A stretch of DNA of 64,000 nt from Polaribacter butkevichii (lineage in GTDB: Bacteria > Bacteroidota > Bacteroidia > Flavobacteriales > Flavobacteriaceae). Positions 1 through 64,000 of the stretch are shown one piece after another. The stretch spans positions 1,259,001 to 1,323,000 of the forward strand of contig NZ_CP150661.1 of assembly GCF_038024105.1 (NCBI RefSeq). The letters are read 5' to 3'. How positions within the stretch are numbered: position 1 is the stretch's first letter; every line of letters begins with the position of its first letter. The notes under the pieces were generated by a model. The model did no database searches. It was not told the origin of the DNA and was given only the letters and a program-made list of their open reading frames with translations. A program made the translations under genes and the position numbers.

Positions 1-174
1 AATACCTGTAGAGCCTGATGTTTTTACAACAACCCAAGCTTGATCTGAGAACCAAATTGTTAAAAATTGATGAATTTCATCAGAAAAACTACTAGTATAA
101 CCTAGAATTTCATCTACCGAAGAAAATGAAGTACCATTTAATCGAAAATCTTTATGAAACTTATCTAGTATCAA
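1..174 (-). CDS. menE: o-Succinylbenzoate-CoA ligase, 5' end only
   Basis: Only the first 58 codons are present; the gene runs off the left edge. Translation ends in a KTSGSTG motif at residues 51-57, the phosphate-binding loop that opens the AMP-binding domain of ANL-superfamily ligases. MenE activates o-succinylbenzoate to its CoA ester in menaquinone synthesis, and menC and menA lie just upstream on the same strand. No in-frame ATG exists between an upstream TAG and this motif, so I take the start as TTG at 174-172. It overlaps the stop codon of the CPBP gene, which implies translational coupling. The assignment rests on one motif plus context. Confidence 0.72.
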   Translation of the reverse strand, partial: MILDKFHKDFRLNGTSFSSVDEILGYTSSFSDEIHQFLTIWFSDQAWVVVKTSGSTGI

Positions 175-1136
175 TCTTCTAAAATTCTATAGTTTTCTTT
201 TAAAACAACAGGTTCGTAAATCTTTCCAGTTAATTTTTCTTTCCAGTTTTTCCATCCGTATTTTTTAGAAAAAATAAATAAAATTAAAGGATATAAAACC
301 AATACAGGGAAAAACATTTCCCATCCTACAGATGGCTCTGAAGTGTCTACATACAAAGCATCTGTTTGAAAAACAGTCCAATCTGTAGTTACAAAAAAAG
401 CAGCTACTATATTATTAATAGCATGCAAACCAAGCGACAACTCGGTACCTTCATCCATTAAAGTAGTTATCCCATAAAAGAAACCTGTACCAATATAAAA
501 AACCATAGAGATGTACCCTAGTTTTTCTACTTCTGGGTTTGCACCATGCAGCAAACCAAAGCATACCGAGGTAAAAATTAATGGAAACCATCTGTTTTTA
601 GTCAAAATACCTAAAGCTTGTATAAAATAACCTCTAAAAAGCAATTCTTCAAACGAAGTTTGAAAAGGTAAAAAAAGAAAAGAAACTGCTAATAAAGTAA
701 AGAAAGGAACAGGTTTAAAATTCCACACATAATTTTCTGGAGAAATAAAAACCCCCATCATAATTACCACAGAAGAGATAACTCCCCAAAGAATAAAACC
801 AAACCAAAAACGTTTCCAGTCTATTTTTTTTCTACTTGTAACCAAAGAAGTTACGGTTCTTTTATGAATGTATTTTACACCAATAATAAGGCTTACTAAA
901 CCAAAAAAGAACATTAGAATCATAAAAAAGAGAAAAAGATTTTTATCAATACCTAAGCTCATAAAATTATCTTGTGCTGCTTTTGTAAACTCTGCCATGT
1001 TTGCAGAATGCATAATAGCCAATGCCATTAAAGGCAATACACCTATAACTTGCCAACCTACAAATACTAAAATAATTGTTAGTACCCAATGAAACCACTC
1101 ATTGTTTCCTTTATATGCTTGTTGTATATAATTCAT
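171..1136 (-). CDS. CPBP family intramembrane metalloprotease
   Basis: A 321-residue multi-pass membrane protein with the CPBP/Abi (CAAX protease-like) motifs: EELLFRG at residues 163-169, a second-motif histidine in FGLLHGAN (H197), and HAINN near residue 238. These form the intramembrane metal site in the family. About seven to eight hydrophobic segments are visible. It sits between menC and menE in a tightly packed run. Bacterial CPBP proteins are rarely characterised; a link to quinone synthesis is only positional. Substrate unknown. Confidence 0.85.
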   Translation of the reverse strand: MNYIQQAYKGNNEWFHWVLTIILVFVGWQVIGVLPLMALAIMHSANMAEFTKAAQDNFMSLGIDKNLFLFFMILMFFFGLVSLIIGVKYIHKRTVTSLVTSRKKIDWKRFWFGFILWGVISSVVIMMGVFISPENYVWNFKPVPFFTLLAVSFLFLPFQTSFEELLFRGYFIQALGILTKNRWFPLIFTSVCFGLLHGANPEVEKLGYISMVFYIGTGFFYGITTLMDEGTELSLGLHAINNIVAAFFVTTDWTVFQTDALYVDTSEPSVGWEMFFPVLVLYPLILFIFSKKYGWKNWKEKLTGKIYEPVVLKENYRILED

Positions 1137-1138
1137 TT

Positions 1139-2176
1139 TTATAAATTAAAATTCCAGTTTTTTGCTGGATTGTATTGTAAAGTTCCGTTTTTTACGGTTA
1201 ACGGACTTGTAAAATTATTTGTAAATAAACCACCAGTTCCTAAACCTTGTGGCAAACTACTTTGTAAAGTATACGTAAATTGTGCAATTGCATTCAACCC
1301 AATATTACTTTCTAATGCAGAAGTAATCCACCAATCTGCATTTAACTCTTCTGCAAACTTAATCCACTCTAAACTCCCTGCAAAACCACCAATTAAACTT
1401 GGTTTTAAGATAATATACTGAGGCTGAATTATTTTTAATAGTTCCTTTTTAGCTTCAGTATTTACAACGCCAATCAACTCCTCGTCTAAAGCAATTGGTA
1501 ATGGTGTTTTTGCACATAAAGTTGCCATTTCTTCTACCTGCCCTTGCTTTATAGGTTGTTCTATAGAATGAATTTCTAATGCTGATAATCTTTCTAATTT
1601 TTCTAAAGCATCCGTTGGATTAAAAGCACCATTTGCATCTACCCTTAATTCTATTTCTTTGGATGAAAACTCTTTTCTAATGGATGTCAATAATTCTATT
1701 TCAGCATCAAAATTGATAGCACCAATTTTCATTTTGATACAAGAAAAACCGGTTTCTAATTTCTCTTTGATTTGCTTTTTCATAAACTCTTTTTCCCCCA
1801 TCCAGATGAGTCCGTTTATAGCAATAGCGTTATTTCCTTTTGTAAATTCTGATGGAAATAAATGAAACGAATCCTTACTTTTAAGTGATAAAAAAGCTTG
1901 CTCTAAACCAAATTGTATGGATGGAAACTGACGAAGTTCATTTAATAAAAAAATTAAACCTTTATTGATATTATTACAAGCCCAAATTAATTTCTCTTCA
2001 TAATTGGCTACATCATCAAAGCTTAAACCTCTAAACAACCCCGTTTCTCCCACACCTGTTTTGCCATTTTCTTCTAAAATGATAAACCACGTTTCTTTTG
2101 TTCTTAAAATTCCACGTGATGTTCCACTTGGATTTTTAAAATTAAGGATGTATTTTTTATAGATAGCTTTTATCAA
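1139..2176 (-). CDS. menC: o-Succinylbenzoate synthase (enolase superfamily)
   Basis: A 345-residue enolase-superfamily enzyme. It shows the catalytic KxK (K148, K150 in IKMKIG), metal ligands D180 (RVDAN), E206 (IEQP) and D231 (ALDEE), and the second-half lysine K258 (ILKPS). This is the muconate-lactonising/OSBS layout rather than enolase. With menA and menE as neighbours it most likely dehydrates SHCHC to o-succinylbenzoate. The start is TTG at 2176-2174, nine bases after the preceding stop; no in-frame ATG lies between. Promiscuous N-acylamino acid racemase activity cannot be excluded from sequence. Confidence 0.88.
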   Translation of the reverse strand: MIKAIYKKYILNFKNPSGTSRGILRTKETWFIILEENGKTGVGETGLFRGLSFDDVANYEEKLIWACNNINKGLIFLLNELRQFPSIQFGLEQAFLSLKSKDSFHLFPSEFTKGNNAIAINGLIWMGEKEFMKKQIKEKLETGFSCIKMKIGAINFDAEIELLTSIRKEFSSKEIELRVDANGAFNPTDALEKLERLSALEIHSIEQPIKQGQVEEMATLCAKTPLPIALDEELIGVVNTEAKKELLKIIQPQYIILKPSLIGGFAGSLEWIKFAEELNADWWITSALESNIGLNAIAQFTYTLQSSLPQGLGTGGLFTNNFTSPLTVKNGTLQYNPAKNWNFNL

Positions 2177-2185
2177 AAGTATAGC

Positions 2186-2701
2186 TTATTTATTTTCTAC
2201 AAATGCTTTAAAATTATTCAAGTATGATTGGTCTTGTTCTATAAAAGTTCCTTTAAAATAAGGAAAAACACAAGCCATAAGGTATGTTTCACTTTGGCAA
2301 CTAGCGTTTAAAGTAATGGTTGTAACTCCATCATTTTCAGTAAAAGTATAATCATCTTTTTTTAGCATCCCTTCTGCATCAAAAAACAAAGTTACTTTTT
2401 CATTTGGTACATACGCCATCACCTTTTCTGTCATGGTAATTTCTTGACCTTGGTTAAGTACAACAACTTTATACACACTACCCGTTTTACCTGGATTGTC
2501 ATTTAAAACTTCGAAAGACTGAACTTCTGGAATCCAGTTTTTTAAATCTTCCGACTTATTAAATGCGTTAAAAACTGCTGAAATTGGCTTATTTACTGAC
2601 ACCTGAGCAGAATAAGTGGTTTCTTTTACGATTAAACCCGTAAGAAGAAAAGCCACTACAATTGCAGAAATAATTCCTAAAATTATTTTAATTGTTTTCA
2701 T
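2186..2701 (-). CDS. SRPBCC (START/polyketide cyclase-like) protein
   Basis: 171 residues: one N-terminal hydrophobic segment (about residues 5-25) followed by a START-like ligand-binding fold. The pattern 'VSVNKPISAVFNAFN...LKNWIPEV' is typical of SRPBCC proteins. It may be membrane-anchored with the binding domain outside the cytoplasm. It lies one base downstream of the beta-lactamase-fold hydrolase and 9 bases before menC, inside the menaquinone run. Ligand unknown; a hydrophobic quinone intermediate is a guess from position. Confidence 0.72.
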   Translation of the reverse strand: MKTIKIILGIISAIVVAFLLTGLIVKETTYSAQVSVNKPISAVFNAFNKSEDLKNWIPEVQSFEVLNDNPGKTGSVYKVVVLNQGQEITMTEKVMAYVPNEKVTLFFDAEGMLKKDDYTFTENDGVTTITLNASCQSETYLMACVFPYFKGTFIEQDQSYLNNFKAFVENK

Positions 2702-2702
2702 T

Positions 2703-3380
2703 TTATATGTTTATATGTTCGCCTATTCCCAATAGGTTTAATTCTTTTCCTTTTGATGCAAATTTAGCTATAGCATCATTGGTATCTATTTCTATTGGAG
2801 GAAAAGTATTAAAATGGCAACCTATTACTTTATTACACTCCACAAAATTACTTGCAATAATGGCATCTTCTACTCCCATTGTAAATGTATCACCAATTGG
2901 AAAAATAGCAGCATCCAATGTCGTAAACATTGGTATTAATTTCATATCCATAGTTACCGCAGTATCTCCAGCAACATATAAATTTTTATCTTTAGATGAT
3001 ATCACAAAACCACCTGGGACACCACCATAAGTGCCATCTTCAAAAGAAGAAGTATGAATTGCATTTACATATTTAGCCGTAAAATTATCTTTTTTGACCA
3101 CTCCACCATGATTTAAAGCAATTACTTCTAATCCTTTCGCTGCAAAATACATGGCAATTTCATAATTAGATACAATAACCGCATTTGTTCTTTCGGCAAT
3201 AACTTGCGCATCTAAAACATGATCTTGATGTGCGTGTGTTAACAAAATAAAATCTGCTTTTAAGCTAGATACATCTATATGTGCTGCTAATGAATTACCC
3301 GTTATAAAAGGGTCTATTAAAAGATATACTCCATTAATTTCTATAGAAAAACAAGAATGTCCTAAAAATTGAATCTTCAT
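2703..3380 (-). CDS. Metal-dependent hydrolase, UPF0173 type
   Basis: A 225-residue metallo-beta-lactamase fold protein. The metal-binding THAHQDH motif is at residues 48-54, preceded by the strand 'LLIDPFITGNS' and followed by a later 'GDTAVTMDMK' strand; GHSC near the N-terminus and GCHF later fit the compact UPF0173 family. It lies between menA and the SRPBCC gene with very short spacers. Two-metal hydrolase activity is expected; the substrate is unknown. Confidence 0.85.
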   Translation of the reverse strand: MKIQFLGHSCFSIEINGVYLLIDPFITGNSLAAHIDVSSLKADFILLTHAHQDHVLDAQVIAERTNAVIVSNYEIAMYFAAKGLEVIALNHGGVVKKDNFTAKYVNAIHTSSFEDGTYGGVPGGFVISSKDKNLYVAGDTAVTMDMKLIPMFTTLDAAIFPIGDTFTMGVEDAIIASNFVECNKVIGCHFNTFPPIEIDTNDAIAKFASKGKELNLLGIGEHINI

Positions 3381-3398
3381 ACTAAAACTATATTTAAA

Positions 3399-4307
3399 TT
3401 ATAAAAATTGTCCGATTCCAAAAAGAATGGCAAACAAAAATGTACTTAACGCTACTTTCTTTAATTCACCATCTAAATCTGCAGGTATTTTATTTTGTGC
3501 AACTGTGATTACATTTTTAATTAATGGAACAAATGCAACTAAAAAAAGAAGCTGATATATTGTTCTAAAATCTAAAAAAACATACGTTAAAGCTGAAATT
3601 AACCCTCCGAAAATTAAAAAATAATGATATTTTTTTGCTTTTTGACTCCCTAGTTTAACCACTAAGGTATTTTTATTATTCTTTTTATCTTCTTCTTTAT
3701 CTCTTAAGTTATTTAGATTAAGTACAGCTGTACTTAGTAAACCAACAGAAATTGCAGGTAAAACAACCTCTAAATTGAGGTTTTTTGTATACAAGAAATA
3801 ACTACCTACAACACTTAACAAACCAAAAAACAAAAATACAAAAACATCACCAAAACCGCTATAACCATAAGCAGAGTTACCAACGGTATATTTTATTGCT
3901 GCTGCAATTGATGCAATTCCTAATCCGAAAAATAAAATTGAAAATCCAAAGTTTTCTTTACCAAAAGAAACATAAATTAATAACAATGCTATTATTAAGG
4001 TGATAACAGAAGTAATTATCATTGCCATTTTCATTTGTTTTGGAGTAATTGCGCCAGATGACACCATACGTGCTTCTCCTGTTCTATTTTTATCAGAACC
4101 TTTTATTCCGTCTCCATAATCGTTGGCAAAATTAGATAACACTTGAAAACCAATTGTTGTTAAAATTGCAAACCAAAAAATTGGAGATTCTAAGATTGAA
4201 GTTTGATTATTTAAGCTCTTTACACCTAAAAAACTTCCAACAATAATACCAGAAACAGATAAAGGTAAAGTTCTTAAACGTGCTGCTTTAATATAATTTT
4301 TAATCAT
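3399..4307 (-). CDS. menA: 1,4-Dihydroxy-2-naphthoate polyprenyltransferase
   Basis: A 302-residue integral membrane UbiA-superfamily prenyltransferase with about eight to nine helices. The first Asp-rich motif is NFANDYGDGIKG (residues 59-70) followed by KNRTGE; the second is in 'LNNLRDKEEDKKNNK' around residue 200. MenA attaches the polyprenyl tail to DHNA in menaquinone synthesis. The ATG directly abuts the TAG stop of the SPOR-like gene, so the two are probably co-translated. Neighbouring menC and menE favour MenA over other UbiA members. Confidence 0.93.
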   Translation of the reverse strand: MIKNYIKAARLRTLPLSVSGIIVGSFLGVKSLNNQTSILESPIFWFAILTTIGFQVLSNFANDYGDGIKGSDKNRTGEARMVSSGAITPKQMKMAMIITSVITLIIALLLIYVSFGKENFGFSILFFGLGIASIAAAIKYTVGNSAYGYSGFGDVFVFLFFGLLSVVGSYFLYTKNLNLEVVLPAISVGLLSTAVLNLNNLRDKEEDKKNNKNTLVVKLGSQKAKKYHYFLIFGGLISALTYVFLDFRTIYQLLFLVAFVPLIKNVITVAQNKIPADLDGELKKVALSTFLFAILFGIGQFL

Positions 4308-4694
4308 CTATAAAATAGCTGCTAATTTTAGCGCTTGGGTAATATAAATTCGTTTTCCATTTTTTATGGGCACAATAAATGCATCATTACAAACACTTAA
4401 AACGATTTTTTTATACTCTACTGCTTCCTCATAAGTTAAAAACTCTCCTAACCTATATTTAATAAGATTGTTTTCTTTAGTTTTAACAATATTGTCTATT
4501 GCTTCAAAAGCTTTGTTTCCTTTTTTATATGCACCTATCTGAATTGTAAAAAATAATTCTGAATTCGATTTTAAGTATTGCTCATTTAAGCTTTCAACAA
4601 TAACTTTTAAATAGTTTTCATTTACTTGCGCAGACAAACGACTAGTACTTATAAAAAAAAACAGGGTAACTATTAAAAATAAAAAATTTTTCAT
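4308..4694 (-). CDS. Secreted SPOR-like protein
   Basis: A 128-residue protein with an N-terminal signal peptide (hydrophobic to about residue 20, SAQ cleavage context). It then has a region resembling a SPOR fold: 'FTIQIGAYKKGN', 'YRLGEFLTYEEA' and a C-terminal 'VPIKNGKRI'. SPOR domains bind denuded peptidoglycan strands. It sits between the Fe-S subunit gene and menA with no spacer, and an amidase with a similar C-terminal region lies upstream. The domain call is by eye. Its function here is unknown, probably periplasmic. Confidence 0.6.
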   Translation of the reverse strand: MKNFLFLIVTLFFFISTSRLSAQVNENYLKVIVESLNEQYLKSNSELFFTIQIGAYKKGNKAFEAIDNIVKTKENNLIKYRLGEFLTYEEAVEYKKIVLSVCNDAFIVPIKNGKRIYITQALKLAAIL

Positions 4695-4696
4695 AA

Positions 4697-5476
4697 TTAT
4701 AATTTATTTGCTTCTGCAATTAATTCTGCAATATCTTTAACTTCTACTTCTGCTTCTTTTTCCTTAAACTTTATTCCATCTGTCATCATGGTATTACAAT
4801 ACGGACAACCAGTAGCAATAATATTTGGTTTGGTTTCTAAAGCATCTTCAGTTCTTAAAACATTAATTTCTTTATCACCTTTTTCTGCATCCTTAAACAT
4901 TTGTGCACCTCCAGCTCCACAACATAAAGCCGTAGATTTGTTGCGTTTCATTTCTGTTAAGTTAACTCCTAATCTTTTTATTAATTCTCTAGGTGATTCA
5001 TAAACCTCATTAGCTCTTCCTAAATAACAAGGATCATGAAACGTAACTCTTTTACCTTTTAAAGTAGTATCATCTATTTTTAAACGTCCTTCTGCAATTA
5101 AATTTTGAATGAATTGTGTATGATGAAAAACTTCATATTTACCACCCAACCCCGGATATTCATTTTTTAAAGTATTAAAGGAATGCGGATCGCAGGTAAC
5201 TATTTTTTTAACCTCGTAACCATTTAAAACTTCAATATTCATCATGGCTTGCATTTGAAACAAGAACTCATTTCCTGCTCTTTTTGCAGCATCTCCTGTA
5301 GATGATTCCTCAGTTCCTAAAACAGCAAAATCTACATTGGCTTGATGCAATATTTTTACAAATGCTCTCGATATTTTTTTGGCTCTATCATCATAACTTC
5401 CTGCTGCTCCAACCCAAAATAATACTTCTGGTTGCTTGCCTTGCGCCATCATGTCTGCCATTGTAGGTACGTTCAT
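4697..5476 (-). CDS. CCG-domain (HdrB-like) Fe-S/redox protein with one degenerate CCG motif
   Basis: 259 residues of the (Fe-S)-binding HdrB/GlpC-C-terminal type. The second CCG motif is intact: C150 (HDPCYLGR), C185-C186 (LCCGAGG), C224 and C227 (GCPYC). The first motif looks eroded: the positions where homologs I recall carry cysteine read A24 (VGAAGS), S59 (EESSTGD), D96 and S99 (CDPHSF). It follows the 438-residue dicluster membrane subunit, suggesting a two-subunit membrane electron-transfer complex reacting with menaquinone. The loss may be clade-wide. Substrate unknown. Confidence 0.8.
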   Translation of the reverse strand: MNVPTMADMMAQGKQPEVLFWVGAAGSYDDRAKKISRAFVKILHQANVDFAVLGTEESSTGDAAKRAGNEFLFQMQAMMNIEVLNGYEVKKIVTCDPHSFNTLKNEYPGLGGKYEVFHHTQFIQNLIAEGRLKIDDTTLKGKRVTFHDPCYLGRANEVYESPRELIKRLGVNLTEMKRNKSTALCCGAGGAQMFKDAEKGDKEINVLRTEDALETKPNIIATGCPYCNTMMTDGIKFKEKEAEVEVKDIAELIAEANKL

Positions 5477-5482
5477 ACTCTG

Positions 5483-5517
5483 TAGTTTTTAGTTGTTAGT
5501 TTTTAGTTGTTAGTTTT
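5483..5517. repeat. Degenerate heptamer array, TAGTTTT/TAGTTGT alternating
   Basis: Five back-to-back heptamers (TAGTTTT, TAGTTGT, TAGTTTT, TAGTTGT, TAGTTTT) fill most of the spacer between the two Fe-S genes. The pattern is also a 14-base period repeated 2.5 times. It is the shortest of three heptamer arrays in the window. Function unknown. Confidence 0.85.
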
Positions 5518-5540
5518 GCACTTAAAACTAAAAATTAATT

Positions 5541-6857
5541 TTACTCTTCATTAGCCCAATTCAACCTATCTTGTTGGTTGTATTGCCAAGGAGCACCGTT
5601 ATTTTCGATGTTGGTCATCATCATATTTAACTCTTGTGGTGCTGCACTTTCTTCCATCACCAAATATCTTCTCATATCCATAATAATAGATAATGGATCT
5701 ATATTTACAGGACATTCTTCTACACAGGCATTACAACTTGTACATGCCCAAAGTTCTTCTGGAGAAATATAATCGTTTAGTAATTGTTTTCCATCATCAA
5801 CAAAAGTTCCTTTATTAGCATCGATATTTCTACCAACTTCCTCTAAACGATCACGCGTATCCATCATGATTTTTCTTGGTGACAATTCTTTTCCTGTTAA
5901 ATTTGCAGGACAAGACGATGTACATCTACCACACTCTGTACATGTATAGGCATTCATTAACTGAACCCAATTTAAATCTGTAACATCTGAGGCACCGAAT
6001 TTTTCTGGAATTGCTTCTTCTTCTCCTTCTGGTGGCGCTGCATAAGGATCTGCATCTGGATCCATCATTAGCTTTACCTCATTAGTAACCGATTCTAAAT
6101 TTGTAAATTGTCCTTTAGGTTTTAAATTTGCATAATACGTATTTGGAAACGCTAATAAAATATGTAAATGTTTAGAATAATATAAATAGTTTAAGAAAAC
6201 TAAGATTCCTAAAATATGAATCCACCAAGCACTTCTTTCAATCGTATGAATAGTTTCTAAAGAAAAACCATCAAACAAAGGAGTTATAAATTGACTGATA
6301 GGGTTACCAATTGCTGCTTGCTGAAAATGAAAATCTGTTGCATTCATTACCAAAAACAGGGTCATTAAAACCATTTCAAAATAAAGAATATTATTACCAT
6401 CCTTTTTAGGCCAACCCTTCATCTCTTTAGTCAAAAAACGTTTTATGTTAGAGATGTTTCTACGTAACCAAAAAACAACAACAGCTATAAAAACTAAGGC
6501 TGCTAATATTTCGAAAAAACCAATTAAAAATCCATAAAAACCATCACCTAAAAAACCTCTAAAAACTCTATGAGTGCCAAAAAGTCCATCAATAATGATT
6601 TCTAAAACTTCTATATTAATAATGATAAAACCAACATAAACAATAATATGAAGCACCCCAGAAAGTGGTCTTTTTACCATTTTAGATTGCCCTAACGCAA
6701 TCTTTATCATATTTTTTAAACGTTCTGGTTTATTATCTGTTCTGTTAACATCTTTACCTAATTTAATGTTTCTAGATAATTTGCGAATATTCATCACAAA
6801 AAAACCGACTCCTAGAACAAGAGCCAAGGCAAAAAGTATGTTTGGTAAATATTGCAT
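5541..6857 (-). CDS. Membrane-bound 4Fe-4S dicluster protein (HdrC/DsrM-like)
   Basis: 438 residues. About six transmembrane segments (roughly residues 5-22, 67-90, 105-130, 158-175, 210-228) are followed by a cytoplasmic ferredoxin-like region with two clusters: C306, C309, C312, C316 and C372, C375, C378, C382. Histidines in the helices (for example H70, H214) could ligate b-type haem as in NarI/DsrM proteins, but this is inference. With the CCG protein downstream it forms an HdrCB-like pair fused to a membrane anchor, likely a quinone-linked oxidoreductase. Electron donor unknown. Confidence 0.8.
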   Translation of the reverse strand: MQYLPNILFALALVLGVGFFVMNIRKLSRNIKLGKDVNRTDNKPERLKNMIKIALGQSKMVKRPLSGVLHIIVYVGFIIINIEVLEIIIDGLFGTHRVFRGFLGDGFYGFLIGFFEILAALVFIAVVVFWLRRNISNIKRFLTKEMKGWPKKDGNNILYFEMVLMTLFLVMNATDFHFQQAAIGNPISQFITPLFDGFSLETIHTIERSAWWIHILGILVFLNYLYYSKHLHILLAFPNTYYANLKPKGQFTNLESVTNEVKLMMDPDADPYAAPPEGEEEAIPEKFGASDVTDLNWVQLMNAYTCTECGRCTSSCPANLTGKELSPRKIMMDTRDRLEEVGRNIDANKGTFVDDGKQLLNDYISPEELWACTSCNACVEECPVNIDPLSIIMDMRRYLVMEESAAPQELNMMMTNIENNGAPWQYNQQDRLNWANEE

Positions 6858-6879
6858 ATCAGGTAAATTATATATAAAA

Positions 6880-7851
6880 TTATTTATTAGCTTCTTTCTC
6901 TACTTCACCATCTTTATGAGGTGTATAGGGTTTTGCTTTCTTTCCAAATAATGAAAAGTGAACAAATCTTTTTGGGTTTAATTTCATTTCTCTTAATAAG
7001 TTTTCCAACTCTTTAGACATCGATGTTAAATTGTTATACATAGCATCGTCTGTAACTAATTTACCAATTGTTCCCTTACCAGAGTGTATTCCTTCTAACA
7101 TTAAATTTACAGAATTTAAGGTAACTTCTGCTTTATTTAATATTCCGCCAATATTTGCATTTGCCAAAGTATCAGAAACTTTTGCAAAATTAGCTGTAAT
7201 TACTTTTGTGTTTTTAACACTTTCTGTTAAATCTGTAGATGTAGATGCAATCATACCATTTACAGAAAACATCATTTTTTTTACTTCTGCTAAAGTATGT
7301 TCAAGACTTTTAACTGAATTTTTTAAACTGTTTTGAGTGTTTAAATCTAAAACATTGTTAACGTTTTTAAACAAAGTGTCTGCACTAATAATTACATGCT
7401 CTAATTTTGCCTGAAGCGGATCTAAACGCTCTCCTATAGAAGTGAATAAACTAGACTCAATTTGCCCCTTAAGGTAATCTCCCGATACGGCATCTTCTCC
7501 TTCATAATTAGGTATAATTGCTAAATTAGAACCTCCTAAAGGACTTGGAGAATATATTTTTACAATACTCTTTTTAGAGAATTTAAAATCTTTTTCTATA
7601 GCAAAACGAACTACTAATTGCCCTTTTTTATCTTCTGCTTTGTTAAACCCAATATCTATAACTTTACCTACTTTTAGTCCGTTAATTGTTACTAGGCTAG
7701 ACTCTGTTAACCCACCAATATTGGTATATTCTACTTTAAAATAACGCGTATTTGTATCAAACAAGTTTTGCCCTTTTAAAAAATTATAGCCCCATATAAA
7801 TATGGCTATAATGACAATTGCTACAATTCCTGTTTTTAATTCTTTAGACAT
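6880..7851 (-). CDS. MCE/MlaD-family phospholipid-transport protein
   Basis: 323 residues: a short cytoplasmic start, one N-terminal transmembrane anchor (about residues 8-24), then an MCE domain ('YTNIGGLTESSLVTINGLKVGKV', residues about 42-64) and a helical C-terminal tail. This is the single-pass substrate-binding component of Mla-type ABC lipid transporters. The partner permease and ATPase are not in this window. It is 54 bases downstream of the amidase and 22 bases upstream of the dicluster gene, in the same direction. Confidence 0.87.
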   Translation of the reverse strand: MSKELKTGIVAIVIIAIFIWGYNFLKGQNLFDTNTRYFKVEYTNIGGLTESSLVTINGLKVGKVIDIGFNKAEDKKGQLVVRFAIEKDFKFSKKSIVKIYSPSPLGGSNLAIIPNYEGEDAVSGDYLKGQIESSLFTSIGERLDPLQAKLEHVIISADTLFKNVNNVLDLNTQNSLKNSVKSLEHTLAEVKKMMFSVNGMIASTSTDLTESVKNTKVITANFAKVSDTLANANIGGILNKAEVTLNSVNLMLEGIHSGKGTIGKLVTDDAMYNNLTSMSKELENLLREMKLNPKRFVHFSLFGKKAKPYTPHKDGEVEKEANK

Positions 7852-7905
7852 CCATAAAAATTTAACAACAATATTACTAATAATTTTTGGTAGAAACCAC
7901 CAAAA

Positions 7906-9000
7906 CTACTGCATTTTAATAGCTTCTTGAACAGATATTTTTTCTCCATTCATAAATGCCACAATAAAAGCAGATCTATATCCTTTAGATTTAGCAACCT
8001 TTAACGATTGCTTTACATTTTTATAATTAGAAGTATTTCCAAAATAATATTTATAAAAATTCCCTATAGAAACTCTCTCAACATCTTTTAAGCCTTTAAA
8101 ATTGTATGATTTAGTTGCTATTTTATTTTTTCCAGAAGCAATTTGCACTTTATACTCTACATTTCCTACTATCTCTTTACCTTCTACTACATTATTAATA
8201 ACTGTATTTAACTTTAAATTACTAATATAATTTAACACAGCATCTGAAATAGCATTCCCCATTTGCTCTTGCCCTTTTTTAGAATTTAAGAACCTACCTT
8301 CTGTTTTATTGGTTAAAAAACCTAGTTCTACCAAAACACTTGGCATAATGGTTTCTCTTAAAACCTGAAAATTATCTTGCTTTACCTTACGATCGTGCCT
8401 TTTTAATTTAAAGACAAAATTATTCTGTATTAGGCTAGCCATGGCCAAACTTCTATCTAAATTTTCTTCTTGCAATAAAGATAACCCAATAACAGATTCT
8501 GCCGAATTAGAATCAAACCCCACATATTTATCTTTGTAATTATCCTCTAAAAAAATGGCTGCATTTTCTCTTTTTGCAATTTCTAAGTTTTTTTTATTAC
8601 CTCTTAACCCCAGAACAAAGGTTCCTGCTCCGTAGGCATTTGATGTATGAGAATCGCAATGTATCGATATAAATAAGTCTGCTTTTGCATGATTAGCGAT
8701 GTCTCCCCTTTTCCACAAATCAATAAAAACATCTTTATTACGGGTGTAAATTACTTTTATATCTTTCTTTTTAGATAAGTTTTTACCAATATTTAAGGCA
8801 ACTTTTAATGCTATATTCTTTTCTTTATAACCATTTCCTAGATTACCAGGATCTTTTCCTCCATGGCCTGCATCAATAACTATGACGTATTTTTTCTGAG
8901 CAAACACCGTTGATGAATTCATCAAAAAGGAGAATGCAAAGAAAAAAAATAAAAGATTTCTTACTTTGATATTAATTTTGTTGTTTTGTTTAAAATGCAT
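7906..9000 (-). CDS. N-acetylmuramoyl-L-alanine amidase (Amidase_3)
   Basis: About 364 residues from the ATG at 9000 (a TTG three bases earlier is possible). A signal peptide ends near residue 35 (VFAQ). The zinc amidase domain shows H46 in DAGHGGKDPG, E60, 'FISIHCDSH' and the late catalytic 'VLVELGFLTN'. It cleaves the lactyl-stem-peptide amide of peptidoglycan in the periplasm. The C-terminal 80 residues ('YKVQIASG...YRSAFIVAF') look like a SPOR-type domain. It is divergent from lptD across an 89-base spacer. Confidence 0.9.
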   Translation of the reverse strand: MHFKQNNKINIKVRNLLFFFFAFSFLMNSSTVFAQKKYVIVIDAGHGGKDPGNLGNGYKEKNIALKVALNIGKNLSKKKDIKVIYTRNKDVFIDLWKRGDIANHAKADLFISIHCDSHTSNAYGAGTFVLGLRGNKKNLEIAKRENAAIFLEDNYKDKYVGFDSNSAESVIGLSLLQEENLDRSLAMASLIQNNFVFKLKRHDRKVKQDNFQVLRETIMPSVLVELGFLTNKTEGRFLNSKKGQEQMGNAISDAVLNYISNLKLNTVINNVVEGKEIVGNVEYKVQIASGKNKIATKSYNFKGLKDVERVSIGNFYKYYFGNTSNYKNVKQSLKVAKSKGYRSAFIVAFMNGEKISVQEAIKMQ

Positions 9001-9014
9001 CAATAAAATTTAAC

Positions 9015-9036
9015 TAATTTTGGCTTCTTAAATTTG
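9015..9036 (+). promoter_or_regulatory. Candidate promoter boxes upstream of lptD
   Basis: Two overlapping-range matches to the Bacteroidota -7 box TAnnTTTG: TAATTTTG at 9015-9022 and TAAATTTG at 9029-9036. Neither has a clear TTG partner about 20 bases upstream, so which one is used, if either, is open. Confidence 0.35.
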
Positions 9037-9092
9037 GTGTTCCAAATATTGAGCCATACTTTTACCTTTATACAAAAATAGCATTTAAAGCA

Positions 9093-11744
9093 TTGCAAAC
9101 AAACCTATCATACATTCTTTTATTTTGCTCTATATTTTTTATAGAAATAGGCTTTTCACAAGACCTTAAATCTAAGAACACAACGGCACTTTCTGTAGCT
9201 AAGAAAGACTCTATCTTTAAAAGCACAAAAGACTCTTTAGCCTTAAAAAAAGCGGATACAATTGCATTAGATTCTTTAAAACCTAAAGAAACTATAGAAG
9301 ATCTTATTGTACACGTAGCTAAAGACTACACCATACAAGACGCAAAGAACAAAAAAGTTACACTTTATAACGAAGCGAATATTACGTATACAGACATCGA
9401 TTTAAAAGCAGGAATAATAATAGTAGATTATAAAAAGAACACCGTTTTTGCTAAAGGAATTATAGATAGTACAGGGTACACACAGCGCCCCGTTTTTAAA
9501 CAAGGTAGTCAAGAATCTGAACAAGATTCTATTATCTATAATTTAAAAAGTAAAAGAGCATTAATTTACGGTTTAAAAACCAAACAAGGAGAAATGTTTA
9601 CCTATGGTGAAAAAACCAAACGTGTAAACGACTCTACTATTTACATTAGAAACATCCGTTTTACAACATCAGAAAAAAAAGTACCCGATTATTATATTGC
9701 TACAGACAAAGCAAAACTTGTTCCTGGAAAAAAGATTATTGTTGGTACAAGTAATTTAGTTTTGGCAGACATACCCACACCTATCTTTTTACCATTTGCC
9801 TATTTTCCGATAACGGAAACAAGTGTATCTGGTTTTTTAATTCCGGCTTTTGATACAGGTAGTAGTGATAGAGGTATCGGTTTTCAAAACGGTGGTTATT
9901 ACTTTGCTATAAGTGATTATATGGATTTAACTGTTTTAGGTGATGCTTACTCTAATGGAAGTTGGGGAACCAGAATAAGCTCTAACTACAGAAAAAGATA
10001 TCGTTTTAGTGGTTCTTTTAGTTTCAATTTTGAAAATAATATTAACGGAATTAGAGGTTTTGATAATTATAGCAAAGCCAATAATTTTAATATTAGATGG
10101 TCTCATAGTCAAGATGCAAAAGCGAGTCCTAATTCTAGATTTACAGCTTCTGTAAACCTAGGTAGTAGTAAGTTCTTTAGAGAATCACAAAATCAATATA
10201 ATGTTTCTCAGACACAAACAAATACATTTAATTCATCTATAAACTATAGTAAAACATTTGTTGGTACACCTTTTAACATGAACCTTACGGCAAGTCATCA
10301 ACAAAACACCAATACAGAACAAATTACGATGACTTTACCATCGCTAACTGTAAATATGAACAGGGTATATCCGTTTGCAGGAAAAGGTGGTGTACAAAAA
10401 ACGCCTATTCAAAAAATGGGTTTTAATTACACCATGCAAGGTCAGTATTTAATTAACACCAATGATGATGAGTTTTTTACTGCTAAAATGTTTGAAACAG
10501 CAAGATCTGGTGTACAACATAAAACAGGAACCAGCACAAACATAAAAGCATTTAAATACTTTACTTTATCACCAAGTGCAAATTATGAAGAAACGTGGCA
10601 ATTTGATTATATTCAAAAAAAATACGACATTACAGACAATGTTGTAGTAACCGATACTCTTAGAGGTTTTAAAAGTTATAGAGAATACAATGCTGGTATT
10701 AGTTTATCTACAAATATTTATGGTACCTTCAATTTTAAGAAAGGACGTTTAAAAACAATTAGACATACTTTTAGGCCTTCTATTTCTTATTCATACAGAC
10801 CCGATTTTAAAGATAAATACATTCAGCAAGTACAACAAAGTGCAGATGCTACCGATTTATTAGACTACACCGTTTATGACCAAGGTATCTACGGAGCTCC
10901 ATCATCAGGACTAAGTAATTCTATAGGAATTTCGTTAAACAACGTAATTGAAGCCAAAGTAGCACCTAAAGACCCAGATAGTGATGAAGAGGATGAAAAA
11001 ATTACCATTTTAAATAATTTAAACTTTAGTAGTTCTTATAATATTGCTGCGGATAGTTTACGATGGTCTCCTGTTAGTTTTTCTGCAGGAACACGATTGT
11101 TTAAAGATAAATTATCTGTTAATTTAAGTGGTTCTATGGATCCTTATAAAGTAAACAGTAAAGGAATAAGAATTAATGAATACAATGCAAACATACTGCG
11201 CTTAACCAATGCAAGTTTAACCGCAAATTATTCTATTTCTAGTGCTGATTTTGATAAAGACAAGAAAGACAAACAAAACAACAACGCAAACAACACTCCT
11301 GATGTTATTGGAGCAGATATAAACCCAACGGATCGATTTGGAGAACAAAAAGGCATTAATACTGAAGAGAAAGATAAAAACAAAGAAGCAAAACTATATA
11401 GAGCAGACATACCTTGGTCTATAAATTTGGCATATTCTACAAGTTATACCAATAACGGTATAGATGGTGGAAATATAGGTATACACAGTATTATGTTTAG
11501 CGGTAATCTAGAGTTATCTCCTAAATGGAAAATGGGGTATTCTTCTGGATACGATGTTAAAGGAGGTGCATTTACGTTTTCTAGATTTAATTTTACAAGA
11601 GATTTAGATAGCTGGCAATTTAATTTTAACTGGGTTCCTTTTGGTACAAATTCTTCTTACACCTTCTTTATAGGGGTAAAATCTTCTGTATTATCAGATT
11701 TAAAATGGGATAAAAACAAACCAGCAGACAGAAGGTTATTCTAG
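9093..11744 (+). CDS. lptD: LptD-like outer-membrane LPS assembly protein
   Basis: 883 residues starting at TTG (9093-9095). A signal peptide (to about residue 22) is followed by an OstA/LptA-like jelly-roll region (residues about 70-240, containing 'KNKKVTLYNEANITY' and 'MFTYGEKTKR') and a long C-terminal beta-barrel rich in alternating aromatic strands, ending in 'PADRRLF'. LptD places LPS in the outer leaflet. Charged, low-complexity inserts (DSDEEDEK near residue 630; DKDKKDKQ near 715) are probably loops. LptF/G and kdsB elsewhere in the window fit an LPS-producing cell. Confidence 0.85.
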   Translation: MQTNLSYILLFCSIFFIEIGFSQDLKSKNTTALSVAKKDSIFKSTKDSLALKKADTIALDSLKPKETIEDLIVHVAKDYTIQDAKNKKVTLYNEANITYTDIDLKAGIIIVDYKKNTVFAKGIIDSTGYTQRPVFKQGSQESEQDSIIYNLKSKRALIYGLKTKQGEMFTYGEKTKRVNDSTIYIRNIRFTTSEKKVPDYYIATDKAKLVPGKKIIVGTSNLVLADIPTPIFLPFAYFPITETSVSGFLIPAFDTGSSDRGIGFQNGGYYFAISDYMDLTVLGDAYSNGSWGTRISSNYRKRYRFSGSFSFNFENNINGIRGFDNYSKANNFNIRWSHSQDAKASPNSRFTASVNLGSSKFFRESQNQYNVSQTQTNTFNSSINYSKTFVGTPFNMNLTASHQQNTNTEQITMTLPSLTVNMNRVYPFAGKGGVQKTPIQKMGFNYTMQGQYLINTNDDEFFTAKMFETARSGVQHKTGTSTNIKAFKYFTLSPSANYEETWQFDYIQKKYDITDNVVVTDTLRGFKSYREYNAGISLSTNIYGTFNFKKGRLKTIRHTFRPSISYSYRPDFKDKYIQQVQQSADATDLLDYTVYDQGIYGAPSSGLSNSIGISLNNVIEAKVAPKDPDSDEEDEKITILNNLNFSSSYNIAADSLRWSPVSFSAGTRLFKDKLSVNLSGSMDPYKVNSKGIRINEYNANILRLTNASLTANYSISSADFDKDKKDKQNNNANNTPDVIGADINPTDRFGEQKGINTEEKDKNKEAKLYRADIPWSINLAYSTSYTNNGIDGGNIGIHSIMFSGNLELSPKWKMGYSSGYDVKGGAFTFSRFNFTRDLDSWQFNFNWVPFGTNSSYTFFIGVKSSVLSDLKWDKNKPADRRLF

Positions 11745-11813
11745 TTAGCAGTTAGCAGTTAGCAGTTAGCAGTTAGCAGTTAGCAGTTAGCAGTTAGCAG
11801 TTAGCAGTTAGCA
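11743..11813. repeat. Heptamer tandem array, GTTAGCA x10
   Basis: Seventy-one bases of perfect seven-base periodicity, ten full GTTAGCA units (11744-11813). The array begins inside the TAG stop codon of lptD: its last two bases are already in register. Every unit carries TAG, so all frames are closed. No mismatch is present, which suggests recent expansion or active slippage. Confidence 0.97.
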
Positions 11814-11820
11814 AAAATGA

Positions 11821-11844
11821 AAACTTTGAAACTTTGAAACTTTA
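11821..11844. repeat. Octamer tandem repeat, AAACTTTG x3
   Basis: Three copies (AAACTTTG, AAACTTTG, AAACTTTA) end five bases before the ridA ATG. Each unit is one base away from the TAnnTTTG promoter box, so the repeat could act as promoter-like or leader sequence. This is inference. Confidence 0.85.
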
Positions 11845-11849
11845 AAAAA

Positions 11850-12230
11850 ATGAAAAAAATAATAACAACTACAAAAGCACCAGCTCCAATAGGCCCATAT
11901 AACCAAGCGGCATTAAGCGGAAACACTTTATATACTTCTGGCCAAATAGCTATTAACCCTAATACAGGAAAACTTGTTTTAGACTCTATTAAAGAAGAAA
12001 CAACACAAGTTATGGAAAATTTAAAAGAAGTTTTAGCTGCTGCTGATATGACTTTTGAAAACGTAATTAAAACATCTATATTTATTTCTGATATGAATAA
12101 TTTTGGAGAAATAAACGAGGTTTACGGAAACTATTTTAATGAAGAAACGGCTCCGGCAAGAGAAACTGTGGAAGTAGCTAACTTACCTAAATTTGTAAAT
12201 GTAGAAATTAGCGCTATTGCTGTAAAATAA
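11850..12230 (+). CDS. ridA: RidA family enamine/imine deaminase
   Basis: 126 residues, the usual length of YjgF/YER057c/UK114 proteins. The signature near the C-terminus, 'APARETVEVANLP' with its conserved arginine (about R105), and 'GPYNQA' near residue 16 place it in the active RidA group, which hydrolyses 2-aminoacrylate from PLP enzymes to pyruvate. It forms a soluble cytoplasmic trimer. The gene is bracketed by tandem arrays: heptamers and octamers upstream, another heptamer array immediately after the stop. Confidence 0.93.
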   Translation: MKKIITTTKAPAPIGPYNQAALSGNTLYTSGQIAINPNTGKLVLDSIKEETTQVMENLKEVLAAADMTFENVIKTSIFISDMNNFGEINEVYGNYFNEETAPARETVEVANLPKFVNVEISAIAVK

Positions 12231-12285
12231 TATTCAGTATTCAGTATTCAGTATTCAGTATTCAGTATTCAGTATTCAGTATTCA
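12231..12285. repeat. Heptamer tandem array, TATTCAG x7.9
   Basis: Seven perfect TATTCAG units plus TATTCA start at the base after the ridA stop and end just before the terminator. The unit differs from the GTTAGCA array, but period and placement (directly after a stop codon) are the same. Confidence 0.97.
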
Positions 12286-12290
12286 AAACT

Positions 12291-12328
12291 AAAAAAACCT
12301 GATAGAAATTAATCTATCAGGTTTTTTA
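12291..12328. terminator. Bidirectional terminator between ridA and gapA
   Basis: An inverted repeat AACCTGATAG / CTATCAGGTT with an 8-base loop is flanked by an A-run on the left and a T-run on the right. It can therefore stop transcription from ridA (plus) and from gapA (minus). Confidence 0.92.
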
Positions 12329-12348
12329 TTGAATTTATTTTTGAGTTC

Positions 12349-13365
<1,017 letters not shown>

Positions 13366-13374
13366 TTAATTATT

Positions 13375-14358
13375 TTATGTTGTTATAATATCAGAAATTC
13401 TAAGTAACTCATAGTTTATTGAATGACCACCTGAAATTGCTTCTTTAATATCTGTACTTATTACTTTATTATCTTTTAAACCTACCATTAAATTGGTTTG
13501 ACCGTCTAATAATAACTCTACTGCTTTTACACCTAATCTACTTGCTAAAACTCTATCAAAGCATGAAGGAGAACCACCTCTTTGCATATGCCCTAAGATA
13601 CTAACTCTAACATCGTACTGAGGTAAATTTTCTTCTACATAAGAAGCTAATTCATACACGTTTCTACCAGATTTATCACCTTCTGCCACTACAACAATAC
13701 TAGATGACTTACCTGCTCTTCTACTTTTTTCTAAAGATTCTAGTAATCTATCTAATCCTAAATCTTCTTCAGGTATTAAGATTTCTTCTGCTCCTGCTCC
13801 TACACCTGCATTTAAAGCAATAAAACCTGCATCACGCCCCATTACCTCTACAAAGAAAAGTCTGTTGTGTGAAGATGCTGTATCTCTAATCTTATCAATT
13901 GCTTCTACTGCTGTATTTAAAGCGGTATCATATCCTAATGTATGAGAAGTTCCAAAAATATCATTATCAATAGTTCCTGGAATACCAATTACCGGAAAAC
14001 CAAATTCTTCATTAAACAATACTGCCCCAGTAAAAGAACCGTCTCCACCAATTACCACCATAGCATCTACCTCACGTTCCATTAAGTTCTCGTAAGCTTT
14101 TTGCCTGCCTTCTTTGGTTCTAAATCCTTTAGATCTTGCCGATTTTAAGATAGTACCTCCTTTGTTAATAATATTATGAACGCTTCTTGCATTTAAATCT
14201 ACTAGATCGTCTTCAATTAAACCTTCATACCCTCTATATATACCTACACAACCTAAACTATAGTAAGCACAAGACCTAACTACGGCTCTAATTGCGGCGT
14301 TCATCCCCGGAGCGTCTCCTCCAGAAGTCATAACTGCTATTTTTGTAATTTTTTTCAT
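13375..14358 (-). CDS. pfkA: ATP-dependent 6-phosphofructokinase
   Basis: 327 residues. TSGGDAPGMN near the N-terminus, GGDGS at 104-108 and PGTIDND at 127-133 (catalytic D131) are visible. The glycine in GGDGS and the glycine in PGTIDND are those of ATP-dependent enzymes; pyrophosphate-dependent forms usually have aspartate and lysine there. It commits fructose 6-phosphate to glycolysis and lies directly upstream of gapA. Confidence 0.96.
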   Translation of the reverse strand: MKKITKIAVMTSGGDAPGMNAAIRAVVRSCAYYSLGCVGIYRGYEGLIEDDLVDLNARSVHNIINKGGTILKSARSKGFRTKEGRQKAYENLMEREVDAMVVIGGDGSFTGAVLFNEEFGFPVIGIPGTIDNDIFGTSHTLGYDTALNTAVEAIDKIRDTASSHNRLFFVEVMGRDAGFIALNAGVGAGAEEILIPEEDLGLDRLLESLEKSRRAGKSSSIVVVAEGDKSGRNVYELASYVEENLPQYDVRVSILGHMQRGGSPSCFDRVLASRLGVKAVELLLDGQTNLMVGLKDNKVISTDIKEAISGGHSINYELLRISDIITT

Positions 14359-14514
14359 ATATTCTGATGTAAATTTACTGCTTTATAACCATTTAAAATA
14401 ATAAAACTACGAAATCGTTTTAGGCTAATTCTCGCCATTATAAGTGAAAAGTAGCTGTTTTTTTTTAATCAATTTTAATAGTTTTCATTATTATTTTGTT
14501 AATTTTTTGAAACG

Positions 14515-14522
14515 CAAAATTA
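14515..14522 (-). promoter_or_regulatory. Candidate -7 box upstream of pfkA-gapA
   Basis: On the minus strand this reads TAATTTTG, a match to TAnnTTTG, in the 224-base spacer between pfkA and tamB. It would give a leader of about 150 bases. No good -33 TTG was found at the usual distance. Confidence 0.35.
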
Positions 14523-14582
14523 ACCTTGGAAGCAAGAAAATTAAATGATAAAAATCACCTTTACTAATAAATAGATATTTTT

Positions 14583-17500
14583 TTAGTTTCCTTCAAAATT
14601 AATTAAATTTTCTCTTAATTTCTTTGCGGAATCTTTTTTAACAGGTGCTTTAGGTTTTCTTATTTTACCTTTTTTACCTCTTATTTTATTTAATAAGCCA
14701 GAAAGGGTGTTAAAGTTAACTTGATAAGAAAGCCCCACTCCTTGTGTGTAGCCATCTTCTTCTGTAGAATATTGTATTTCGTTTTGTCTGTTAAAAATAA
14801 CTCCTCTAAAATTACCTTCTTTATTTAACAATACCTCTACTTTAACTTCTCCTACAACACTAGATTGAGTTTGTGTGCCAACAGGCACACCTACTTTACC
14901 ATTAATAATTACTTTATCGCCTAATTGTGTACTTACAGAAACATCTACCTGATTATCTATATTAAGCCTATCTACATCACTCCCACTATACCCTTGTTGA
15001 TAATCTACCCCTAATTGAAATTTACCATCAGGATTATTTAATAAACTAGAAAAAGCTGTAGAAACAGCACTAGAAGCTGTATTAGAAAAAGTTTCACTCG
15101 CACTAAAGTCTGCTTTATCTGGGTTTGCAAAATTACCTAAAGCAAGTAATGATATAAATTGAGTTGTTTTTTCGTTTACATTATTATCATTTAAAATAAA
15201 CTCTAACTCACTTGCAATTGTTGGGTCTACGTTGGTTAATTGAATATCTAAATCTTGCTTAGAACTAAACAAACCTCCTGTTATTCTGGTTACCAAGTCT
15301 ACTTCAATTTTTCTATTAGAATTAAAATTCTGTAATAAAACACCTGGGTTTGCTTTTGCTTTGTAAATTGCAGTAACATCTAAATTAGCTTCATAAGGGT
15401 TTCCGTTCCAAGAAACGGTGCCTCCTTTTTGTATTAAAAATGGTTTATTTACAATACCTCCGTATTTAAAATCGTAAACTCCACTGTCAATCGTATAATC
15501 GCCAAACATATTAAATTTACCACGGGTATTTATTTCTATTCGAAGGTTTCCTTTACCTGAACCGGTTAACTGACTCCCGTTTATCTCATCGATAACAACC
15601 TGTGCTGTGGCGTCTTTTGTTACATCTAAGTCTATATTTAAAGACAGTCCTTTAATGGCTTCTAAAGCAACTTCTTTTTGATTCTTTTTAACTTCTGAAT
15701 CTTTAGATTTAAAATGAATTAAACTATAACTATCTACGGTTTCTACATCTTTTAAAGGAACTACAAAACTAGTTCCCGCCATTGTTTTAGCATTAATATC
15801 TATAGTTAGTTGGTCTGTTAAACCTGTAATATTAGCAACACCATCTATAAAAGCGGTACCATAGTACAATGCTTCATCTGTATTTTCGGTATCTAAGACC
15901 AATAAATTATTACTTTCTATTTCAATATTTAAAAACCATTTCTTAAAATTTAAATGGGTTATATCTCCAATAAGCCGCCCTCTACTTTTGTGTTTGGTAT
16001 CTATTAATGAAACTCCTTCAAAGATAAAAGATTGTTCTTGCAAACTAATAATAGATTCTCCTTCAAAATCATAATCTACATTTAAATACGGAAACTTTAA
16101 ACCAGCATCTTTTAGGGTAAGTGTCCCTTCCATTTCTGGATTTCCTAAAAAACCTCTTAAAGAAAAATCGCCACTTGCCACTCCTCTTATAGAGGATAAA
16201 ACGTCTTGGCCTAATGGACTAAAAGCATCAAGACCAAATTCCTCTAAATAAACCTCTAAATCAATCAAAGGTCTTTTTTCTGAAAAATCTAAAGAACCTG
16301 TTGCAGCAATACTTTTTACTTTTTCATTATTTATAGACAAATCAACATTATACTTTTCGTAAGAATTATCTCCTTTTACATTTAAAGATAAATCTCCTTG
16401 TTTAAAGTTATTTACTTGAAAATCTTTAATAGAAAGCAATGCTTCCGGACTATATACGCCTTTGTTTTGTACAAAATCTAAGTGCCCAGAAAGTTTTCCT
16501 TTTAAAGACAAACTATCTATTTTAGGTAAAAAACTTTGCAGTTTTACTTTTGTAAAATCAGCTAAAAGTATTTTTTCTGAATCTCCTTTTAAAGTTCCTG
16601 AAAATTCTATTTTTTGTTCGCCTGAGGTTAATTTAAACTGACTAAAATTAAAATCATTTTCTTTTATATTAAACGTAACTTTGTTTTTATTTAACTCATT
16701 AGGATTAATTTCCCACGTGTTTTCTTTAAATATAAATGACGATTTTTCAAAACCAACCACAGATTTCCCTTCGGGATTAAAGGTATAAAAGAAATCAAGG
16801 TTAAAATTTTCATTTTTCTTTACTCCTCCTTTAAACACCGATTTAAAATACAAAGTATCATTCTGGTTTAAACTTAAGAGGTTTAACTTAGAAACATCAT
16901 AATATTTTGTATGTACTTCAGAGGCTGTTAAATGCGAATTATAAAGCGGGTTTTGATTATCTGTCCTTAACAAAAGATCTTTTACTTCATTACCATAAGC
17001 TTCAATTTTTGGAGATGAAACAGTTAATCTCAATTGATTTTTATCTGCCTTTATTTTTCCTTTGATTTTTGTATTATCATCTATAGAAATATCAGGAAAA
17101 AATACAGTTACAATTTGATTGTATATGGTAAAATTAAAATCTAAAAATTGATTAGGAGCTACCTTATAAGGTGTATAATTTGTATAAATACTACCCAAAG
17201 CATTTTGCGACACAGGTAACAGTTCTGAAAAAGAAAACTTACCAGAAAGATACCCTTTTGCAATATCTTTAGAAGATACTTCTATGGTTTTAATACTATC
17301 TTTTAAAGATGATGTTACATTAAATTCTTTAAAATTATACTCTTCTGATTGATTGGTGTATAAAACATTTTTAAACGTAGCTTTACCCGTTATATCATCA
17401 AACGTATTACCTTCTACATCTAACGCTATATCTCCTTTTAAAACAGCAATACTATCTCTGGTAAAAAGGTTTGTTTCTTTTAAATTTAAATATTCAATAT

Positions 17501-19043
17501 TAGATTTAAAATCGAACTTATTTACCTCTGTAGATAAATCTGCCAACCCATTAAATTTCATTTTAAAATTAACATCATCAATTTTTAAATCTCCATCAAA
17601 TTTATTGTTTTGGTATTGCCCATTTGCCTCAATATTTTTATAGGTATAGTTTTTAAAATTGAGTTCAGAAACTGTACCTATAAAAGAAGTATTAATATTT
17701 TCTAGCTTAAATCCACTTCCTTCTACATCTCCTTTTAAAGAAGCTTCTCCAAACAAAGGATCGTTAAACAATTCGCCAACATTAAACTTATTTAATGCAA
17801 TTTTACCGCTATAAGCAGCGTAATCAATATCATCTATATTAGAGATCTGTAAATCAGAAACTACCGCACCTATTTCCGAATTTAAATCTAGGTTCGCTTT
17901 TATTTCCTTTGGGGTAACATCAACCGTTCCTTTTATTGTAAACTTACCAAATTTTATAAATTCCGAAGGCAACGTCTTTCCTAAAACATTTGGCAAAACA
18001 CTTTTTAAATCTTTATAAGTAGCTGTTAAATCTCTTAAATCACCTCTAAAGACAAACCCTTTTTCAAAGTTAACAGCATTTACAAAATCTAAATCACCAA
18101 TTACTTTAATTCCTTTTCTAGAAGTTAACCAAAGTTTATTTAAAGAAAAATTATTTAATTTACCTTTTAAATTTCCAGAAAAGTATATATCATCATTACC
18201 ACTTAACTCATTGTAATATTTTTTTAAGTCTTGCACAGAAACTTTACTTTTAACAAAGGATGCTGTTATATTTACTTTATTATTAAAATCTATTAAATCT
18301 TCTCTTTTGTAAGTAAAATCTATATTTGCCTTAATTTCTGATTCTCTTGTTTGTAGCGTTGTATTTACAAAATGCATTGCTGTTTTAGAATACGAAAAAT
18401 CGGTAGTAAGGTTTGTAATATCTAATCCTCTGTTATCTTTTAAATAGAGGCCTCTAATTTTTGATGAAAAATCAGGTCCGTAAACTAACATATCTTGCAA
18501 ATTTCCACCTACGTTTGATGCAGAAAATAAAATAGGACTTTTACGATTATCATCAATCAATTTATAGTTTAAATCACTAACATAAACATTAGAAGATTTT
18601 AATATAAACTTTGGCGCCAAAGAGTCTTTAGGAGAACCATCATCAAAGCCATCTATAAAAACAGACATACTATCATCTTTTTCTCCTTTATATGTTTTCA
18701 TATAAACATACCCTCCATCTAAAGAAATACTACCTAAATTAACTTGACTTTCTAAAACTTTTTTTGCATTTAAAATAGAAGTACTTAATTTTTTTACAAA
18801 GATTAAAGTATCTTGGTGATGATCTCTAATTTCTACTCCTTTTAACTGTACATTTCCTAAAAAAGATAGATCTATTTTTTCTATAGAAATATTAGTATTA
18901 AAATCTTCATTTAATTTTTTAGTAGCGTAATTTCCTAATTTTGTTTGAATAGCTGGTATAGAAAGTAAAATAATAACAAATAGCAAAAAGAGTACAAAGT
19001 ACTTAAGCCATTTTAGTAATATTTTTCCAACTTTTTTGATAAT
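14583..19043 (-). CDS. tamB: TamB-like translocation/assembly module protein
   Basis: About 1,467 residues from the first TTG in frame (18986), but the reading frame continues upstream with KKVGKILLKWLKYF, giving a normal positively charged anchor before the transmembrane helix. I place the start near ATT at 19043-19041 (ATA at 19052 is another option); no ATG, GTG or TTG exists in that extension. The body is a long series of AsmA/TamB-like beta-strands, ending in a DUF490 (TamB C-terminal) region from about residue 1050. TamB proteins bridge inner and outer membrane, moving phospholipid or helping barrel assembly. tsaD is divergent. Confidence 0.85.
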   Translation of the reverse strand: MIKKVGKILLKWLKYFVLFLLFVIILLSIPAIQTKLGNYATKKLNEDFNTNISIEKIDLSFLGNVQLKGVEIRDHHQDTLIFVKKLSTSILNAKKVLESQVNLGSISLDGGYVYMKTYKGEKDDSMSVFIDGFDDGSPKDSLAPKFILKSSNVYVSDLNYKLIDDNRKSPILFSASNVGGNLQDMLVYGPDFSSKIRGLYLKDNRGLDITNLTTDFSYSKTAMHFVNTTLQTRESEIKANIDFTYKREDLIDFNNKVNITASFVKSKVSVQDLKKYYNELSGNDDIYFSGNLKGKLNNFSLNKLWLTSRKGIKVIGDLDFVNAVNFEKGFVFRGDLRDLTATYKDLKSVLPNVLGKTLPSEFIKFGKFTIKGTVDVTPKEIKANLDLNSEIGAVVSDLQISNIDDIDYAAYSGKIALNKFNVGELFNDPLFGEASLKGDVEGSGFKLENINTSFIGTVSELNFKNYTYKNIEANGQYQNNKFDGDLKIDDVNFKMKFNGLADLSTEVNKFDFKSNIEYLNLKETNLFTRDSIAVLKGDIALDVEGNTFDDITGKATFKNVLYTNQSEEYNFKEFNVTSSLKDSIKTIEVSSKDIAKGYLSGKFSFSELLPVSQNALGSIYTNYTPYKVAPNQFLDFNFTIYNQIVTVFFPDISIDDNTKIKGKIKADKNQLRLTVSSPKIEAYGNEVKDLLLRTDNQNPLYNSHLTASEVHTKYYDVSKLNLLSLNQNDTLYFKSVFKGGVKKNENFNLDFFYTFNPEGKSVVGFEKSSFIFKENTWEINPNELNKNKVTFNIKENDFNFSQFKLTSGEQKIEFSGTLKGDSEKILLADFTKVKLQSFLPKIDSLSLKGKLSGHLDFVQNKGVYSPEALLSIKDFQVNNFKQGDLSLNVKGDNSYEKYNVDLSINNEKVKSIAATGSLDFSEKRPLIDLEVYLEEFGLDAFSPLGQDVLSSIRGVASGDFSLRGFLGNPEMEGTLTLKDAGLKFPYLNVDYDFEGESIISLQEQSFIFEGVSLIDTKHKSRGRLIGDITHLNFKKWFLNIEIESNNLLVLDTENTDEALYYGTAFIDGVANITGLTDQLTIDINAKTMAGTSFVVPLKDVETVDSYSLIHFKSKDSEVKKNQKEVALEAIKGLSLNIDLDVTKDATAQVVIDEINGSQLTGSGKGNLRIEINTRGKFNMFGDYTIDSGVYDFKYGGIVNKPFLIQKGGTVSWNGNPYEANLDVTAIYKAKANPGVLLQNFNSNRKIEVDLVTRITGGLFSSKQDLDIQLTNVDPTIASELEFILNDNNVNEKTTQFISLLALGNFANPDKADFSASETFSNTASSAVSTAFSSLLNNPDGKFQLGVDYQQGYSGSDVDRLNIDNQVDVSVSTQLGDKVIINGKVGVPVGTQTQSSVVGEVKVEVLLNKEGNFRGVIFNRQNEIQYSTEEDGYTQGVGLSYQVNFNTLSGLLNKIRGKKGKIRKPKAPVKKDSAKKLRENLINFEGN

Positions 19044-19180
19044 GATTTTTATTTAAAATGAATGTAACAAAGATGATATAAACGAATCAAAAACACTGCC
19101 AATTATTACAAAGAACGTGCAATTTTAACAAAGAATTAAATTTCTATTCTTAAAAAAGGACGACAACCTAAAATTATCCT

Positions 19181-19188
19181 TAATTTTG
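19181..19188 (+). promoter_or_regulatory. -7 promoter box for tsaD
   Basis: TAATTTTG matches the Bacteroidota consensus TAnnTTTG, 19 bases before the tsaD ATG. No clear TTG lies 20 bases further upstream. Confidence 0.5.
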
Positions 19189-19207
19189 CTTTAAATTAAC
19201 CTTTTTA

Positions 19208-20239
19208 ATGAAAAAACCTGTTTATATTTTAGGTATTGAATCTTCTTGTGACGATACGAGTGCTTCTGTAATTTGTAACAACAAAGTGCAAAGTAATGTT
19301 GTTGCCAACCAAGTAATACATTCTAAATATGGCGGAGTTGTGCCAGAATTAGCTTCTAGAGCGCATCAACAAAACATTGTGCCAGTAGTACAACAAGCCA
19401 TAGAACAAGCAGGTATTACTAAAGAAAATTTGTCTGCAATTGCATTTACTAGAGGTCCTGGTTTAATGGGGTCTTTGTTAGTAGGCACTTCTTTTGCAAA
19501 GTCTCTTGCTTTAGGTTTACAAATTCCTTTAATTGATGTAAACCATATGCAAGCACACATATTATCGCACTTTATTGAAGATGATGGCAAAAAAATGCCT
19601 CCTTTTCCTTTTATATGCTTAACAATTAGTGGTGGACATACGCAAATTGTTAAGGTTACCAATCATTTTGAAATGGAAGTTTTAGGTGAAACCATAGATG
19701 ATGCGGTTGGTGAAGCTTTTGATAAATCTGCAAAAATTTTAGGCTTAAAATATCCTGGAGGCCCTTTAATAGACAAACACGCAAAATTAGGAAACCCAAA
19801 AGCTTTTCAATTTACAAAACCTAAAGTAGGCGATTTAGATTTTAGTTTTAGTGGATTAAAAACCGGAATTTTATACTTTATTCAGAAACAAGTAAGAATA
19901 AATCCTAATTTTATTGAAGAAAACCTCAATGACATTTGTGCCTCTATACAATATACTATTGTAGAAATTTTAATGGATAAATTAAAAAATGCGGTTAAAC
20001 AAACAGGTATTAAACACATAGCTATTGCTGGTGGGGTTTCTGCAAATTCAGAAATTAGAGCTCGTTTACAATTAGCAGAGAAACATTTTGGATGGACTAC
20101 TTACATCCCTAAATTTGAATACACAACAGATAATGCAGCAATGATTGCTATAACAGGGTATTTAAAATACTTAAACAACGATTATTCTGATGTTTCCGTA
20201 ACCGCAAAGGCTCGTTTAAAAGTATCAGAAAACGCATAA
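19208..20239 (+). CDS. tsaD: tRNA N6-threonylcarbamoyladenosine transferase
   Basis: 343 residues of the Kae1/TsaD ASKHA family: GIESSCDDTS at residues 9-18, the metal-binding H113/H117 pair in HMQAHILSH, and SGGHTQ at 141-146. With TsaB and TsaE it places the t6A37 modification on ANN-decoding tRNAs. It begins a two-gene plus-strand unit with the LtaS-like gene 21 bases downstream. Confidence 0.97.
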   Translation: MKKPVYILGIESSCDDTSASVICNNKVQSNVVANQVIHSKYGGVVPELASRAHQQNIVPVVQQAIEQAGITKENLSAIAFTRGPGLMGSLLVGTSFAKSLALGLQIPLIDVNHMQAHILSHFIEDDGKKMPPFPFICLTISGGHTQIVKVTNHFEMEVLGETIDDAVGEAFDKSAKILGLKYPGGPLIDKHAKLGNPKAFQFTKPKVGDLDFSFSGLKTGILYFIQKQVRINPNFIEENLNDICASIQYTIVEILMDKLKNAVKQTGIKHIAIAGGVSANSEIRARLQLAEKHFGWTTYIPKFEYTTDNAAMIAITGYLKYLNNDYSDVSVTAKARLKVSENA

Positions 20240-20260
20240 TTAACTCATAGAATTCACTCC

Positions 20261-22117
20261 TTGAAAACATTTAAAAACAGGCTTTTATTCAATATTTACT
20301 ATTTTCTTTTATGGATTGGATACTTTGCATTTGCGCGTTTCTTTTTCCTGCTTTTTTATTTTGATAACACCAAGGATTTAGGATTTTTAACTACATTAAA
20401 TACTTTTATTTACGGTTTACGATTAGATAGCTCTTTTGCTGCTTATTTATGTTTCATTCCGTTTTTAGCAATCCTTTTTTCTGTTTTTATCAACCCTAAA
20501 AAAATAGGAGTTATTATAAAATGGTACTCGGCAACTCTTATTATTATTTTAAGTTTATTATTAATTATTGATGCCAGTTTATACCAATCTTGGGGCACTC
20601 GCTTAGACACTTCTTTCTTAAAGTATTTAAATACTCCTGAAATTATGATTGCTTCTGCATCTACATTTCAAAAAATTACAGGCACTTTTTTTTGGGTAAT
20701 TATTTCTTTTCTTTTTATTAAAATTTTTAATAAAGTAATTACTAATAAAATAAATAACGTTCAACAAGGTTTCTGGCTACAATCTGTTATTTTTTTATTG
20801 ATAACTGCCGCCCTAATTATACCTGTTAGAGGTGGTTTACAAACCATACCTGTTAACCAAAGTAACGTTTATTTTTCTAAAAAAATGTTTGCTAACCATG
20901 CAGCCATTAATTATGGATGGAACTTTTTTAACGCACTCACTCATAAGTCTATTACTAAAAATGTATATAAATATTTTGATGAAGAAGTTGCAAAAAACAT
21001 CATCAATAAAAGACAAAACAAACTGTTAACAGCAAATACAGATAGTATTTTAAACACTACTAACCCCAATGTTATTTTAATTGTTTGGGAAAGTTTAACC
21101 GCAAAAGTTGTTGGCTGTTTAGGTGGCGAGCCTAACGTAACAGAAAACCTCAACAAACTTTCTAAAGAAGGAATTCTATTCACAAATTTTTACGCAAATG
21201 GAGATAGAACAGATAAAGGAATTCCTGCTATTTTAAGCGGTTATTACCCACAACCGACTCAGAGCATTATGAAAATGCCAAATAAAACAAGAAGCTTACC
21301 CATGTTACCTAAAAAAATGATTGATTTAGGTTACAAAACTTCCTTTTATTACGGTGGAGATTTAAACTTTGGTAACATGAATACCTATTTACGAAATGCA
21401 GGAATTACCAATTTTGTGGATGGAAATGATTTTGACAAAAAAGACTGGAATTCTAAATGGGGCGCTCATGATCATGTTTTTATGAATCGTTTTGCTAAAG
21501 ATTTAGAAAACAAACAGAGCCAACCTTTTTTTAAAATTGCCTTAACACTTACCAGTCATGAGCCTTACGAGTTCCCTGACACCTATAAATTCGGCAAAGA
21601 TACAGAAGAAAATAAATTTAGAAGTGCACATGCTTACACTGATAAAACCATTGGTAATTTTATAAAATTTGCAAAACAACAACCTTGGTACAAAAACACT
21701 TTAATTATTATTGTTGCAGATCATGGGCATCGTACTCCTAAACATGAAGGAGCTTTTAATTCGCCTAAAAAATTTAAAATACCAATGCTATGGCTAGGTG
21801 GAGCTTTACACCAAAAAGGAATTAAAATTGATAATATTGCCAGTCAAATAGACATTTCTTACACATTACTAGATTTATTAAAAGGAGATAATTCTGATTT
21901 TAAATTCAGTAAAAACATCTTTAATACCTCTAACAAACAATACGCGCATTATATATTTAACAAAGGGTTTGGTACATTAACCAAAAATGGTCTTTATTTA
22001 TTTGATTATGTAAGTAAAAAACCAATTTTAGAAGAAGGTACAGCCGCTACCGTATTAGATTCCTTAGGAAAAGCAATTTCGCAAGATGCTTTTCAAGATT
22101 TTATGGACCGTAAATAG
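20261..22117 (+). CDS. LTA synthase family sulfatase-like phosphotransferase
   Basis: 618 residues starting at TTG. Five N-terminal transmembrane segments (to about residue 190) precede an extracytoplasmic alkaline-phosphatase/sulfatase fold. Likely metal and nucleophile residues are E277 (VWESLT) and T317 (GDRTDKG), with a later DHGHRTP motif. These match LtaS/OpgB/EptA-like enzymes that transfer phosphoglycerol or phosphoethanolamine. Gram-negative Bacteroidota have no lipoteichoic acid, so the acceptor is probably an envelope glycan or lipid. It is likely co-transcribed with tsaD. Confidence 0.82.
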   Translation: MKTFKNRLLFNIYYFLLWIGYFAFARFFFLLFYFDNTKDLGFLTTLNTFIYGLRLDSSFAAYLCFIPFLAILFSVFINPKKIGVIIKWYSATLIIILSLLLIIDASLYQSWGTRLDTSFLKYLNTPEIMIASASTFQKITGTFFWVIISFLFIKIFNKVITNKINNVQQGFWLQSVIFLLITAALIIPVRGGLQTIPVNQSNVYFSKKMFANHAAINYGWNFFNALTHKSITKNVYKYFDEEVAKNIINKRQNKLLTANTDSILNTTNPNVILIVWESLTAKVVGCLGGEPNVTENLNKLSKEGILFTNFYANGDRTDKGIPAILSGYYPQPTQSIMKMPNKTRSLPMLPKKMIDLGYKTSFYYGGDLNFGNMNTYLRNAGITNFVDGNDFDKKDWNSKWGAHDHVFMNRFAKDLENKQSQPFFKIALTLTSHEPYEFPDTYKFGKDTEENKFRSAHAYTDKTIGNFIKFAKQQPWYKNTLIIIVADHGHRTPKHEGAFNSPKKFKIPMLWLGGALHQKGIKIDNIASQIDISYTLLDLLKGDNSDFKFSKNIFNTSNKQYAHYIFNKGFGTLTKNGLYLFDYVSKKPILEEGTAATVLDSLGKAISQDAFQDFMDRK

Positions 22118-22184
22118 TTTTTATATTTATAAAAAAGAGAGACTTAACTATTGAATTGATTACTTAAAACCTCCTCTACAACTA

Positions 22185-23702
22185 CTACAAAACAGTTTTA
22201 ACCTTATCTACAAAACCAGCAATTGTATACGGTTTAGAAATTACACCAGAAAAACCTAAAGCCAAATACCTTTCTAAATCCTCATTAGAGGTATTGGCTG
22301 TTAAAGCCATAAAAGGAGTCTCTAAGTTCATTTTTACAGAGGGCAACTTCCTCATCAACTCCTCACCTGTCATATTAGGCATATTAATATCTAATAAAAC
22401 AACATCAAAGGTTTCCTTTTCTATTTTAGCTAGCGCTTCTAAACCATCATTTACAAGGGTTAAATTAGATTTTTCCTTTCCTAAAATATGCGCAACTATA
22501 GTTTGATTCATAATATCATCATCAGCTACTAAAATATTTTTACCTTTTAGAGATTTATCTTTCTGCTGTAAAGTTTCTTCTATTTCTTTTGATATTTTAG
22601 TGGTTTTAGAAAAAGGAATTTCAACAAAAAAAGAAGTACCAACATTCAATTCACTTTTAACAGAAATTTTTCCATTCATGGCAACTATTAAACGGTTAAC
22701 AATTGCCAAACCTAAACCAGCACCTCCATGAACTCTATTATCATCTAATTCATTCTGTTCGTATTCTTCAAATATTTTTAAGCATTGCGCTTCAGACATT
22801 CCTCTTCCAGAATCTGTAACTTCAAAAAGAAGGTTAACCACTTTTGCAGATTCAAATGCCACTTTTACACTTGTTATTACGCGCCCAATACTCGTAAATT
22901 TTATAGCATTACTTATTAAGTTTACTAGTATTTGTTGTATTCTAACAGCATCTCCTAACACAAATTTAGGAAGCTTGCTAGAAGTAATAAAAATCAATTC
23001 TACCGCTGTATTTGTATGTAGTTGTTCAAAATCATTTTTACAATTCTGAATTATTTTTTGAATACAAACTTCTTCTGAAGCTAACCTTAATTTACCAGCT
23101 TCAATACGAGATAAATCTAAAATATCTTCAACAATAACTTTTAAGTTATTACCCGCAGACGATAAACTCTTAATATATGCCGCTACTTTTTGATTTAAGT
23201 TTTCTGAAGAAATCATTGCTGCATAACCAAGAATTGAGTTTAAAGGATTTCTAATTTCATGACTCATCATTGCTAAAAATCGAGATTTCTCTTCATTAGC
23301 TTTATCAGCAATTTTTCGCAATGCATCTAACTCTATGTTTTTTTCTGCAAGTTCTCTTTTTATAAAGAAAATATCATTTCTATTCTGATTTAATTCACTT
23401 ACATATTTATATACATTTGTTCTATTATGTATTAAAATAGCTATTGAATCATCGGCCTTAAAAAGTTCTAAATCTATATTGTATTCTATTGTATCTGAGT
23501 TTAAAATCATCCCTTCTAAAAGAAAGGGTTCTTTTAAAGGCAAGGCTTCTAAAGTACCTTCTAAAAACGGACAAGCATCATAGATAGATTCTTGAATTAC
23601 AAATTCTTTTCTTGTAAATTTTCCTGCAATAATGTTTGTAATAACTCCTGAATAATCAGTAGTTAATTGTAAAAAAACATCTTCTATTTTTGCAGGTATC
23701 AA
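22185..23702 (-). CDS. Hybrid histidine kinase with C-terminal receiver
   Basis: 505 residues, no transmembrane segment, TTG start six bases after the GTPase stop. An N-terminal PAS-like sensor (about residues 5-100) and a coiled coil (105-140) lead into HisKA with H148 (MSHEIRNPLN), HATPase N-box N265, G-boxes DSGRGM and GGAGLGLA (326-333), then a receiver (about 388-505) with D438 and K490. It is therefore a soluble kinase. Sitting last in an operon with a Rab-like GTPase, it may read out or control the GTPase state. The sensor ligand is unknown. Confidence 0.92.
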   Translation of the reverse strand: MIPAKIEDVFLQLTTDYSGVITNIIAGKFTRKEFVIQESIYDACPFLEGTLEALPLKEPFLLEGMILNSDTIEYNIDLELFKADDSIAILIHNRTNVYKYVSELNQNRNDIFFIKRELAEKNIELDALRKIADKANEEKSRFLAMMSHEIRNPLNSILGYAAMISSENLNQKVAAYIKSLSSAGNNLKVIVEDILDLSRIEAGKLRLASEEVCIQKIIQNCKNDFEQLHTNTAVELIFITSSKLPKFVLGDAVRIQQILVNLISNAIKFTSIGRVITSVKVAFESAKVVNLLFEVTDSGRGMSEAQCLKIFEEYEQNELDDNRVHGGAGLGLAIVNRLIVAMNGKISVKSELNVGTSFFVEIPFSKTTKISKEIEETLQQKDKSLKGKNILVADDDIMNQTIVAHILGKEKSNLTLVNDGLEALAKIEKETFDVVLLDINMPNMTGEELMRKLPSVKMNLETPFMALTANTSNEDLERYLALGFSGVISKPYTIAGFVDKVKTVL

Positions 23703-23708
23703 TAAAAA

Positions 23709-24194
23709 TTATTTTAAAGTTAAACTGGTTAATTTCATAAAAGCATCTTCTACATTTTCATCTTCTTTTGCACTTGTAATTAAATCGATATCTACAGAAA
23801 CCTTCTGTATTACATTTTCTAATTCTTCATTAGAAAGTAAATCTTTTTTATTACCAACAATAGTTATGTTGTTTAAACCAGATAGGTCTTTAACCATCTT
23901 TAAATTCTCATCAATCGATAGGTAAGTTTCTTCTCTGCTTACATCAAACACAAACATGGCTGCATGAGAACCTAAAAAATAGGCTTTCGGTATTTTTTCA
24001 TTACCATTGGTACCAGCAACATCCCAAATCATTAATTTAATGGTTTCATTTTGATATTCTACTACTTTTTTACTTACTCTTACGCCAATAGTACTAATGT
24101 AATCCTCAGAAAACTCATTTAAAACAAACCTTCTAATTAATGAAGTTTTACCAACACCAAAATTACCAACTAGTAGTACTTTTTTTGCTTTCAT
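23709..24194 (-). CDS. Rab/Ras-like small GTPase
   Basis: 161 residues, a near-minimal Ras-superfamily domain. G1 is GNFGVGKTS (10-18), the G2 threonine is T35 (ISTIG), G3 is WDVAG (57-61), G4 is GNKKDL (N115, K116, D118) and G5 is TSAK (140-143). The residue after G3 glycine is T62, where Ras and Rab carry the catalytic glutamine. No C-terminal lipidation cysteine is present. It lies between the longin/roadblock-like gene and the hybrid kinase in a compact operon. It is closer to eukaryote-like Rab/Roc forms than to Era/Obg GTPases. Confidence 0.9.
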   Translation of the reverse strand: MKAKKVLLVGNFGVGKTSLIRRFVLNEFSEDYISTIGVRVSKKVVEYQNETIKLMIWDVAGTNGNEKIPKAYFLGSHAAMFVFDVSREETYLSIDENLKMVKDLSGLNNITIVGNKKDLLSNEELENVIQKVSVDIDLITSAKEDENVEDAFMKLTSLTLK

Positions 24195-24211
24195 AAATTA
24201 TGATTGATTTT

Positions 24212-25021
24212 TTACTCTTTAATTAATTCGTTAAATATTAATTGATTTAAGCGCTCCTCATCTGCTAAATAAGAACGATCTCTTAAAATAATCTCTGTAA
24301 AATTATTGATATTATCAGATAGTTCATCTGTATGTTCTTGTGTTAAAACACCAGAGGTAGCAATTGCAATATAAATGGTTTTAAAGTTTTTAATAGAAAG
24401 TTGAAATGTTTCAAATTTTATATTTTCTAAATCCTGACCTTCTTTAGAAAATGCATCTTCGGCAAAAGATTTAATTGCCGTTAACATACCAGAAATCATA
24501 TCTTTATCTGCAATATTACCTCTAGAATAGCTACCAGAAAGTAACCCAGAGTCTTTTTCAATTACAAAAACTTCTTCGATAACAAATTCAAAAACCTCTT
24601 CTAAAACAATACCAGCATCATTTCTTTTTCCTTTAAAGAATCGTTTAAGCATTTCTTTAATAGAGAATTTTTCTTTTACTGTTCTATTAATACTGTCAGA
24701 TAACTTTGTAATTTCTGCAACAATAAATTTCTTAACCATTTTACCCATAATTGGGTACAAGGCTTCTACAACTTCGTCTTGAGAGTCTCTAATTTGAACT
24801 TTTATTGTTTCTGTAATTGTATCACCAAAGTCTCTTGAAAAATTTTTACGTAAATCTAAAATTTTCTCATCTACAAGAGGAGCAACTCTTTTAGACAACT
24901 TTTCTCTTAGAATAATTTCTTCACTTAAAGAATCAAACTTTTCTCTATCTTCGGCTAATAAAAGGTCTCTGAGCAACTCAAAACGATTGTCTTTATTGTT
25001 ATCTGCAGGTGTATTTTTCAT
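24212..25021 (-). CDS. GTPase-associated protein, longin/roadblock-like C-terminal fold predicted
   Basis: 269 residues. The order is: an N-terminal LLRDLLLAED motif (16-25), a helical middle with 'EVVEALYPIMGKMVKKFI' (83-100), then a C-terminal alpha/beta region from about 145 ('VFVIEKDSGLL', 'KDMISGMLTAIKSFAEDAF'). That last pattern resembles longin/roadblock-type GTPase regulators. From memory, the same core is found in proteins called 'OmpA family' or 'cell envelope biogenesis protein OmpA' in other phyla, where a C-terminal OmpA domain is added; none is here. No signal peptide. The ATG abuts the stop of the coiled-coil gene. Likely a GTPase partner; function unproven. Confidence 0.6.
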   Translation of the reverse strand: MKNTPADNNKDNRFELLRDLLLAEDREKFDSLSEEIILREKLSKRVAPLVDEKILDLRKNFSRDFGDTITETIKVQIRDSQDEVVEALYPIMGKMVKKFIVAEITKLSDSINRTVKEKFSIKEMLKRFFKGKRNDAGIVLEEVFEFVIEEVFVIEKDSGLLSGSYSRGNIADKDMISGMLTAIKSFAEDAFSKEGQDLENIKFETFQLSIKNFKTIYIAIATSGVLTQEHTDELSDNINNFTEIILRDRSYLADEERLNQLIFNELIKE

Positions 25022-25375
25022 TTATTCTTGCAACATCAATGCAATTTTCTCTAAAGCTTTACCTAGTTTTTTTCTGTCTGCTTTTTCATCATCTAAATCT
25101 GCCAATCTCTTATCTAAATCGTCATTTAAGTCCTGAAACTTGTGTTCCATTAAACTTTCTAAATCGGCTAATTTATTTTCTAGGTTTGTAACAGACTCAG
25201 AAATATTTTTATCAGTTTGTTCTTTAAGTGTTTTAATTTTGTCATAAACATCAGCAAACTCGCTGCTGTATTGTTGCATGTTTTCACCAAAAATTAAATC
25301 TCTTACAGCTGCAATTCTATCATCAATTTTATGATTTTCAACTACAGGCTGTTTATTTTCTGAATTTTTTTCCAT
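25022..25375 (-). CDS. Small coiled-coil protein, first gene of the GTPase operon
   Basis: 117 residues, strongly charged, predicted coiled coil from about 45 to 112 with heptad leucines. Its N-terminal motif VRDLIFGEN (24-32) resembles LRDLLLAED in the next protein, suggesting a shared interaction element. No enzyme motif, signal peptide or membrane segment. I do not recognise a named family. Being first of four tightly coupled genes, it probably acts as a scaffold or adaptor; that is inference. Confidence 0.7.
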   Translation of the reverse strand: MEKNSENKQPVVENHKIDDRIAAVRDLIFGENMQQYSSEFADVYDKIKTLKEQTDKNISESVTNLENKLADLESLMEHKFQDLNDDLDKRLADLDDEKADRKKLGKALEKIALMLQE

Positions 25376-25446
25376 TTATACTAAAGGTTGATTACTAAAA
25401 AGAGTTATTTTATTCTTTATAATTTTTTAAAAAGAAGCACTCCTAA

Positions 25447-25454
25447 CAAATATA
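25447..25454 (-). promoter_or_regulatory. -7 promoter box of the GTPase operon
   Basis: On the minus strand this is TATATTTG, a match to TAnnTTTG, about 72 bases before the first ATG (25375). The expected upstream TTG is not evident. Confidence 0.45.
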
Positions 25455-25478
25455 CGTTAAAAAACAGTTTATAAAAAT

Positions 25479-26261
25479 CTAAACGCTTATTTTTAGGCCA
25501 TCGTAAGCTAAAAAAACGTTATTTGGTAGTATTTTAGAAACAGCTTCATGAAAACCTAACTTATGACTTATATGAGTTAAATATGCTTTTTGGGGTTTTA
25601 ATTCTGCTATAAAATCTAATGCTTCTTGTAAATTAAAATGAGTTGGATGCTCTTCTATTCTTAACGCATTTACTACTAAAACATCTAAGTTTTGCAGTTT
25701 TAATTTTTCTTCATCAGAAACAGATTTTACATCTGTTAAATATCCAAAATCACCAAATCTATATGCAGTTATTGGTAAATTTCCGTGTAAAACTTTTATA
25801 GGGGTTACTTTTAATTCATCAACATAAAAACTAGATGAATCTACTATATTTGGCAGCACACTTGGCGCACCCGGATACCTATTTTCTGTGCTAAAAATGT
25901 ATTCGAACCTTTTTTCTAAACTATGCAGCGTTCTTTCATTTAAATAAATAGGCATCTCACCTATTTGATAACAAAAAGCTCTTAAATCATCTAAACCACC
26001 TATATGATCTGCATGTTCATGTGTAAAAAAGACTCCATTTAAAGACTGTACATTTTCTCTTAGCATCTGTTGCCTAAAATCTAAGCCACAATCTACGGTA
26101 TAAGAAACAGCATCCCAAGATATTAAAATAGAAGAACGCAATCGCCTATCTTTCAAGTCCTTAGATAAACAAACAGGGTCGTTATTTGCTATCATAGGAA
26201 TTCCCTGCGAAGTACCTGTTCCTAAAAAGGTAATATTCAGTTGTTTCTTGGTAAAGTTCAT
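25479..26261 (-). CDS. Metallo-beta-lactamase fold hydrolase, PhnP-like
   Basis: 260 residues. The N-terminal 'FLGTGTSQGIP' and the metal motif FTHEHADH (about 78-85) are those of the RNase Z/PhnP branch, and 'LTHISHK' near residue 233 supplies a further histidine ligand. PhnP hydrolyses cyclic phosphodiesters; the substrate here is unknown. It is divergent from the gene at 26339. Candidate minus-strand -7 box TATTTTTG lies at 26267-26274. Confidence 0.85.
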   Translation of the reverse strand: MNFTKKQLNITFLGTGTSQGIPMIANNDPVCLSKDLKDRRLRSSILISWDAVSYTVDCGLDFRQQMLRENVQSLNGVFFTHEHADHIGGLDDLRAFCYQIGEMPIYLNERTLHSLEKRFEYIFSTENRYPGAPSVLPNIVDSSSFYVDELKVTPIKVLHGNLPITAYRFGDFGYLTDVKSVSDEEKLKLQNLDVLVVNALRIEEHPTHFNLQEALDFIAELKPQKAYLTHISHKLGFHEAVSKILPNNVFLAYDGLKISV

Positions 26262-26283
26262 TAGAACAAAAATAACATAAAAA

Positions 26284-26315
26284 TTGACTCATAGCAGTCT
26301 ATTTTACTACATTTG
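26284..26315 (+). promoter_or_regulatory. Promoter of the gene at 26339
   Basis: TTG at 26284-26286, a 21-base spacer, and TACATTTG at 26308-26315. This fits the Bacteroidota pattern TTG-N17-23-TAnnTTTG, with a leader of roughly 20 bases. Confidence 0.6.
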
Positions 26316-26338
26316 TTTCAACCTAAAAATAGCATTAT

Positions 26339-27787
26339 ATGGCAATTTCTTTAAAAGGAGATCAAGAAATTAGTAGTGTTCCTACTATAAAAAGCAAAGC
26401 ACTACGAATTAATTTAAATAGAGATATTTACGGAACTTTTGCCGAAATTGGCGCAGGACAAGAAACTGCTCGTAACTTTTTTAGATCTGGCGCTGCTTCT
26501 GGAACAATAGCTAAAGCGATGAGTGCTTACGATAAAGATTTTTCTGATGCAATTTATGGCATGGAACAAGACAATCGTTATGTAACACAGCCACGTTTAA
26601 AAAAAATGTTAGGTCACGAAATCGATTTAATGGAAGATCGTTTAAGCAGACAAAAACATCCTGATAAATTATTTTTTAGTTATGCCAATACAGTAACTAC
26701 CATAGATTTTGCAAAACAATTTAAAGGCCATGGTTGGGTTGGTATTCGTTTTCAATTAGACCCTTTAGAAGGTTATAATGAAATTGTTTTACACTTGCGT
26801 TTTAAAGAAACGGACGCACGTTTACAACAAGAAACTTTAGGTATTTTAGGAGTAAATTTAATTTATGGTGCTTTTTATTTAAATGACAACCCTAAAGATT
26901 TAGTAAAATCTTTTTATGATAACTTAAGTAATGACCAGTTAGAAATTGATATGATTAATTTCTCTGGGCCACGTTTTATGTATGTAGACAACCGTTTAAT
27001 GAGTTTACAGCTACTTAAAAACGGTATGACCAATGCGGTTATGTTTGGCCCTGACGGAAACAACTTATTACCTGCACAGGTATTGTACAAAAAAAACATA
27101 TTAGCCTTACGTGGTAGCTTTAGACCTGTTACCAAGGTAAATATGGACATGTATGAAAAATCTAAAAAACTATTTTTAGCCGAAAATAAAGTTGAAGAAA
27201 GTAAAACGCAAGTTATTTTCGAAATTACATTAAGTAACCTTTCTGCAGAAGGTAAAATTAATGAAAGAGACTTTTTAGATAGAGCAGAATTACTGTGTTC
27301 TTTAGGACAAAATGTAATGATTACTAGTTTTCAACAATACTTTAAGTTAGTAGAATATTTTAGTGAATTTACAAAAGAAAGAATGGGATTAACCATGGGA
27401 GTGCAAAATCTAATTCAAATTTTTGATGAAAAATACTACAGAAATTTAAGCGGAGGAATCTTAGAAGCTTTTGGTAAATTATTTTATAGAGATTTAAAAG
27501 TATACATGTACCCATACCATGATGCAGCTACCGGAGACTATATAGATAGCGAAAACTTAAAAGTGCATCCTAGAATGAAAGAATTGTACAAATTCTTTAA
27601 ACACAATGGTAAACTTGTTAATATTGATGATTTTGACAAAAATATTTTAGATATTTTTTCTCGTACCGTTTTAAAAATGATCTTAAACGGAGAACAAGGT
27701 TGGGAAGAAATGTTACCAGAAGGTATTGCAGATACTATTAAACAAAAAAGACTATTTGGGTACTCTAGATCTAGAGTAAAAAAATAA
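26339..27787 (+). CDS. Conserved protein of unknown function (482 residues)
   Basis: A cytoplasmic-looking 482-residue protein without signal peptide or membrane helices. Distinct stretches include 'YGTFAEIGAGQETARNFFRSGAASGTIAKAMSAYDK' (split over residues about 31-66), several conserved-looking 'GVNL', 'GPDG' and 'GWEEMLP' patches, and a basic tail. I have the impression that related proteins occur across Bacteroidota under misleading names, but I cannot assign an enzyme class. It has its own promoter and precedes an ECF sigma trio by 50 bases. Confidence 0.75.
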   Translation: MAISLKGDQEISSVPTIKSKALRINLNRDIYGTFAEIGAGQETARNFFRSGAASGTIAKAMSAYDKDFSDAIYGMEQDNRYVTQPRLKKMLGHEIDLMEDRLSRQKHPDKLFFSYANTVTTIDFAKQFKGHGWVGIRFQLDPLEGYNEIVLHLRFKETDARLQQETLGILGVNLIYGAFYLNDNPKDLVKSFYDNLSNDQLEIDMINFSGPRFMYVDNRLMSLQLLKNGMTNAVMFGPDGNNLLPAQVLYKKNILALRGSFRPVTKVNMDMYEKSKKLFLAENKVEESKTQVIFEITLSNLSAEGKINERDFLDRAELLCSLGQNVMITSFQQYFKLVEYFSEFTKERMGLTMGVQNLIQIFDEKYYRNLSGGILEAFGKLFYRDLKVYMYPYHDAATGDYIDSENLKVHPRMKELYKFFKHNGKLVNIDDFDKNILDIFSRTVLKMILNGEQGWEEMLPEGIADTIKQKRLFGYSRSRVKK

Positions 27788-27837
27788 ATATTAAACCTTT
27801 GTAACCTTTTAAAGTCTAAACATTAGAAACTACTTAA

Positions 27838-28386
27838 TTGACAGATGAAACTCTTTTAATAGAACAGTTAAAAAACGTTAAGACTAAAGAAAAAGCGTTT
27901 AGAAAACTAATTACGCTCTATAAAGAACGTTTGTATTGGCACATACGTAAAATTGTGATATCTCATGATGATGCAGATGATGTTTTACAAAATACTTTTA
28001 TTAAAATTTTTAAAAATATCGATAAATTTAACCAAGAAAGCAAACTATTTTCTTGGATGTATAGAATTGCCACCAATGAGTCGATTACTTTTATCAATAA
28101 AAGAGCAAAAAATAGAAATGTAGATATTACTGATTATCAACAAGAATTAGCCTCTACATTAGCGGATGATGATTTTTTTACAGGCGATGAAATTCAAGTT
28201 ATTTTACAAAAAGCAGTAGCTACTTTACCACAAAAACAGCAACTTGTTTTTAACATGAAATATTTTGATGAAATGAAATATGAAGAAATTTCTGAAATTC
28301 TAGAAACCTCAATAGGTGCCTTAAAAGCCTCTTATTTTCATGCAGTTAAGAAAATTGAACTCTATATTAAAAAGGAAACAAATTAA
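27838..28386 (+). CDS. ECF-type RNA polymerase sigma factor
   Basis: 182 residues starting at TTG (27838-27840). Region 2 has 'HDDADDVLQNTFIKIFKNI' (split) near residues 42-60 and 'LFSWMYRIATNES'; region 4 has 'LPQKQQLVFNMKYFDEMKYEEISEIL' (split), a helix-turn-helix. Regions 3 and 1 are absent, as in ECF sigma factors. A membrane protein and a secreted protein follow, the usual place for an anti-sigma factor and stress effector. Confidence 0.92.
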   Translation: MTDETLLIEQLKNVKTKEKAFRKLITLYKERLYWHIRKIVISHDDADDVLQNTFIKIFKNIDKFNQESKLFSWMYRIATNESITFINKRAKNRNVDITDYQQELASTLADDDFFTGDEIQVILQKAVATLPQKQQLVFNMKYFDEMKYEEISEILETSIGALKASYFHAVKKIELYIKKETN

Positions 28387-28419
28387 ACCTTTTTACAAAT
28401 AAAAGGTCTAAAAAGTATC

Positions 28420-28959
28420 ATGGAAGACAAAAACAAAAATAGCGAACAATATTTAAACTCAATACTAGGAAAAAAAACTGGTTTTTCTGTTCCTAAAGAT
28501 TATTTTGCAAACATTGAAGAAACATTAGAAACAAAATTGGCTGAACAAGCTTTAACAAAAGAGCAAGGATTTACAATACCAGACAATTATTTTAAAGAAC
28601 TAGAAAACGAAATATTAGCTAAAGTTACAATACCAAAAAAAGAAGCAAAAGTTATATCTTTTAAAGAACGAGTTTTTAAAATAATTCCTTTTGCAGCAGC
28701 TGCCTCTGTAATTTTATTTATTGGATTAAATTCTTTTGTTTTTAATCAGAATAAAGAAATTACAATAGACTCTCTTTCTGATGATGATATTGAATATTGG
28801 TTAGATTCTAACACAATTAATACCACAGATATTGCGAATGTATTAGAAAATGAGGTTTTAGAAGAAACCGATTTTTATTTTTCATCCTTAGAAGATGAAA
28901 ATATAGAAGATTATATAAACTCCATAGATAACACTTCATTTTTAAATGAAATAAACTAA
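28420..28959 (+). CDS. Single-pass membrane protein, probable anti-sigma factor
   Basis: 179 residues: a cytoplasmic N-terminal part with a duplicated short element (FSVPKDYFANIEE and FTIPDNYFKELEN), one transmembrane helix at about 88-107, and an acidic external C-terminal part. No zinc-binding anti-sigma motif (HxxxCxxC) is present. The anti-sigma role is inferred from position 33 bases after the sigma gene and from topology. Confidence 0.65.
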   Translation: MEDKNKNSEQYLNSILGKKTGFSVPKDYFANIEETLETKLAEQALTKEQGFTIPDNYFKELENEILAKVTIPKKEAKVISFKERVFKIIPFAAAASVILFIGLNSFVFNQNKEITIDSLSDDDIEYWLDSNTINTTDIANVLENEVLEETDFYFSSLEDENIEDYINSIDNTSFLNEIN

Positions 28960-28969
28960 AATTAAGAAT

Positions 28970-29410
28970 ATGAAAAAATTAATCACTATTATATGCTTTA
29001 CCCTTTTTTATAGTCTTACTTTATCTGCACAAGAAAATAAAGATAGTAGAGAAAAAATTAAAGCCCTTAAAGTATCGTACATTACAGAGCAATTAAATTT
29101 AACACCAGAAGAAGCTGAAAAATTTTGGCCTATTTACAACGCCTATTCTAAAAAGCAATACGCTTTAAGAAATAAACTTAAATCTGAAATAAAAAATTCG
29201 ATTAAAAATGATATAAATGCTGTTTCAGAAAAAGAAGCAGAAAGATTAATCGTGTTAAAATTAACAACAGATAAAAAGTTTTACGAATCTCAAAAGAGTT
29301 TTATAGAAAACATAAAAAAAGTAATTTCTTACAAAAAAATAATTCAATTACAATTAGCAGAAATGGAATTTGGTAGGAAGTTAATGCGAAAATACAAGCA
29401 TAGAAAATAA
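28970..29410 (+). CDS. Secreted Spy/CpxP-like helical protein
   Basis: 146 residues. A signal peptide ends near residue 20 (LSAQ). The remainder is helical with 'LNLTPEEAEKFWPIYNAYSKK', reminiscent of the LTxxQ-type helices of periplasmic Spy/CpxP chaperones. The C-terminus is basic. It is the third gene of the sigma operon (ten bases after the membrane protein) and may be the envelope-stress sensor or effector. Confidence 0.65.
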   Translation: MKKLITIICFTLFYSLTLSAQENKDSREKIKALKVSYITEQLNLTPEEAEKFWPIYNAYSKKQYALRNKLKSEIKNSIKNDINAVSEKEAERLIVLKLTTDKKFYESQKSFIENIKKVISYKKIIQLQLAEMEFGRKLMRKYKHRK

Positions 29411-29427
29411 AATTCTAATAGGTAAAA

Positions 29428-29460
29428 CAAAAAAAGGAAGCTAATCGCTTCCTTTTTTTG
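29428..29460. terminator. Bidirectional terminator after the sigma operon
   Basis: GGAAGC / GCTTCC stem extended by flanking A and T runs, five-base loop. It serves the plus-strand sigma operon and the minus-strand gene ending at 29464. Confidence 0.92.
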
Positions 29461-29463
29461 TCT

Positions 29464-29658
29464 TTACTCTATTAATGCTAAGCAAGAATATAATTCTGGT
29501 TTATTAGAGGTAAACTGCTTTAACCAAATTGTTAACTCATCTCTCTCATAAGGTAACAATCGACTTAACGCTTTTTCTACTTCTTTACAAAACAAATCTG
29601 AATTAAAACTCACCTTTTTTAGTACCGTTTTAGTGTACTCAAACATTGCTCTAGCCAT
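29464..29658 (-). CDS. Small conserved protein, 64 residues
   Basis: A short soluble protein with 'FEYTKTVLKKVSFN', then 'FCKEVEKALSRLLPYE' and 'LTIWLKQFT', probably helical, with three cysteines. I recall similar short proteins in other Flavobacteriaceae, which supports it being real. It stands alone between two terminators. Function unknown. Confidence 0.7.
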   Translation of the reverse strand: MARAMFEYTKTVLKKVSFNSDLFCKEVEKALSRLLPYERDELTIWLKQFTSNKPELYSCLALIE

Positions 29659-29727
29659 TTTTAAGAATTAAATTATACAATAATAACGTTTACTATATCG
29701 TTTTAGTATGTTTTATCAAATTTAACA

Positions 29728-29758
29728 AAAAAACCATCATTTTTATCAAATGATGGTC
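29728..29758 (-). terminator. Terminator after the 86-residue gene
   Basis: Read on the minus strand: ACCATCATTT, six-base loop, AAATGATGGT-type arm, then a T-run. It lies just beyond the stop at 29787. Confidence 0.85.
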
Positions 29759-29786
29759 TTAAATTTTGCTTAAAAATTTGTTAAGA

Positions 29787-30047
29787 TTATAAAGCGTTAA
29801 TCTTTTCTACCAAACCTTTTGCTTTTACCTCTAATTCTTCATTAATAGATTTAAAGTGTGCTTTTTTGTTTTCTACCTTGTTATTGTTAACTTTAGATAC
29901 TAAAGCATCAAAAGTTTCGATAGCTTCATCTATAATTGCTTCACCTTTTTCTGGTGCATTTTTTAAGATTGAAACATCTAATGCATATTCGATAACATCA
30001 CCTAAAACGTAATTGATATCTTTTTTTAAGTTTTTTATACTTGCCAT
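29787..30047 (-). CDS. Small helical protein, 86 residues
   Basis: A soluble, lysine- and glutamate-rich helical protein ('KNLKKDINYVLGDVIEYALD'). No catalytic motif or export signal. It has its own terminator, and 29 bases separate it from the CatA-like gene upstream. I do not recognise its function. Confidence 0.7.
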   Translation of the reverse strand: MASIKNLKKDINYVLGDVIEYALDVSILKNAPEKGEAIIDEAIETFDALVSKVNNNKVENKKAHFKSINEELEVKAKGLVEKINAL

Positions 30048-30076
30048 AACTTATTATAAATTTTAATTTTGCAAAG

Positions 30077-30706
30077 TTAGGTGTTTTTATCTAATTGCCT
30101 TTGATATTCTTCAAAAAATAAACCAATGTGATAACCATCTACCAATGCATGATTTACAGAAATTGCCACAGGCATCATAATTTTTGTGTTTTCTTTAAAA
30201 ATTTTACCAAATGCTAACTTGGGTATACTTTCGTTTTTTTGTCCAGAATTGGGCTCTTTATGCCCTGTAAATGAAACCCAAGGTAGTGCAGAACAATAAA
30301 TACAATCATCAGAATTTATAGGCGGAAACAAATCTGTAGAATTTAAAATTCGTTCTTTTTCGTTTAAAAAATTCTGATTAAAGGTTTTAAAGTCTTCAGA
30401 AAAGTTTATAAATGAAAATCCGAAAGTATTATCTGCTCTTGCAATTGTAGCCGAAGCATGCAAAACATCACTAATAGCAACTTTATTGTCTTTAACAATT
30501 CTATATTTAAAATTTTCTACCTTATTTAATGCCTTTAAACAGTCATGTAAATACATCGCAAAAAAAGATTCCTTTTGTAATTTAGATTTATTAAAAACGT
30601 TGGTAACCTCTACATTTGCTGTGATTCCAAAATAAGGATCTTCTAATTTACTAAAGTGTTCAAAATGTTGTTTCCTATTCCAGTTATCTATATCTAAATA
30701 ATTCAT
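30077..30706 (-). CDS. Chloramphenicol acetyltransferase-like (CatA fold) acyltransferase
   Basis: 209 residues, the length of type A CATs. The active-site motif reads VNHALVDGYH with H186 and D190; classical CATs have HHSVCDGFH, so the histidine and aspartate are kept but the preceding histidine is asparagine. A 'SALPWVSFTG' strand also matches the fold. It could acetylate chloramphenicol or another substrate; a chromosomal copy beside housekeeping genes argues against a recently acquired resistance gene. It overlaps the HAD gene by ATGA. Confidence 0.78.
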   Translation of the reverse strand: MNYLDIDNWNRKQHFEHFSKLEDPYFGITANVEVTNVFNKSKLQKESFFAMYLHDCLKALNKVENFKYRIVKDNKVAISDVLHASATIARADNTFGFSFINFSEDFKTFNQNFLNEKERILNSTDLFPPINSDDCIYCSALPWVSFTGHKEPNSGQKNESIPKLAFGKIFKENTKIMMPVAISVNHALVDGYHIGLFFEEYQRQLDKNT

Positions 30707-31404
30707 AACAAATCAATTATACCTTTAATATTTGCAACTGTTTTATAATCAACTTCTAATTTTTCTTCATCACTCACCTCTTCATGCATCCAAGTGGTAT
30801 GAAAAGGAACATGAATGGCAGAAGCACCTAATTCTATTAAAGGTAAAACATCTGATTTTAAAGAATTACCAATCATTAAAAATTCTGATGGAGATACATC
30901 TAAATGATGTATCAGTTTTTTATAATCTTTCTTTTTTTTATCACTCATCACCTCTATATGATGAAAGTATTTTAACAAATTAGATTTCTCTAGTTTTCTT
31001 TCTTGATCTAGTAAATCTCCTTTAGTAGCCACAATTAATTTATATTTACCTTGTAAAGACTGCAACACCTCTTCTACTCCGTCTAACAATTCTATAGGTT
31101 TTTCTATCATTTCTTTACCTATTTCTAAAATTGCCGCTATCGTTTTTTGTTTTACTTGATAATTAGACAATTCTAAAGCACATTCTACCATAGATAAAAC
31201 AAAACCTTTAACTCCGTAACCATAAAGTTTTAAGTTTTTAATTTCTTTTTTAAAAAGTTCTTGATCTATTTTATTTTCGGTTTCGTACTTTGCTAATAGT
31301 TTTGCAAACTGATGCTCTGCATCTCTAAAATAAGTTTCATTTACCCATAAAGTATCATCTGCATCAAAAGCAATTACCTTTATGTTTTTACTTATTTTAG
31401 TCAT
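30703..31404 (-). CDS. HAD family hydrolase
   Basis: 233 residues. Motif I FDADDTLW gives nucleophile D14 and acid D16; motif II is 'VATKGD' near residue 107, and the later motif 'MIGNSLKSDV' resembles the metal-binding DxxxD region in variant form. Likely a soluble phosphatase of the YjjG/phosphoglycolate type. It lies three bases from kdsB and overlaps the CatA-like gene by four bases, forming a transcription unit. Confidence 0.85.
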   Translation of the reverse strand: MTKISKNIKVIAFDADDTLWVNETYFRDAEHQFAKLLAKYETENKIDQELFKKEIKNLKLYGYGVKGFVLSMVECALELSNYQVKQKTIAAILEIGKEMIEKPIELLDGVEEVLQSLQGKYKLIVATKGDLLDQERKLEKSNLLKYFHHIEVMSDKKKKDYKKLIHHLDVSPSEFLMIGNSLKSDVLPLIELGASAIHVPFHTTWMHEEVSDEEKLEVDYKTVANIKGIIDLL

Positions 31405-31407
31405 AAT

Positions 31408-32139
31408 TTATAGTTTTAAAAATTGAATTGCTTTTTCTAAATCTTCTGGTGTATCTATACCAACAGCTTCTACATCTGTTTCTACCATTTTAATTTTCTT
31501 ACCAATTTCTTGATATCTAATGGCCTCTATTTTTTCTGCCGCTTCTAAGGGCGTCATCGGAGTATTGTAAAAATCTATTAATGCTTGTTTTCTAAACGCA
31601 TAGACTCCTTTGTGTTTGTAGTATTTTACTGCTACATCTTTATCTCTATGATAAGGAATTACACTTCTAGAAAAGTAAATAGCTAAATTATCTACATCGG
31701 TAATTACCTTAACATTATTAGGGTTTTCTATATCTTCTTTATTGGTAATTTGTACTTTTAAAGAAGCTAAATCAATTTCTTTTTTATCATCTTTTTTAAA
31801 GACATCAATTAATTTAGAAAGAGAAATTGCATCTATAAAAGGTTCATCTCCTTGTACATTAATAACAATATCTGCTTCTATATTTTCTACAGCTTCTGCA
31901 ATTCTATCAGAACCACACTCGTGTTCTTTGGTACTTTTAATTGCTTTTCCTCCGGCTTTTTCTATCGTTTTAAAAATAATATCAGAATCTGTTACAATAT
32001 AAACATCATCAAACAAATTGGTATGTAAAGCCGCTTCATACGTTCTTAAAATAACAGGTTTACCCCCTAAATCTTTCATTAACTTTCCTGGAAAACGAGA
32101 TGCACTATAGCGTGCAGGAATCATGGCAATTATTTTCAT
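31408..32139 (-). CDS. kdsB: CMP-Kdo synthetase
   Basis: 243 residues. N-terminal '[13 protein letters not shown]' nucleotide-binding loop, '[10 protein letters not shown]' (about 77-86) and 'NVQGDEPFI' (about 95-103) are KdsB hallmarks. It activates Kdo with CTP for LPS inner core synthesis in the cytoplasm. This agrees with the LptD and LptF/G genes in the window. Confidence 0.95.
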
Positions 32140-32172
32140 AAAATATTTTTAATGAGGCGCTTGTAAAAGTAA

Positions 32173-32586
32173 TTACTCTCCTGCATAACGCACAAAATTT
32201 CTTCGTGTTTCGTATAAAGTTACTTCTATTTCTAAATGTGCTGGTATATGAGGACGTAATTTATTGTAAATAACAATTGAAATGTTTTCTGCAGTTGGAT
32301 TTAAGTTTTTAAATTCTGCAACTTCAATATTTAAGTTTTTATGATCAAACGGATCTTCTACTTCTTTTTTTATCAACTCTCTTAACAAACCTAAATCATA
32401 TACAAAACCTGTTACAGGGTCTATTTCTCCAAACAAAGCCACTATCATTTCATAATTATGACCATGATAATTAGGGTTGCTGCATTTACCAAATACTTCT
32501 GCATTTTTGGCATCAGACCAAGCCGCATTAAACAACCTATGTGCTGCGTTAAAATGGGCTCTTCTGTAAACTTTTACTTTAGGCAT
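32173..32586 (-). CDS. 6-Pyruvoyl-tetrahydropterin synthase/QueD family
   Basis: 137 residues. Zinc ligands H16 (FNAAHRL), H41 and H43 (YHGHNY), catalytic C35 (GKCSNPN) and 'FDHKNLN' near residue 96. The family contains QueD (6-carboxytetrahydropterin synthase in queuosine synthesis) and PTPS; which one cannot be told without other que genes. The start overlaps idi by eight bases. Confidence 0.85.
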   Translation of the reverse strand: MPKVKVYRRAHFNAAHRLFNAAWSDAKNAEVFGKCSNPNYHGHNYEMIVALFGEIDPVTGFVYDLGLLRELIKKEVEDPFDHKNLNIEVAEFKNLNPTAENISIVIYNKLRPHIPAHLEIEVTLYETRRNFVRYAGE

Positions 32587-33097
32587 TTGTTAATTTTTCG
32601 AAAGATTTGTCAAAGATAATTTTAAACCACTCTGTATATTCTTGCGGATTCTTTTCAATGTCTTTTTGCACATCTACTAAAGTCATCCATTTATAAGCCT
32701 CTACTTCTTCTTTATTTATGTTTGGCGCATCATCATAATACCCAATCATTACATGGTCTAATTCGTGTTCTGTTAAACCATTATCAAAAGGCGCTTTGTA
32801 AATAAACGAAAAAACTTCCTTAATTTCGGTAACAAATCCCATTTCTTCTTCAAGCCTTCTTTTACCTGCCTCTAAATTAGTTTCTCCATCTCTTTGATGA
32901 GAACAACAAGTATTGGTCCATAATAAAGGCGAATGGTATTTACTTGCTGCTCTTTGCTGCAACATTAATTCTCCTTTTTTATTAAATACAAATACAGAAA
33001 AAGCTCTATGTAAAACAGCTTTTTCATGTGCTTCCATTTTTGGCATCAATCCTATCGGATTGTCTTTTTCATCAACTAAAACTACTTGTTCTTCCAT
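32579..33097 (-). CDS. idi: Isopentenyl-diphosphate delta-isomerase, type I
   Basis: 172 residues with the Nudix-like type I fold: C65 in NTCCSHQR and E112 in TEHELDH are the active-site pair, and 'GKRRLEEEMGF' is the Nudix-box helix. It interconverts IPP and DMAPP, feeding polyprenyl chains for menaquinone and lipid carriers. The stop overlaps the following PTPS gene by eight bases. A minus-strand TATTTTTG box at 33103-33110 lies only five bases above the ATG. Confidence 0.95.
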   Translation of the reverse strand: MEEQVVLVDEKDNPIGLMPKMEAHEKAVLHRAFSVFVFNKKGELMLQQRAASKYHSPLLWTNTCCSHQRDGETNLEAGKRRLEEEMGFVTEIKEVFSFIYKAPFDNGLTEHELDHVMIGYYDDAPNINKEEVEAYKWMTLVDVQKDIEKNPQEYTEWFKIIFDKSFEKLTNA

Positions 33098-33186
33098 AAT
33101 TGCAAAAATAAGAAAATCAAAGAGTAATAAATCATAAAATATTTACAAAACCCATAAGTCTTTTCTATTCTTTTATTATGATAACA

Positions 33187-33194
33187 TATATTTG
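33187..33194 (+). promoter_or_regulatory. -7 promoter box of the lipoprotein cyclophilin gene
   Basis: TATATTTG matches TAnnTTTG 25 bases before the ATG at 33220. No convincing TTG partner. Confidence 0.45.
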
Positions 33195-33219
33195 TAAGAA
33201 TTAACAACCAATTGCCTGC

Positions 33220-33906
33220 ATGAAAATTTTATTTAAACTCTTTTTAGTACTCTCAATCATCGCTTTTTATCAATGCAAAGACGAAAAAAAAACGGTAGAA
33301 AAAAAGACTTTATCGTTAAAGAAAAAGAAAGTAAAAAAAGAAATAGTTAAAGCTTGGGATAGTTTAAACAGCCATAATACAGAAGCTTTTTTAACCGAGT
33401 TTGGCAAACAAAACCCAGAAACAAAGGTGTTAATTAAAACCGATTTTGGTAACATAAAAATTCGTTTATACGAAGATGTACCCATACACAGAGCTAATTT
33501 TATATTCTTAACTAAAATAAAATATTTTAATACAACAGTTTTTTATAGAATTGCTAAAAACTTTGTAATTCAAGGTGGTAATTCTGATGAAATGTACACC
33601 CAACGAGAACGAAGAAAATACGGAAATTACTTATTAAAGCCCGAATTTAAAAGTAATAGAAAACATAAATACGGCGCAGTGGCTGCTGCCAGAGAATGGG
33701 ATCATAATCCTAATAAATTATCGAGTCCTTTTGAATTTTATATTGTTCAGAAAAAAAGTGGCGCGCATCATTTAGATAACGAACATACAGTTTTTGGTGA
33801 AGTAATTTCTGGTTTTTCTACCATGGAAAAAATCTCTAAAGTAAGGGTGGGTGTTGATGAATGGCCTATTGATGATGTAAAAATGACCATCGAAATTTTA
33901 GATTGA
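33220..33906 (+). CDS. Lipoprotein peptidyl-prolyl isomerase, cyclophilin type
   Basis: 228 residues. The N-terminus is a lipoprotein-like signal ending at C19 (AFYQC) followed by a lysine-rich linker. A cyclophilin domain spans about 65-228: 'FYRIAKNFVIQGG' carries the catalytic arginine and 'HTVFGEV' is conserved. It probably folds proteins in the periplasm while anchored to a membrane. A second, cytoplasmic cyclophilin-FKBP fusion occurs at 37278. Confidence 0.88.
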   Translation: MKILFKLFLVLSIIAFYQCKDEKKTVEKKTLSLKKKKVKKEIVKAWDSLNSHNTEAFLTEFGKQNPETKVLIKTDFGNIKIRLYEDVPIHRANFIFLTKIKYFNTTVFYRIAKNFVIQGGNSDEMYTQRERRKYGNYLLKPEFKSNRKHKYGAVAAAREWDHNPNKLSSPFEFYIVQKKSGAHHLDNEHTVFGEVISGFSTMEKISKVRVGVDEWPIDDVKMTIEILD

Positions 33907-33933
33907 TATTTCTCTTAGTAAAACCTATCTTTG
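33903..33933 (+). promoter_or_regulatory. Promoter of prfC
   Basis: TTG at 33903-33905, 20-base spacer, TATCTTTG at 33926-33933; ATG at 33951. The -33 element lies inside the last codons of the upstream cyclophilin gene. Confidence 0.6.
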
Positions 33934-33950
33934 CACCTCAAATTTTGTAG

Positions 33951-35543
33951 ATGACTTTTTTAGAAGAAATAGCACGTAGAAGAACTTTTGGTATTATATC
34001 GCATCCAGATGCTGGTAAAACCACATTAACAGAGAAATTATTACTTTTTGGAGGAGCAATTCAAGAAGCAGGTGCTGTAAAAAATAATAAGATTAAAAAG
34101 GGAGCAACTTCCGATTTTATGGAGATTGAACGTCAGCGTGGTATCTCTGTAGCTACTTCCGTATTGGCATTCATCTACCAAGATAAAAAAATAAACATTT
34201 TAGATACGCCTGGTCACAAAGATTTTGCTGAAGACACGTTTAGAACCTTAACCGCTGTAGATAGTGTTATTGTGGTTATTGATGTTGCAAAAGGTGTAGA
34301 ACCTCAAACCGAAAAATTGGTTGAAGTTTGTAGAATGAGAAGTATTCCTATGTTGGTTTTTATCAACAAGTTGGATAGAGAGGGAAAAGATGCCTTTGAT
34401 TTATTAGACGAAGTAGAACAAAAATTAGGTTTAACCGTTACACCTATGAGTTTCCCAATTGGAATGGGATACGACTTTAAAGGAATTTATAATATTTGGG
34501 AAAAGAAATTAAATCTTTTTTCTGGTGATAATAAAACCTCTATTTCTGAAGGAATTGAGTTTGATGATTTATCGAACCCTGAATTAGATAAAATTGTTGG
34601 AGAAAAAGCCGCCGACACACTACGTGAAGAAATAGAATTGATTAGTGAAGTATATCCAGAATTTAACCGAAACGATTATTTAGAAGGAAATTTACAACCT
34701 GTATTTTTTGGTTCTGCTTTAAATAATTTTGGAGTAAAAGAATTGTTAGATGCATTTATAGAAATTGCACCTTCGCCTCAACCTAAAAAGGCAGAAGAGC
34801 GTTTAGTGGATTCTAAAGAGCAAAAAATGACAGGATTTGTGTTTAAAATTCATGCAAACATGGATCCAAAACACAGAGATCGTTTGGCTTTTATTAAAAT
34901 AGTATCGGGTACTTTTAAAAGAAATGCACCTTATTTACATGTTAGAAACGGTAAAAAAGTAAAATTTTCTAGTCCGAATGCTTTTTTTGCTGAAAAGAAA
35001 GAAATTGTAGAAGAATCTTTTCCGGGTGATATTGTAGGGATACATGATACCGGAAACTTTAAAATTGGAGATACATTAACCGAAGGTGAAGAATTGAATT
35101 TTAAAGGAATTCCTAGTTTTTCTCCAGAGCATTTCCGTTACGTAAATAATGCAGACCCTATGAAATCTAAACAATTATTTAAAGGTTTAGACCAATTAAT
35201 GGATGAAGGTGTTGCCCAATTATTTACATTAGACATGAATGGTCGTAAAGTTATTGGTACTGTTGGTGCCTTACAATATGAGGTTATTCAATATAGATTA
35301 GAGCATGAATATGGCGCAAAATGTTCTTACGAAAACTTAAGTGTTCACAAAGCGTGTTGGGTAGAGCCTGAAGATATTAAAAACGAAGAATTTAAAGAAT
35401 TTAAACGTGTTAAACAACGTTATTTAGCTAAAGATAAACAAGGTCAGTTAGTATTTTTAGCAGATTCTGAGTTTACCATACAAATGACTCAAAGCAAATA
35501 TCCTACAGTGAAATTGCATTTTACGAGTGAATTTAAAAATTAA
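33951..35543 (+). CDS. prfC: Peptide chain release factor 3
   Basis: 530 residues, a translational GTPase of the RF3 subtype: P-loop SHPDAGKTT near residue 17, 'ATSDFMEIERQRGIS' switch I, 'DTPGHKDF' switch II and 'NKLDRE'. RF3 removes RF1/RF2 after termination. It has a recognisable promoter and is followed directly by the barrel gene. Confidence 0.96.
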   Translation: MTFLEEIARRRTFGIISHPDAGKTTLTEKLLLFGGAIQEAGAVKNNKIKKGATSDFMEIERQRGISVATSVLAFIYQDKKINILDTPGHKDFAEDTFRTLTAVDSVIVVIDVAKGVEPQTEKLVEVCRMRSIPMLVFINKLDREGKDAFDLLDEVEQKLGLTVTPMSFPIGMGYDFKGIYNIWEKKLNLFSGDNKTSISEGIEFDDLSNPELDKIVGEKAADTLREEIELISEVYPEFNRNDYLEGNLQPVFFGSALNNFGVKELLDAFIEIAPSPQPKKAEERLVDSKEQKMTGFVFKIHANMDPKHRDRLAFIKIVSGTFKRNAPYLHVRNGKKVKFSSPNAFFAEKKEIVEESFPGDIVGIHDTGNFKIGDTLTEGEELNFKGIPSFSPEHFRYVNNADPMKSKQLFKGLDQLMDEGVAQLFTLDMNGRKVIGTVGALQYEVIQYRLEHEYGAKCSYENLSVHKACWVEPEDIKNEEFKEFKRVKQRYLAKDKQGQLVFLADSEFTIQMTQSKYPTVKLHFTSEFKN

Positions 35544-35547
35544 AGTT

Positions 35548-37128
35548 ATGAAAAAAATATTTTTTTTACTGATTACTTTTGTAGCCCTAAATACTTTTTC
35601 TCAAACAGATAATCTATCCAATTTAAAAGGTAATGAACTTCGCAACAGTATTCGTTTAAATTATATTTTAGTTCATCAACCTAATATTATTTATCAAAAC
35701 GGGCATGAGCTAGACCCAACCATGGGGTTTATTGGTTTAAACTATAATTTCCCTTTAAACGATTGGTTGTATACTGGTGTAGGTTTCCATGCAGCAATTA
35801 CAGGAGACCAAGGTGGCTTGTTTACTTTGGGTGTTAATTTAGGCGTAAACAAACAACTTTATAAAAACCTATATTTTGATGCTAACGTTCACTTTGGTGG
35901 CGGTGGTGGATTTAGAAGTTTGGTTAACGGAGGTGGAATTATTTACCCAAATGCAGGTTTACAATACAAAGCCAAAAACTATTCTTTTGGTGTGCAGTAT
36001 GGTTACGTAAACTTTTTTACGGGTATTCAGAAAAGTGATAATGTTTCATTTTTTGTAGAAATACCAACTTCATTAAGATCTACTACTTATGCTGATGCTC
36101 AAAAAACTTTTATAAACAACAACCAGTCTAAAGATGCATTTTGGACAAAACCAGCTGTAAAAAGTGTGCAACAAGTAACTTTCGACTACTTTTTTCCTTT
36201 TGGTGACTCTAGAACAGATGCTAGTACAACACCAAAATACAAACCTATAGACCACACATTATCTGTTATTGGTTTTGAATACCAACGCTATTTAACAAGT
36301 AATACTTTTATTTATGCACATGTAGATGCTATGTATGCAGGTTTAACTGCTGGTTTTATGGATTTATTTATGGGTGTTGGAAAAAACTTTATTGAAACCA
36401 AATATGTAAATTTCTTTGGTAAGTTTGGTATGGGAGCTGCAGGTGGTAGAATTTACCCAGAAGGAGGTTTAACCATGTACCCAAGTGTTGGTGCCGATGT
36501 AAAAATTACAGAAAAATTTGGTTTAAGTGCACACGGTGGTTATCACAGATCTATTGGCGGTACCTTCGAAGCTTATACGGCTGGTTTTAGTATTAAATAT
36601 TATGGCTTAAGTGGCGGAACTAAAGATCCTTTTTCGAATGAAGAAGCAACAAGTATAAAAACACAAGGAATACAAATTGGGGTTCAAAATCAAACTTATT
36701 TAAAAGTTAAAAGATTTGGACTAACTCCAGAAGAAACCTATAGAAATCTACAACTAATTGCCATCAAAGTAAACTACGATTTAAATCATCGTTTTTATAT
36801 TGCTGGAGAAGCTTCTTTTGCATACGAAGGAGAATCTGGTGGTTATGCTCACGGAATTTTTGGTTTGGGAATAAAATCAAATAGATTTGCTAATAACAAA
36901 CTATCTTTATTTGCAGAAGCTGCTGCAGGTGTTGCAGGTGGCGGAAGAGTAGATTCTGGTGAAGGTGTTTTAGTAAGACCTACCGCAGGTATTAATTACC
37001 ACGTAAATGATGATTTATCTTTTAACTTTTCGGGCGGACAAATGTGGTCTCCTTATGGTAACGTAAATTCAACAAATATTAATATTGGCTTGTCTTATGG
37101 ACTATCAATTTTAAATGCTAAAAAATAA
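35548..37128 (+). CDS. Outer-membrane beta-barrel protein, unknown function
   Basis: 526 residues from ATG 35548; a GTG at 35527 in frame would overlap prfC and spoil the signal peptide, so I reject it. A signal peptide (to about residue 19, NTFSQ) is followed by glycine- and aromatic-rich strands, with two halves that look related: 'FDANVHFGGGGGF' in the first, 'FAEAAAGVAGGGR' in the second. Possibly an internally duplicated barrel. No known transporter motif. Confidence 0.72.
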   Translation: MKKIFFLLITFVALNTFSQTDNLSNLKGNELRNSIRLNYILVHQPNIIYQNGHELDPTMGFIGLNYNFPLNDWLYTGVGFHAAITGDQGGLFTLGVNLGVNKQLYKNLYFDANVHFGGGGGFRSLVNGGGIIYPNAGLQYKAKNYSFGVQYGYVNFFTGIQKSDNVSFFVEIPTSLRSTTYADAQKTFINNNQSKDAFWTKPAVKSVQQVTFDYFFPFGDSRTDASTTPKYKPIDHTLSVIGFEYQRYLTSNTFIYAHVDAMYAGLTAGFMDLFMGVGKNFIETKYVNFFGKFGMGAAGGRIYPEGGLTMYPSVGADVKITEKFGLSAHGGYHRSIGGTFEAYTAGFSIKYYGLSGGTKDPFSNEEATSIKTQGIQIGVQNQTYLKVKRFGLTPEETYRNLQLIAIKVNYDLNHRFYIAGEASFAYEGESGGYAHGIFGLGIKSNRFANNKLSLFAEAAAGVAGGGRVDSGEGVLVRPTAGINYHVNDDLSFNFSGGQMWSPYGNVNSTNINIGLSYGLSILNAKK

Positions 37129-37196
37129 TATCTACTGATTTAATATCAGCTTTTATCAAAAAAAATCTTAATCCATTTTAAGATTACAATTAATGT

Positions 37197-37256
37197 CAGT
37201 TCGAGCGCAGTCGAGAACTAATAAATGAATAAAACCTCTCGACTGCGCTCGAGAAA
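37197..37256. repeat. Dispersed TCGAG-type inverted repeat, copy 1
   Basis: A perfect 16-base inverted repeat: left arm 37201-37216 (TCGAGCGCAGTCGAGA), right arm 37237-37252, 20-base loop, preceded by TGTCA. It lies before the cyclophilin-FKBP gene. Related copies are at 38581-38650 and 43582-43605. Confidence 0.88.
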
Positions 37257-37277
37257 ACAAAATTAAATAAGAATACA

Positions 37278-38210
37278 ATGAACAACGGAATCTATGCAAA
37301 ATTCACCACTCCAAAAGGTGAAATTTTAGTACAATTAGAACATGAAAAAACTCCTGGAACTGTAGGTAATTTTGTTGCTTTAACAGAAGGTAATTTAGAA
37401 AATGCAGTAAAAGAGCAAGGAACTCCTTATTATGATGGATTAAAATTCCACAGAGTAATTCCAGAATTTATGATTCAAGGTGGTTGCCCACAAGGTACTG
37501 GTACAGGTAACCCAGGATATAAATTTGATGATGAATTTCATCCAGAATTAAAACATGATGCACCAGGAAAATTAGCAATGGCTAATTCGGGTCCTGCAAC
37601 CAACGGAAGTCAATTTTATATTACCCACGTTCCTACTCCATGGTTAGACGGTAAACACACTGTTTTTGGTTATGTAATAGAAGGGCAAGATGTTGTTGAT
37701 GCAATTGCACAAGGAGATGAATTAACTTCTGTAGAAATTATTAGAGTTGGTGCAGATGCAGAGGCTTTTAATGCTGTAGAAGCTTTTAGAGTTTTTGAAG
37801 GATCTAGAGAAAAACGTGAAGCTGAAGAAAAAGCAAAACAAAAAGCATTATTAGATACTGTTGCTGCTGGTTATGACGAAACTGCAAGTGGTTTACGTTA
37901 CCAAATTTTACAAAAAGGAACAGGAAAAAAAGCTACAAAAGGAGCTGGAGTTTCTGTACACTACAAAGGTCAATTATTAGACGGTACTGTTTTTGATTCT
38001 TCTTACAAAAGAAAAGAACCAATTGACTTTAATGTTGGTGTTGGTCAGGTTATTTCTGGTTGGGATGAAGGAATTCAGTTATTACAAGTAGGAGATAAAG
38101 CTCGTTTTGTAATTCCATCTAATTTGGCGTATGGTGCTGCAGGTGCAGGAGGCGTAATTCCACCAGATGCAACACTTATTTTTGATGTAGAATTAATGGA
38201 TGTTAAATAA
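37278..38210 (+). CDS. Cyclophilin-FKBP fusion peptidyl-prolyl isomerase
   Basis: 310 residues, no signal peptide. Residues 1-165 are a cyclophilin ('FHRVIPEFMIQGG' with the catalytic arginine; 'NGSQFYITH'), a charged linker covers about 170-195, and residues 198-310 are an FKBP ('VSVHYKGQLLDGTVFDSS', 'VIPSNLAYG'). This is the dual-family immunophilin arrangement described for Flavobacterium. It likely works as a cytoplasmic folding factor. A clean terminator follows. Confidence 0.95.
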   Translation: MNNGIYAKFTTPKGEILVQLEHEKTPGTVGNFVALTEGNLENAVKEQGTPYYDGLKFHRVIPEFMIQGGCPQGTGTGNPGYKFDDEFHPELKHDAPGKLAMANSGPATNGSQFYITHVPTPWLDGKHTVFGYVIEGQDVVDAIAQGDELTSVEIIRVGADAEAFNAVEAFRVFEGSREKREAEEKAKQKALLDTVAAGYDETASGLRYQILQKGTGKKATKGAGVSVHYKGQLLDGTVFDSSYKRKEPIDFNVGVGQVISGWDEGIQLLQVGDKARFVIPSNLAYGAAGAGGVIPPDATLIFDVELMDVK

Positions 38211-38241
38211 GAATAACATTCTTTACAAGTTATATAATTAC

Positions 38242-38272
38242 AAAAAGCTCTCTGAAATCAGAGAGCTTTTTT
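38242..38272. terminator. Terminator after the cyclophilin-FKBP gene
   Basis: AAGCTCTCTG / CAGAGAGCTT stem, four-base loop, A-run left and T-run right; it can serve both the plus-strand fusion gene and the convergent minus-strand gene at 38338. Confidence 0.93.
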
Positions 38273-38337
38273 TGTGTATGAACTTAAGTTCGATAACTTA
38301 TAATATAAGGCTTTAAAAAAATACCCAAAACTACTTC

Positions 38338-38562
38338 TTACTCGTAATCTTTCATTTCTTCATCATAAAAAGCGCCCGCCTTATCCATTAAATCGGCTAA
38401 TTCAGTTGCTATATCTTCTTCACTTTCTCCTGTTAAATCTTCAAACCACTCTATTTCATCATCTTTTAAATTAATTAAAAAACGAGGAAACTCTGTGTGT
38501 AACACAAAAATATCTTCAGGAAACTTACTGTTATCTGCTAATAAAAATTTAGGTAAAGTCAT
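38338..38562 (-). CDS. Small acidic protein, 74 residues
   Basis: A strongly acidic soluble protein ('LPKFLLADNSKFPEDIFVLHTEFPRF', split over 3-28; 'EIEWFEDL'). It looks like a small conserved Bacteroidota family but I do not know a function. It is last in the minus-strand direction after the MATE gene, separated by repeat copy 2. Confidence 0.75.
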   Translation of the reverse strand: MTLPKFLLADNSKFPEDIFVLHTEFPRFLINLKDDEIEWFEDLTGESEEDIATELADLMDKAGAFYDEEMKDYE

Positions 38563-38580
38563 TGTTATTATAGTAATTAT

Positions 38581-38650
38581 GTCTGTTCGAGCGCAGTCGA
38601 AAATTAATTTATTTTTTTTGTAAACAACCTCTCAACTGCACTCGAGAGGT
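38581..38650. repeat. Dispersed TCGAG-type inverted repeat, copy 2
   Basis: Left arm GTTCGAGCGCAGTCGA at 38585-38600, right arm at 38630-38649 with two transitions. Both changed positions can form G-U pairs in minus-strand RNA but not in plus-strand RNA. The left arm is identical to copy 1. Confidence 0.85.
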
Positions 38651-38655
38651 AATTA

Positions 38656-40032
38656 TTATTCCTTTTCTCTTATTAACTTTAAAGTTAACGAATTAAATCT
38701 AATAAATAATAAAATAGAAGCCGTTGTTAAACCTGCTAGCAAGCCCAACCAAATACCAAAACTACCATACATTTCTTCACTTCCTAAAAAATAAGAAATA
38801 GGAAAACCTACCACCCAATAAGAAATAAAGGTAAGAATAGTGGGTACTCTTACGTCTTGTAAACCACGCAAAGCTCCTAAAAAAACAACTTGTATGCTAT
38901 CTGAAATTTGAAAAAAAGCTGCCGCTAATAATAAGCTTGAAGCAATAGAAACTACTTCCATATTATCCATATAATTAGTAGCATCACTTAAATCAACATA
39001 TATATATGGTAAACTTTCATGAAAAACAAAGAAAAGTAGTGCAAAAAACGTTGCTAATAACACACCTAACAAAAAGATTGAAAAAGCAATTCTACGCAAT
39101 TCTTTATAATTCTGCAATCCTTTCTGATTCCCTACTCTAATCATAGCAGCAACACTTAACCCGGTTGCAACCATAAATGTCATAGAAGATAAATTTAATG
39201 CTATTTGATTTGCCGCTTGTGGGTTTTTGCCCAACAAACCACTTAACCAAACTGCAGATGTAAAAATGGCTACTTCAAAAAACATTTGCATGGCACTTAA
39301 AGAACCTAAATTGATAATTTTTTTGATTGTAAAAATATCTAAAACAAAGAATTTTATATTTCTTACAATTTTTGCAGATCGTTCTTTATAACGCAACAAC
39401 AACCATAAGTAAACAACCATAATAAGCCTAGAAACTAGCGTACCATAGGCGGCACCTACAATTCCCATTTCTGGAAAACCAAATTTCCCAAAAATTAATA
39501 CATAGTTTAAAAAGGTATTAACAATATTAGCTATTAAAGTAGCATACATAGGATATTTAGTCATAGACATACCATCACTAAATTGTTTAATAGCCTGAAA
39601 AACAACCAAAGGAATCAAAGAAAACGCTACCAAATCTAAATATGGAATAGCCAATTCTACTACCTCTTTTGGTTGTTTCATTAAATACATAAGAGGTTTA
39701 GAAAAGTAAATTCCTAAAAACAATGCAATCCCTAATGTTGTACATAAAAACAAACCACTTTTATAAGTAGCTCTTGCTTGTTGTAAATTATTAGAAGAAT
39801 CTGCTTCTGCTATTAAAGGCGTAATAGCTGTAGAAAAACCAATACCAATAGACATGGCAATAAACATAAAACTGTTACCCAAAGAAACTGCAGCTAATTC
39901 TGCAGTACCTAATTGCCCAACCATAATATTGTCTACAAAACTCACAAATGTATGTCCTAACATTCCTAACATTACAGGTGCAGCAAGTTTCCAATTGTAT
40001 TTGAATTCTGATGTGTATTGAGAAATATTCAA
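38656..40032 (-). CDS. MATE family efflux transporter
   Basis: 458 residues, twelve predicted helices, start TTG (40032-40030). 'APVMLGMLGHTFVSFVDNIMVGQLGTAELAAVSLGNS' (split at residues about 18-54) and the mirrored second half are typical of the NorM/DinF MATE superfamily. It likely exports organic cations with sodium or proton antiport; the substrate is unknown. It faces away from tpx. Confidence 0.92.
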   Translation of the reverse strand: MNISQYTSEFKYNWKLAAPVMLGMLGHTFVSFVDNIMVGQLGTAELAAVSLGNSFMFIAMSIGIGFSTAITPLIAEADSSNNLQQARATYKSGLFLCTTLGIALFLGIYFSKPLMYLMKQPKEVVELAIPYLDLVAFSLIPLVVFQAIKQFSDGMSMTKYPMYATLIANIVNTFLNYVLIFGKFGFPEMGIVGAAYGTLVSRLIMVVYLWLLLRYKERSAKIVRNIKFFVLDIFTIKKIINLGSLSAMQMFFEVAIFTSAVWLSGLLGKNPQAANQIALNLSSMTFMVATGLSVAAMIRVGNQKGLQNYKELRRIAFSIFLLGVLLATFFALLFFVFHESLPYIYVDLSDATNYMDNMEVVSIASSLLLAAAFFQISDSIQVVFLGALRGLQDVRVPTILTFISYWVVGFPISYFLGSEEMYGSFGIWLGLLAGLTTASILLFIRFNSLTLKLIREKE

Positions 40033-40135
40033 TGTCTTTTTTATTTTTTTAAGACTGCGAAGATAAGTATTAATGCAAGATCATTTTATGTTGAAGTTAT
40101 CCATTTTCTAATAAAGTTTTATGAATAAAAATAGT

Positions 40136-40143
40136 TACTTTTG
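40136..40143 (+). promoter_or_regulatory. -7 promoter box of tpx
   Basis: TACTTTTG fits TAnnTTTG, 23 bases before the tpx ATG. The upstream element is unclear. Confidence 0.45.
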
Positions 40144-40166
40144 AAATTCCAAAAAAACATACTAAA

Positions 40167-40664
40167 ATGGCAAATATCACATTAAAAGGAAACGCAATAA
40201 ACACAATAGGTAATTTACCAAAAGTAGGAACTAAAGCTTCTGAATTTAAGTTAACTGCAGTAGATTTATCTCAAAAAAGTTTATCAGATTTCTCTGGTAA
40301 AAAAGTAATTTTAAATATTTTTCCAAGTGTAGACACAGGTACTTGTGCTACTTCTGTTAGAGAATTTAACAAAAAAGCAGCCGATTTAGAAAACACTGTT
40401 GTTTTATGTATTTCTAAAGACTTACCATTTGCACAAGCTCGTTTTTGTGGTGCAGAAGGAATTGATAATGTAGTAATGTTGTCTGATTTTGCAGACGGAA
40501 ACTTTGGTAAATCATACCAATTAGAAATTGCAGATGGTCCCTTAGCTCATTTACATTCTAGAGCAATTGTTATTCTTGACGAAAATGCAAACGTAGTTTA
40601 CACAGAACAAGTTTCTGAAATTGTTAACGAACCTAATTATACAGCTGCTTTAAACGCAATTTAG
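40167..40664 (+). CDS. tpx: Thiol peroxidase (atypical 2-Cys peroxiredoxin)
   Basis: 165 residues. Peroxidatic C60 in SVDTGTCATS and resolving C94 in ARFCGAEG, the spacing of Tpx enzymes. It reduces hydroperoxides using thioredoxin. Followed after three bases by the diacylglycerol-kinase gene, then ftsK. Confidence 0.95.
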   Translation: MANITLKGNAINTIGNLPKVGTKASEFKLTAVDLSQKSLSDFSGKKVILNIFPSVDTGTCATSVREFNKKAADLENTVVLCISKDLPFAQARFCGAEGIDNVVMLSDFADGNFGKSYQLEIADGPLAHLHSRAIVILDENANVVYTEQVSEIVNEPNYTAALNAI

Positions 40665-40667
40665 TCT

Positions 40668-41048
40668 ATGAAGAATCCTAATGATAGCTTTTTAAGAGGA
40701 AGACTTCGTAGTTTTAAGTTTGCATTGAGAGGAATGTGGCTTTTAATGACTACAGAAGATAGCATTAAAGCGCAACTTTTTATTGCTGTGCTTGCTACTA
40801 TTTTAGGTTTTTATTTTAAGATATCTAATGTAGAATGGATGTTTCAGTTTATAGTAATTGGGCTCGTTTTAGTAGCCGAAGCTTTAAACACAGCTATAGA
40901 AAAAGTAGCAGATTTTGTACATCCAGATTATCATGAAAAAATAGGTTTTATAAAAGATATAGCTGCAGGCGCACCAAGTTTTGCAGCTTTTACTTCATTA
41001 ATTGTTGCGGGCTTTATATACCTTCCTAAAATAGCCTTATTATTTTAG
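40668..41048 (+). CDS. DgkA-type undecaprenol/diacylglycerol kinase
   Basis: 126 residues with three transmembrane helices. 'EALNTAIEKVADFV' (about 76-89) is the catalytic signature of the prokaryotic diacylglycerol kinase family. In Gram-positive relatives the enzyme phosphorylates undecaprenol, in E. coli diacylglycerol; either could apply here. Confidence 0.92.
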   Translation: MKNPNDSFLRGRLRSFKFALRGMWLLMTTEDSIKAQLFIAVLATILGFYFKISNVEWMFQFIVIGLVLVAEALNTAIEKVADFVHPDYHEKIGFIKDIAAGAPSFAAFTSLIVAGFIYLPKIALLF

Positions 41049-41091
41049 GTAAATACGTATATTTACTGCTAAAAACTACCAAAAATTATTA

Positions 41092-43581
41092 ATGGCTAAA
41101 AGGAAAACAAGCACAAAAACACCCTTAAATTCTTCGGAAAATAAACCGAATATTTTTGCCTTTTTTAAATCTAGACAGGCACAAACAATTTTAGGTACCT
41201 TCTTAATTTTATTTTCAGCCTTTCTTTGTATTGCTTTTATTTCTTTTTTCTTTAATTGGCAAGAAGATCAAAGTGCACTTACAGAATTGGCTAATAAAAC
41301 GGTTAGAAGTAAAAATTTATTAGGTAAAATCGGCGCCAGTTTAAGTAACTTTTTTATTTACAAAGGTTTTGGTATTGCCGCTTTTATAATTGCTTTTCAA
41401 ATATTTTTAACAGGCTCTTACATTCTTGTTAAAAAGAAATTAGCTGCTATAATTATTTCTTGGAACTGGGGTCTTATTGCCATGTTATGGATTTCTATTT
41501 CTTTGGGTTTTGTACATGATAATTATGCGATTCTATCTGGTATTGTTGGTTTTGAAATCAATGAGTATTTACATGCTTTTATTGGTAATACAGGTTTAGT
41601 AATACTATTAACATTTTTATTGATTACCTATTTAGTGGTACGCTACAAAGTAACTTTTGATAAGCATATAGAAAATTTAAAAATAAAAAGAGAAGAAAGA
41701 AAAGCGCAAGCACTTATAGAAAATGAAACTTTAACAGAAGAAAAAATTATAGAAAAAACACCTGTTAAAGCATCAGAAGAAACAGCAACGATCTCTTTAA
41801 AAACAGATAAAAAAGAAAAATCTGATGTTGAGCTTTCATTAGAAAATTTACAGCCAACTATTTCTAAACATTCTGAGGTAACTACAAAAAAAGAAGAAAT
41901 TACTTTAAATGTAGAAAAAAAATCAGGTCCTGTATTAAAAACAGAAGTTGCCAAAGAAGAAGAAAAGGGAATTGAAGAAGGTACAGAAATGGATGTTGAA
42001 ATTGATGTAGCTATTGGTAGAGATGAAGAACACTCTACAGAAAATTTAGCCAATCAATTGGTAAAAGATTTCGGTGAATTTGATCCTACTCTAGAGTTAG
42101 GCAACTTTAAATTTCCAACTTTTAATCTTTTAAAACAATATAACGAATCTATTTCTATTGATCCGGAAGAGCTAGAAGCTAACAAAGATAGAATTGTAGA
42201 AACCTTAAAAAACTACAAAATTGGTATTGCAGAAATAAAAGCAACTGTAGGACCAACAATTACATTGTACGAGATTGTACCAGAAGCCGGAATTAGAATT
42301 TCTAAAATTAAAAATTTAGAAGATGATATTGCGCTTTCTTTATCTGCTTTAGGTATTAGAATTATTGCTCCTATTCCAGGTAAAGGAACAATTGGTATAG
42401 AAGTACCTAACAAAAAATCGACCATAGTTTCTATGCATTCTGTTATTTCATCAAAGAAATTTCAAGAATCTACTATGGAGTTGCCAATTGCTTTAGGTAA
42501 AACAATTTCTAATGAAACCTTTGTGGTTGATTTAGCAAAAATGCCTCACTTATTAATGGCAGGTGCCACAGGGCAAGGAAAATCGGTTGGTTTAAATGCA
42601 GTTTTAACATCACTTTTATATAAAAAACATCCTGCAGAAGTAAAGTTTATTTTAGTCGATCCAAAGAAAGTAGAGTTAACTTTATTCAATAAAATAGAAC
42701 GTCATTACTTAGCAAAACTGCCCGATGTAGAAGATGCTATTATTACAGATACCACCAAAGTTGTACACACTTTAAATTCTTTGTGTATAGAAATGGATAA
42801 CCGTTACGATTTGCTAAAGGCGGCAATGGTACGTAATATTAAAGAATACAATGTTAAATTTAAGCAGCGTAAATTAAATCCTAATGATGGACATCAATTT
42901 TTACCATATATTGTTTTGGTTATTGATGAATTTGCCGATTTAATTATGACCGCTGGTAAAGAAGTAGAAACGCCAATTGCAAGATTAGCGCAACTTGCAA
43001 GAGCCATTGGTATTCATTTAATTGTAGCAACACAAAGACCTTCTGTAAACGTAATTACAGGTATTATTAAAGCAAATTTCCCTGCAAGAATTGCTTTTAG
43101 AGTTACCTCTAAAATAGATTCTAGAACCATATTAGATGCAGGTGGTGCAGACCAATTAATTGGACGTGGAGATTTATTATATACTGCAGGAAACGAAATT
43201 AAAAGAATTCAATGTGCCTTTGTAGACACACCTGAAGTCGAAAAAATTACCGATTTTATTGGGTCACAAAAAGCCTATGCAGAAGCATACCAATTACCAG
43301 AATATGTAGATGATGAAAGTGGCACGAGTCTTGATATAGATATCTCCGATAGAGATAAGCTCTTTAAAGATGCTGCAGAAATTATTGTTACAGCACAACA
43401 AGGATCTGCTTCTTTATTGCAAAGAAAATTAAAATTAGGATATAATAGAGCAGGTAGATTGATAGACCAATTAGAAGCTGCTGGTATTGTTGGTGGTTTT
43501 GAAGGAAGTAAAGCCAGACAAGTTTTAGTACCCGATTTTATAGCCTTAGAACAATTATTAGAAAACGAAAAAAATCAATAG
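41092..43581 (+). CDS. ftsK: DNA translocase FtsK/SpoIIIE
   Basis: 829 residues. Four N-terminal helices (to about 185), an acidic/lysine-rich linker (200-320), the motor with Walker A GATGQGKS at 491-498 and 'VLVIDEFADL' Walker B, and a winged-helix gamma domain (about 765-829) that reads KOPS-like sites. It pumps chromosome dimers at the septum and promotes XerCD recombination. Confidence 0.97.
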   Translation: MAKRKTSTKTPLNSSENKPNIFAFFKSRQAQTILGTFLILFSAFLCIAFISFFFNWQEDQSALTELANKTVRSKNLLGKIGASLSNFFIYKGFGIAAFIIAFQIFLTGSYILVKKKLAAIIISWNWGLIAMLWISISLGFVHDNYAILSGIVGFEINEYLHAFIGNTGLVILLTFLLITYLVVRYKVTFDKHIENLKIKREERKAQALIENETLTEEKIIEKTPVKASEETATISLKTDKKEKSDVELSLENLQPTISKHSEVTTKKEEITLNVEKKSGPVLKTEVAKEEEKGIEEGTEMDVEIDVAIGRDEEHSTENLANQLVKDFGEFDPTLELGNFKFPTFNLLKQYNESISIDPEELEANKDRIVETLKNYKIGIAEIKATVGPTITLYEIVPEAGIRISKIKNLEDDIALSLSALGIRIIAPIPGKGTIGIEVPNKKSTIVSMHSVISSKKFQESTMELPIALGKTISNETFVVDLAKMPHLLMAGATGQGKSVGLNAVLTSLLYKKHPAEVKFILVDPKKVELTLFNKIERHYLAKLPDVEDAIITDTTKVVHTLNSLCIEMDNRYDLLKAAMVRNIKEYNVKFKQRKLNPNDGHQFLPYIVLVIDEFADLIMTAGKEVETPIARLAQLARAIGIHLIVATQRPSVNVITGIIKANFPARIAFRVTSKIDSRTILDAGGADQLIGRGDLLYTAGNEIKRIQCAFVDTPEVEKITDFIGSQKAYAEAYQLPEYVDDESGTSLDIDISDRDKLFKDAAEIIVTAQQGSASLLQRKLKLGYNRAGRLIDQLEAAGIVGGFEGSKARQVLVPDFIALEQLLENEKNQ

Positions 43582-43605
43582 TTTCTCGACTAAAATCGGG
43601 ATGAC
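43582..43605. repeat. Partial relative of the TCGAG repeat family, copy 3
   Basis: TTTCTCGACTAAAATCGGGA followed by TGACA. On the other strand it aligns to copy 1 as TGTCA..CGA..AGTCGAGAA, with the middle changed. It covers the ATG at 43601, which argues against that start for the following gene. Confidence 0.6.
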
Positions 43606-43618
43606 AAGAAATAGAATT

Positions 43619-44275
43619 ATGAAAAAAATAGGAATCTTATTTTTAAGTTTATTTTTAACAACCATTACTTTTTCTCAAAATGCAGACCAAGCAAAATCTC
43701 TTTTAGACGAAGTTTCTTCCAAAATGGGAGCTTATAAAAATATGTCTATAAGTTTTAGCCAAACCTTAAGTAATGAAGATGCAGGTATTATGGAAGGTGA
43801 TGAACCACCAATTAGAGGACAAATTACACTCCAAGGAGAAAAATACAGCCTTAATTACTTAGGAAATAGATTTATTTTTGATGGAAAAAAACTATACGTA
43901 ATTAACAATGATGAAAAAGAAGTCACCATTACAGAAGGTGATATGGGGGGAGATGATGGTTTTATATACCCTTCTAAATTATTAACTTTTTACAAAGAAG
44001 GTTACAATTTTGAAATGGGAGAATTAAAAAATTTAAACGGCAGAAAAATTCAATTAATTACCTTAAGCCCAATAGATAGTGCTTCTGACATAGTAAAAGT
44101 AGAGTTGGCTATAGATGCTAAAACAAAGCATATTTACAAGCTAATTCAAACAGGTTCTAATGGTTCTAAAACTACATTTACAATTACAGAATTTAAAAGT
44201 AATCAAACTTTATCTAGCAGTTTTTTCTCTTTTGATGAAGAAAAATACAAAAAGCTACATTTTTCAATAGATTAA
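43619..44275 (+). CDS. LolA-like periplasmic lipoprotein carrier
   Basis: 218 residues from ATG 43619; an in-frame ATG at 43601 lies in repeat sequence and would disrupt the signal peptide. The signal peptide ends near TFSQ (residue 19). The rest follows the LolA fold: 'NMSISFSQTL', 'GQITLQGEKYSL', and C-terminal 'TFTITEFKSNQTL'. LolA shuttles outer-membrane lipoproteins; flavobacterial paralogs are diverse. The LptF/G-like permease lies 62 bases downstream. Confidence 0.8.
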   Translation: MKKIGILFLSLFLTTITFSQNADQAKSLLDEVSSKMGAYKNMSISFSQTLSNEDAGIMEGDEPPIRGQITLQGEKYSLNYLGNRFIFDGKKLYVINNDEKEVTITEGDMGGDDGFIYPSKLLTFYKEGYNFEMGELKNLNGRKIQLITLSPIDSASDIVKVELAIDAKTKHIYKLIQTGSNGSKTTFTITEFKSNQTLSSSFFSFDEEKYKKLHFSID

Positions 44276-44324
44276 TAATTGTCCAATTAACAGAAAATTA
44301 GTAGCTTCTTTCATCTTAAGAAAC

Positions 44325-44332
44325 TACTTTTG
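44325..44332 (+). promoter_or_regulatory. -7 promoter box before the LptF/G permease
   Basis: TACTTTTG ends five bases before the ATG (44338). If used, the transcript would have almost no leader. Confidence 0.4.
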
Positions 44333-44337
44333 CCAAG

Positions 44338-45783
44338 ATGAAAATTTTAGATAAATACATCCTAAAAACATTTTTAGTACCTTTTGTAGCTACATTTCTA
44401 ATTGTGCTTTTTGTTTTGGTGATGCAAGTTTTATGGCAAACCTTCGAAAACATAGCTGGTAAAGGTATTAGCTTGCCTTTTATTTTAAAATTTCTATATT
44501 ACTCTACCTTAATTATTACACCGCAAGCATTGCCAATTGGCGTACTTTTATCTTCTATCATGGCCTTAGGTAATTTAGGAGAAAACTACGAGTTTGCAGC
44601 TGCAAAATCTGCAGGTATTTCTTTACAGAGATTAGTAAGACCATTGGTTTTCTTAACCATAATTCTTAGTGGTATAAACTTTTTATTTTTAAACAACATT
44701 TATCCTTATGCTGTACTAAAGCAAAAGAATTTATATTTAAATATTAAAAAGAAAAAACCTGCACTAGCATTGGTTCCGGGAAGTTTTAATAGTGATATTC
44801 CAGGATTTCAAATTAAGTTTGATGAGAAATATGGTGAAGATGAAAACTTACTTAGAAAAGTATTAATCTACGATTTATCAGAAGGTAAAGGAAACCAAAA
44901 AGTTATTACAGCAGAAAGAGGTAAAATTATCTCTGAAGAAGGAAGTAGATACATGACCTTTGTTTTGTACGATGGTTTTTATTATCAAGAGCATGTAAAA
45001 TCTGCAAGAACAAATCTGCAAATAAAAAAAATGGCAGCATCTAATGCTACCTTTAAAGAATATGAATTTAACATTGATATTTCATCTGTAACAGGAGAAG
45101 GCGACTTAGATAAAACAAATCATACCAAGAACTTTATGATGCTTAGTTTAAATCAACTAGGAGACACAATTCCAGATTTAAAAGCTAGTTATGATGAAAC
45201 ATTATTATTAAAATCTAAAAACTTATACGCAACAACTGTTGCTAAAGATTTATACAAATATCCAGATTCCTTAAAAACCGAAAACATTGATATTGATATC
45301 TTAGAAAATTTTGATTTACAGGCTAAAATTAATATACTAAACTCAGCTTCTACAAAAGCAGGTAGAGCTTTAAGCTCTATCAAAAACAACATGAGTTCTA
45401 TTAAATACAAAAGAAAAAACCTAAATTTCTTTGATACAGAATACTATAATAGAATTGCATTTTCACTTTCTTGTCTAATTTTATTTTTTATAGGCGCACC
45501 TTTAGGTTCTATTATTAGAAAGGGAGGATTTGGTTTACCCATGATTCTTGCAATAGCCATTTACGTAACCTATTTCTTTAGTAATACTTTTGGTAAAAAT
45601 TTAGCAGAAGAAAGTTCTATTTCATCATTTTTAGGCTCTTGGATAGCAGCTTTTATTATGGTTCCAATAGCCATCCTATTAACAAGAAGAGCTACAAAAG
45701 ACAAAGGAATTTTTAATGTAGATGCTATTACGCAACCTATTATTAATTTCTTTAAAAAGATATTTTCAAAAAAAGAAGCATAA
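44338..45783 (+). CDS. LptF/LptG family LPS-export permease
   Basis: 481 residues. Three N-terminal helices, a periplasmic jelly-roll-like domain (about 120-260), then a charged insert and three C-terminal helices ('LSCLILFFIGAPLGSIIRKGG'). The opening 'LDKYILKTFLVPF' is typical of YjgP/YjgQ proteins, which pass LPS from LptB2FG to the Lpt bridge. F or G identity is not settled. The ribB start lies five bases after its stop. Confidence 0.88.
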   Translation: MKILDKYILKTFLVPFVATFLIVLFVLVMQVLWQTFENIAGKGISLPFILKFLYYSTLIITPQALPIGVLLSSIMALGNLGENYEFAAAKSAGISLQRLVRPLVFLTIILSGINFLFLNNIYPYAVLKQKNLYLNIKKKKPALALVPGSFNSDIPGFQIKFDEKYGEDENLLRKVLIYDLSEGKGNQKVITAERGKIISEEGSRYMTFVLYDGFYYQEHVKSARTNLQIKKMAASNATFKEYEFNIDISSVTGEGDLDKTNHTKNFMMLSLNQLGDTIPDLKASYDETLLLKSKNLYATTVAKDLYKYPDSLKTENIDIDILENFDLQAKINILNSASTKAGRALSSIKNNMSSIKYKRKNLNFFDTEYYNRIAFSLSCLILFFIGAPLGSIIRKGGFGLPMILAIAIYVTYFFSNTFGKNLAEESSISSFLGSWIAAFIMVPIAILLTRRATKDKGIFNVDAITQPIINFFKKIFSKKEA

Positions 45784-45788
45784 CTATT

Positions 45789-46934
45789 ATGACAGTTCAA
45801 AATATTAAAACAACTACGCAATTAAACTCAATTTCTGAAGCAATTGAAGATATTAGAAATGGTAAGATAATCATTGTTGTAGATGATGAAAATAGAGAAA
45901 ACGAAGGTGATTTTTTAGCTGCAGCAGAAAAAGTAACCCCAGAAATGATTAACTTTATGGCTACTCATGGTAGAGGGTTAATATGTGCTCCTTTAACAGA
46001 AACTCGTTGTAAAGAACTAGACTTACATGTTATGGTTAACAACAACACAGACCCTATGGAAACAGCTTTTACAGTTTCTGTAGATTTACGTGGTAAAGGT
46101 GTTACAACTGGTATTTCTGCAGGAGATAGAGCTTTAACAATAAAAGCTTTGGTAGATAAGGATACAAAACCTTTCGATTTAGCAAGACCTGGTCATATTT
46201 TTCCTTTAATAGCAAAAGAAGGCGGTGTTTTAAGAAGAACGGGGCATACAGAAGCTGCTATAGATTTTGCTCGTTTAGCGGGTTTGCAACCAGCAGGTGT
46301 TATTGTAGAAATTATGAATGAGGATGGTACTATGGCGCGCTTACCTCAACTTTTAGAAGTAGCAAAAAAATTAGACATTAAGATTGTTTCTATAGAAGAT
46401 TTAATTGCTTATAGAATGGAACATGATTCTTTAATTGAAATTAAAGAAGATTTTGAAATAAAAACTAGATTTGGCGAATTTAGATTAAGAGCTTACCAGC
46501 AAACAACAAATAATCAAGTACATATTTCTCTTACAAAAGGATCTTGGTCTAAAGACGAACCTATACTTACAAGAGTAAATTCTACTTTAGTAAATAATGA
46601 TATTTTAGGAACCTTAACAAATGATGCTGACAAGAAACTAGACAAAATGTTTCAGGTAATTAATGAAGAAGGAAAAGGTGCTATTATTTTTGTAAATCAA
46701 CAAAATCAATCTCAAAACTTATTAAGTAGGTTGGCTGGTTTAAAAGTAAATCAGGTAAATGGAGAAATGAAAGCACCAGATATTAAAATGGACAATAAAG
46801 ATTTTGGAATTGGAGCTCAAATTTTACACGATTTAAACATTCGAAAATTAAAACTAATTACCAATACACAACAAACAAAACGTGTAGGTATTATTGGTTA
46901 TGGTTTAGAAATTGTAGATTACGTAGGCTACTAA
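45789..46934 (+). CDS. ribB: 3,4-Dihydroxy-2-butanone 4-phosphate synthase with degenerate GCH II domain
   Basis: 381 residues. The N-terminal DHBP synthase is intact ('DDENRENEGDF', 'HGRGLICAPL', 'RTGHTEAAID'). The C-terminal part has the GTP cyclohydrolase II fold (from about 222), but its zinc cysteines are gone: the HSECLTGD site reads NSTLVNND (L267) and RCDCG reads TNDAD (N278, A280). It should make DHBP from ribulose 5-phosphate; a separate RibA must exist. Formally annotated RibBA in many genomes. Confidence 0.9.
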   Translation: MTVQNIKTTTQLNSISEAIEDIRNGKIIIVVDDENRENEGDFLAAAEKVTPEMINFMATHGRGLICAPLTETRCKELDLHVMVNNNTDPMETAFTVSVDLRGKGVTTGISAGDRALTIKALVDKDTKPFDLARPGHIFPLIAKEGGVLRRTGHTEAAIDFARLAGLQPAGVIVEIMNEDGTMARLPQLLEVAKKLDIKIVSIEDLIAYRMEHDSLIEIKEDFEIKTRFGEFRLRAYQQTTNNQVHISLTKGSWSKDEPILTRVNSTLVNNDILGTLTNDADKKLDKMFQVINEEGKGAIIFVNQQNQSQNLLSRLAGLKVNQVNGEMKAPDIKMDNKDFGIGAQILHDLNIRKLKLITNTQQTKRVGIIGYGLEIVDYVGY

Positions 46935-47031
46935 GACCTTATCCCCTATTTATCAAATTACTTTTTTTAAAAATTACAACATCAAAAATGTTAAACAAAG
47001 CCAATAAAACATACTACTTGGTATTTTTTAT

Positions 47032-47039
47032 TAACTTTG
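47032..47039 (+). promoter_or_regulatory. -7 box overlapping the TetR gene start
   Basis: TAACTTTG matches TAnnTTTG and ends three bases before ATG 47043; it overlaps the TTG at 47037. A transcript from here would be leaderless or nearly so. Confidence 0.4.
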
Positions 47040-47042
47040 AAA

Positions 47043-47645
47043 ATGTTACAAAAGCAAAAATCTGAATTTACCAAGCAATTAATTCTTAATGAGTCTTTTA
47101 AACTATTCTATAAAGATGGTTTTAAAACAACCAGTGTAGATAAAATAATGCTAAAGACAAAGCTTACAAAAGGTGCTTTTTATTACCATTATAAAAACAA
47201 AAGAGAATTAGGTTTAGATGTAATTAAGTTAAAACTACAAAAAAGAGTTTATGAAGGTATGATTTCTCCTCTTTTTACCAATGGTAATGCAATAGAGATT
47301 CTAAAATCTACTTTTTTAGATAGAATTAAATCTTTTCCGATAGAAGAAAAACAACAAGGTTGCCCAATGAATAATTTAATCAATGAAATTGGAAACTCAG
47401 ACAAAATTTATCAATTGGCACTAAAAAGTATTATTGAAGATTGGAAATCTGCAATAGTTCAGTTAATTGAAAAAGGAAAAGAACAAAAAACTATTAAAAA
47501 TGCTATTTCTAGTGAGGCTACCGCTGTTTATTTAATCAGTGCTTTTGAAGGCATCAGAGGAATACGAAAACTATATGATAATGATAAAATTGTAGAGGAA
47601 TATATTCTAGGTTTATCCTTATACATTAACCAAATAAAAGCATAA
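47043..47645 (+). CDS. TetR/AcrR family transcriptional regulator
   Basis: About 200 residues from ATG 47043 (a TTG two codons earlier lies in the promoter box). The N-terminal helix-turn-helix is typical: 'SVDKIMLKTKLTKGAFYYHYKNK' (split, about 36-58). The C-terminal ligand domain is unassigned. It precedes an SDR gene by eight bases, so it probably regulates this pair in response to a small ligand. Confidence 0.9.
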   Translation: MLQKQKSEFTKQLILNESFKLFYKDGFKTTSVDKIMLKTKLTKGAFYYHYKNKRELGLDVIKLKLQKRVYEGMISPLFTNGNAIEILKSTFLDRIKSFPIEEKQQGCPMNNLINEIGNSDKIYQLALKSIIEDWKSAIVQLIEKGKEQKTIKNAISSEATAVYLISAFEGIRGIRKLYDNDKIVEEYILGLSLYINQIKA

Positions 47646-47653
47646 AACAAATT

Positions 47654-48388
47654 ATGAAACTAGCAGACAAAGTTGTAATTGTAACAGGATCATCAAAAGG
47701 AATTGGGAAAGAAATAGCAATACTCTTAGCCGAAAATAATGCTAAAGTAATTGTAAACTATGCCAATAGTGAAACCGAAGCCAATGAAACCGTAAATACC
47801 ATCATTAATAGAAGTGGTTCTGCTTTTGCCATAAAGGCAGACGTTAGTAAAAGGAAAGAAGTAACACATTTGTTCGATAAAACAATTGAGCTTTACGGAA
47901 AAGTAGACGTTTTAGTTAACAATGCTGGTGTTATGAATTCTAAAAAACTGAAAGACATTACAGAAAATGATTTTGACCATCATTTTAATGTAAATGTTAA
48001 AGGCGTATACAATACGTTACAAGAAGCAGAAAGTAAACTTGCCGATAATGGTAATATAATTAACATCTCATCGAGTACCGTAAAACTAATGTTACCAACT
48101 TACGCTATTTACTCTGCCACAAAAGCGGCTGTAGAGCAAATAACACGTGTATTTTCTAAAGAAATTGGTAGAGGAATTTCGGTAAACGCCCTTGCTCCTG
48201 GCCCAACAGAAACCGAATTATTTTTAACAGGTAAATCGCCAGAATTTATAAAAACACTTAGTGGTATGAATGCTTTTAACAGATTAGCAAAACCTATAGA
48301 TATTGCTCGTGTTGTTTTATTTTTAGCCAGTGATGATTCTAAATGGGTTTCTGGTCAAGTTATTGGCGCAAACGGAGCTATGGTTTAG
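47654..48388 (+). CDS. SDR family oxidoreductase
   Basis: 244 residues of the classical short-chain dehydrogenase type: TGSSKGIG (11-18), NNAG (89-92), the serine at 139-141, Y153 and K157 (YSATK). Close to FabG-like reductases, NAD(P)H-dependent. The pairing with TetR suggests an inducible detoxification or catabolic reductase rather than the housekeeping FabG. Confidence 0.92.
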   Translation: MKLADKVVIVTGSSKGIGKEIAILLAENNAKVIVNYANSETEANETVNTIINRSGSAFAIKADVSKRKEVTHLFDKTIELYGKVDVLVNNAGVMNSKKLKDITENDFDHHFNVNVKGVYNTLQEAESKLADNGNIINISSSTVKLMLPTYAIYSATKAAVEQITRVFSKEIGRGISVNALAPGPTETELFLTGKSPEFIKTLSGMNAFNRLAKPIDIARVVLFLASDDSKWVSGQVIGANGAMV

Positions 48389-48393
48389 TCTAT

Positions 48394-49095
48394 TTAAAAT
48401 TTTAATAAATCCCCGCTTATTAATTCAATTGGCTGTTCGTTTCTTTTAAACAAACGAGCAGTCAATTTTCCTCTTAAAAAAACAGCATCATTATCAACCT
48501 CTAACCAACTTCCCTCACGCAAACCTAAAACTGGAGTTTCATTAAACACATGAAATTCTTTAATGCGTGTTTCTCTGGTTTCTCCCATATGTGTAGAACC
48601 TTCAATAGGATCTAAATAATGGGCATTGATATTAAAATTAATGCAACCTAAGGTGGTAAAACTTGGTGGATACACAATAGGCATATCATTTGTGTTTTTC
48701 ATATTAACCCCACAAATATTACTTCCGGCACTTGTGCCTAAATAAGGTGTTCCGTTTTCAATCACTTCTTTTAAGGTAGTTAAAACATCATTTTTATACA
48801 ATTGATTTACTAATTCAAACGTATTTCCGCCTCCTGTAAAAATTGCTGATGCATTATTAACAGCTTCTTTTGCATTCTCAAATTCATGAATCCCTTTTAC
48901 ATCAATATTTATCTCTGAAAAGGCTTTTTTAGCTATTGCAGTGTATTCGTCGTAAGAAATCCCACTTGGTCTAGCATACGGTATAAATAACAATTCTTTT
49001 ACTCCAGTAAAATGCTTCTTTAAAGTAGGTAATAAATATGCTAAATATTTACTTCCATGCACTGTAGATGTACTTGCAATAATCATTTTTTTCAT
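48394..49095 (-). CDS. pepE: Dipeptidase E (peptidase S51)
   Basis: 233 residues. GTSAGSN places nucleophile S122; D137 and H159 complete the triad at positions matching the known enzyme offset by two. It hydrolyses Asp-X dipeptides. 'FTGGGNTFELV' at 86-96 is also conserved. It is convergent with the SDR gene. Confidence 0.92.
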   Translation of the reverse strand: MKKMIIASTSTVHGSKYLAYLLPTLKKHFTGVKELLFIPYARPSGISYDEYTAIAKKAFSEINIDVKGIHEFENAKEAVNNASAIFTGGGNTFELVNQLYKNDVLTTLKEVIENGTPYLGTSAGSNICGVNMKNTNDMPIVYPPSFTTLGCINFNINAHYLDPIEGSTHMGETRETRIKEFHVFNETPVLGLREGSWLEVDNDAVFLRGKLTARLFKRNEQPIELISGDLLKF

Positions 49096-49190
49096 ACATC
49101 AAAAATAAGAATTTTAAACCATCCTTTTTAACACAAGTTTACAATTCTCTTAATAGAGTTTTAAGACCCAATCCTCCTTTCTTTGTAATA

Positions 49191-49973
49191 ATGAAACAAA
49201 TACTTACTTTTCTAACTCTTTTTATGTGTCTAAATTTCTTAAACGCACAAGAAAAAAGAAAAATCATATCAGGTAAAATGGTGTTAGATAGTTTGCCTAT
49301 TGTTAATGTACATATTATCAATCAACATACAAAAATTGGTACAATTAGTAATGATAATGGTATTTTCAAAATTCCTGTTCGTCTTGGTGATACCTTATTT
49401 TTCTCACATTTACAATATCAAGACAAAGTTATTATCATCACAGATAAAACAATTGTAAATCAAAAAATAAACATTTCTTTAGAAGAAAAAACGGTTGTTT
49501 TAAAAGAGATGGTATTAGAAAAACAACGAAGTATTTTTTATCAAGATCCAGAAATAACAAATTATAGTGGCCCTGTTGTAAATGCAAAGAAATTAAACCT
49601 GCCATATGCAAATACTTTTGCCAAAAAAGATAAATCTATCGTTAGTTTTAGTTCTGGAGCTGCCATCAGTTTAGATAATTTAATAGGTGCTTTAAACGGA
49701 AGCCACAGAAGAGAAAAACAAATGAAAGAGATGGCGTTAGAAGATAGTGAACTCGAAAAAATTAGAAAACATTTTACGGATGATTTTTTTATTACTGATT
49801 TAAAAATCAAGAAACTTTATATCAATCAGTTTTTAAATGATTGTATTGATAAAAATATAATTCGTATTTTTAAAAGGGATAACAAATTAGATGTCATCAA
49901 ACTATTAATAAAAGAAAGTAGACTATTTCCTCACAGAATAATGGAAGAAGACATCTATTTAACCAACCATTAA
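49191..49973 (+). CDS. Secreted CarboxypepD_reg-like protein, paralog 1
   Basis: 260 residues. A signal peptide ends near residue 19 (LNAQ). A CarboxypepD_reg_2-like beta-sandwich follows (about 22-100: 'ISGKMVLDSLPIVNVHIIN', 'GTISNDNGIFKI'), then a helical region specific to these proteins. It is the most divergent of three tandem paralogs. Its C-terminal part keeps the 'FF..LKI' element of the other two. No TonB plug or barrel, so it is not a SusC protein. Function unknown. Confidence 0.75.
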   Translation: MKQILTFLTLFMCLNFLNAQEKRKIISGKMVLDSLPIVNVHIINQHTKIGTISNDNGIFKIPVRLGDTLFFSHLQYQDKVIIITDKTIVNQKINISLEEKTVVLKEMVLEKQRSIFYQDPEITNYSGPVVNAKKLNLPYANTFAKKDKSIVSFSSGAAISLDNLIGALNGSHRREKQMKEMALEDSELEKIRKHFTDDFFITDLKIKKLYINQFLNDCIDKNIIRIFKRDNKLDVIKLLIKESRLFPHRIMEEDIYLTNH

Positions 49974-49982
49974 TACTCGTAA

Positions 49983-50795
49983 ATGGAAAAAAAACTACTT
50001 CAATTACTTTTATTTTTTTTATCATTTACTGCTTTTTCTCAAGAAGATAAAACATTAATTTCGGGTAGAGTTATAGACTCTATTGGTATTGTTAAAAATG
50101 CAAATATTATCAACCTAAAAACAAAACAAGGTACTTTTTCTTTTGATGATGGCCGTTTTCAAATCTATGTTTCAGAAGGCGATTCTATACAAATTTCAAA
50201 CATACAATACAGCACCAAAACAATCATAATTAACAAAAAAACAATCATAAATAAAGCGTTAATTGTTCCTTTAAAACAAAGTACTTATGTTTTAGATGAA
50301 TTCGAATTAAAACGAAACCACTTAATTGGGCAGTTAGCTGTTGATATTAAATCCGTACCGAAAAACGAAAAAATTGCGTTATTAAAAAGTAATATGGATT
50401 TTTCTAATGTAGATTTCTCTTTAAAAGATCATAGAATTGATGCTAATAATAGAGCAAGTTCTAAAGTAGTAAACACGGTTGCTAATTCGTATTCTGGACT
50501 TAATGTAGGCGGAATTATAGGTGGTTTATTTTCTTCTAAAAAGTTTGAAAAAGCACAATCTAGAGATAAAGAATTTGATCGTAAAAAAGTATTTAAAAAT
50601 AAAATATTGGTGGAATTTGGTGACCATTTTTTCTTTAATAAATTAAAAATTCCTAAAGAAAAATACTTTCATTTTATAGAATATTGTTTACCTTTTGGTA
50701 TTGAAAAAATGTATGCCGAAAATAGACTTTTAAAGATTATAGAAATATTTCAACAAGAAAGCGCATCTTACTTAGAAACTTTAAACGAAGAATAA
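49983..50795 (+). CDS. Secreted CarboxypepD_reg-like protein, paralog 2
   Basis: 270 residues, signal peptide to about residue 19 (AFSQ). 'LISGRVIDSIGIVKNANIIN' and 'QGTFSFDDGRFQIYVSEGDS' are almost repeated in paralog 3. The C-terminal region ends with 'FFFNKLKIPKEKYFHF' and 'ENRLLKIIEIFQQES'. Nine bases separate it from paralog 1, eleven from paralog 3. Confidence 0.75.
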   Translation: MEKKLLQLLLFFLSFTAFSQEDKTLISGRVIDSIGIVKNANIINLKTKQGTFSFDDGRFQIYVSEGDSIQISNIQYSTKTIIINKKTIINKALIVPLKQSTYVLDEFELKRNHLIGQLAVDIKSVPKNEKIALLKSNMDFSNVDFSLKDHRIDANNRASSKVVNTVANSYSGLNVGGIIGGLFSSKKFEKAQSRDKEFDRKKVFKNKILVEFGDHFFFNKLKIPKEKYFHFIEYCLPFGIEKMYAENRLLKIIEIFQQESASYLETLNEE

Positions 50796-50806
50796 ACCTA
50801 TCTGAC

Positions 50807-51607
50807 ATGGTAAAAAAACTACTTACAATTTTCGTGTTTTTTGTAACGTTTACTACTTTATCACAAGAAACAAAAATATTACTATCTGGTAAAGTTATAG
50901 ATTCTTTGGGCATTGTTAAAAATGCAAATATCATTAACAGACAAACAAACCAAGGTACTTTTTCTTCGGATGATGGCCGATTTAGAATTTTTGTTTCAGA
51001 AGGAGATTCTTTACAAATTTCAACAGTACAACACATTACCAAAAAAATAAGGATTACCAAAACAATTAAAGATTTAAAATCGATAACTGTTACACTTAAA
51101 CAAAACACTTATGTTTTAGATGCATTCGATTTAAAACGAAATGATTTAATGGGCAGATTAACTGCAGATTTAAAAGGAGTTCCTAGAAGTAGAAAAGACT
51201 CTTTATTAAGCAAGGTTTTAGATTTTTCTAACATCAATTTTAAACAAAAAGATCCTACAATTGATGCCGTTGTAAAAGCAAAACCACCTATTGTAAACAC
51301 CGTACCCAATTCCTTTGGAGGCGCAGGAGCTGGTGCTAAAATTCCTTTTCGTGATTCTGAACGTTTATGGGCATTGCGTAAAAAATTAGAACGTAAAAAA
51401 CAATTTCCGTATAAAATAATGTCAGAATTAGGTGAAAAATTCTTTTTCGAAAAATTAAAAATCCCAGTAGATCATTACTTCCATTTTTTAGAATACTGTA
51501 ATCCTTTGGGTGTAGAAGAATTACATAAAGAAAATAAGATATTAGAACTTATAAAAATCTTTCAGAAAGAAAGTGTTCCTTATTTAAAAATCATAAAAAA
51601 AGAGTAA
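50807..51607 (+). CDS. Secreted CarboxypepD_reg-like protein, paralog 3
   Basis: 266 residues, closest to paralog 2: 'LSGKVIDSLGIVKNANIIN', 'QGTFSSDDGRFRIFVSEGDS', 'FFFEKLKIPVDHYFHF', 'ELIKIFQKES'. The middle differs with a glycine-rich 'SFGGAGAGAKIP' stretch near 165-176. Together with paralog 2 this is a recent local duplication. Function unknown, periplasmic or surface. Confidence 0.75.
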   Translation: MVKKLLTIFVFFVTFTTLSQETKILLSGKVIDSLGIVKNANIINRQTNQGTFSSDDGRFRIFVSEGDSLQISTVQHITKKIRITKTIKDLKSITVTLKQNTYVLDAFDLKRNDLMGRLTADLKGVPRSRKDSLLSKVLDFSNINFKQKDPTIDAVVKAKPPIVNTVPNSFGGAGAGAKIPFRDSERLWALRKKLERKKQFPYKIMSELGEKFFFEKLKIPVDHYFHFLEYCNPLGVEELHKENKILELIKIFQKESVPYLKIIKKE

Positions 51608-51636
51608 TTTGGCGCAATAATTGTTTTATCATCCTC

Positions 51637-52134
51637 ATGAATACTAAAAAAACTATTTTACTTTTATTTATAATTCCCCTTCTCTCCTTCTCTGCTCACA
51701 AGTACTATTTGAGCTTAACACAAATAGAATATAGAAGCGAATTACATACAGTACAAATAACAATAAATGTTTTTATTGATGATATAGAAAAAGCCTTAAA
51801 CAAAGATTACAATATCGATTTACAATTAGATACCAAAAAAGAATTAAAAGATAATGATGTTTATTTTAAGAAATATCTAAATCAAAAATTACATTTAAAA
51901 ATTGATGACGTTTCTAAAACCTTTAATTACATTGGTAAAGAGTACGATGGTGATTTAGTTTATTTCTATCTAGAAATAGAAGATGTTACTGGAGTAAATA
52001 CCATAGAAATTTCAAATAAAATACTTACAACACATTTTCCTCAACAACAAAATTTAATAAAGTCTAAAGTGGGTAAAAAACACAAAAGTATTTTGTTAAA
52101 TGCTAAAAATGATAAAGGTTTGTTAAAATTTTAA
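51637..52134 (+). CDS. DUF6702 family protein
   Basis: 165 residues with a signal peptide (to about residue 19, SFSAHKYY). 'HKYYLSLTQIEYRSE' and 'LQITINVFIDDIEKAL'-like stretches are the DUF6702 pattern; it has no enzyme motif. It lies directly before the M1 peptidase pair, a neighbour relationship I recall from other Flavobacteriaceae; a role in the same envelope process is inferred. Confidence 0.75.
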   Translation: MNTKKTILLLFIIPLLSFSAHKYYLSLTQIEYRSELHTVQITINVFIDDIEKALNKDYNIDLQLDTKKELKDNDVYFKKYLNQKLHLKIDDVSKTFNYIGKEYDGDLVYFYLEIEDVTGVNTIEISNKILTTHFPQQQNLIKSKVGKKHKSILLNAKNDKGLLKF

Positions 52135-52167
52135 CTCTTTTTAACTTTTTTAACTACTTATCCTTAA

Positions 52168-52196
52168 TTTGTACGCAAATTCAACTTAGGTACAAA
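52168..52196. promoter_or_regulatory. Inverted repeat TTTGTAC...GTACAAA at the M1 peptidase start
   Basis: Seven-base arms at 52168-52174 and 52190-52196 with a 15-base gap; the right arm runs into the ATG. It could be an operator or an mRNA hairpin that affects initiation. Chance is not excluded in AT-rich DNA. Confidence 0.35.
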
Positions 52197-54325
52197 TGAA
52201 AAAAATTACATTACTCTTACTCGCTGTATTTTTTATTGGGACAGCTACGTATGCCCAAGAACAAAATATTACAAAACAGGGGCACACAAATCAAAACAAA
52301 TTTAAACAACTTAAAGACGAACTAGCTACCCCAAATAGCCAAAGAACAGCTTCTGGTGCTCCAGGTGTAAATTACACGCAGCAAAAGGTGGATTATGTAA
52401 TGGATATTGTTTTAGATGATGAAAATCAAAAAATAACAGGTAAAGAAACCATTACCTATCATAACAACTCTAAAGATGATTTATCATATTTATGGGTACA
52501 ATTAGACCAAAATATGAGGGCTAAAGATTCTAAAACGCCAGATATTCAACCTAATAAAATTGCTAAAAGCATTAGTAAAACCCAGTTTGAGAGTACTTAT
52601 GATTCTGAACCTTTTGATGGTGGTTTTAAAATTACAAGTGTAACAAACACAAACGGTAGCAACTTATCTCATACCATTAACCAAACAATGATGCGTATTA
52701 ACTTACCAAAACCTTTGGCTTCTGGAGAAACTTTTTCTTTTAAAATAAATTGGTGGTACAATATTAATAACCACAGAACACAAGGTGGTCGTTCTGGATT
52801 TGAACATTTTACAGAAAATGACAATAACAATTATGTAATTGCACAGTTTTATCCAAGATTGTGTGTCTATGATAATGTAGAAGGATGGCAAAACGGTCAG
52901 TTTTGGGGAAGAAGCGAATTTGCTTTAGAATTTGGAGATTTTACGGTAAATATTACAACTCCCAAAGACCACATGTTAGGTGCAACGGGAGTTTTACAAA
53001 ACGAAAATGATGTTTTTTCAAAAACAGAATTAAAAAGATTAGCAAAAGCTAGAAAAACTTTTGACAATCCTGTTGTTATTCGTACTCAAAAAGAAGCAAC
53101 TAAAATTGAAAAAAGTAAATCTAAAGAAACTAAAACTTGGAAATTTATTGCTAAAAATGTACGTGATTATGCGTTTGCAACTTCAAGAAAGTTTATTTGG
53201 GATGCCATGGCAGTAGATATTAATGGTAAAACGGTAATGGCCTATTCTTTATATTCTAAAGAAGCAAATCCTTTATATGGGGAACACTCTACAAGAGCAG
53301 TTGCACAAACCTTAAAAACGTATTCTAAATATACGTTTGATTATCCGTATCATAAAGCAATTTCTGTAGACGGACAAATGGGAATGGAATACCCTCAAAT
53401 TTGTTTCAATCCAGGAAGACCAGATGCAGACGGTACCTATTCTGATAGAGTAAAATACAGAATGATAAAAGTAACGATTCACGAAGTTGGTCATAACTTT
53501 TTTCCGATGATTGTAAATTCTGATGAAAGACAATGGACTTGGATGGACGAAGGTTTAAATTCTTATGTAGAAATGCAAGCAGAATTAGCGTATGATAAAG
53601 ATTTCCCTATTACTAGAGGATATCCTAAAAATATTGTAAAATATATGGCAGGCGATCAATCTAAGATTGCTCCAATTATGTCTAAAGGAGATCATGTGTA
53701 TGAATTTGGTAACAATGCGTACGGTAAACCTGCTACCGCCTTATGGATTTTAAGAGAAACAATTATGGGTAAAGAATTGTTTGACCATGCTTTTAGAACT
53801 TATGCACAACGTTGGATGTTTAAACACCCAACGCCTGCAGACTTTTTTAGAACAATGGAAGATGCCTCTGGTGTAGATTTAGATTGGTTTTGGAGGGGAT
53901 GGTTTTACACTACAGATGTAACAGATATTGGTATTAAAGGTGTAAAAAAATACTACACAAAAGCAAATGGAGAAAACGTAGATTTTATAGAAGATACAAC
54001 AGAAGGACTAGCATTTAGTAAAGCGAAAAGTAAAAAATCTAAATTCCACTACGAAATTACCTATAATAAACCAGGGGGATTAGTAATGCCAATTATTGTG
54101 CAATTTAGTTATACAGACGGTACAACAGAAAGAAAAGTATATCCTGCACAAATATGGAGATATAATGATCAAGAAATTACCAAAGTATTTTCTTCTAACA
54201 AAGAAGTTTCTAAAATTACTATAGATCCTAACCAAGAAACGGCAGATGTAGACCCATCTAACAATAGCTGGCCAAAAGAACAAAATAACAAGTTCGAAAA
54301 ATTTAAAAGCAAAATAAAAGGATAA
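52196..54325 (+). CDS. M1 family metallopeptidase, copy 1
   Basis: 709 residues. A signal peptide ends near residue 20 (TYAQ). The zinc site HEVGH is at 429-433 with the third ligand E452 (DEGLN), HExxH-X18-E spacing. The usual GAMEN exopeptidase motif reads GMEYP. Aminopeptidase activity in the periplasm is likely. A nearly identical layout occurs in copy 2. The long terminator at 54337 follows. Confidence 0.92.
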   Translation: MKKITLLLLAVFFIGTATYAQEQNITKQGHTNQNKFKQLKDELATPNSQRTASGAPGVNYTQQKVDYVMDIVLDDENQKITGKETITYHNNSKDDLSYLWVQLDQNMRAKDSKTPDIQPNKIAKSISKTQFESTYDSEPFDGGFKITSVTNTNGSNLSHTINQTMMRINLPKPLASGETFSFKINWWYNINNHRTQGGRSGFEHFTENDNNNYVIAQFYPRLCVYDNVEGWQNGQFWGRSEFALEFGDFTVNITTPKDHMLGATGVLQNENDVFSKTELKRLAKARKTFDNPVVIRTQKEATKIEKSKSKETKTWKFIAKNVRDYAFATSRKFIWDAMAVDINGKTVMAYSLYSKEANPLYGEHSTRAVAQTLKTYSKYTFDYPYHKAISVDGQMGMEYPQICFNPGRPDADGTYSDRVKYRMIKVTIHEVGHNFFPMIVNSDERQWTWMDEGLNSYVEMQAELAYDKDFPITRGYPKNIVKYMAGDQSKIAPIMSKGDHVYEFGNNAYGKPATALWILRETIMGKELFDHAFRTYAQRWMFKHPTPADFFRTMEDASGVDLDWFWRGWFYTTDVTDIGIKGVKKYYTKANGENVDFIEDTTEGLAFSKAKSKKSKFHYEITYNKPGGLVMPIIVQFSYTDGTTERKVYPAQIWRYNDQEITKVFSSNKEVSKITIDPNQETADVDPSNNSWPKEQNNKFEKFKSKIKG

Positions 54326-54336
54326 CAAACGTTCTT

Positions 54337-54380
54337 TTATCAAAAAAAGCGATATCCTTAGGTATCGCTTTTTTTGATAA
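54337..54380 (+). terminator. Terminator between the two M1 peptidase genes
   Basis: An 18-base perfect stem (TTATCAAAAAAAGCGATA and its complement) with an eight-base loop, containing a T-run in the right arm. Strong stop; the second M1 gene therefore needs its own promoter. Confidence 0.93.
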
Positions 54381-54463
54381 AAATTTGTTAATTTTTTAAC
54401 ATTGAACCAACGTTTGTAGACTTATCACTAATTTTATCGATAATTAAACCCAAATTAAAACAA

Positions 54464-56665
54464 ATGAAAAAACTCTCTTTATTCATGTTTTCTTTATTTT
54501 TTGTTGCAGCAGCTAGTTTTGCGCAAGAAAAAAAAGAAGAAAGTAAAGCTCCCCAAGGACACACAGACCAAAATAAGTTTAGACAACTAAAAGATGTTTT
54601 GGCAACTCCTAACGATCAACATACTGCTTCAGGTGCTCCTGGAAGCCAATATAGTCAACAAAAAGTTGATTATGTAATGGACATTCGTTTAGAAGAAAGT
54701 ACCAACAAAATTTATGGAAGCGAAGAAATTACATATCACAACAACTCTAAAGATGCTTTAGAATATTTATGGGTTCAGTTAGATCAAAATATGAGAGCCG
54801 ATGATTCTAAAACACCTTTAGCAAAATCTACAGGGGCTACTCCTTTTATTACTCCAGAGAACTTTAAAAAAGAGTATATGAAAGAAAGCAAAGGCTTTGG
54901 TTTTAACATCGAAAAAGTAGAAAGTAATGGTAAGCCATTATCACACTTTATCAATAGAACCATGATGCGTATTAATTTACCTAAACCCTTAGCTTCTGGA
55001 GATACTTTTAAATTTAGTATTCAATGGAATTATAAAATTAACGACATTAACAAAGATGGTGGTCGTTCTGGTTTAGAAACATTCCCTGACGGAAACAACA
55101 ACTATACAATTGCTCAATTTTTTCCAAGATTAGCAGTATATAACAATGTAGAAGGATGGCAAAACATGCAATTCTGGGGACGTTCTGAATTTGCTTTAGA
55201 ATTTGGAGATTACGAAGTTAACTTAACCGTACCTGCAGATCATATTGTAGATGCAACTGGTGTTTTACAAAACGAAAAAAATGTTTTAACAAAAACGCAA
55301 CGTAATCGTTGGGAACAAGCAAGAAAATCTTACGACAAACCTGTAATAATTGTAACACAAGCAGAAGCTGAAAAAGCAGAAAAAGGACGTGCTACAAAAA
55401 CTAAAACTTGGAAATTTAAAGCAGAAAAAGTAAGAGATTTTGCTTTTGCATCTTCTAGAAAATATATTTGGGATGCCATGGCAACCAAAATAAATGGTAA
55501 AACAGTAATGGCCGTTTCTTTATACCCTAAAGAAGGTAATCCGTTATGGGAAGAACACTCTACAAGAGCTGTGGCACATACTTTAATTGAGTACTCTAAA
55601 TTAACATTCGATTATCCTTACCCTAAAGCTATTTCTGTACATTCTCAAAGACAAGGAATGGAATATCCTATGATTTGTTTCAACTTTGGGCGTCCAAACC
55701 CAGACGGAACCTATTCTGACAGAACTAAAAAAGGAATGTTAGGTGTAATTATACACGAAGTAGGACATAACTTTTTTCCGATGATTGTAAATTCTGATGA
55801 AAGACAATGGACTTGGATGGATGAAGGTTTAAATTCATTTGTAGAAATTTTAGCAGAATATAGTTATGATTATGATTTATTTGCAAATAACCCTGCAAAA
55901 GAAATTACAAGATATATGAGCGGAGACCAAAGTAACATCTCTCCTATTATGTCTCAAGGTGATTATGTAAAACAATTTGGACCTAATGCATACACCAAGC
56001 CTGCAGCAGGTTTATTTATATTGCGTAAAACAATTATGGGACCAGAGTTATTTGACCATGCATTTAGAACTTACGCTAAAAGATGGATGTTTAAACACCC
56101 TACTCCTGCAGATTTCTTTAGATCTATGGAAGATGCTTCTGCAATGGATTTAGATTGGTTTTGGAGAGGTTGGTTTTATACTACAGATGTAAATGACATA
56201 GGTATTAAAACAGTAAAACCATTATATTTAACAGATAAACCTAATGAAAGAGTTGCCAAGTTAAAAGAACAATACAAACAATATTTTGATGGCTTAGGTG
56301 AGTTAGTATATATTACTGATAAAAAAGAAGATGCCAACGCAAAAGCAATGGATGCCCATGCAGAAGGAAAAGAAATACCTGCTTATATGTATGCCGTAGA
56401 GTTTGAAAAACCAGGAGGTTTAATTATGCCACTAATTGTAGAGTTAACCTATGCTGATGGTACAAAAGAAAAACAGACATTTCCTGCTCAAATTTGGATG
56501 AAAAATGATACTTCTGTAAAAAGAGTATTTGCTTCATCACAAGAAATTAAAAGCATACAAGTAGATCCTGATTTTGAAACTGCTGATGTAGATACATCTA
56601 ACAACAGTTGGCCAAAGAAAGAATCTAATGAGTTTGATAAATTTAAAAAAAGAGTAAAAGAATAA
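54464..56665 (+). CDS. M1 family metallopeptidase, copy 2
   Basis: 733 residues, signal peptide to about residue 20 (SFAQ). HEVGH at 431-435, conserved DEGLN third ligand, GMEYP in place of GAMEN. It aligns end to end with copy 1; it has a longer loop near 590-640 ('ERVAKLKEQYKQYFDG'). A tandem duplication that has diverged, possibly with different substrate ranges. Confidence 0.92.
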   Translation: MKKLSLFMFSLFFVAAASFAQEKKEESKAPQGHTDQNKFRQLKDVLATPNDQHTASGAPGSQYSQQKVDYVMDIRLEESTNKIYGSEEITYHNNSKDALEYLWVQLDQNMRADDSKTPLAKSTGATPFITPENFKKEYMKESKGFGFNIEKVESNGKPLSHFINRTMMRINLPKPLASGDTFKFSIQWNYKINDINKDGGRSGLETFPDGNNNYTIAQFFPRLAVYNNVEGWQNMQFWGRSEFALEFGDYEVNLTVPADHIVDATGVLQNEKNVLTKTQRNRWEQARKSYDKPVIIVTQAEAEKAEKGRATKTKTWKFKAEKVRDFAFASSRKYIWDAMATKINGKTVMAVSLYPKEGNPLWEEHSTRAVAHTLIEYSKLTFDYPYPKAISVHSQRQGMEYPMICFNFGRPNPDGTYSDRTKKGMLGVIIHEVGHNFFPMIVNSDERQWTWMDEGLNSFVEILAEYSYDYDLFANNPAKEITRYMSGDQSNISPIMSQGDYVKQFGPNAYTKPAAGLFILRKTIMGPELFDHAFRTYAKRWMFKHPTPADFFRSMEDASAMDLDWFWRGWFYTTDVNDIGIKTVKPLYLTDKPNERVAKLKEQYKQYFDGLGELVYITDKKEDANAKAMDAHAEGKEIPAYMYAVEFEKPGGLIMPLIVELTYADGTKEKQTFPAQIWMKNDTSVKRVFASSQEIKSIQVDPDFETADVDTSNNSWPKKESNEFDKFKKRVKE

Positions 56666-57047
56666 TCTATAAATAGGTATCCTTTAATCTAAAAGCCTCA
56701 CAAATATTTGTGAGGTTTTTTTTATCACTCGTAATTTATACAACTCTTTAAAAACAGCTGATTATCAACATCTAAAAACACTAAAATACGTTCAGAATAG
56801 AATCGTTTACTCTTATTAAAACCAACAAAAAATTACGCACAACAGAAAATGTACATTCATTTACTACTTTTCTAGAATTATAAAAATTTAATAGTAGACT
56901 ACAAATAGAATTATGATTTCTTAGCTTTTTTTTGGCTTTAAATTAAGCTTTTATCTTATGATATATACCCTAAAAAAACTAACTTCGTAAGAGGGAAAGA
57001 ACTTACTTTTAAAGAAATAAAATCCCTTATAAATTAAACAAAACAGT
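56666..57047. other. 382-base intergenic region, M1 copy 2 to cysK
   Basis: It begins with the terminator at 56692-56723. The middle part shows no ORF, repeat or known element. Near the right end, TAACTTCG at 56980-56987 is a one-mismatch promoter box for cysK, followed by a leader with GTAAG/CTTAC and GGGA/TCCC complementary segments. Confidence 0.6.
56692..56723 (+). terminator. Terminator after M1 copy 2
   Basis: Palindrome CCTCACAAATATTTGTGAGG (56696-56715) followed by eight T. Confidence 0.93.
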
Positions 57048-57962
57048 ATGAAAATTGATAATATTTTAGAATCCATTGGTAATACACCTGTGGTAAGATT
57101 AGCTAAATTATTTCCAGATGCTAATGTTTGGATGAAACTTGAAAAAGCGAATCCTGGAGGAAGCATTAAAGATAGAATTGCACTTGCAATGATAGAAGAT
57201 GCCGAAAAAAGAAACCTTATAAACAAAGATACAGAAATTATAGAACCAACTTCTGGTAACACAGGTATTGGTTTGGCAATGGTAGCTGCCATTAAAAATT
57301 ACAAACTTACACTTGTAATGCCAGAATCTATGTCTCTAGAAAGACGTGCTTTAATGAAAGCCTACGGTGCGAACCTTGTATTAACTCCTAAAGAATTAGG
57401 TTTGGGTGGTACTATTGCAAAAGCAAAAGAAATGGTTGCCGATAATAAAAATTCGTGGATGCCTTCTCAATTTACAAACCCTGCAAACCCACAAATACAT
57501 TATAATACAACAGCAATAGAGGTTGTTAACGACTTTCCGGAAGGATTAGATTATTTAATTACTGGTGTTGGTACAGGTGGACATATTACTGGTATGGCAG
57601 AAGTTTTAAAAGAAACATTTCCTACCATAAAAGTACTTGCCGTAGAACCAAAAGATTCTGCAATTATTTCTGGAGATAAACCAGGGCCACATGCTTTACA
57701 AGGTATCGGACCAGGTTTCTTTCCAGAAGTATTTAATTCAGATTTAATTGACGGTGCTATTAAAATTACCAAAGAAGAAGCTTTTACAGAAGTTAGAAAT
57801 ATAGCCAAAGCAGAAGGTATTTTAGTAGGTATTTCTACAGGTGCATCTTTAGCTGCCGTTAGAAAACAATTACAAACCTTAAAAGGAGAAGAAACAATAC
57901 TAACTATGAATTATGATACTGGAGAACGTTACCTTTCTATAGAAGGTCTTTTAACAGAATAA
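57048..57962 (+). CDS. cysK: Cysteine synthase (O-acetylserine sulfhydrylase)
   Basis: 304 residues of fold type II PLP enzymes. The PLP lysine is in GGSIKDR (near residue 42), 'PTSGNTGIG' (about 67-75) binds substrate, '[10 protein letters not shown]' binds the phosphate. It makes cysteine from O-acetylserine and sulfide. CysK and CysM are hard to separate by eye; the symbol is the likelier. Own terminator follows. Confidence 0.9.
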
Positions 57963-57986
57963 TACCTAAAAAGATATCATAAGTTA

Positions 57987-58022
57987 AAAAGAAAACCTCA
58001 CAAATTAGTGAGGTTTTCTTTT
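57987..58022 (+). terminator. Terminator after cysK
   Basis: AAAACCTCAC / GTGAGGTTTT stem, six-base loop, T-rich tail. Confidence 0.93.
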
Positions 58023-58064
58023 TTAAAACCAATATTAAAAACCTTCTTTTTAGATTGAAAAAAC

Positions 58065-58072
58065 TAACTTTG
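58065..58072 (+). promoter_or_regulatory. -7 promoter box of the CDF transporter gene
   Basis: TAACTTTG, consensus TAnnTTTG, leaves a leader of about 70 bases before ATG 58148. The context AAAAAACTAACTT recurs before cysK. Confidence 0.45.
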
Positions 58073-58147
58073 CCTCTCGGTATTCTGCTTTTTTTTAACA
58101 GTTACTTTAGATAAAACTACAGTTACCAACAATCATACAAAAACAAA

Positions 58148-59026
58148 ATGAATAACGAAGAAAGCGCCATAAAGACAACTTACTTTAGCCTGATATCTAA
58201 TTTTATTTTAGCAATAATAAAAGGTCTTGCGGGTTTTTTTGGTAATTCTTACGCGCTAATTGCAGATGCTATTGAATCTACCACAGATATTTTTGCTTCC
58301 TTTTTAGTTTTACTGGGTTTTAAATACGCAAAACGTCCTGCGGATGAAAACCATCCTTACGGACACGGAAAAATAGAGCCTTTAATTACCTTTGGTATTG
58401 TAGCTTTTTTGGTGGTTTCCGCTACTGTAATTGCCTACAAAAGTATTCTAAACATTCAGTCTCCTCAAAAAATTCCAAAAACATGGACTTTAATTGTATT
58501 AGCCGTAATAATAATTTGGAAAGAAATTTCATTTCAAATTGTAATCAAGAAAAGTAAACTAACTAATAGTACCTCACTTAAAGCAGATGCTTGGCACCAT
58601 AGAAGTGATGCTATTACATCTGTGATGGCTTTTATTGGTATTTCTATAGCTATTATATTTGGCAAAGGGTTTGAAGCTGCTGATGATTGGGCAGCATTAT
58701 TTGCGGCGGGTTTTATTTTATACAATAGTTACTTAATTTTAAGACCTGCTTTAGGTGAGGTAATGGATGAACAATTGTATGACGACCTTATTCTTGAAAT
58801 TAGAAAAAAATCAATAGAAGTTCCAGGGATTTTAAACACAGAAAAATGTTTTATCAGAAAATCTGGAATGAAATTTCACGTAGATTTACATGCCATTGTA
58901 AACAGCGAGATTTCTGTAAAAGTAGGACATGACATTGCGCATCATTTAAAAGACTACTTACAAGCAGAAATACCCAATTTAGGACATATATTAATTCATA
59001 TAGAACCTAACACAAAAAAAGGTTAG
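58148..59026 (+). CDS. Cation diffusion facilitator (CDF) transporter
   Basis: 292 residues, six helices. The metal sites in helices 2 and 5 are visible: 'ALIADAIESTTD' (about 36-47) and 'AWHHRSDAITS' (about 147-157). The C-terminal cytoplasmic domain (about 210-292) includes histidines. CDF proteins export Zn, Fe, Mn or Co by proton antiport; the metal is undetermined. Confidence 0.93.
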   Translation: MNNEESAIKTTYFSLISNFILAIIKGLAGFFGNSYALIADAIESTTDIFASFLVLLGFKYAKRPADENHPYGHGKIEPLITFGIVAFLVVSATVIAYKSILNIQSPQKIPKTWTLIVLAVIIIWKEISFQIVIKKSKLTNSTSLKADAWHHRSDAITSVMAFIGISIAIIFGKGFEAADDWAALFAAGFILYNSYLILRPALGEVMDEQLYDDLILEIRKKSIEVPGILNTEKCFIRKSGMKFHVDLHAIVNSEISVKVGHDIAHHLKDYLQAEIPNLGHILIHIEPNTKKG

Positions 59027-59062
59027 AAAAAAAGATCCCTGAGTATTTTAAATACACAGGGA
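59027..59062 (-). terminator. Terminator after ftsY
   Basis: On the minus strand: TCCCTGTGTATTT, short loop, AAATACTCAGGGA-type arm, then CTTTTTTT. Stem has one or two internal mismatches. Confidence 0.85.
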
Positions 59063-59091
59063 CATATAATATTAAAAGATTGATAAATTCT

Positions 59092-60045
59092 TTATTTGAA
59101 GAAAGAATCTACAAATTCGTATTTATTAAATACTTGTAAATCATCTATACCTTCTCCTACTCCAATATATTTTACAGGTATTTTAAATTGATCTGAAATA
59201 CCAATTACAACTCCACCTTTTGCTGTGCCATCTAATTTGGTAACGGCTAAAGAACTAACTTCTGTTGCTAAGGTAAATTGTTTGGCTTGTTCAAAAGCAT
59301 TTTGCCCCGTAGATCCATCTAAAACCAGCAAAACTTCATGAGGAGAATTGTCTACTACTTTTTGCATTACACGTTTAATCTTTGTCAACTCATTCATTAA
59401 ATTGACTTTGTTATGTAAACGACCAGCAGTATCTATAATTACAACATCTGCATTTTGAGTAACGGCAGATTTTAAAGTATCAAATGCTACAGAAGCAGGA
59501 TCTGACCCCATTTCTTGACGTACAATTGGTACATCTGTTCTGTCTGCCCAAACTTGTAATTGATCTATTGCAGCTGCTCTAAAAGTATCTGCGGCTCCTA
59601 AAACAACCTTTAAACCTTGTTTTTTAAACTGGCTTGCTAATTTACCAATAGTTGTTGTTTTACCAACTCCGTTTACACCAACAACCATTATTACATAAGG
59701 TTTTTTACCTTCTGGGATTGTAAATTCAGTTTCATTGCCAATATTTGTTTCAGACAAAAGACCCGCAATTTCTTCGCGAAGAATTCTGTTTAACTCATCT
59801 GTACCAACGTATTTATCTTTAGCAACTCTGGCTTCTATTCTATCTATAATTTTAAGAGTTGTGCTTACACCAACATCTGATGCTACTAAAATCTCTTCTA
59901 AATTATCTAAAACATCATCATCTACCTTAGATTTACCTGCAACTGCTTTTGTTAACTTGCCAAAAAAACTTTCTTTAGACTTTTCTAATCCTTTGTCTAA
60001 GGTTTCTTTTTTCTCTTTTGAAAATATTCTTTTAAAAAAACTCAT
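59092..60045 (-). CDS. ftsY: Signal recognition particle receptor FtsY
   Basis: 317 residues, the NG GTPase core with a short N-terminal basic stretch and no long acidic A domain. P-loop GVNGVGKTTT (about 123-132), 'DTAGRLHNK', 'TKLDGTAKGG' and C-terminal 'YIGVGEGIDDL' are all present. It docks SRP-ribosome complexes at the membrane. It is downstream of the ribosomal protein operon, separated by a terminator and a structured spacer. Confidence 0.97.
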   Translation of the reverse strand: MSFFKRIFSKEKKETLDKGLEKSKESFFGKLTKAVAGKSKVDDDVLDNLEEILVASDVGVSTTLKIIDRIEARVAKDKYVGTDELNRILREEIAGLLSETNIGNETEFTIPEGKKPYVIMVVGVNGVGKTTTIGKLASQFKKQGLKVVLGAADTFRAAAIDQLQVWADRTDVPIVRQEMGSDPASVAFDTLKSAVTQNADVVIIDTAGRLHNKVNLMNELTKIKRVMQKVVDNSPHEVLLVLDGSTGQNAFEQAKQFTLATEVSSLAVTKLDGTAKGGVVIGISDQFKIPVKYIGVGEGIDDLQVFNKYEFVDSFFK

Positions 60046-60293
60046 TTTTATTTTTTATGCTATATGGCAATACGTTAAAAAACGTGCCATTTGTTAGGTT
60101 TGGTCAAATTGTCACCTAAAAGGCTGCGTTAGCGATTGAAATGGCATCCTTTTCTTAAAAAAAACAATTACTTGTTTTAGAGTAAAGGTTGATCATTAAT
60201 AATAAAAACGTTTTGCGCTAGAACAGTATAAGAAAAGATATAATGTAAAGCGCGACCTTTAGGTAACGCCCAAAAATACGTAATTATTAGACA
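60046..60293. other. Structured spacer between bL38 gene and ftsY
   Basis: No ORF. Three complementary segments: ATGGCA (60064-60069), TGCCAT (60085-60090) and ATGGCA (60141-60146), so the middle can pair with either side. A second distant inverted pair is ACCTAAaaGG...GCG (60114-60128) with CGCGACCTTTAGGT (60251-60264). A local hairpin ACGTT/AACGT sits at 60072-60085. Possibly a structured RNA leader of ftsY or a dispersed repeat. Confidence 0.5.
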
Positions 60294-60330
60294 CAAAAAA
60301 AAACTACTTTCTAATTATAGAAAGTAGTTT
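60294..60330 (-). terminator. Terminator of the bL28-bL33-bL38 operon
   Basis: AAACTACTTTCT / AGAAAGTAGTTT, six-base loop, followed on the minus strand by a T-run. Confidence 0.93.
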
Positions 60331-60352
60331 TGAATATTTTATGTAGTTAAAC

Positions 60353-60505
60353 TTACTTTTTTGCTAAAAAGTCGTTTACTTTTTCTGGTGCTATGATCGT
60401 TTCTACAAATGTATAAGCTCCTGATTTTGGAGACTTTACCATCTTAATAGCTTTTGATAATCTTTTTGAAGATGTCTGTAACGATGCTACTGTTTTTTTT
60501 GCCAT
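60353..60505 (-). CDS. Ribosomal protein bL38 (DUF4295)
   Basis: A 50-residue lysine-rich protein starting MAKKTVASLQTSSKR, ending DFLAKK. This is the DUF4295 family, identified as bL38 in the Flavobacterium johnsoniae ribosome structure. It is third in the operon after bL28 and bL33, 51 bases downstream of rpmG, with a terminator directly after it. It is short enough to be missed by gene callers. Confidence 0.9.
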   Translation of the reverse strand: MAKKTVASLQTSSKRLSKAIKMVKSPKSGAYTFVETIIAPEKVNDFLAKK

Positions 60506-60556
60506 TGTCTATTTTTTTTAATCTATGTGCTCTATTCTGAGTTCTAGACAGTTTAA

Positions 60557-60739
60557 TTATTTAATTTCTTTGTGAACAGTCATTTTCTTTAAGATAGGAT
60601 TGAATTTTTTAATTTCCATTCTATCTGGAGTGTTCTTTTTGTTCTTAGTTGTAATGTATCTAGAAGTACCTGCTAAACCTGTTGCTTTGTGCTCTGTACA
60701 TTCTAAAATTACCTGAACTCTGTTTCCTTTTTTTGCCAT
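60557..60739 (-). CDS. rpmG: Ribosomal protein bL33
   Basis: 60 residues, basic, '[17 protein letters not shown]', '[20 protein letters not shown]' split over 25-46, the bL33 pattern of a large-subunit E-site protein. Only one cysteine (C14) is present, so the zinc-binding CxxC pairs are absent: this is the zinc-independent form. 29 bases downstream of rpmB. Confidence 0.96.
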
Positions 60740-60768
60740 CTGTATAAAATTTTAAATTGCTCGAGCGC

Positions 60769-61008
60769 TTATTTAGTTAAAAATCCGTTAGCTCTCGCTT
60801 CTTTTATAACTGTAGAAATTCCTTTCTTGTTAATATTTTTTAATGCAGAAGCAGATACTTTTAATGTTATCCATTTATCTTCTTCTGGGATATAAAAACG
60901 CTTGGTCATTAGATTAGCGTCAAACTTTCTCTTAGTTCTATTTAAAGCGTGAGATACATTGTTCCCAACCATTGCTTTTTTTCCTGTTAATTCACAAACT
61001 CTAGACAT
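60769..61008 (-). CDS. rpmB: Ribosomal protein bL28
   Basis: 79 residues from ATG 61008 (MSRVCELTGKK); a longer frame to 61059 runs through the promoter box and is rejected. 'KAMVGNNVSHALNRTKRKF' and 'RFYIPEEDKWITLKVS' are bL28 signatures. One cysteine remains (C5), so no zinc site. First gene of the bL28-bL33-bL38 operon. Confidence 0.97.
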   Translation of the reverse strand: MSRVCELTGKKAMVGNNVSHALNRTKRKFDANLMTKRFYIPEEDKWITLKVSASALKNINKKGISTVIKEARANGFLTK

Positions 61009-61048
61009 CTTTTCGACAGTATTTATAGTGTTATCTCTAAACGAGGTG

Positions 61049-61080
61049 CAAATATACAATTAATTATAAATGTGAACAAA
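61049..61080 (-). promoter_or_regulatory. Promoter of the rpmB operon
   Basis: Minus strand: TTTG (61080-61077), 20-base spacer, TATATTTG (61056-61049); start codon at 61008. Full match to the Bacteroidota vegetative promoter. Confidence 0.7.
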
Positions 61081-61172
61081 ACTATTTTTATTATTTTTTA
61101 TATTTATTTCTAAAATGCCCAAAACCTATTAAAAACGAATGTTTTAAACAGCCTTTTACTAATTAATCTTTG

Positions 61173-62414
61173 CTACACTAATTCCTTATACACCATTTCT
61201 AGCGCTTTACTTACAGTTCTATTTATTACTTTTTCTCTTGGTTGCCCAAAATTAAATTCTTTTACAATTTCTTTTTCATCAGAAATAATAGCAATGTAAA
61301 CGATTCCTACACTTTTGTCTGTGTTATCTGTAGTTGGTCCTGCATTACCTGTTACTGCAATGGCATAATTTGTTTGCAATTTAGCTTTAACTCCTCTGGC
61401 CATTTCTAAAGCAACTTCTTTACTTACTACTGTATATGTATTAATAGTAGCTGGTAAAACACCTAATAAATTTATTTTGGTATCTGCAGTATAGGTTATA
61501 AAACTACCTTTGTAATAGGCAGAAGAACCTGCAACTGACACTATATTTGCTGCAATCTGTCCGCCTGTTAAACTTTCTGCTGTGGCAATACTTTGGTTAT
61601 TTTTTTGCAACAGCTCTCCTATTCTTTTTTCTAAAGAACTATCCTCGTCTAAACCTGTAATAATTTCTGGTATTAATTGATAAATGGCAGCTACTTTTTC
61701 ATTTAACTCTTTTTCTAGAGTTTCTTTATTTTTGCCAATGGCAGATAAACGCAGTCGAACTTTACCAAATGATGGCAAATAGGCTAGTTTTATATACGTT
61801 GGTAAATTATTTTCAAAATCTTCAATTCTTTCTGCAATCATACTTTCTCCTAGTCCATACGTCATAATTGTTTTATGCATAATGAAATCTAGTTGAAATT
61901 GTTTTTGAATTCTTGGTAAAACTTGATTGGTAATTAAACCTTTCATTTCATACGGAACTCCTGGTAATGACACAAAGACAGTATCGTTTTCGTAAAACCA
62001 CATACCTGGTGCTGTACCAAAACTATTTGTTAATAAAGTAGCTTTTGATGGCAGTTGTGCTTGGTATCTTTGAATTTCTTTAAATGGATGACCAATCTTT
62101 TGAAACATCTCTTTAATATGTGTTATTACTTCTGGATATTCTACAAGCTTGTCATCCTTAAAAAACTTTGCGATCGTTTTTTTAGTGATGTCATCTTTTG
62201 TAGGTCCTAAACCTCCTGTTAAAATAACAATATCTACTCTTTCTTGTGCTTCTTTTAAAGCATTTAAAATATGTTGCTCATCATCTTGAATAGAAGTTAT
62301 CTGATACACAGAAACTCCGATTTTATTTAATTCCTGACCAATAAATTGCGAATTTGTATCTACAATTTGTCCGATAAGAATTTCATCTCCAATAGTTATA
62401 ATTTCTGCTTTCAT
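61173..62414 (-). CDS. cinA: CinA family competence/damage-inducible protein
   Basis: 413 residues. The N-terminal MoCF-like/ADP-ribose pyrophosphatase domain ('ITIGDEILIGQIVDTNSQ', 'LTGGLGPTKDD') spans about 1-170. The C-terminal nicotinamide-nucleotide amidase (PncC) domain covers about 255-413 ('ATAESLTGGQIA', 'VTGNAGPT'). It recycles NMN to nicotinate mononucleotide and may clear damaged pyridine nucleotides. No recA neighbour. Confidence 0.95.
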   Translation of the reverse strand: MKAEIITIGDEILIGQIVDTNSQFIGQELNKIGVSVYQITSIQDDEQHILNALKEAQERVDIVILTGGLGPTKDDITKKTIAKFFKDDKLVEYPEVITHIKEMFQKIGHPFKEIQRYQAQLPSKATLLTNSFGTAPGMWFYENDTVFVSLPGVPYEMKGLITNQVLPRIQKQFQLDFIMHKTIMTYGLGESMIAERIEDFENNLPTYIKLAYLPSFGKVRLRLSAIGKNKETLEKELNEKVAAIYQLIPEIITGLDEDSSLEKRIGELLQKNNQSIATAESLTGGQIAANIVSVAGSSAYYKGSFITYTADTKINLLGVLPATINTYTVVSKEVALEMARGVKAKLQTNYAIAVTGNAGPTTDNTDKSVGIVYIAIISDEKEIVKEFNFGQPREKVINRTVSKALEMVYKELV

Positions 62415-62516
62415 TGTCTGTTTTTAAACGCAAAGGTTGCAGAGTTTTTTGCAAAAATCTCAAAGAATTATTTCTTTGCGAACGTTGCTTATTCTTTGTG
62501 TACCTTGCGGTTTAAC
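62415..62516. repeat. TTTGCG/CGCAAA-rich spacer, probable dispersed element
   Basis: The spacer between cinA and the FAH gene holds several CGCAAAG/CTTTGCG-type words (for example 62433-62439 and 62474-62480) on both strands in loose inverted order. It resembles intergenic sequence I recall from other flavobacteria. No ORF. Function unknown. Confidence 0.4.
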
Positions 62517-63125
62517 CTATTTTACTCTAATATTAAAAGCTTCTTTACCTTCAATTACTCCTTTTAAGTTATCGTTTTCTACAACCTTACCAACTCCAGC
62601 AGGTGTTCCTGTAAAAATGATATCTCCTTTTTTTAACGTGAAGTATTGAGAAACATAAGCAATTAATTCATCGGTTTTCCATAACATTGCATTGGTATTT
62701 CCATCCTGAACAATTTCATCATTTTTATATAATTGAAATTTTAAATTCTCTAATTCGAATTCTTCCTTCGGATAAAACTCTCCTACAACGGCACTTCCAT
62801 CAAAAGCTTTTGCTTTTTCCCATGGCAAACCTTTTTCTTTGCATTGAGCTTGCACATCTCTTGCTGTAAAATCGATTCCTAAACCAATTTCATCATAATA
62901 TTTATGAGCAAACTTTGCATCAATATGTTTACCTACTTTATTTATTTTCACTAAAACCTCAACTTCATAATGAACATCATCAGAAAAAGGTGGAATAAAA
63001 AATGGATTTTTTCTTGGTAAAATTGCCGAATCTGGCTTTAAAAAAACAACAGGATTTTCTGGTCTTTCGTTAGCCAATTCTTCGATGTGTTTTGCGTAAT
63101 TGCGCCCAATACAAATTATTTTCAT
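62517..63125 (-). CDS. Fumarylacetoacetate hydrolase family protein
   Basis: 202 residues: 'CIGRNYAKHIEEL' (5-17), 'DVHYEVEVLVKI' (about 50-61) with acidic metal ligands, 'DFTARDVQ' and C-terminal 'FTGTPAGVGKV'. The family hydrolyses or decarboxylates acylpyruvates and oxaloacetate; the short length suits the acylpyruvase/YcgM group. Substrate not determinable. Confidence 0.9.
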   Translation of the reverse strand: MKIICIGRNYAKHIEELANERPENPVVFLKPDSAILPRKNPFFIPPFSDDVHYEVEVLVKINKVGKHIDAKFAHKYYDEIGLGIDFTARDVQAQCKEKGLPWEKAKAFDGSAVVGEFYPKEEFELENLKFQLYKNDEIVQDGNTNAMLWKTDELIAYVSQYFTLKKGDIIFTGTPAGVGKVVENDNLKGVIEGKEAFNIRVK

Positions 63126-63220
63126 TTATATACGTTGAAAATTAAATGATTCAAAATTTATAATTAAAGTAGATTTTAATTCTAAACTGCCAACTGCAAC
63201 TGAATTACTGCCTACTTTTT

Positions 63221-64000
63221 TTACTCTCCTGCTTCTGGAAAAACAATAGCTCTATTTCCTGAAACAATGATCTGATGATTTAAATGGTTTTTTACAGCTC
63301 TTGCCAAAACCAATTTTTCTATATCTGCACCAATTCTTTTTAAAGTTGTTGGTGTACTTTCGTGCGTTACAGGTTTTACATCTTGCTCTATAATGGGTCC
63401 TTCATCTAAATCTACCGTTGCATAATGTGCCGTTGCCCCTATTAACTTAACTCCTCTTTCATAGGCTTTTCTATAAGGATTTGCTCCTTGAAAAGCGGGT
63501 AAAAAAGAATGATGAATATTGATGATTTTTTCTGGATAATGATTGATAAAATCTGCAGATAAAATTTGCATATATCTTGCCATAATTATCAAATCTATAT
63601 CGCTAGCATCTAACAATTCTTTAACCTGTGCTTCTTGTTCTAATTTGGTTTCTTTGGTAACTGGTAAATAATGAAAAGGAATATGAAACATGTTTGCAAT
63701 GTATCTTAACTTATCATGATTACTAATAATCATTTTTACATTACAATCTAATCGTCCTTCTTTAGAACGTTCTAACAAATCATATAAATTATGACTTGTA
63801 TGTGAAACCATAATGGCTACATTTTGTTTTTTATCATCGTAATTTACAGACCAATCTATATTTAAGGGAGTTGCCAATTCTAAAAAACTACTTTCTAATT
63901 CTTTTTTAGAAAGTGTTGTTCCGTCTGCATTTAAACGAATTCGCATAAAATAGGTGTTCTCAATAGCATTTACGTATTGCTGTGAGCTTACAATATTAAA
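63221..64000 (-). CDS. purU: Formyltetrahydrofolate deformylase, 5' end outside window
   Basis: The frame stays open to the right edge: 18 further codons (ending in 'AIENTYFMRIRLN') precede the internal methionine at 63946 and belong to the N-terminal ACT domain. The catalytic formyl-transferase domain shows 'NIHHSFLPAFQGANPYRKA', 'GATAHYA' and 'DEGPIIEQD'. The enzyme frees formate from 10-formyl-THF to balance one-carbon units. About 260 of roughly 280 residues are present. Confidence 0.93.
   Translation of the reverse strand, partial: FNIVSSQQYVNAIENTYFMRIRLNADGTTLSKKELESSFLELATPLNIDWSVNYDDKKQNVAIMVSHTSHNLYDLLERSKEGRLDCNVKMIISNHDKLRYIANMFHIPFHYLPVTKETKLEQEAQVKELLDASDIDLIIMARYMQILSADFINHYPEKIINIHHSFLPAFQGANPYRKAYERGVKLIGATAHYATVDLDEGPIIEQDVKPVTHESTPTTLKRIGADIEKLVLARAVKNHLNHQIIVSGNRAIVFPEAGE

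Follow-up and report, generated by a model that had tools for sequence, protein, structure and literature searches.

A Rab-like GTPase, a predicted longin-fold protein and an exchangeable output in Polaribacter butkevichii: a possible soluble variant of the Group 1 Rup module

The gene set and its relation to a catalogued system

Four closely spaced genes of Polaribacter butkevichii, among them one for a Rab-like GTPase and one for a hybrid histidine kinase, raise the question of what such a set does and whether it belongs to a system already described. The genes lie in a stretch of 64,000 nucleotides of NZ_CP150661.1 (the window), where four minus-strand open reading frames (ORFs) occupy positions 22185..25375 with gaps of 0, 17 and 6 bases, coordinates and gaps that an earlier note had given and that the ORFs confirm:

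25022..25375, minus strand: 117-aa coiled-coil protein (CC), gene 1 of the set (ORF)
24212..25021, minus strand: 269-aa protein with N-terminal coiled coil and C-terminal predicted longin-fold domain, proposed GTPase platform or exchange factor (ORF, AF2 model, Foldseek and VIA matches)
23709..24194, minus strand: 161-aa Rup-type (Rab-like) small GTPase (Pfam Ras, 1e-33)
22185..23702, minus strand: 505-aa hybrid histidine kinase with TTG start, proposed signalling output of the set (Pfam HisKA, HATPase_c, Response_reg)

The earlier note knew of no described function for this set. In outline, it was already catalogued in 2014 as the Group 1 Rup system (Wuichet and Sogaard-Andersen, 2014; PMC4316618), of which, according to the available text of that paper, no member had been experimentally characterised. 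The set matches Group 1 Rup in components, motifs and gene neighbourhood: both have the same four components, a GTPase lacking the G3 glutamine and an output with an invariant N-terminal glutamine. As far as that text goes, the conserved domain of unknown nature described there is often, though not always, accompanied by a membrane helix and OmpA, whereas the window protein is short and soluble, and the domain is here given a predicted fold. Judging from architecture and neighbourhood, the longin-type domain would be this conserved domain, and Gln106 of the kinase is probably the invariant glutamine.

The GTPase and its G3 position

The 161-aa protein is a single-domain Ras-superfamily GTPase with G1, G3, G4 and G5 motifs and a G2-like TIG, which bears out the earlier reading of a complete Ras fold. 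Among the best 60 of 841 matches, its best solved relatives are Rab proteins (Rab1B, E 1.3e-27). The G3 motif contains the following feature:

24009..24011, minus strand: codon of Thr62 in the G3 motif WDVAGT, where Ras has its catalytic glutamine

A glutamine at this place is absent from all 38 GTPases compared, which carry Thr, Glu, Ser, Asp, Val, Gly, Asn or Pro instead; the GTPase of locus L032 has a glutamine one residue further on (GEQ).

The helical parts and the predicted longin fold

The features of the first two proteins are as follows:

25280..25318, minus strand: N-terminal motif of CC, residues 20-32, resembling the motif of the 269-aa protein (alignment, profile-profile match)
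24944..24985, minus strand: N-terminal motif of the 269-aa protein, residues 13-26 (alignment, profile-profile match with CC)
24635..25000, minus strand: long helical or coiled-coil part of the 269-aa protein, residues 8-129 (AF2 secondary structure)
24215..24583, minus strand: predicted longin-fold domain, residues 147-269, order b-b-a-b-b-b-a-a (AF2 model, Foldseek, VIA)

CC has no Pfam family above its cut-off, and a homologue was detected at 47 of the 49 tabulated loci. Phe29-Gly30 of its motif is invariant in 12 aligned sequences, outside of which the CC of L108 has Leu-Gly at this place. Since the profile-profile match with the 269-aa family covers 31 columns with a probability of 19.5 (E 0.0012), the resemblance of the two motifs is weak. 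The confidence of the AF2 helical part is uneven, ten-residue blocks ranging from about 43 to 84.

The C-terminal region of the 269-aa protein is predicted to have a longin fold. The first AF2 model is of moderate confidence (pLDDT 69, pTM 0.44), pLDDT falling below 60 in the first helix of the longin part, and the same order of strands and helices was found in a second model, that of a same-genus relative. In Foldseek and VIA the predicted domain matches solved longin domains closely and over its whole length, and the closest solved folds among the matches listed are longins, not PAS or GAF; roadblock chains rank lower in Foldseek (MglC, 7ct3, at rank 38). Of the earlier suggestion of a longin/roadblock-like region, the longin part is thus supported by two models and fold searches. 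By profile, a roadblock identity of the MglB/CvnB type is not supported, as Pfam Robl_LC7 has no match in the set or anywhere in the genome. Curated longin profiles gave nothing above cut-off, the 269-aa protein itself matching none; below threshold, Fuz_longin_1 was found with 1 of 18 sequences (E 0.042) and 2 of 10 domain pieces (E 0.011 and 0.19), and Intu_longin_1 with 2 of 77 long homologues (best E 0.022).

A PDB sequence search with the 269-aa query found no match; with the family profile, 91 matches were obtained, and the 60 listed all lie at profile positions 409-580, a C-terminal part present only in long relatives, and are mostly OmpA. All 77 long homologues scanned carry OmpA, while the window protein has neither OmpA nor a membrane helix and shares its domain with these relatives by alignment. 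None of the four window proteins contains a strongly hydrophobic stretch of 19 residues (maximum 1.61), whereas seven long relatives of the 269-aa protein reach 2.0-2.5 on the same measure; the absence of membrane segments noted earlier therefore holds for the window proteins but does not extend to the long relatives. A fused longin-GTPase model, judged by its pTM of 0.72, is suggestive at most of binding, and fold searches with it gave only GTPases among the matches listed and are therefore silent on the longin part.

The output kinase and Gln106

The 505-aa protein has the following parts:

23358..23702, minus strand: N-terminal region, PAS-like by eye only, shared with outputs of other classes (24-row alignment)
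23385..23387, minus strand: Gln106 codon, proposed in-trans catalytic glutamine (sole invariant column in 24 aligned N-terminal regions)
23094..23288, minus strand: HisKA domain, residues 139-203 (Pfam)
22608..22955, minus strand: HATPase domain, residues 250-365 (Pfam)
22200..22535, minus strand: receiver domain, residues 390-501 (Pfam)

Pfam thus agrees with the earlier assignment of HisKA, HATPase and receiver, but the supposed PAS-like part matched no Pfam family. In a MAFFT alignment of 24 output N-terminal regions chosen from 38, Gln106, located at the junction of this region and the following helix, is the only column invariant in all 24, and 19 of the 23 other regions are 12-24% identical to that of the window kinase. 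At L040, L042, L043 and L046 one more residue separates the glutamine from the following arginine than in the window kinase, which makes its register there dependent on the aligner.

Distribution, gene neighbourhoods and upstream region

With the 269-aa sequence as sole query, a scan detected six loci, all in Polaribacter, and the wider neighbourhoods were therefore drawn from genome searches and plasmid records. The same gene order is seen in distantly related Bacteroidota and on plasmids from one cyanobacterium and two alphaproteobacteria; it is more than chance and, as had been anticipated, conserved well beyond close relatives. At L034, L035 and L041 the fourth gene encodes a sigma-54 activator, and at L107 and L109 a class III cyclase, which shows that lineages can exchange the output enzyme and retain the other three components. 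Compared with the catalogued system these are further outputs, though they may already stand in the supplementary tables of PMC4316618.

A search of the phylum gave 14 matches, one of which (G098, E 6e-4) was discarded because it lies in an ORF whose start resembles glutamyl-tRNA reductase, with no CC or GTPase match around it; it is also absent from the phylum profile search. A 60.7-bit match inside a 932-aa frame (G623) was not counted as a Rup GTPase in the order sample. The earlier note had suggested that the set may serve gliding, polarity or envelope control. Of 24 genomes from the genus, its own among them and some incomplete, only 10 have the set, which argues against a core part of gliding; gliding as the main role is not supported, as the other 14 gave no match.

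One further feature lies upstream:

25447..25454, minus strand: TATATTTG box, possible -7 element of a promoter (conserved in 11 of 12 aligned upstream regions)

The box pointed out earlier is thus conserved, the stretch from it to the start codon being variable, but it occurs in the window at chance frequency (8 occurrences, 8.4 expected) and lacks a TTTG element at the one distance range tested. The promoter form TTTG-N17-21-TAnnTTTG was searched for upstream of the set and not found.

Comparison with known systems

Eukaryotic longin platforms for Rab GTPases include TRAPP, Mon1-Ccz1, DENN and Inturned-Fuzzy. Like these, the window set pairs a predicted longin fold with a Rab-like GTPase, and weak sequence hints point from the longin family towards FUZ/MON1/HPS1 and INTU/CCZ1/HPS4, in each case to the first longin domain. 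It differs from them in being a bacterial gene set with signalling outputs and a long N-terminal coiled coil, and in that exchange is proposed for it by analogy. A small GTPase beside a regulator of roadblock/longin-like fold is also found in MglA/MglB (Myxococcus, Thermus) and in conservons, the latter including a histidine kinase as well; MglB and CvnB are roadblock domains, whereas the window set lacks Robl_LC7, the best solved relatives of its GTPase among the matches listed are Rab proteins, and the genome holds no homologue of actinobacterial CvnB by this profile.

The literature argues that longins derive from prokaryotic roadblock domains (PMC3521125) and, in the abstract of PMC4316618, that ancestral Rup GTPases gave rise to the Ras-superfamily GTPases of eukaryotes. 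Since a table in PMC4917890 records 'Longin/Roadblock' for Bacteria, a bacterial longin-like domain is no novelty by itself. Asgard archaea likewise possess prokaryotic longin and Rab-like proteins, but the small GTPase genes of MK-D1 do not as a rule share an operon with genes for roadblock, longin or TRAPPC3 proteins (PMC10933270), whereas the window GTPase shares an operon with the longin gene. In open-licence PMC text, no paper was found that combines 'longin', 'Rup' and 'GTPase'.

A proposed mechanism and its rivals

A cytoplasmic switch of GTPase and kinase, as previously envisaged, is the most sensible reading of the set, and on balance we lean towards a Group 1 Rup GTPase signalling module in soluble form. 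CC and the longin protein would form a complex through their helical parts; the longin domain, as in the eukaryotic platforms, may bind the Rab-like GTPase and promote GDP/GTP exchange on a signal sensed by the complex, an activity we propose by analogy, as a shared fold shows no function. The GTP-bound GTPase would then bind the N-terminal region of the output and switch its activity. Because the GTPase lacks the G3 glutamine, the invariant output glutamine may complete its active site in trans, an idea raised in PMC4316618, and the effector would thereby also end the signal.

One rival reading departs from this last step: the GTPase would hydrolyse GTP slowly or not at all, and the output glutamine would have a structural or signalling role instead of a catalytic one. 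The many residues at the G3 place, with no single catalytic substitute kept, and the domain-helix junction at which the output glutamine sits speak for it; the invariance of Gln106 alone amid such divergent N-terminal regions speaks against it, and we hold it doubtful though worth keeping in view. A conservon-like arrangement, with the kinase as top sensor, the GTPase as output and the longin protein as GAP or anchor in the manner of MglB/CvnB, appears improbable: PMC4316618 draws an analogy with the actinobacterial conservon and argues, as far as the available text goes, for the Group 2 MglA GTPase as output there, and the window kinase is hybrid and so has its own receiver, but sigma-54 activators and class III cyclases in the fourth place are outputs, not sensors, and Robl_LC7 is unmatched.

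It could also be speculated that the predicted longin-fold domain senses a ligand in the manner of PAS/profilin domains rather than partnering the GTPase, the linkage reflecting a shared pathway only. Longins belong to a wide PAS/GAF group (PMC4917890), and at 11 of 49 loci (L036, L038, L044, L078-L085) the longin gene has no adjacent GTPase; in the seven order-sample genomes whose only longin gene is of this kind, no strong Rup GTPase match occurs. There the longin protein must have some role that does not need the GTPase, which also weighs against the mechanism preferred here. In the order sample, however, the GTPase was never found without a longin gene (12 of 12), and the closest listed folds are longins, which leaves this reading quite unlikely.

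Implications

The preferred reading, a soluble Rup module with exchange on the longin side, opens a broader and distinctly tentative possibility: the Rab-longin partnership may be no eukaryotic or Asgard invention, bacterial Rup operons carrying a true longin-type exchange platform that serves a Rab-like GTPase family of bacteria, and an output slot for kinases, sigma-54 activators or cyclases, each giving the catalytic glutamine in trans. If the pairing is real, the origin of the Rab-longin partnership would be testable with small soluble proteins, and, if true, exchangeable outputs with one invariant glutamine would be an unusual switch design, the effector doubling as GAP and being replaceable by a different enzyme.

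Gene content of the four-gene set

The four adjoining minus-strand genes claimed in the earlier note are present in the window, in the following arrangement:

22185-25375, minus strand, four-gene set with gaps of 0, 17 and 6 bases

The first gene encodes a coiled-coil protein (CC) of 117 aa and the second a 269-aa protein whose C-terminal region is predicted to have a longin fold; they are followed by the genes for a small GTPase of 161 aa and for a hybrid histidine kinase of 505 aa, the output of the set. Pfam searches returned a Ras match for the GTPase (1e-33) and HisKA, HATPase_c, and Response_reg matches for the kinase, and gave zero matches above the cut-offs for CC and the 269-aa protein. 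Among solved structures, Rab1B proteins match the GTPase best (E 1.3e-27), and it is also the sole strong Ras-family match in the 4.08-Mb genome; four weaker Ras-profile matches, at 24-29 bits, lie inside frames of 304-964 aa. No match to Robl_LC7 was found anywhere in the genome by profile search. Polaribacter records give relatives with up to 91% identity to the 269-aa protein the name "cell envelope biogenesis protein OmpA", which is misleading for the 269-aa protein because it has no OmpA domain, and which was perhaps transferred from long relatives. By these matches the genome is Polaribacter-like, and its order is Flavobacteriales.

The box previously claimed upstream of the set was upheld in part: GTATATTTGT is conserved in 11 of 12 upstream regions (the exception, L071, belongs to another family), but TATATTTG occurs at chance frequency, as counted within the window, and no TTTG element was found at the distance that was searched. 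Judged from sequence, it is plausible that GTATATTTGT is a single promoter for the whole four-gene set.

Soluble and anchored forms of the longin protein

The proposed absence of membrane segments holds for the 269-aa protein (maximum hydropathy 1.61), and the longin proteins of loci L032 and L033 likewise have no membrane helix (1.12 and 1.01). Seven long relatives carry such a helix at about residues 298-355, beyond the longin domain (hydropathy 2.03-2.51), and OmpA is found in all 77 long homologues scanned. The short form, with neither helix nor OmpA, has therefore lost the envelope anchor or never had it. The longin protein of L107 and L109, on Mesorhizobium and Rhizobium plasmids, is 1021 aa long, with a tandem-repeated segment past a hydrophobic stretch. 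Near their N-termini, CC and the 269-aa protein resemble each other weakly over 31 columns (probability 19.5, E 0.0012), in a motif that could be a shared docking site.

Gene order and co-occurrence

The 269-aa family is present in 11 of 39 relatives, own genome included (10 of 24 within the same genus), and in 14 of 296 Bacteroidota genomes, one of which, G098, was judged false; by profile, it was found in 19 of 395 genomes of the order and 14 of 395 of the phylum. The neighbourhood table comprises 49 loci, 38 of which have the GTPase. A gene-neighbourhood survey had been suggested as a check on the four-gene order, and it revealed CC, longin protein, GTPase, and output on one strand in 34 of these 38, plasmids of other phyla included. 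One of the 34, L072, has an extra ORF separating the longin gene from the GTPase. Four of the 38 (L037, L039, L040, L046) have the GTPase-output pair on the strand opposite to the longin gene, and no CC was detected in L046. Genome G290 has two copies of the long longin gene (L037, L046), and beside each copy a GTPase-kinase pair is transcribed in the divergent direction.

Named carriers of the set include six Polaribacter contigs and plasmids of Mesorhizobium sp. WSM1497, Rhizobium sp. 007, and Nostoc sp. UHCC 0926. Among the best 120 of 840 long homologues, Rhodothermales, Acidobacteria, Pyrinomonadaceae, Thermodesulfobacteriota, and Entotheonellia occur by name. A Rab-family GTPase is also encoded on a Legionella adelaidensis plasmid (L110:4980-5927); OmpA, kinase, and cyclase genes are all absent from its annotated surroundings and, judged from the gene table, it is not a Rup four-gene system.

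Within the order sample of 395 genomes, 12 have a strong match to the Rup GTPase (at least 173 bits; a thirteenth match, scoring 60.7 bits within a frame of 932 aa, was left out). The longin gene occurs in 19 genomes of the sample, all 12 of these included, an overlap with a chance of 2e-18 when kinship is disregarded. The GTPase was therefore not found without the longin gene in this sample, and the reverse was seen in seven genomes. No GTPase was found beside the longin gene in 11 of the 49 loci (L036, L038, L044, L078-L085), of which L079 and L085 are near contig ends; CC accompanies the longin gene in 10 of the 11. L078-L085 form family f7 of the order, with a CC partner of 329-433 aa where detected (7 of 8); seven f7 sequences were compared, six of which have MLDT instead of MLTA in longin helix 1. 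Genome G371 carries a full set (L071) plus an orphan longin-CC pair (L082).

Outputs and an invariant glutamine

Outputs in the 38 GTPase loci are histidine kinases (33), sigma-54 activators with a PAS domain (three: L034, L035, L041), and class III nucleotide cyclases (two: L107, L109). The window, L032, L034, L037, L040, L041, L107, and L108 were classed by Pfam and the remainder by similarity to the window kinase or by motifs; for L032 and L046, where genes overlap, the kinase output was taken from the locus survey. L037 additionally encodes, after its kinase, a response regulator in which Pfam finds a sigma-54 domain.

The N-terminal region of the outputs is not recognised by Pfam. This region was aligned for 24 outputs of the 38, four from the same genus (the window and three further loci) and the rest from other lineages. 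A single column is invariant, that of Gln106 in the window kinase, which lies where the region joins the next helix, although identity to the window kinase is only 12-24% in 19 of the 23 other sequences. The register in L040, L042, L043, and L046 is the aligner's choice, because the glutamine-to-arginine spacing is one residue longer than in the window. Outside the alignment are 14 outputs, namely 13 Polaribacter-type loci with a common LNQxRND motif, and L043, with LLQTARD. The 139-aa ORF of L072 (6221-6640), between the longin and GTPase genes, resembles the output N-terminal region by eye and lacks the invariant glutamine; it is perhaps a duplicated, solitary copy.

In the window GTPase, Thr62 replaces the catalytic glutamine of Ras, and all 38 GTPases have a non-glutamine residue at this G3 place (Thr, Glu, Ser, Asp, Val, Gly, Asn, Pro), that of L032 having a glutamine one residue later. 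The invariant output glutamine agrees with the speculation, in the main text of the study describing the Rup GTPases, that the catalytic glutamine comes in trans (PMC4316618), and extends this idea to two more output classes, the sigma-54 activator and the cyclase, which are unnamed in that main text.

Place among known systems and proposed mechanism

The earlier note knew of no described function for the set. As a set it is not newly found, having already been catalogued, but the authors state in the main text that no Rup member had been experimentally characterised (PMC4316618), and we found no later work on the Rup system in the open-licence PMC literature. Assignment of the window set to Group 1, the four-component Rup system, rests on five features found in it.

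A fused longin-GTPase model with a short artificial linker was judged by its pTM, 0.72, with only four of 49 rows paired (query included). Two unrelated domains of such size would generally give a lower pTM, but the value is at most suggestive of contact between the two.

The four-gene set is not an ordinary one, and what is added here is the predicted longin fold and the broader invariance of the glutamine. We propose that the longin complex would be an exchange platform for the GTPase, and that the output may be both its effector and the glutamine donor.
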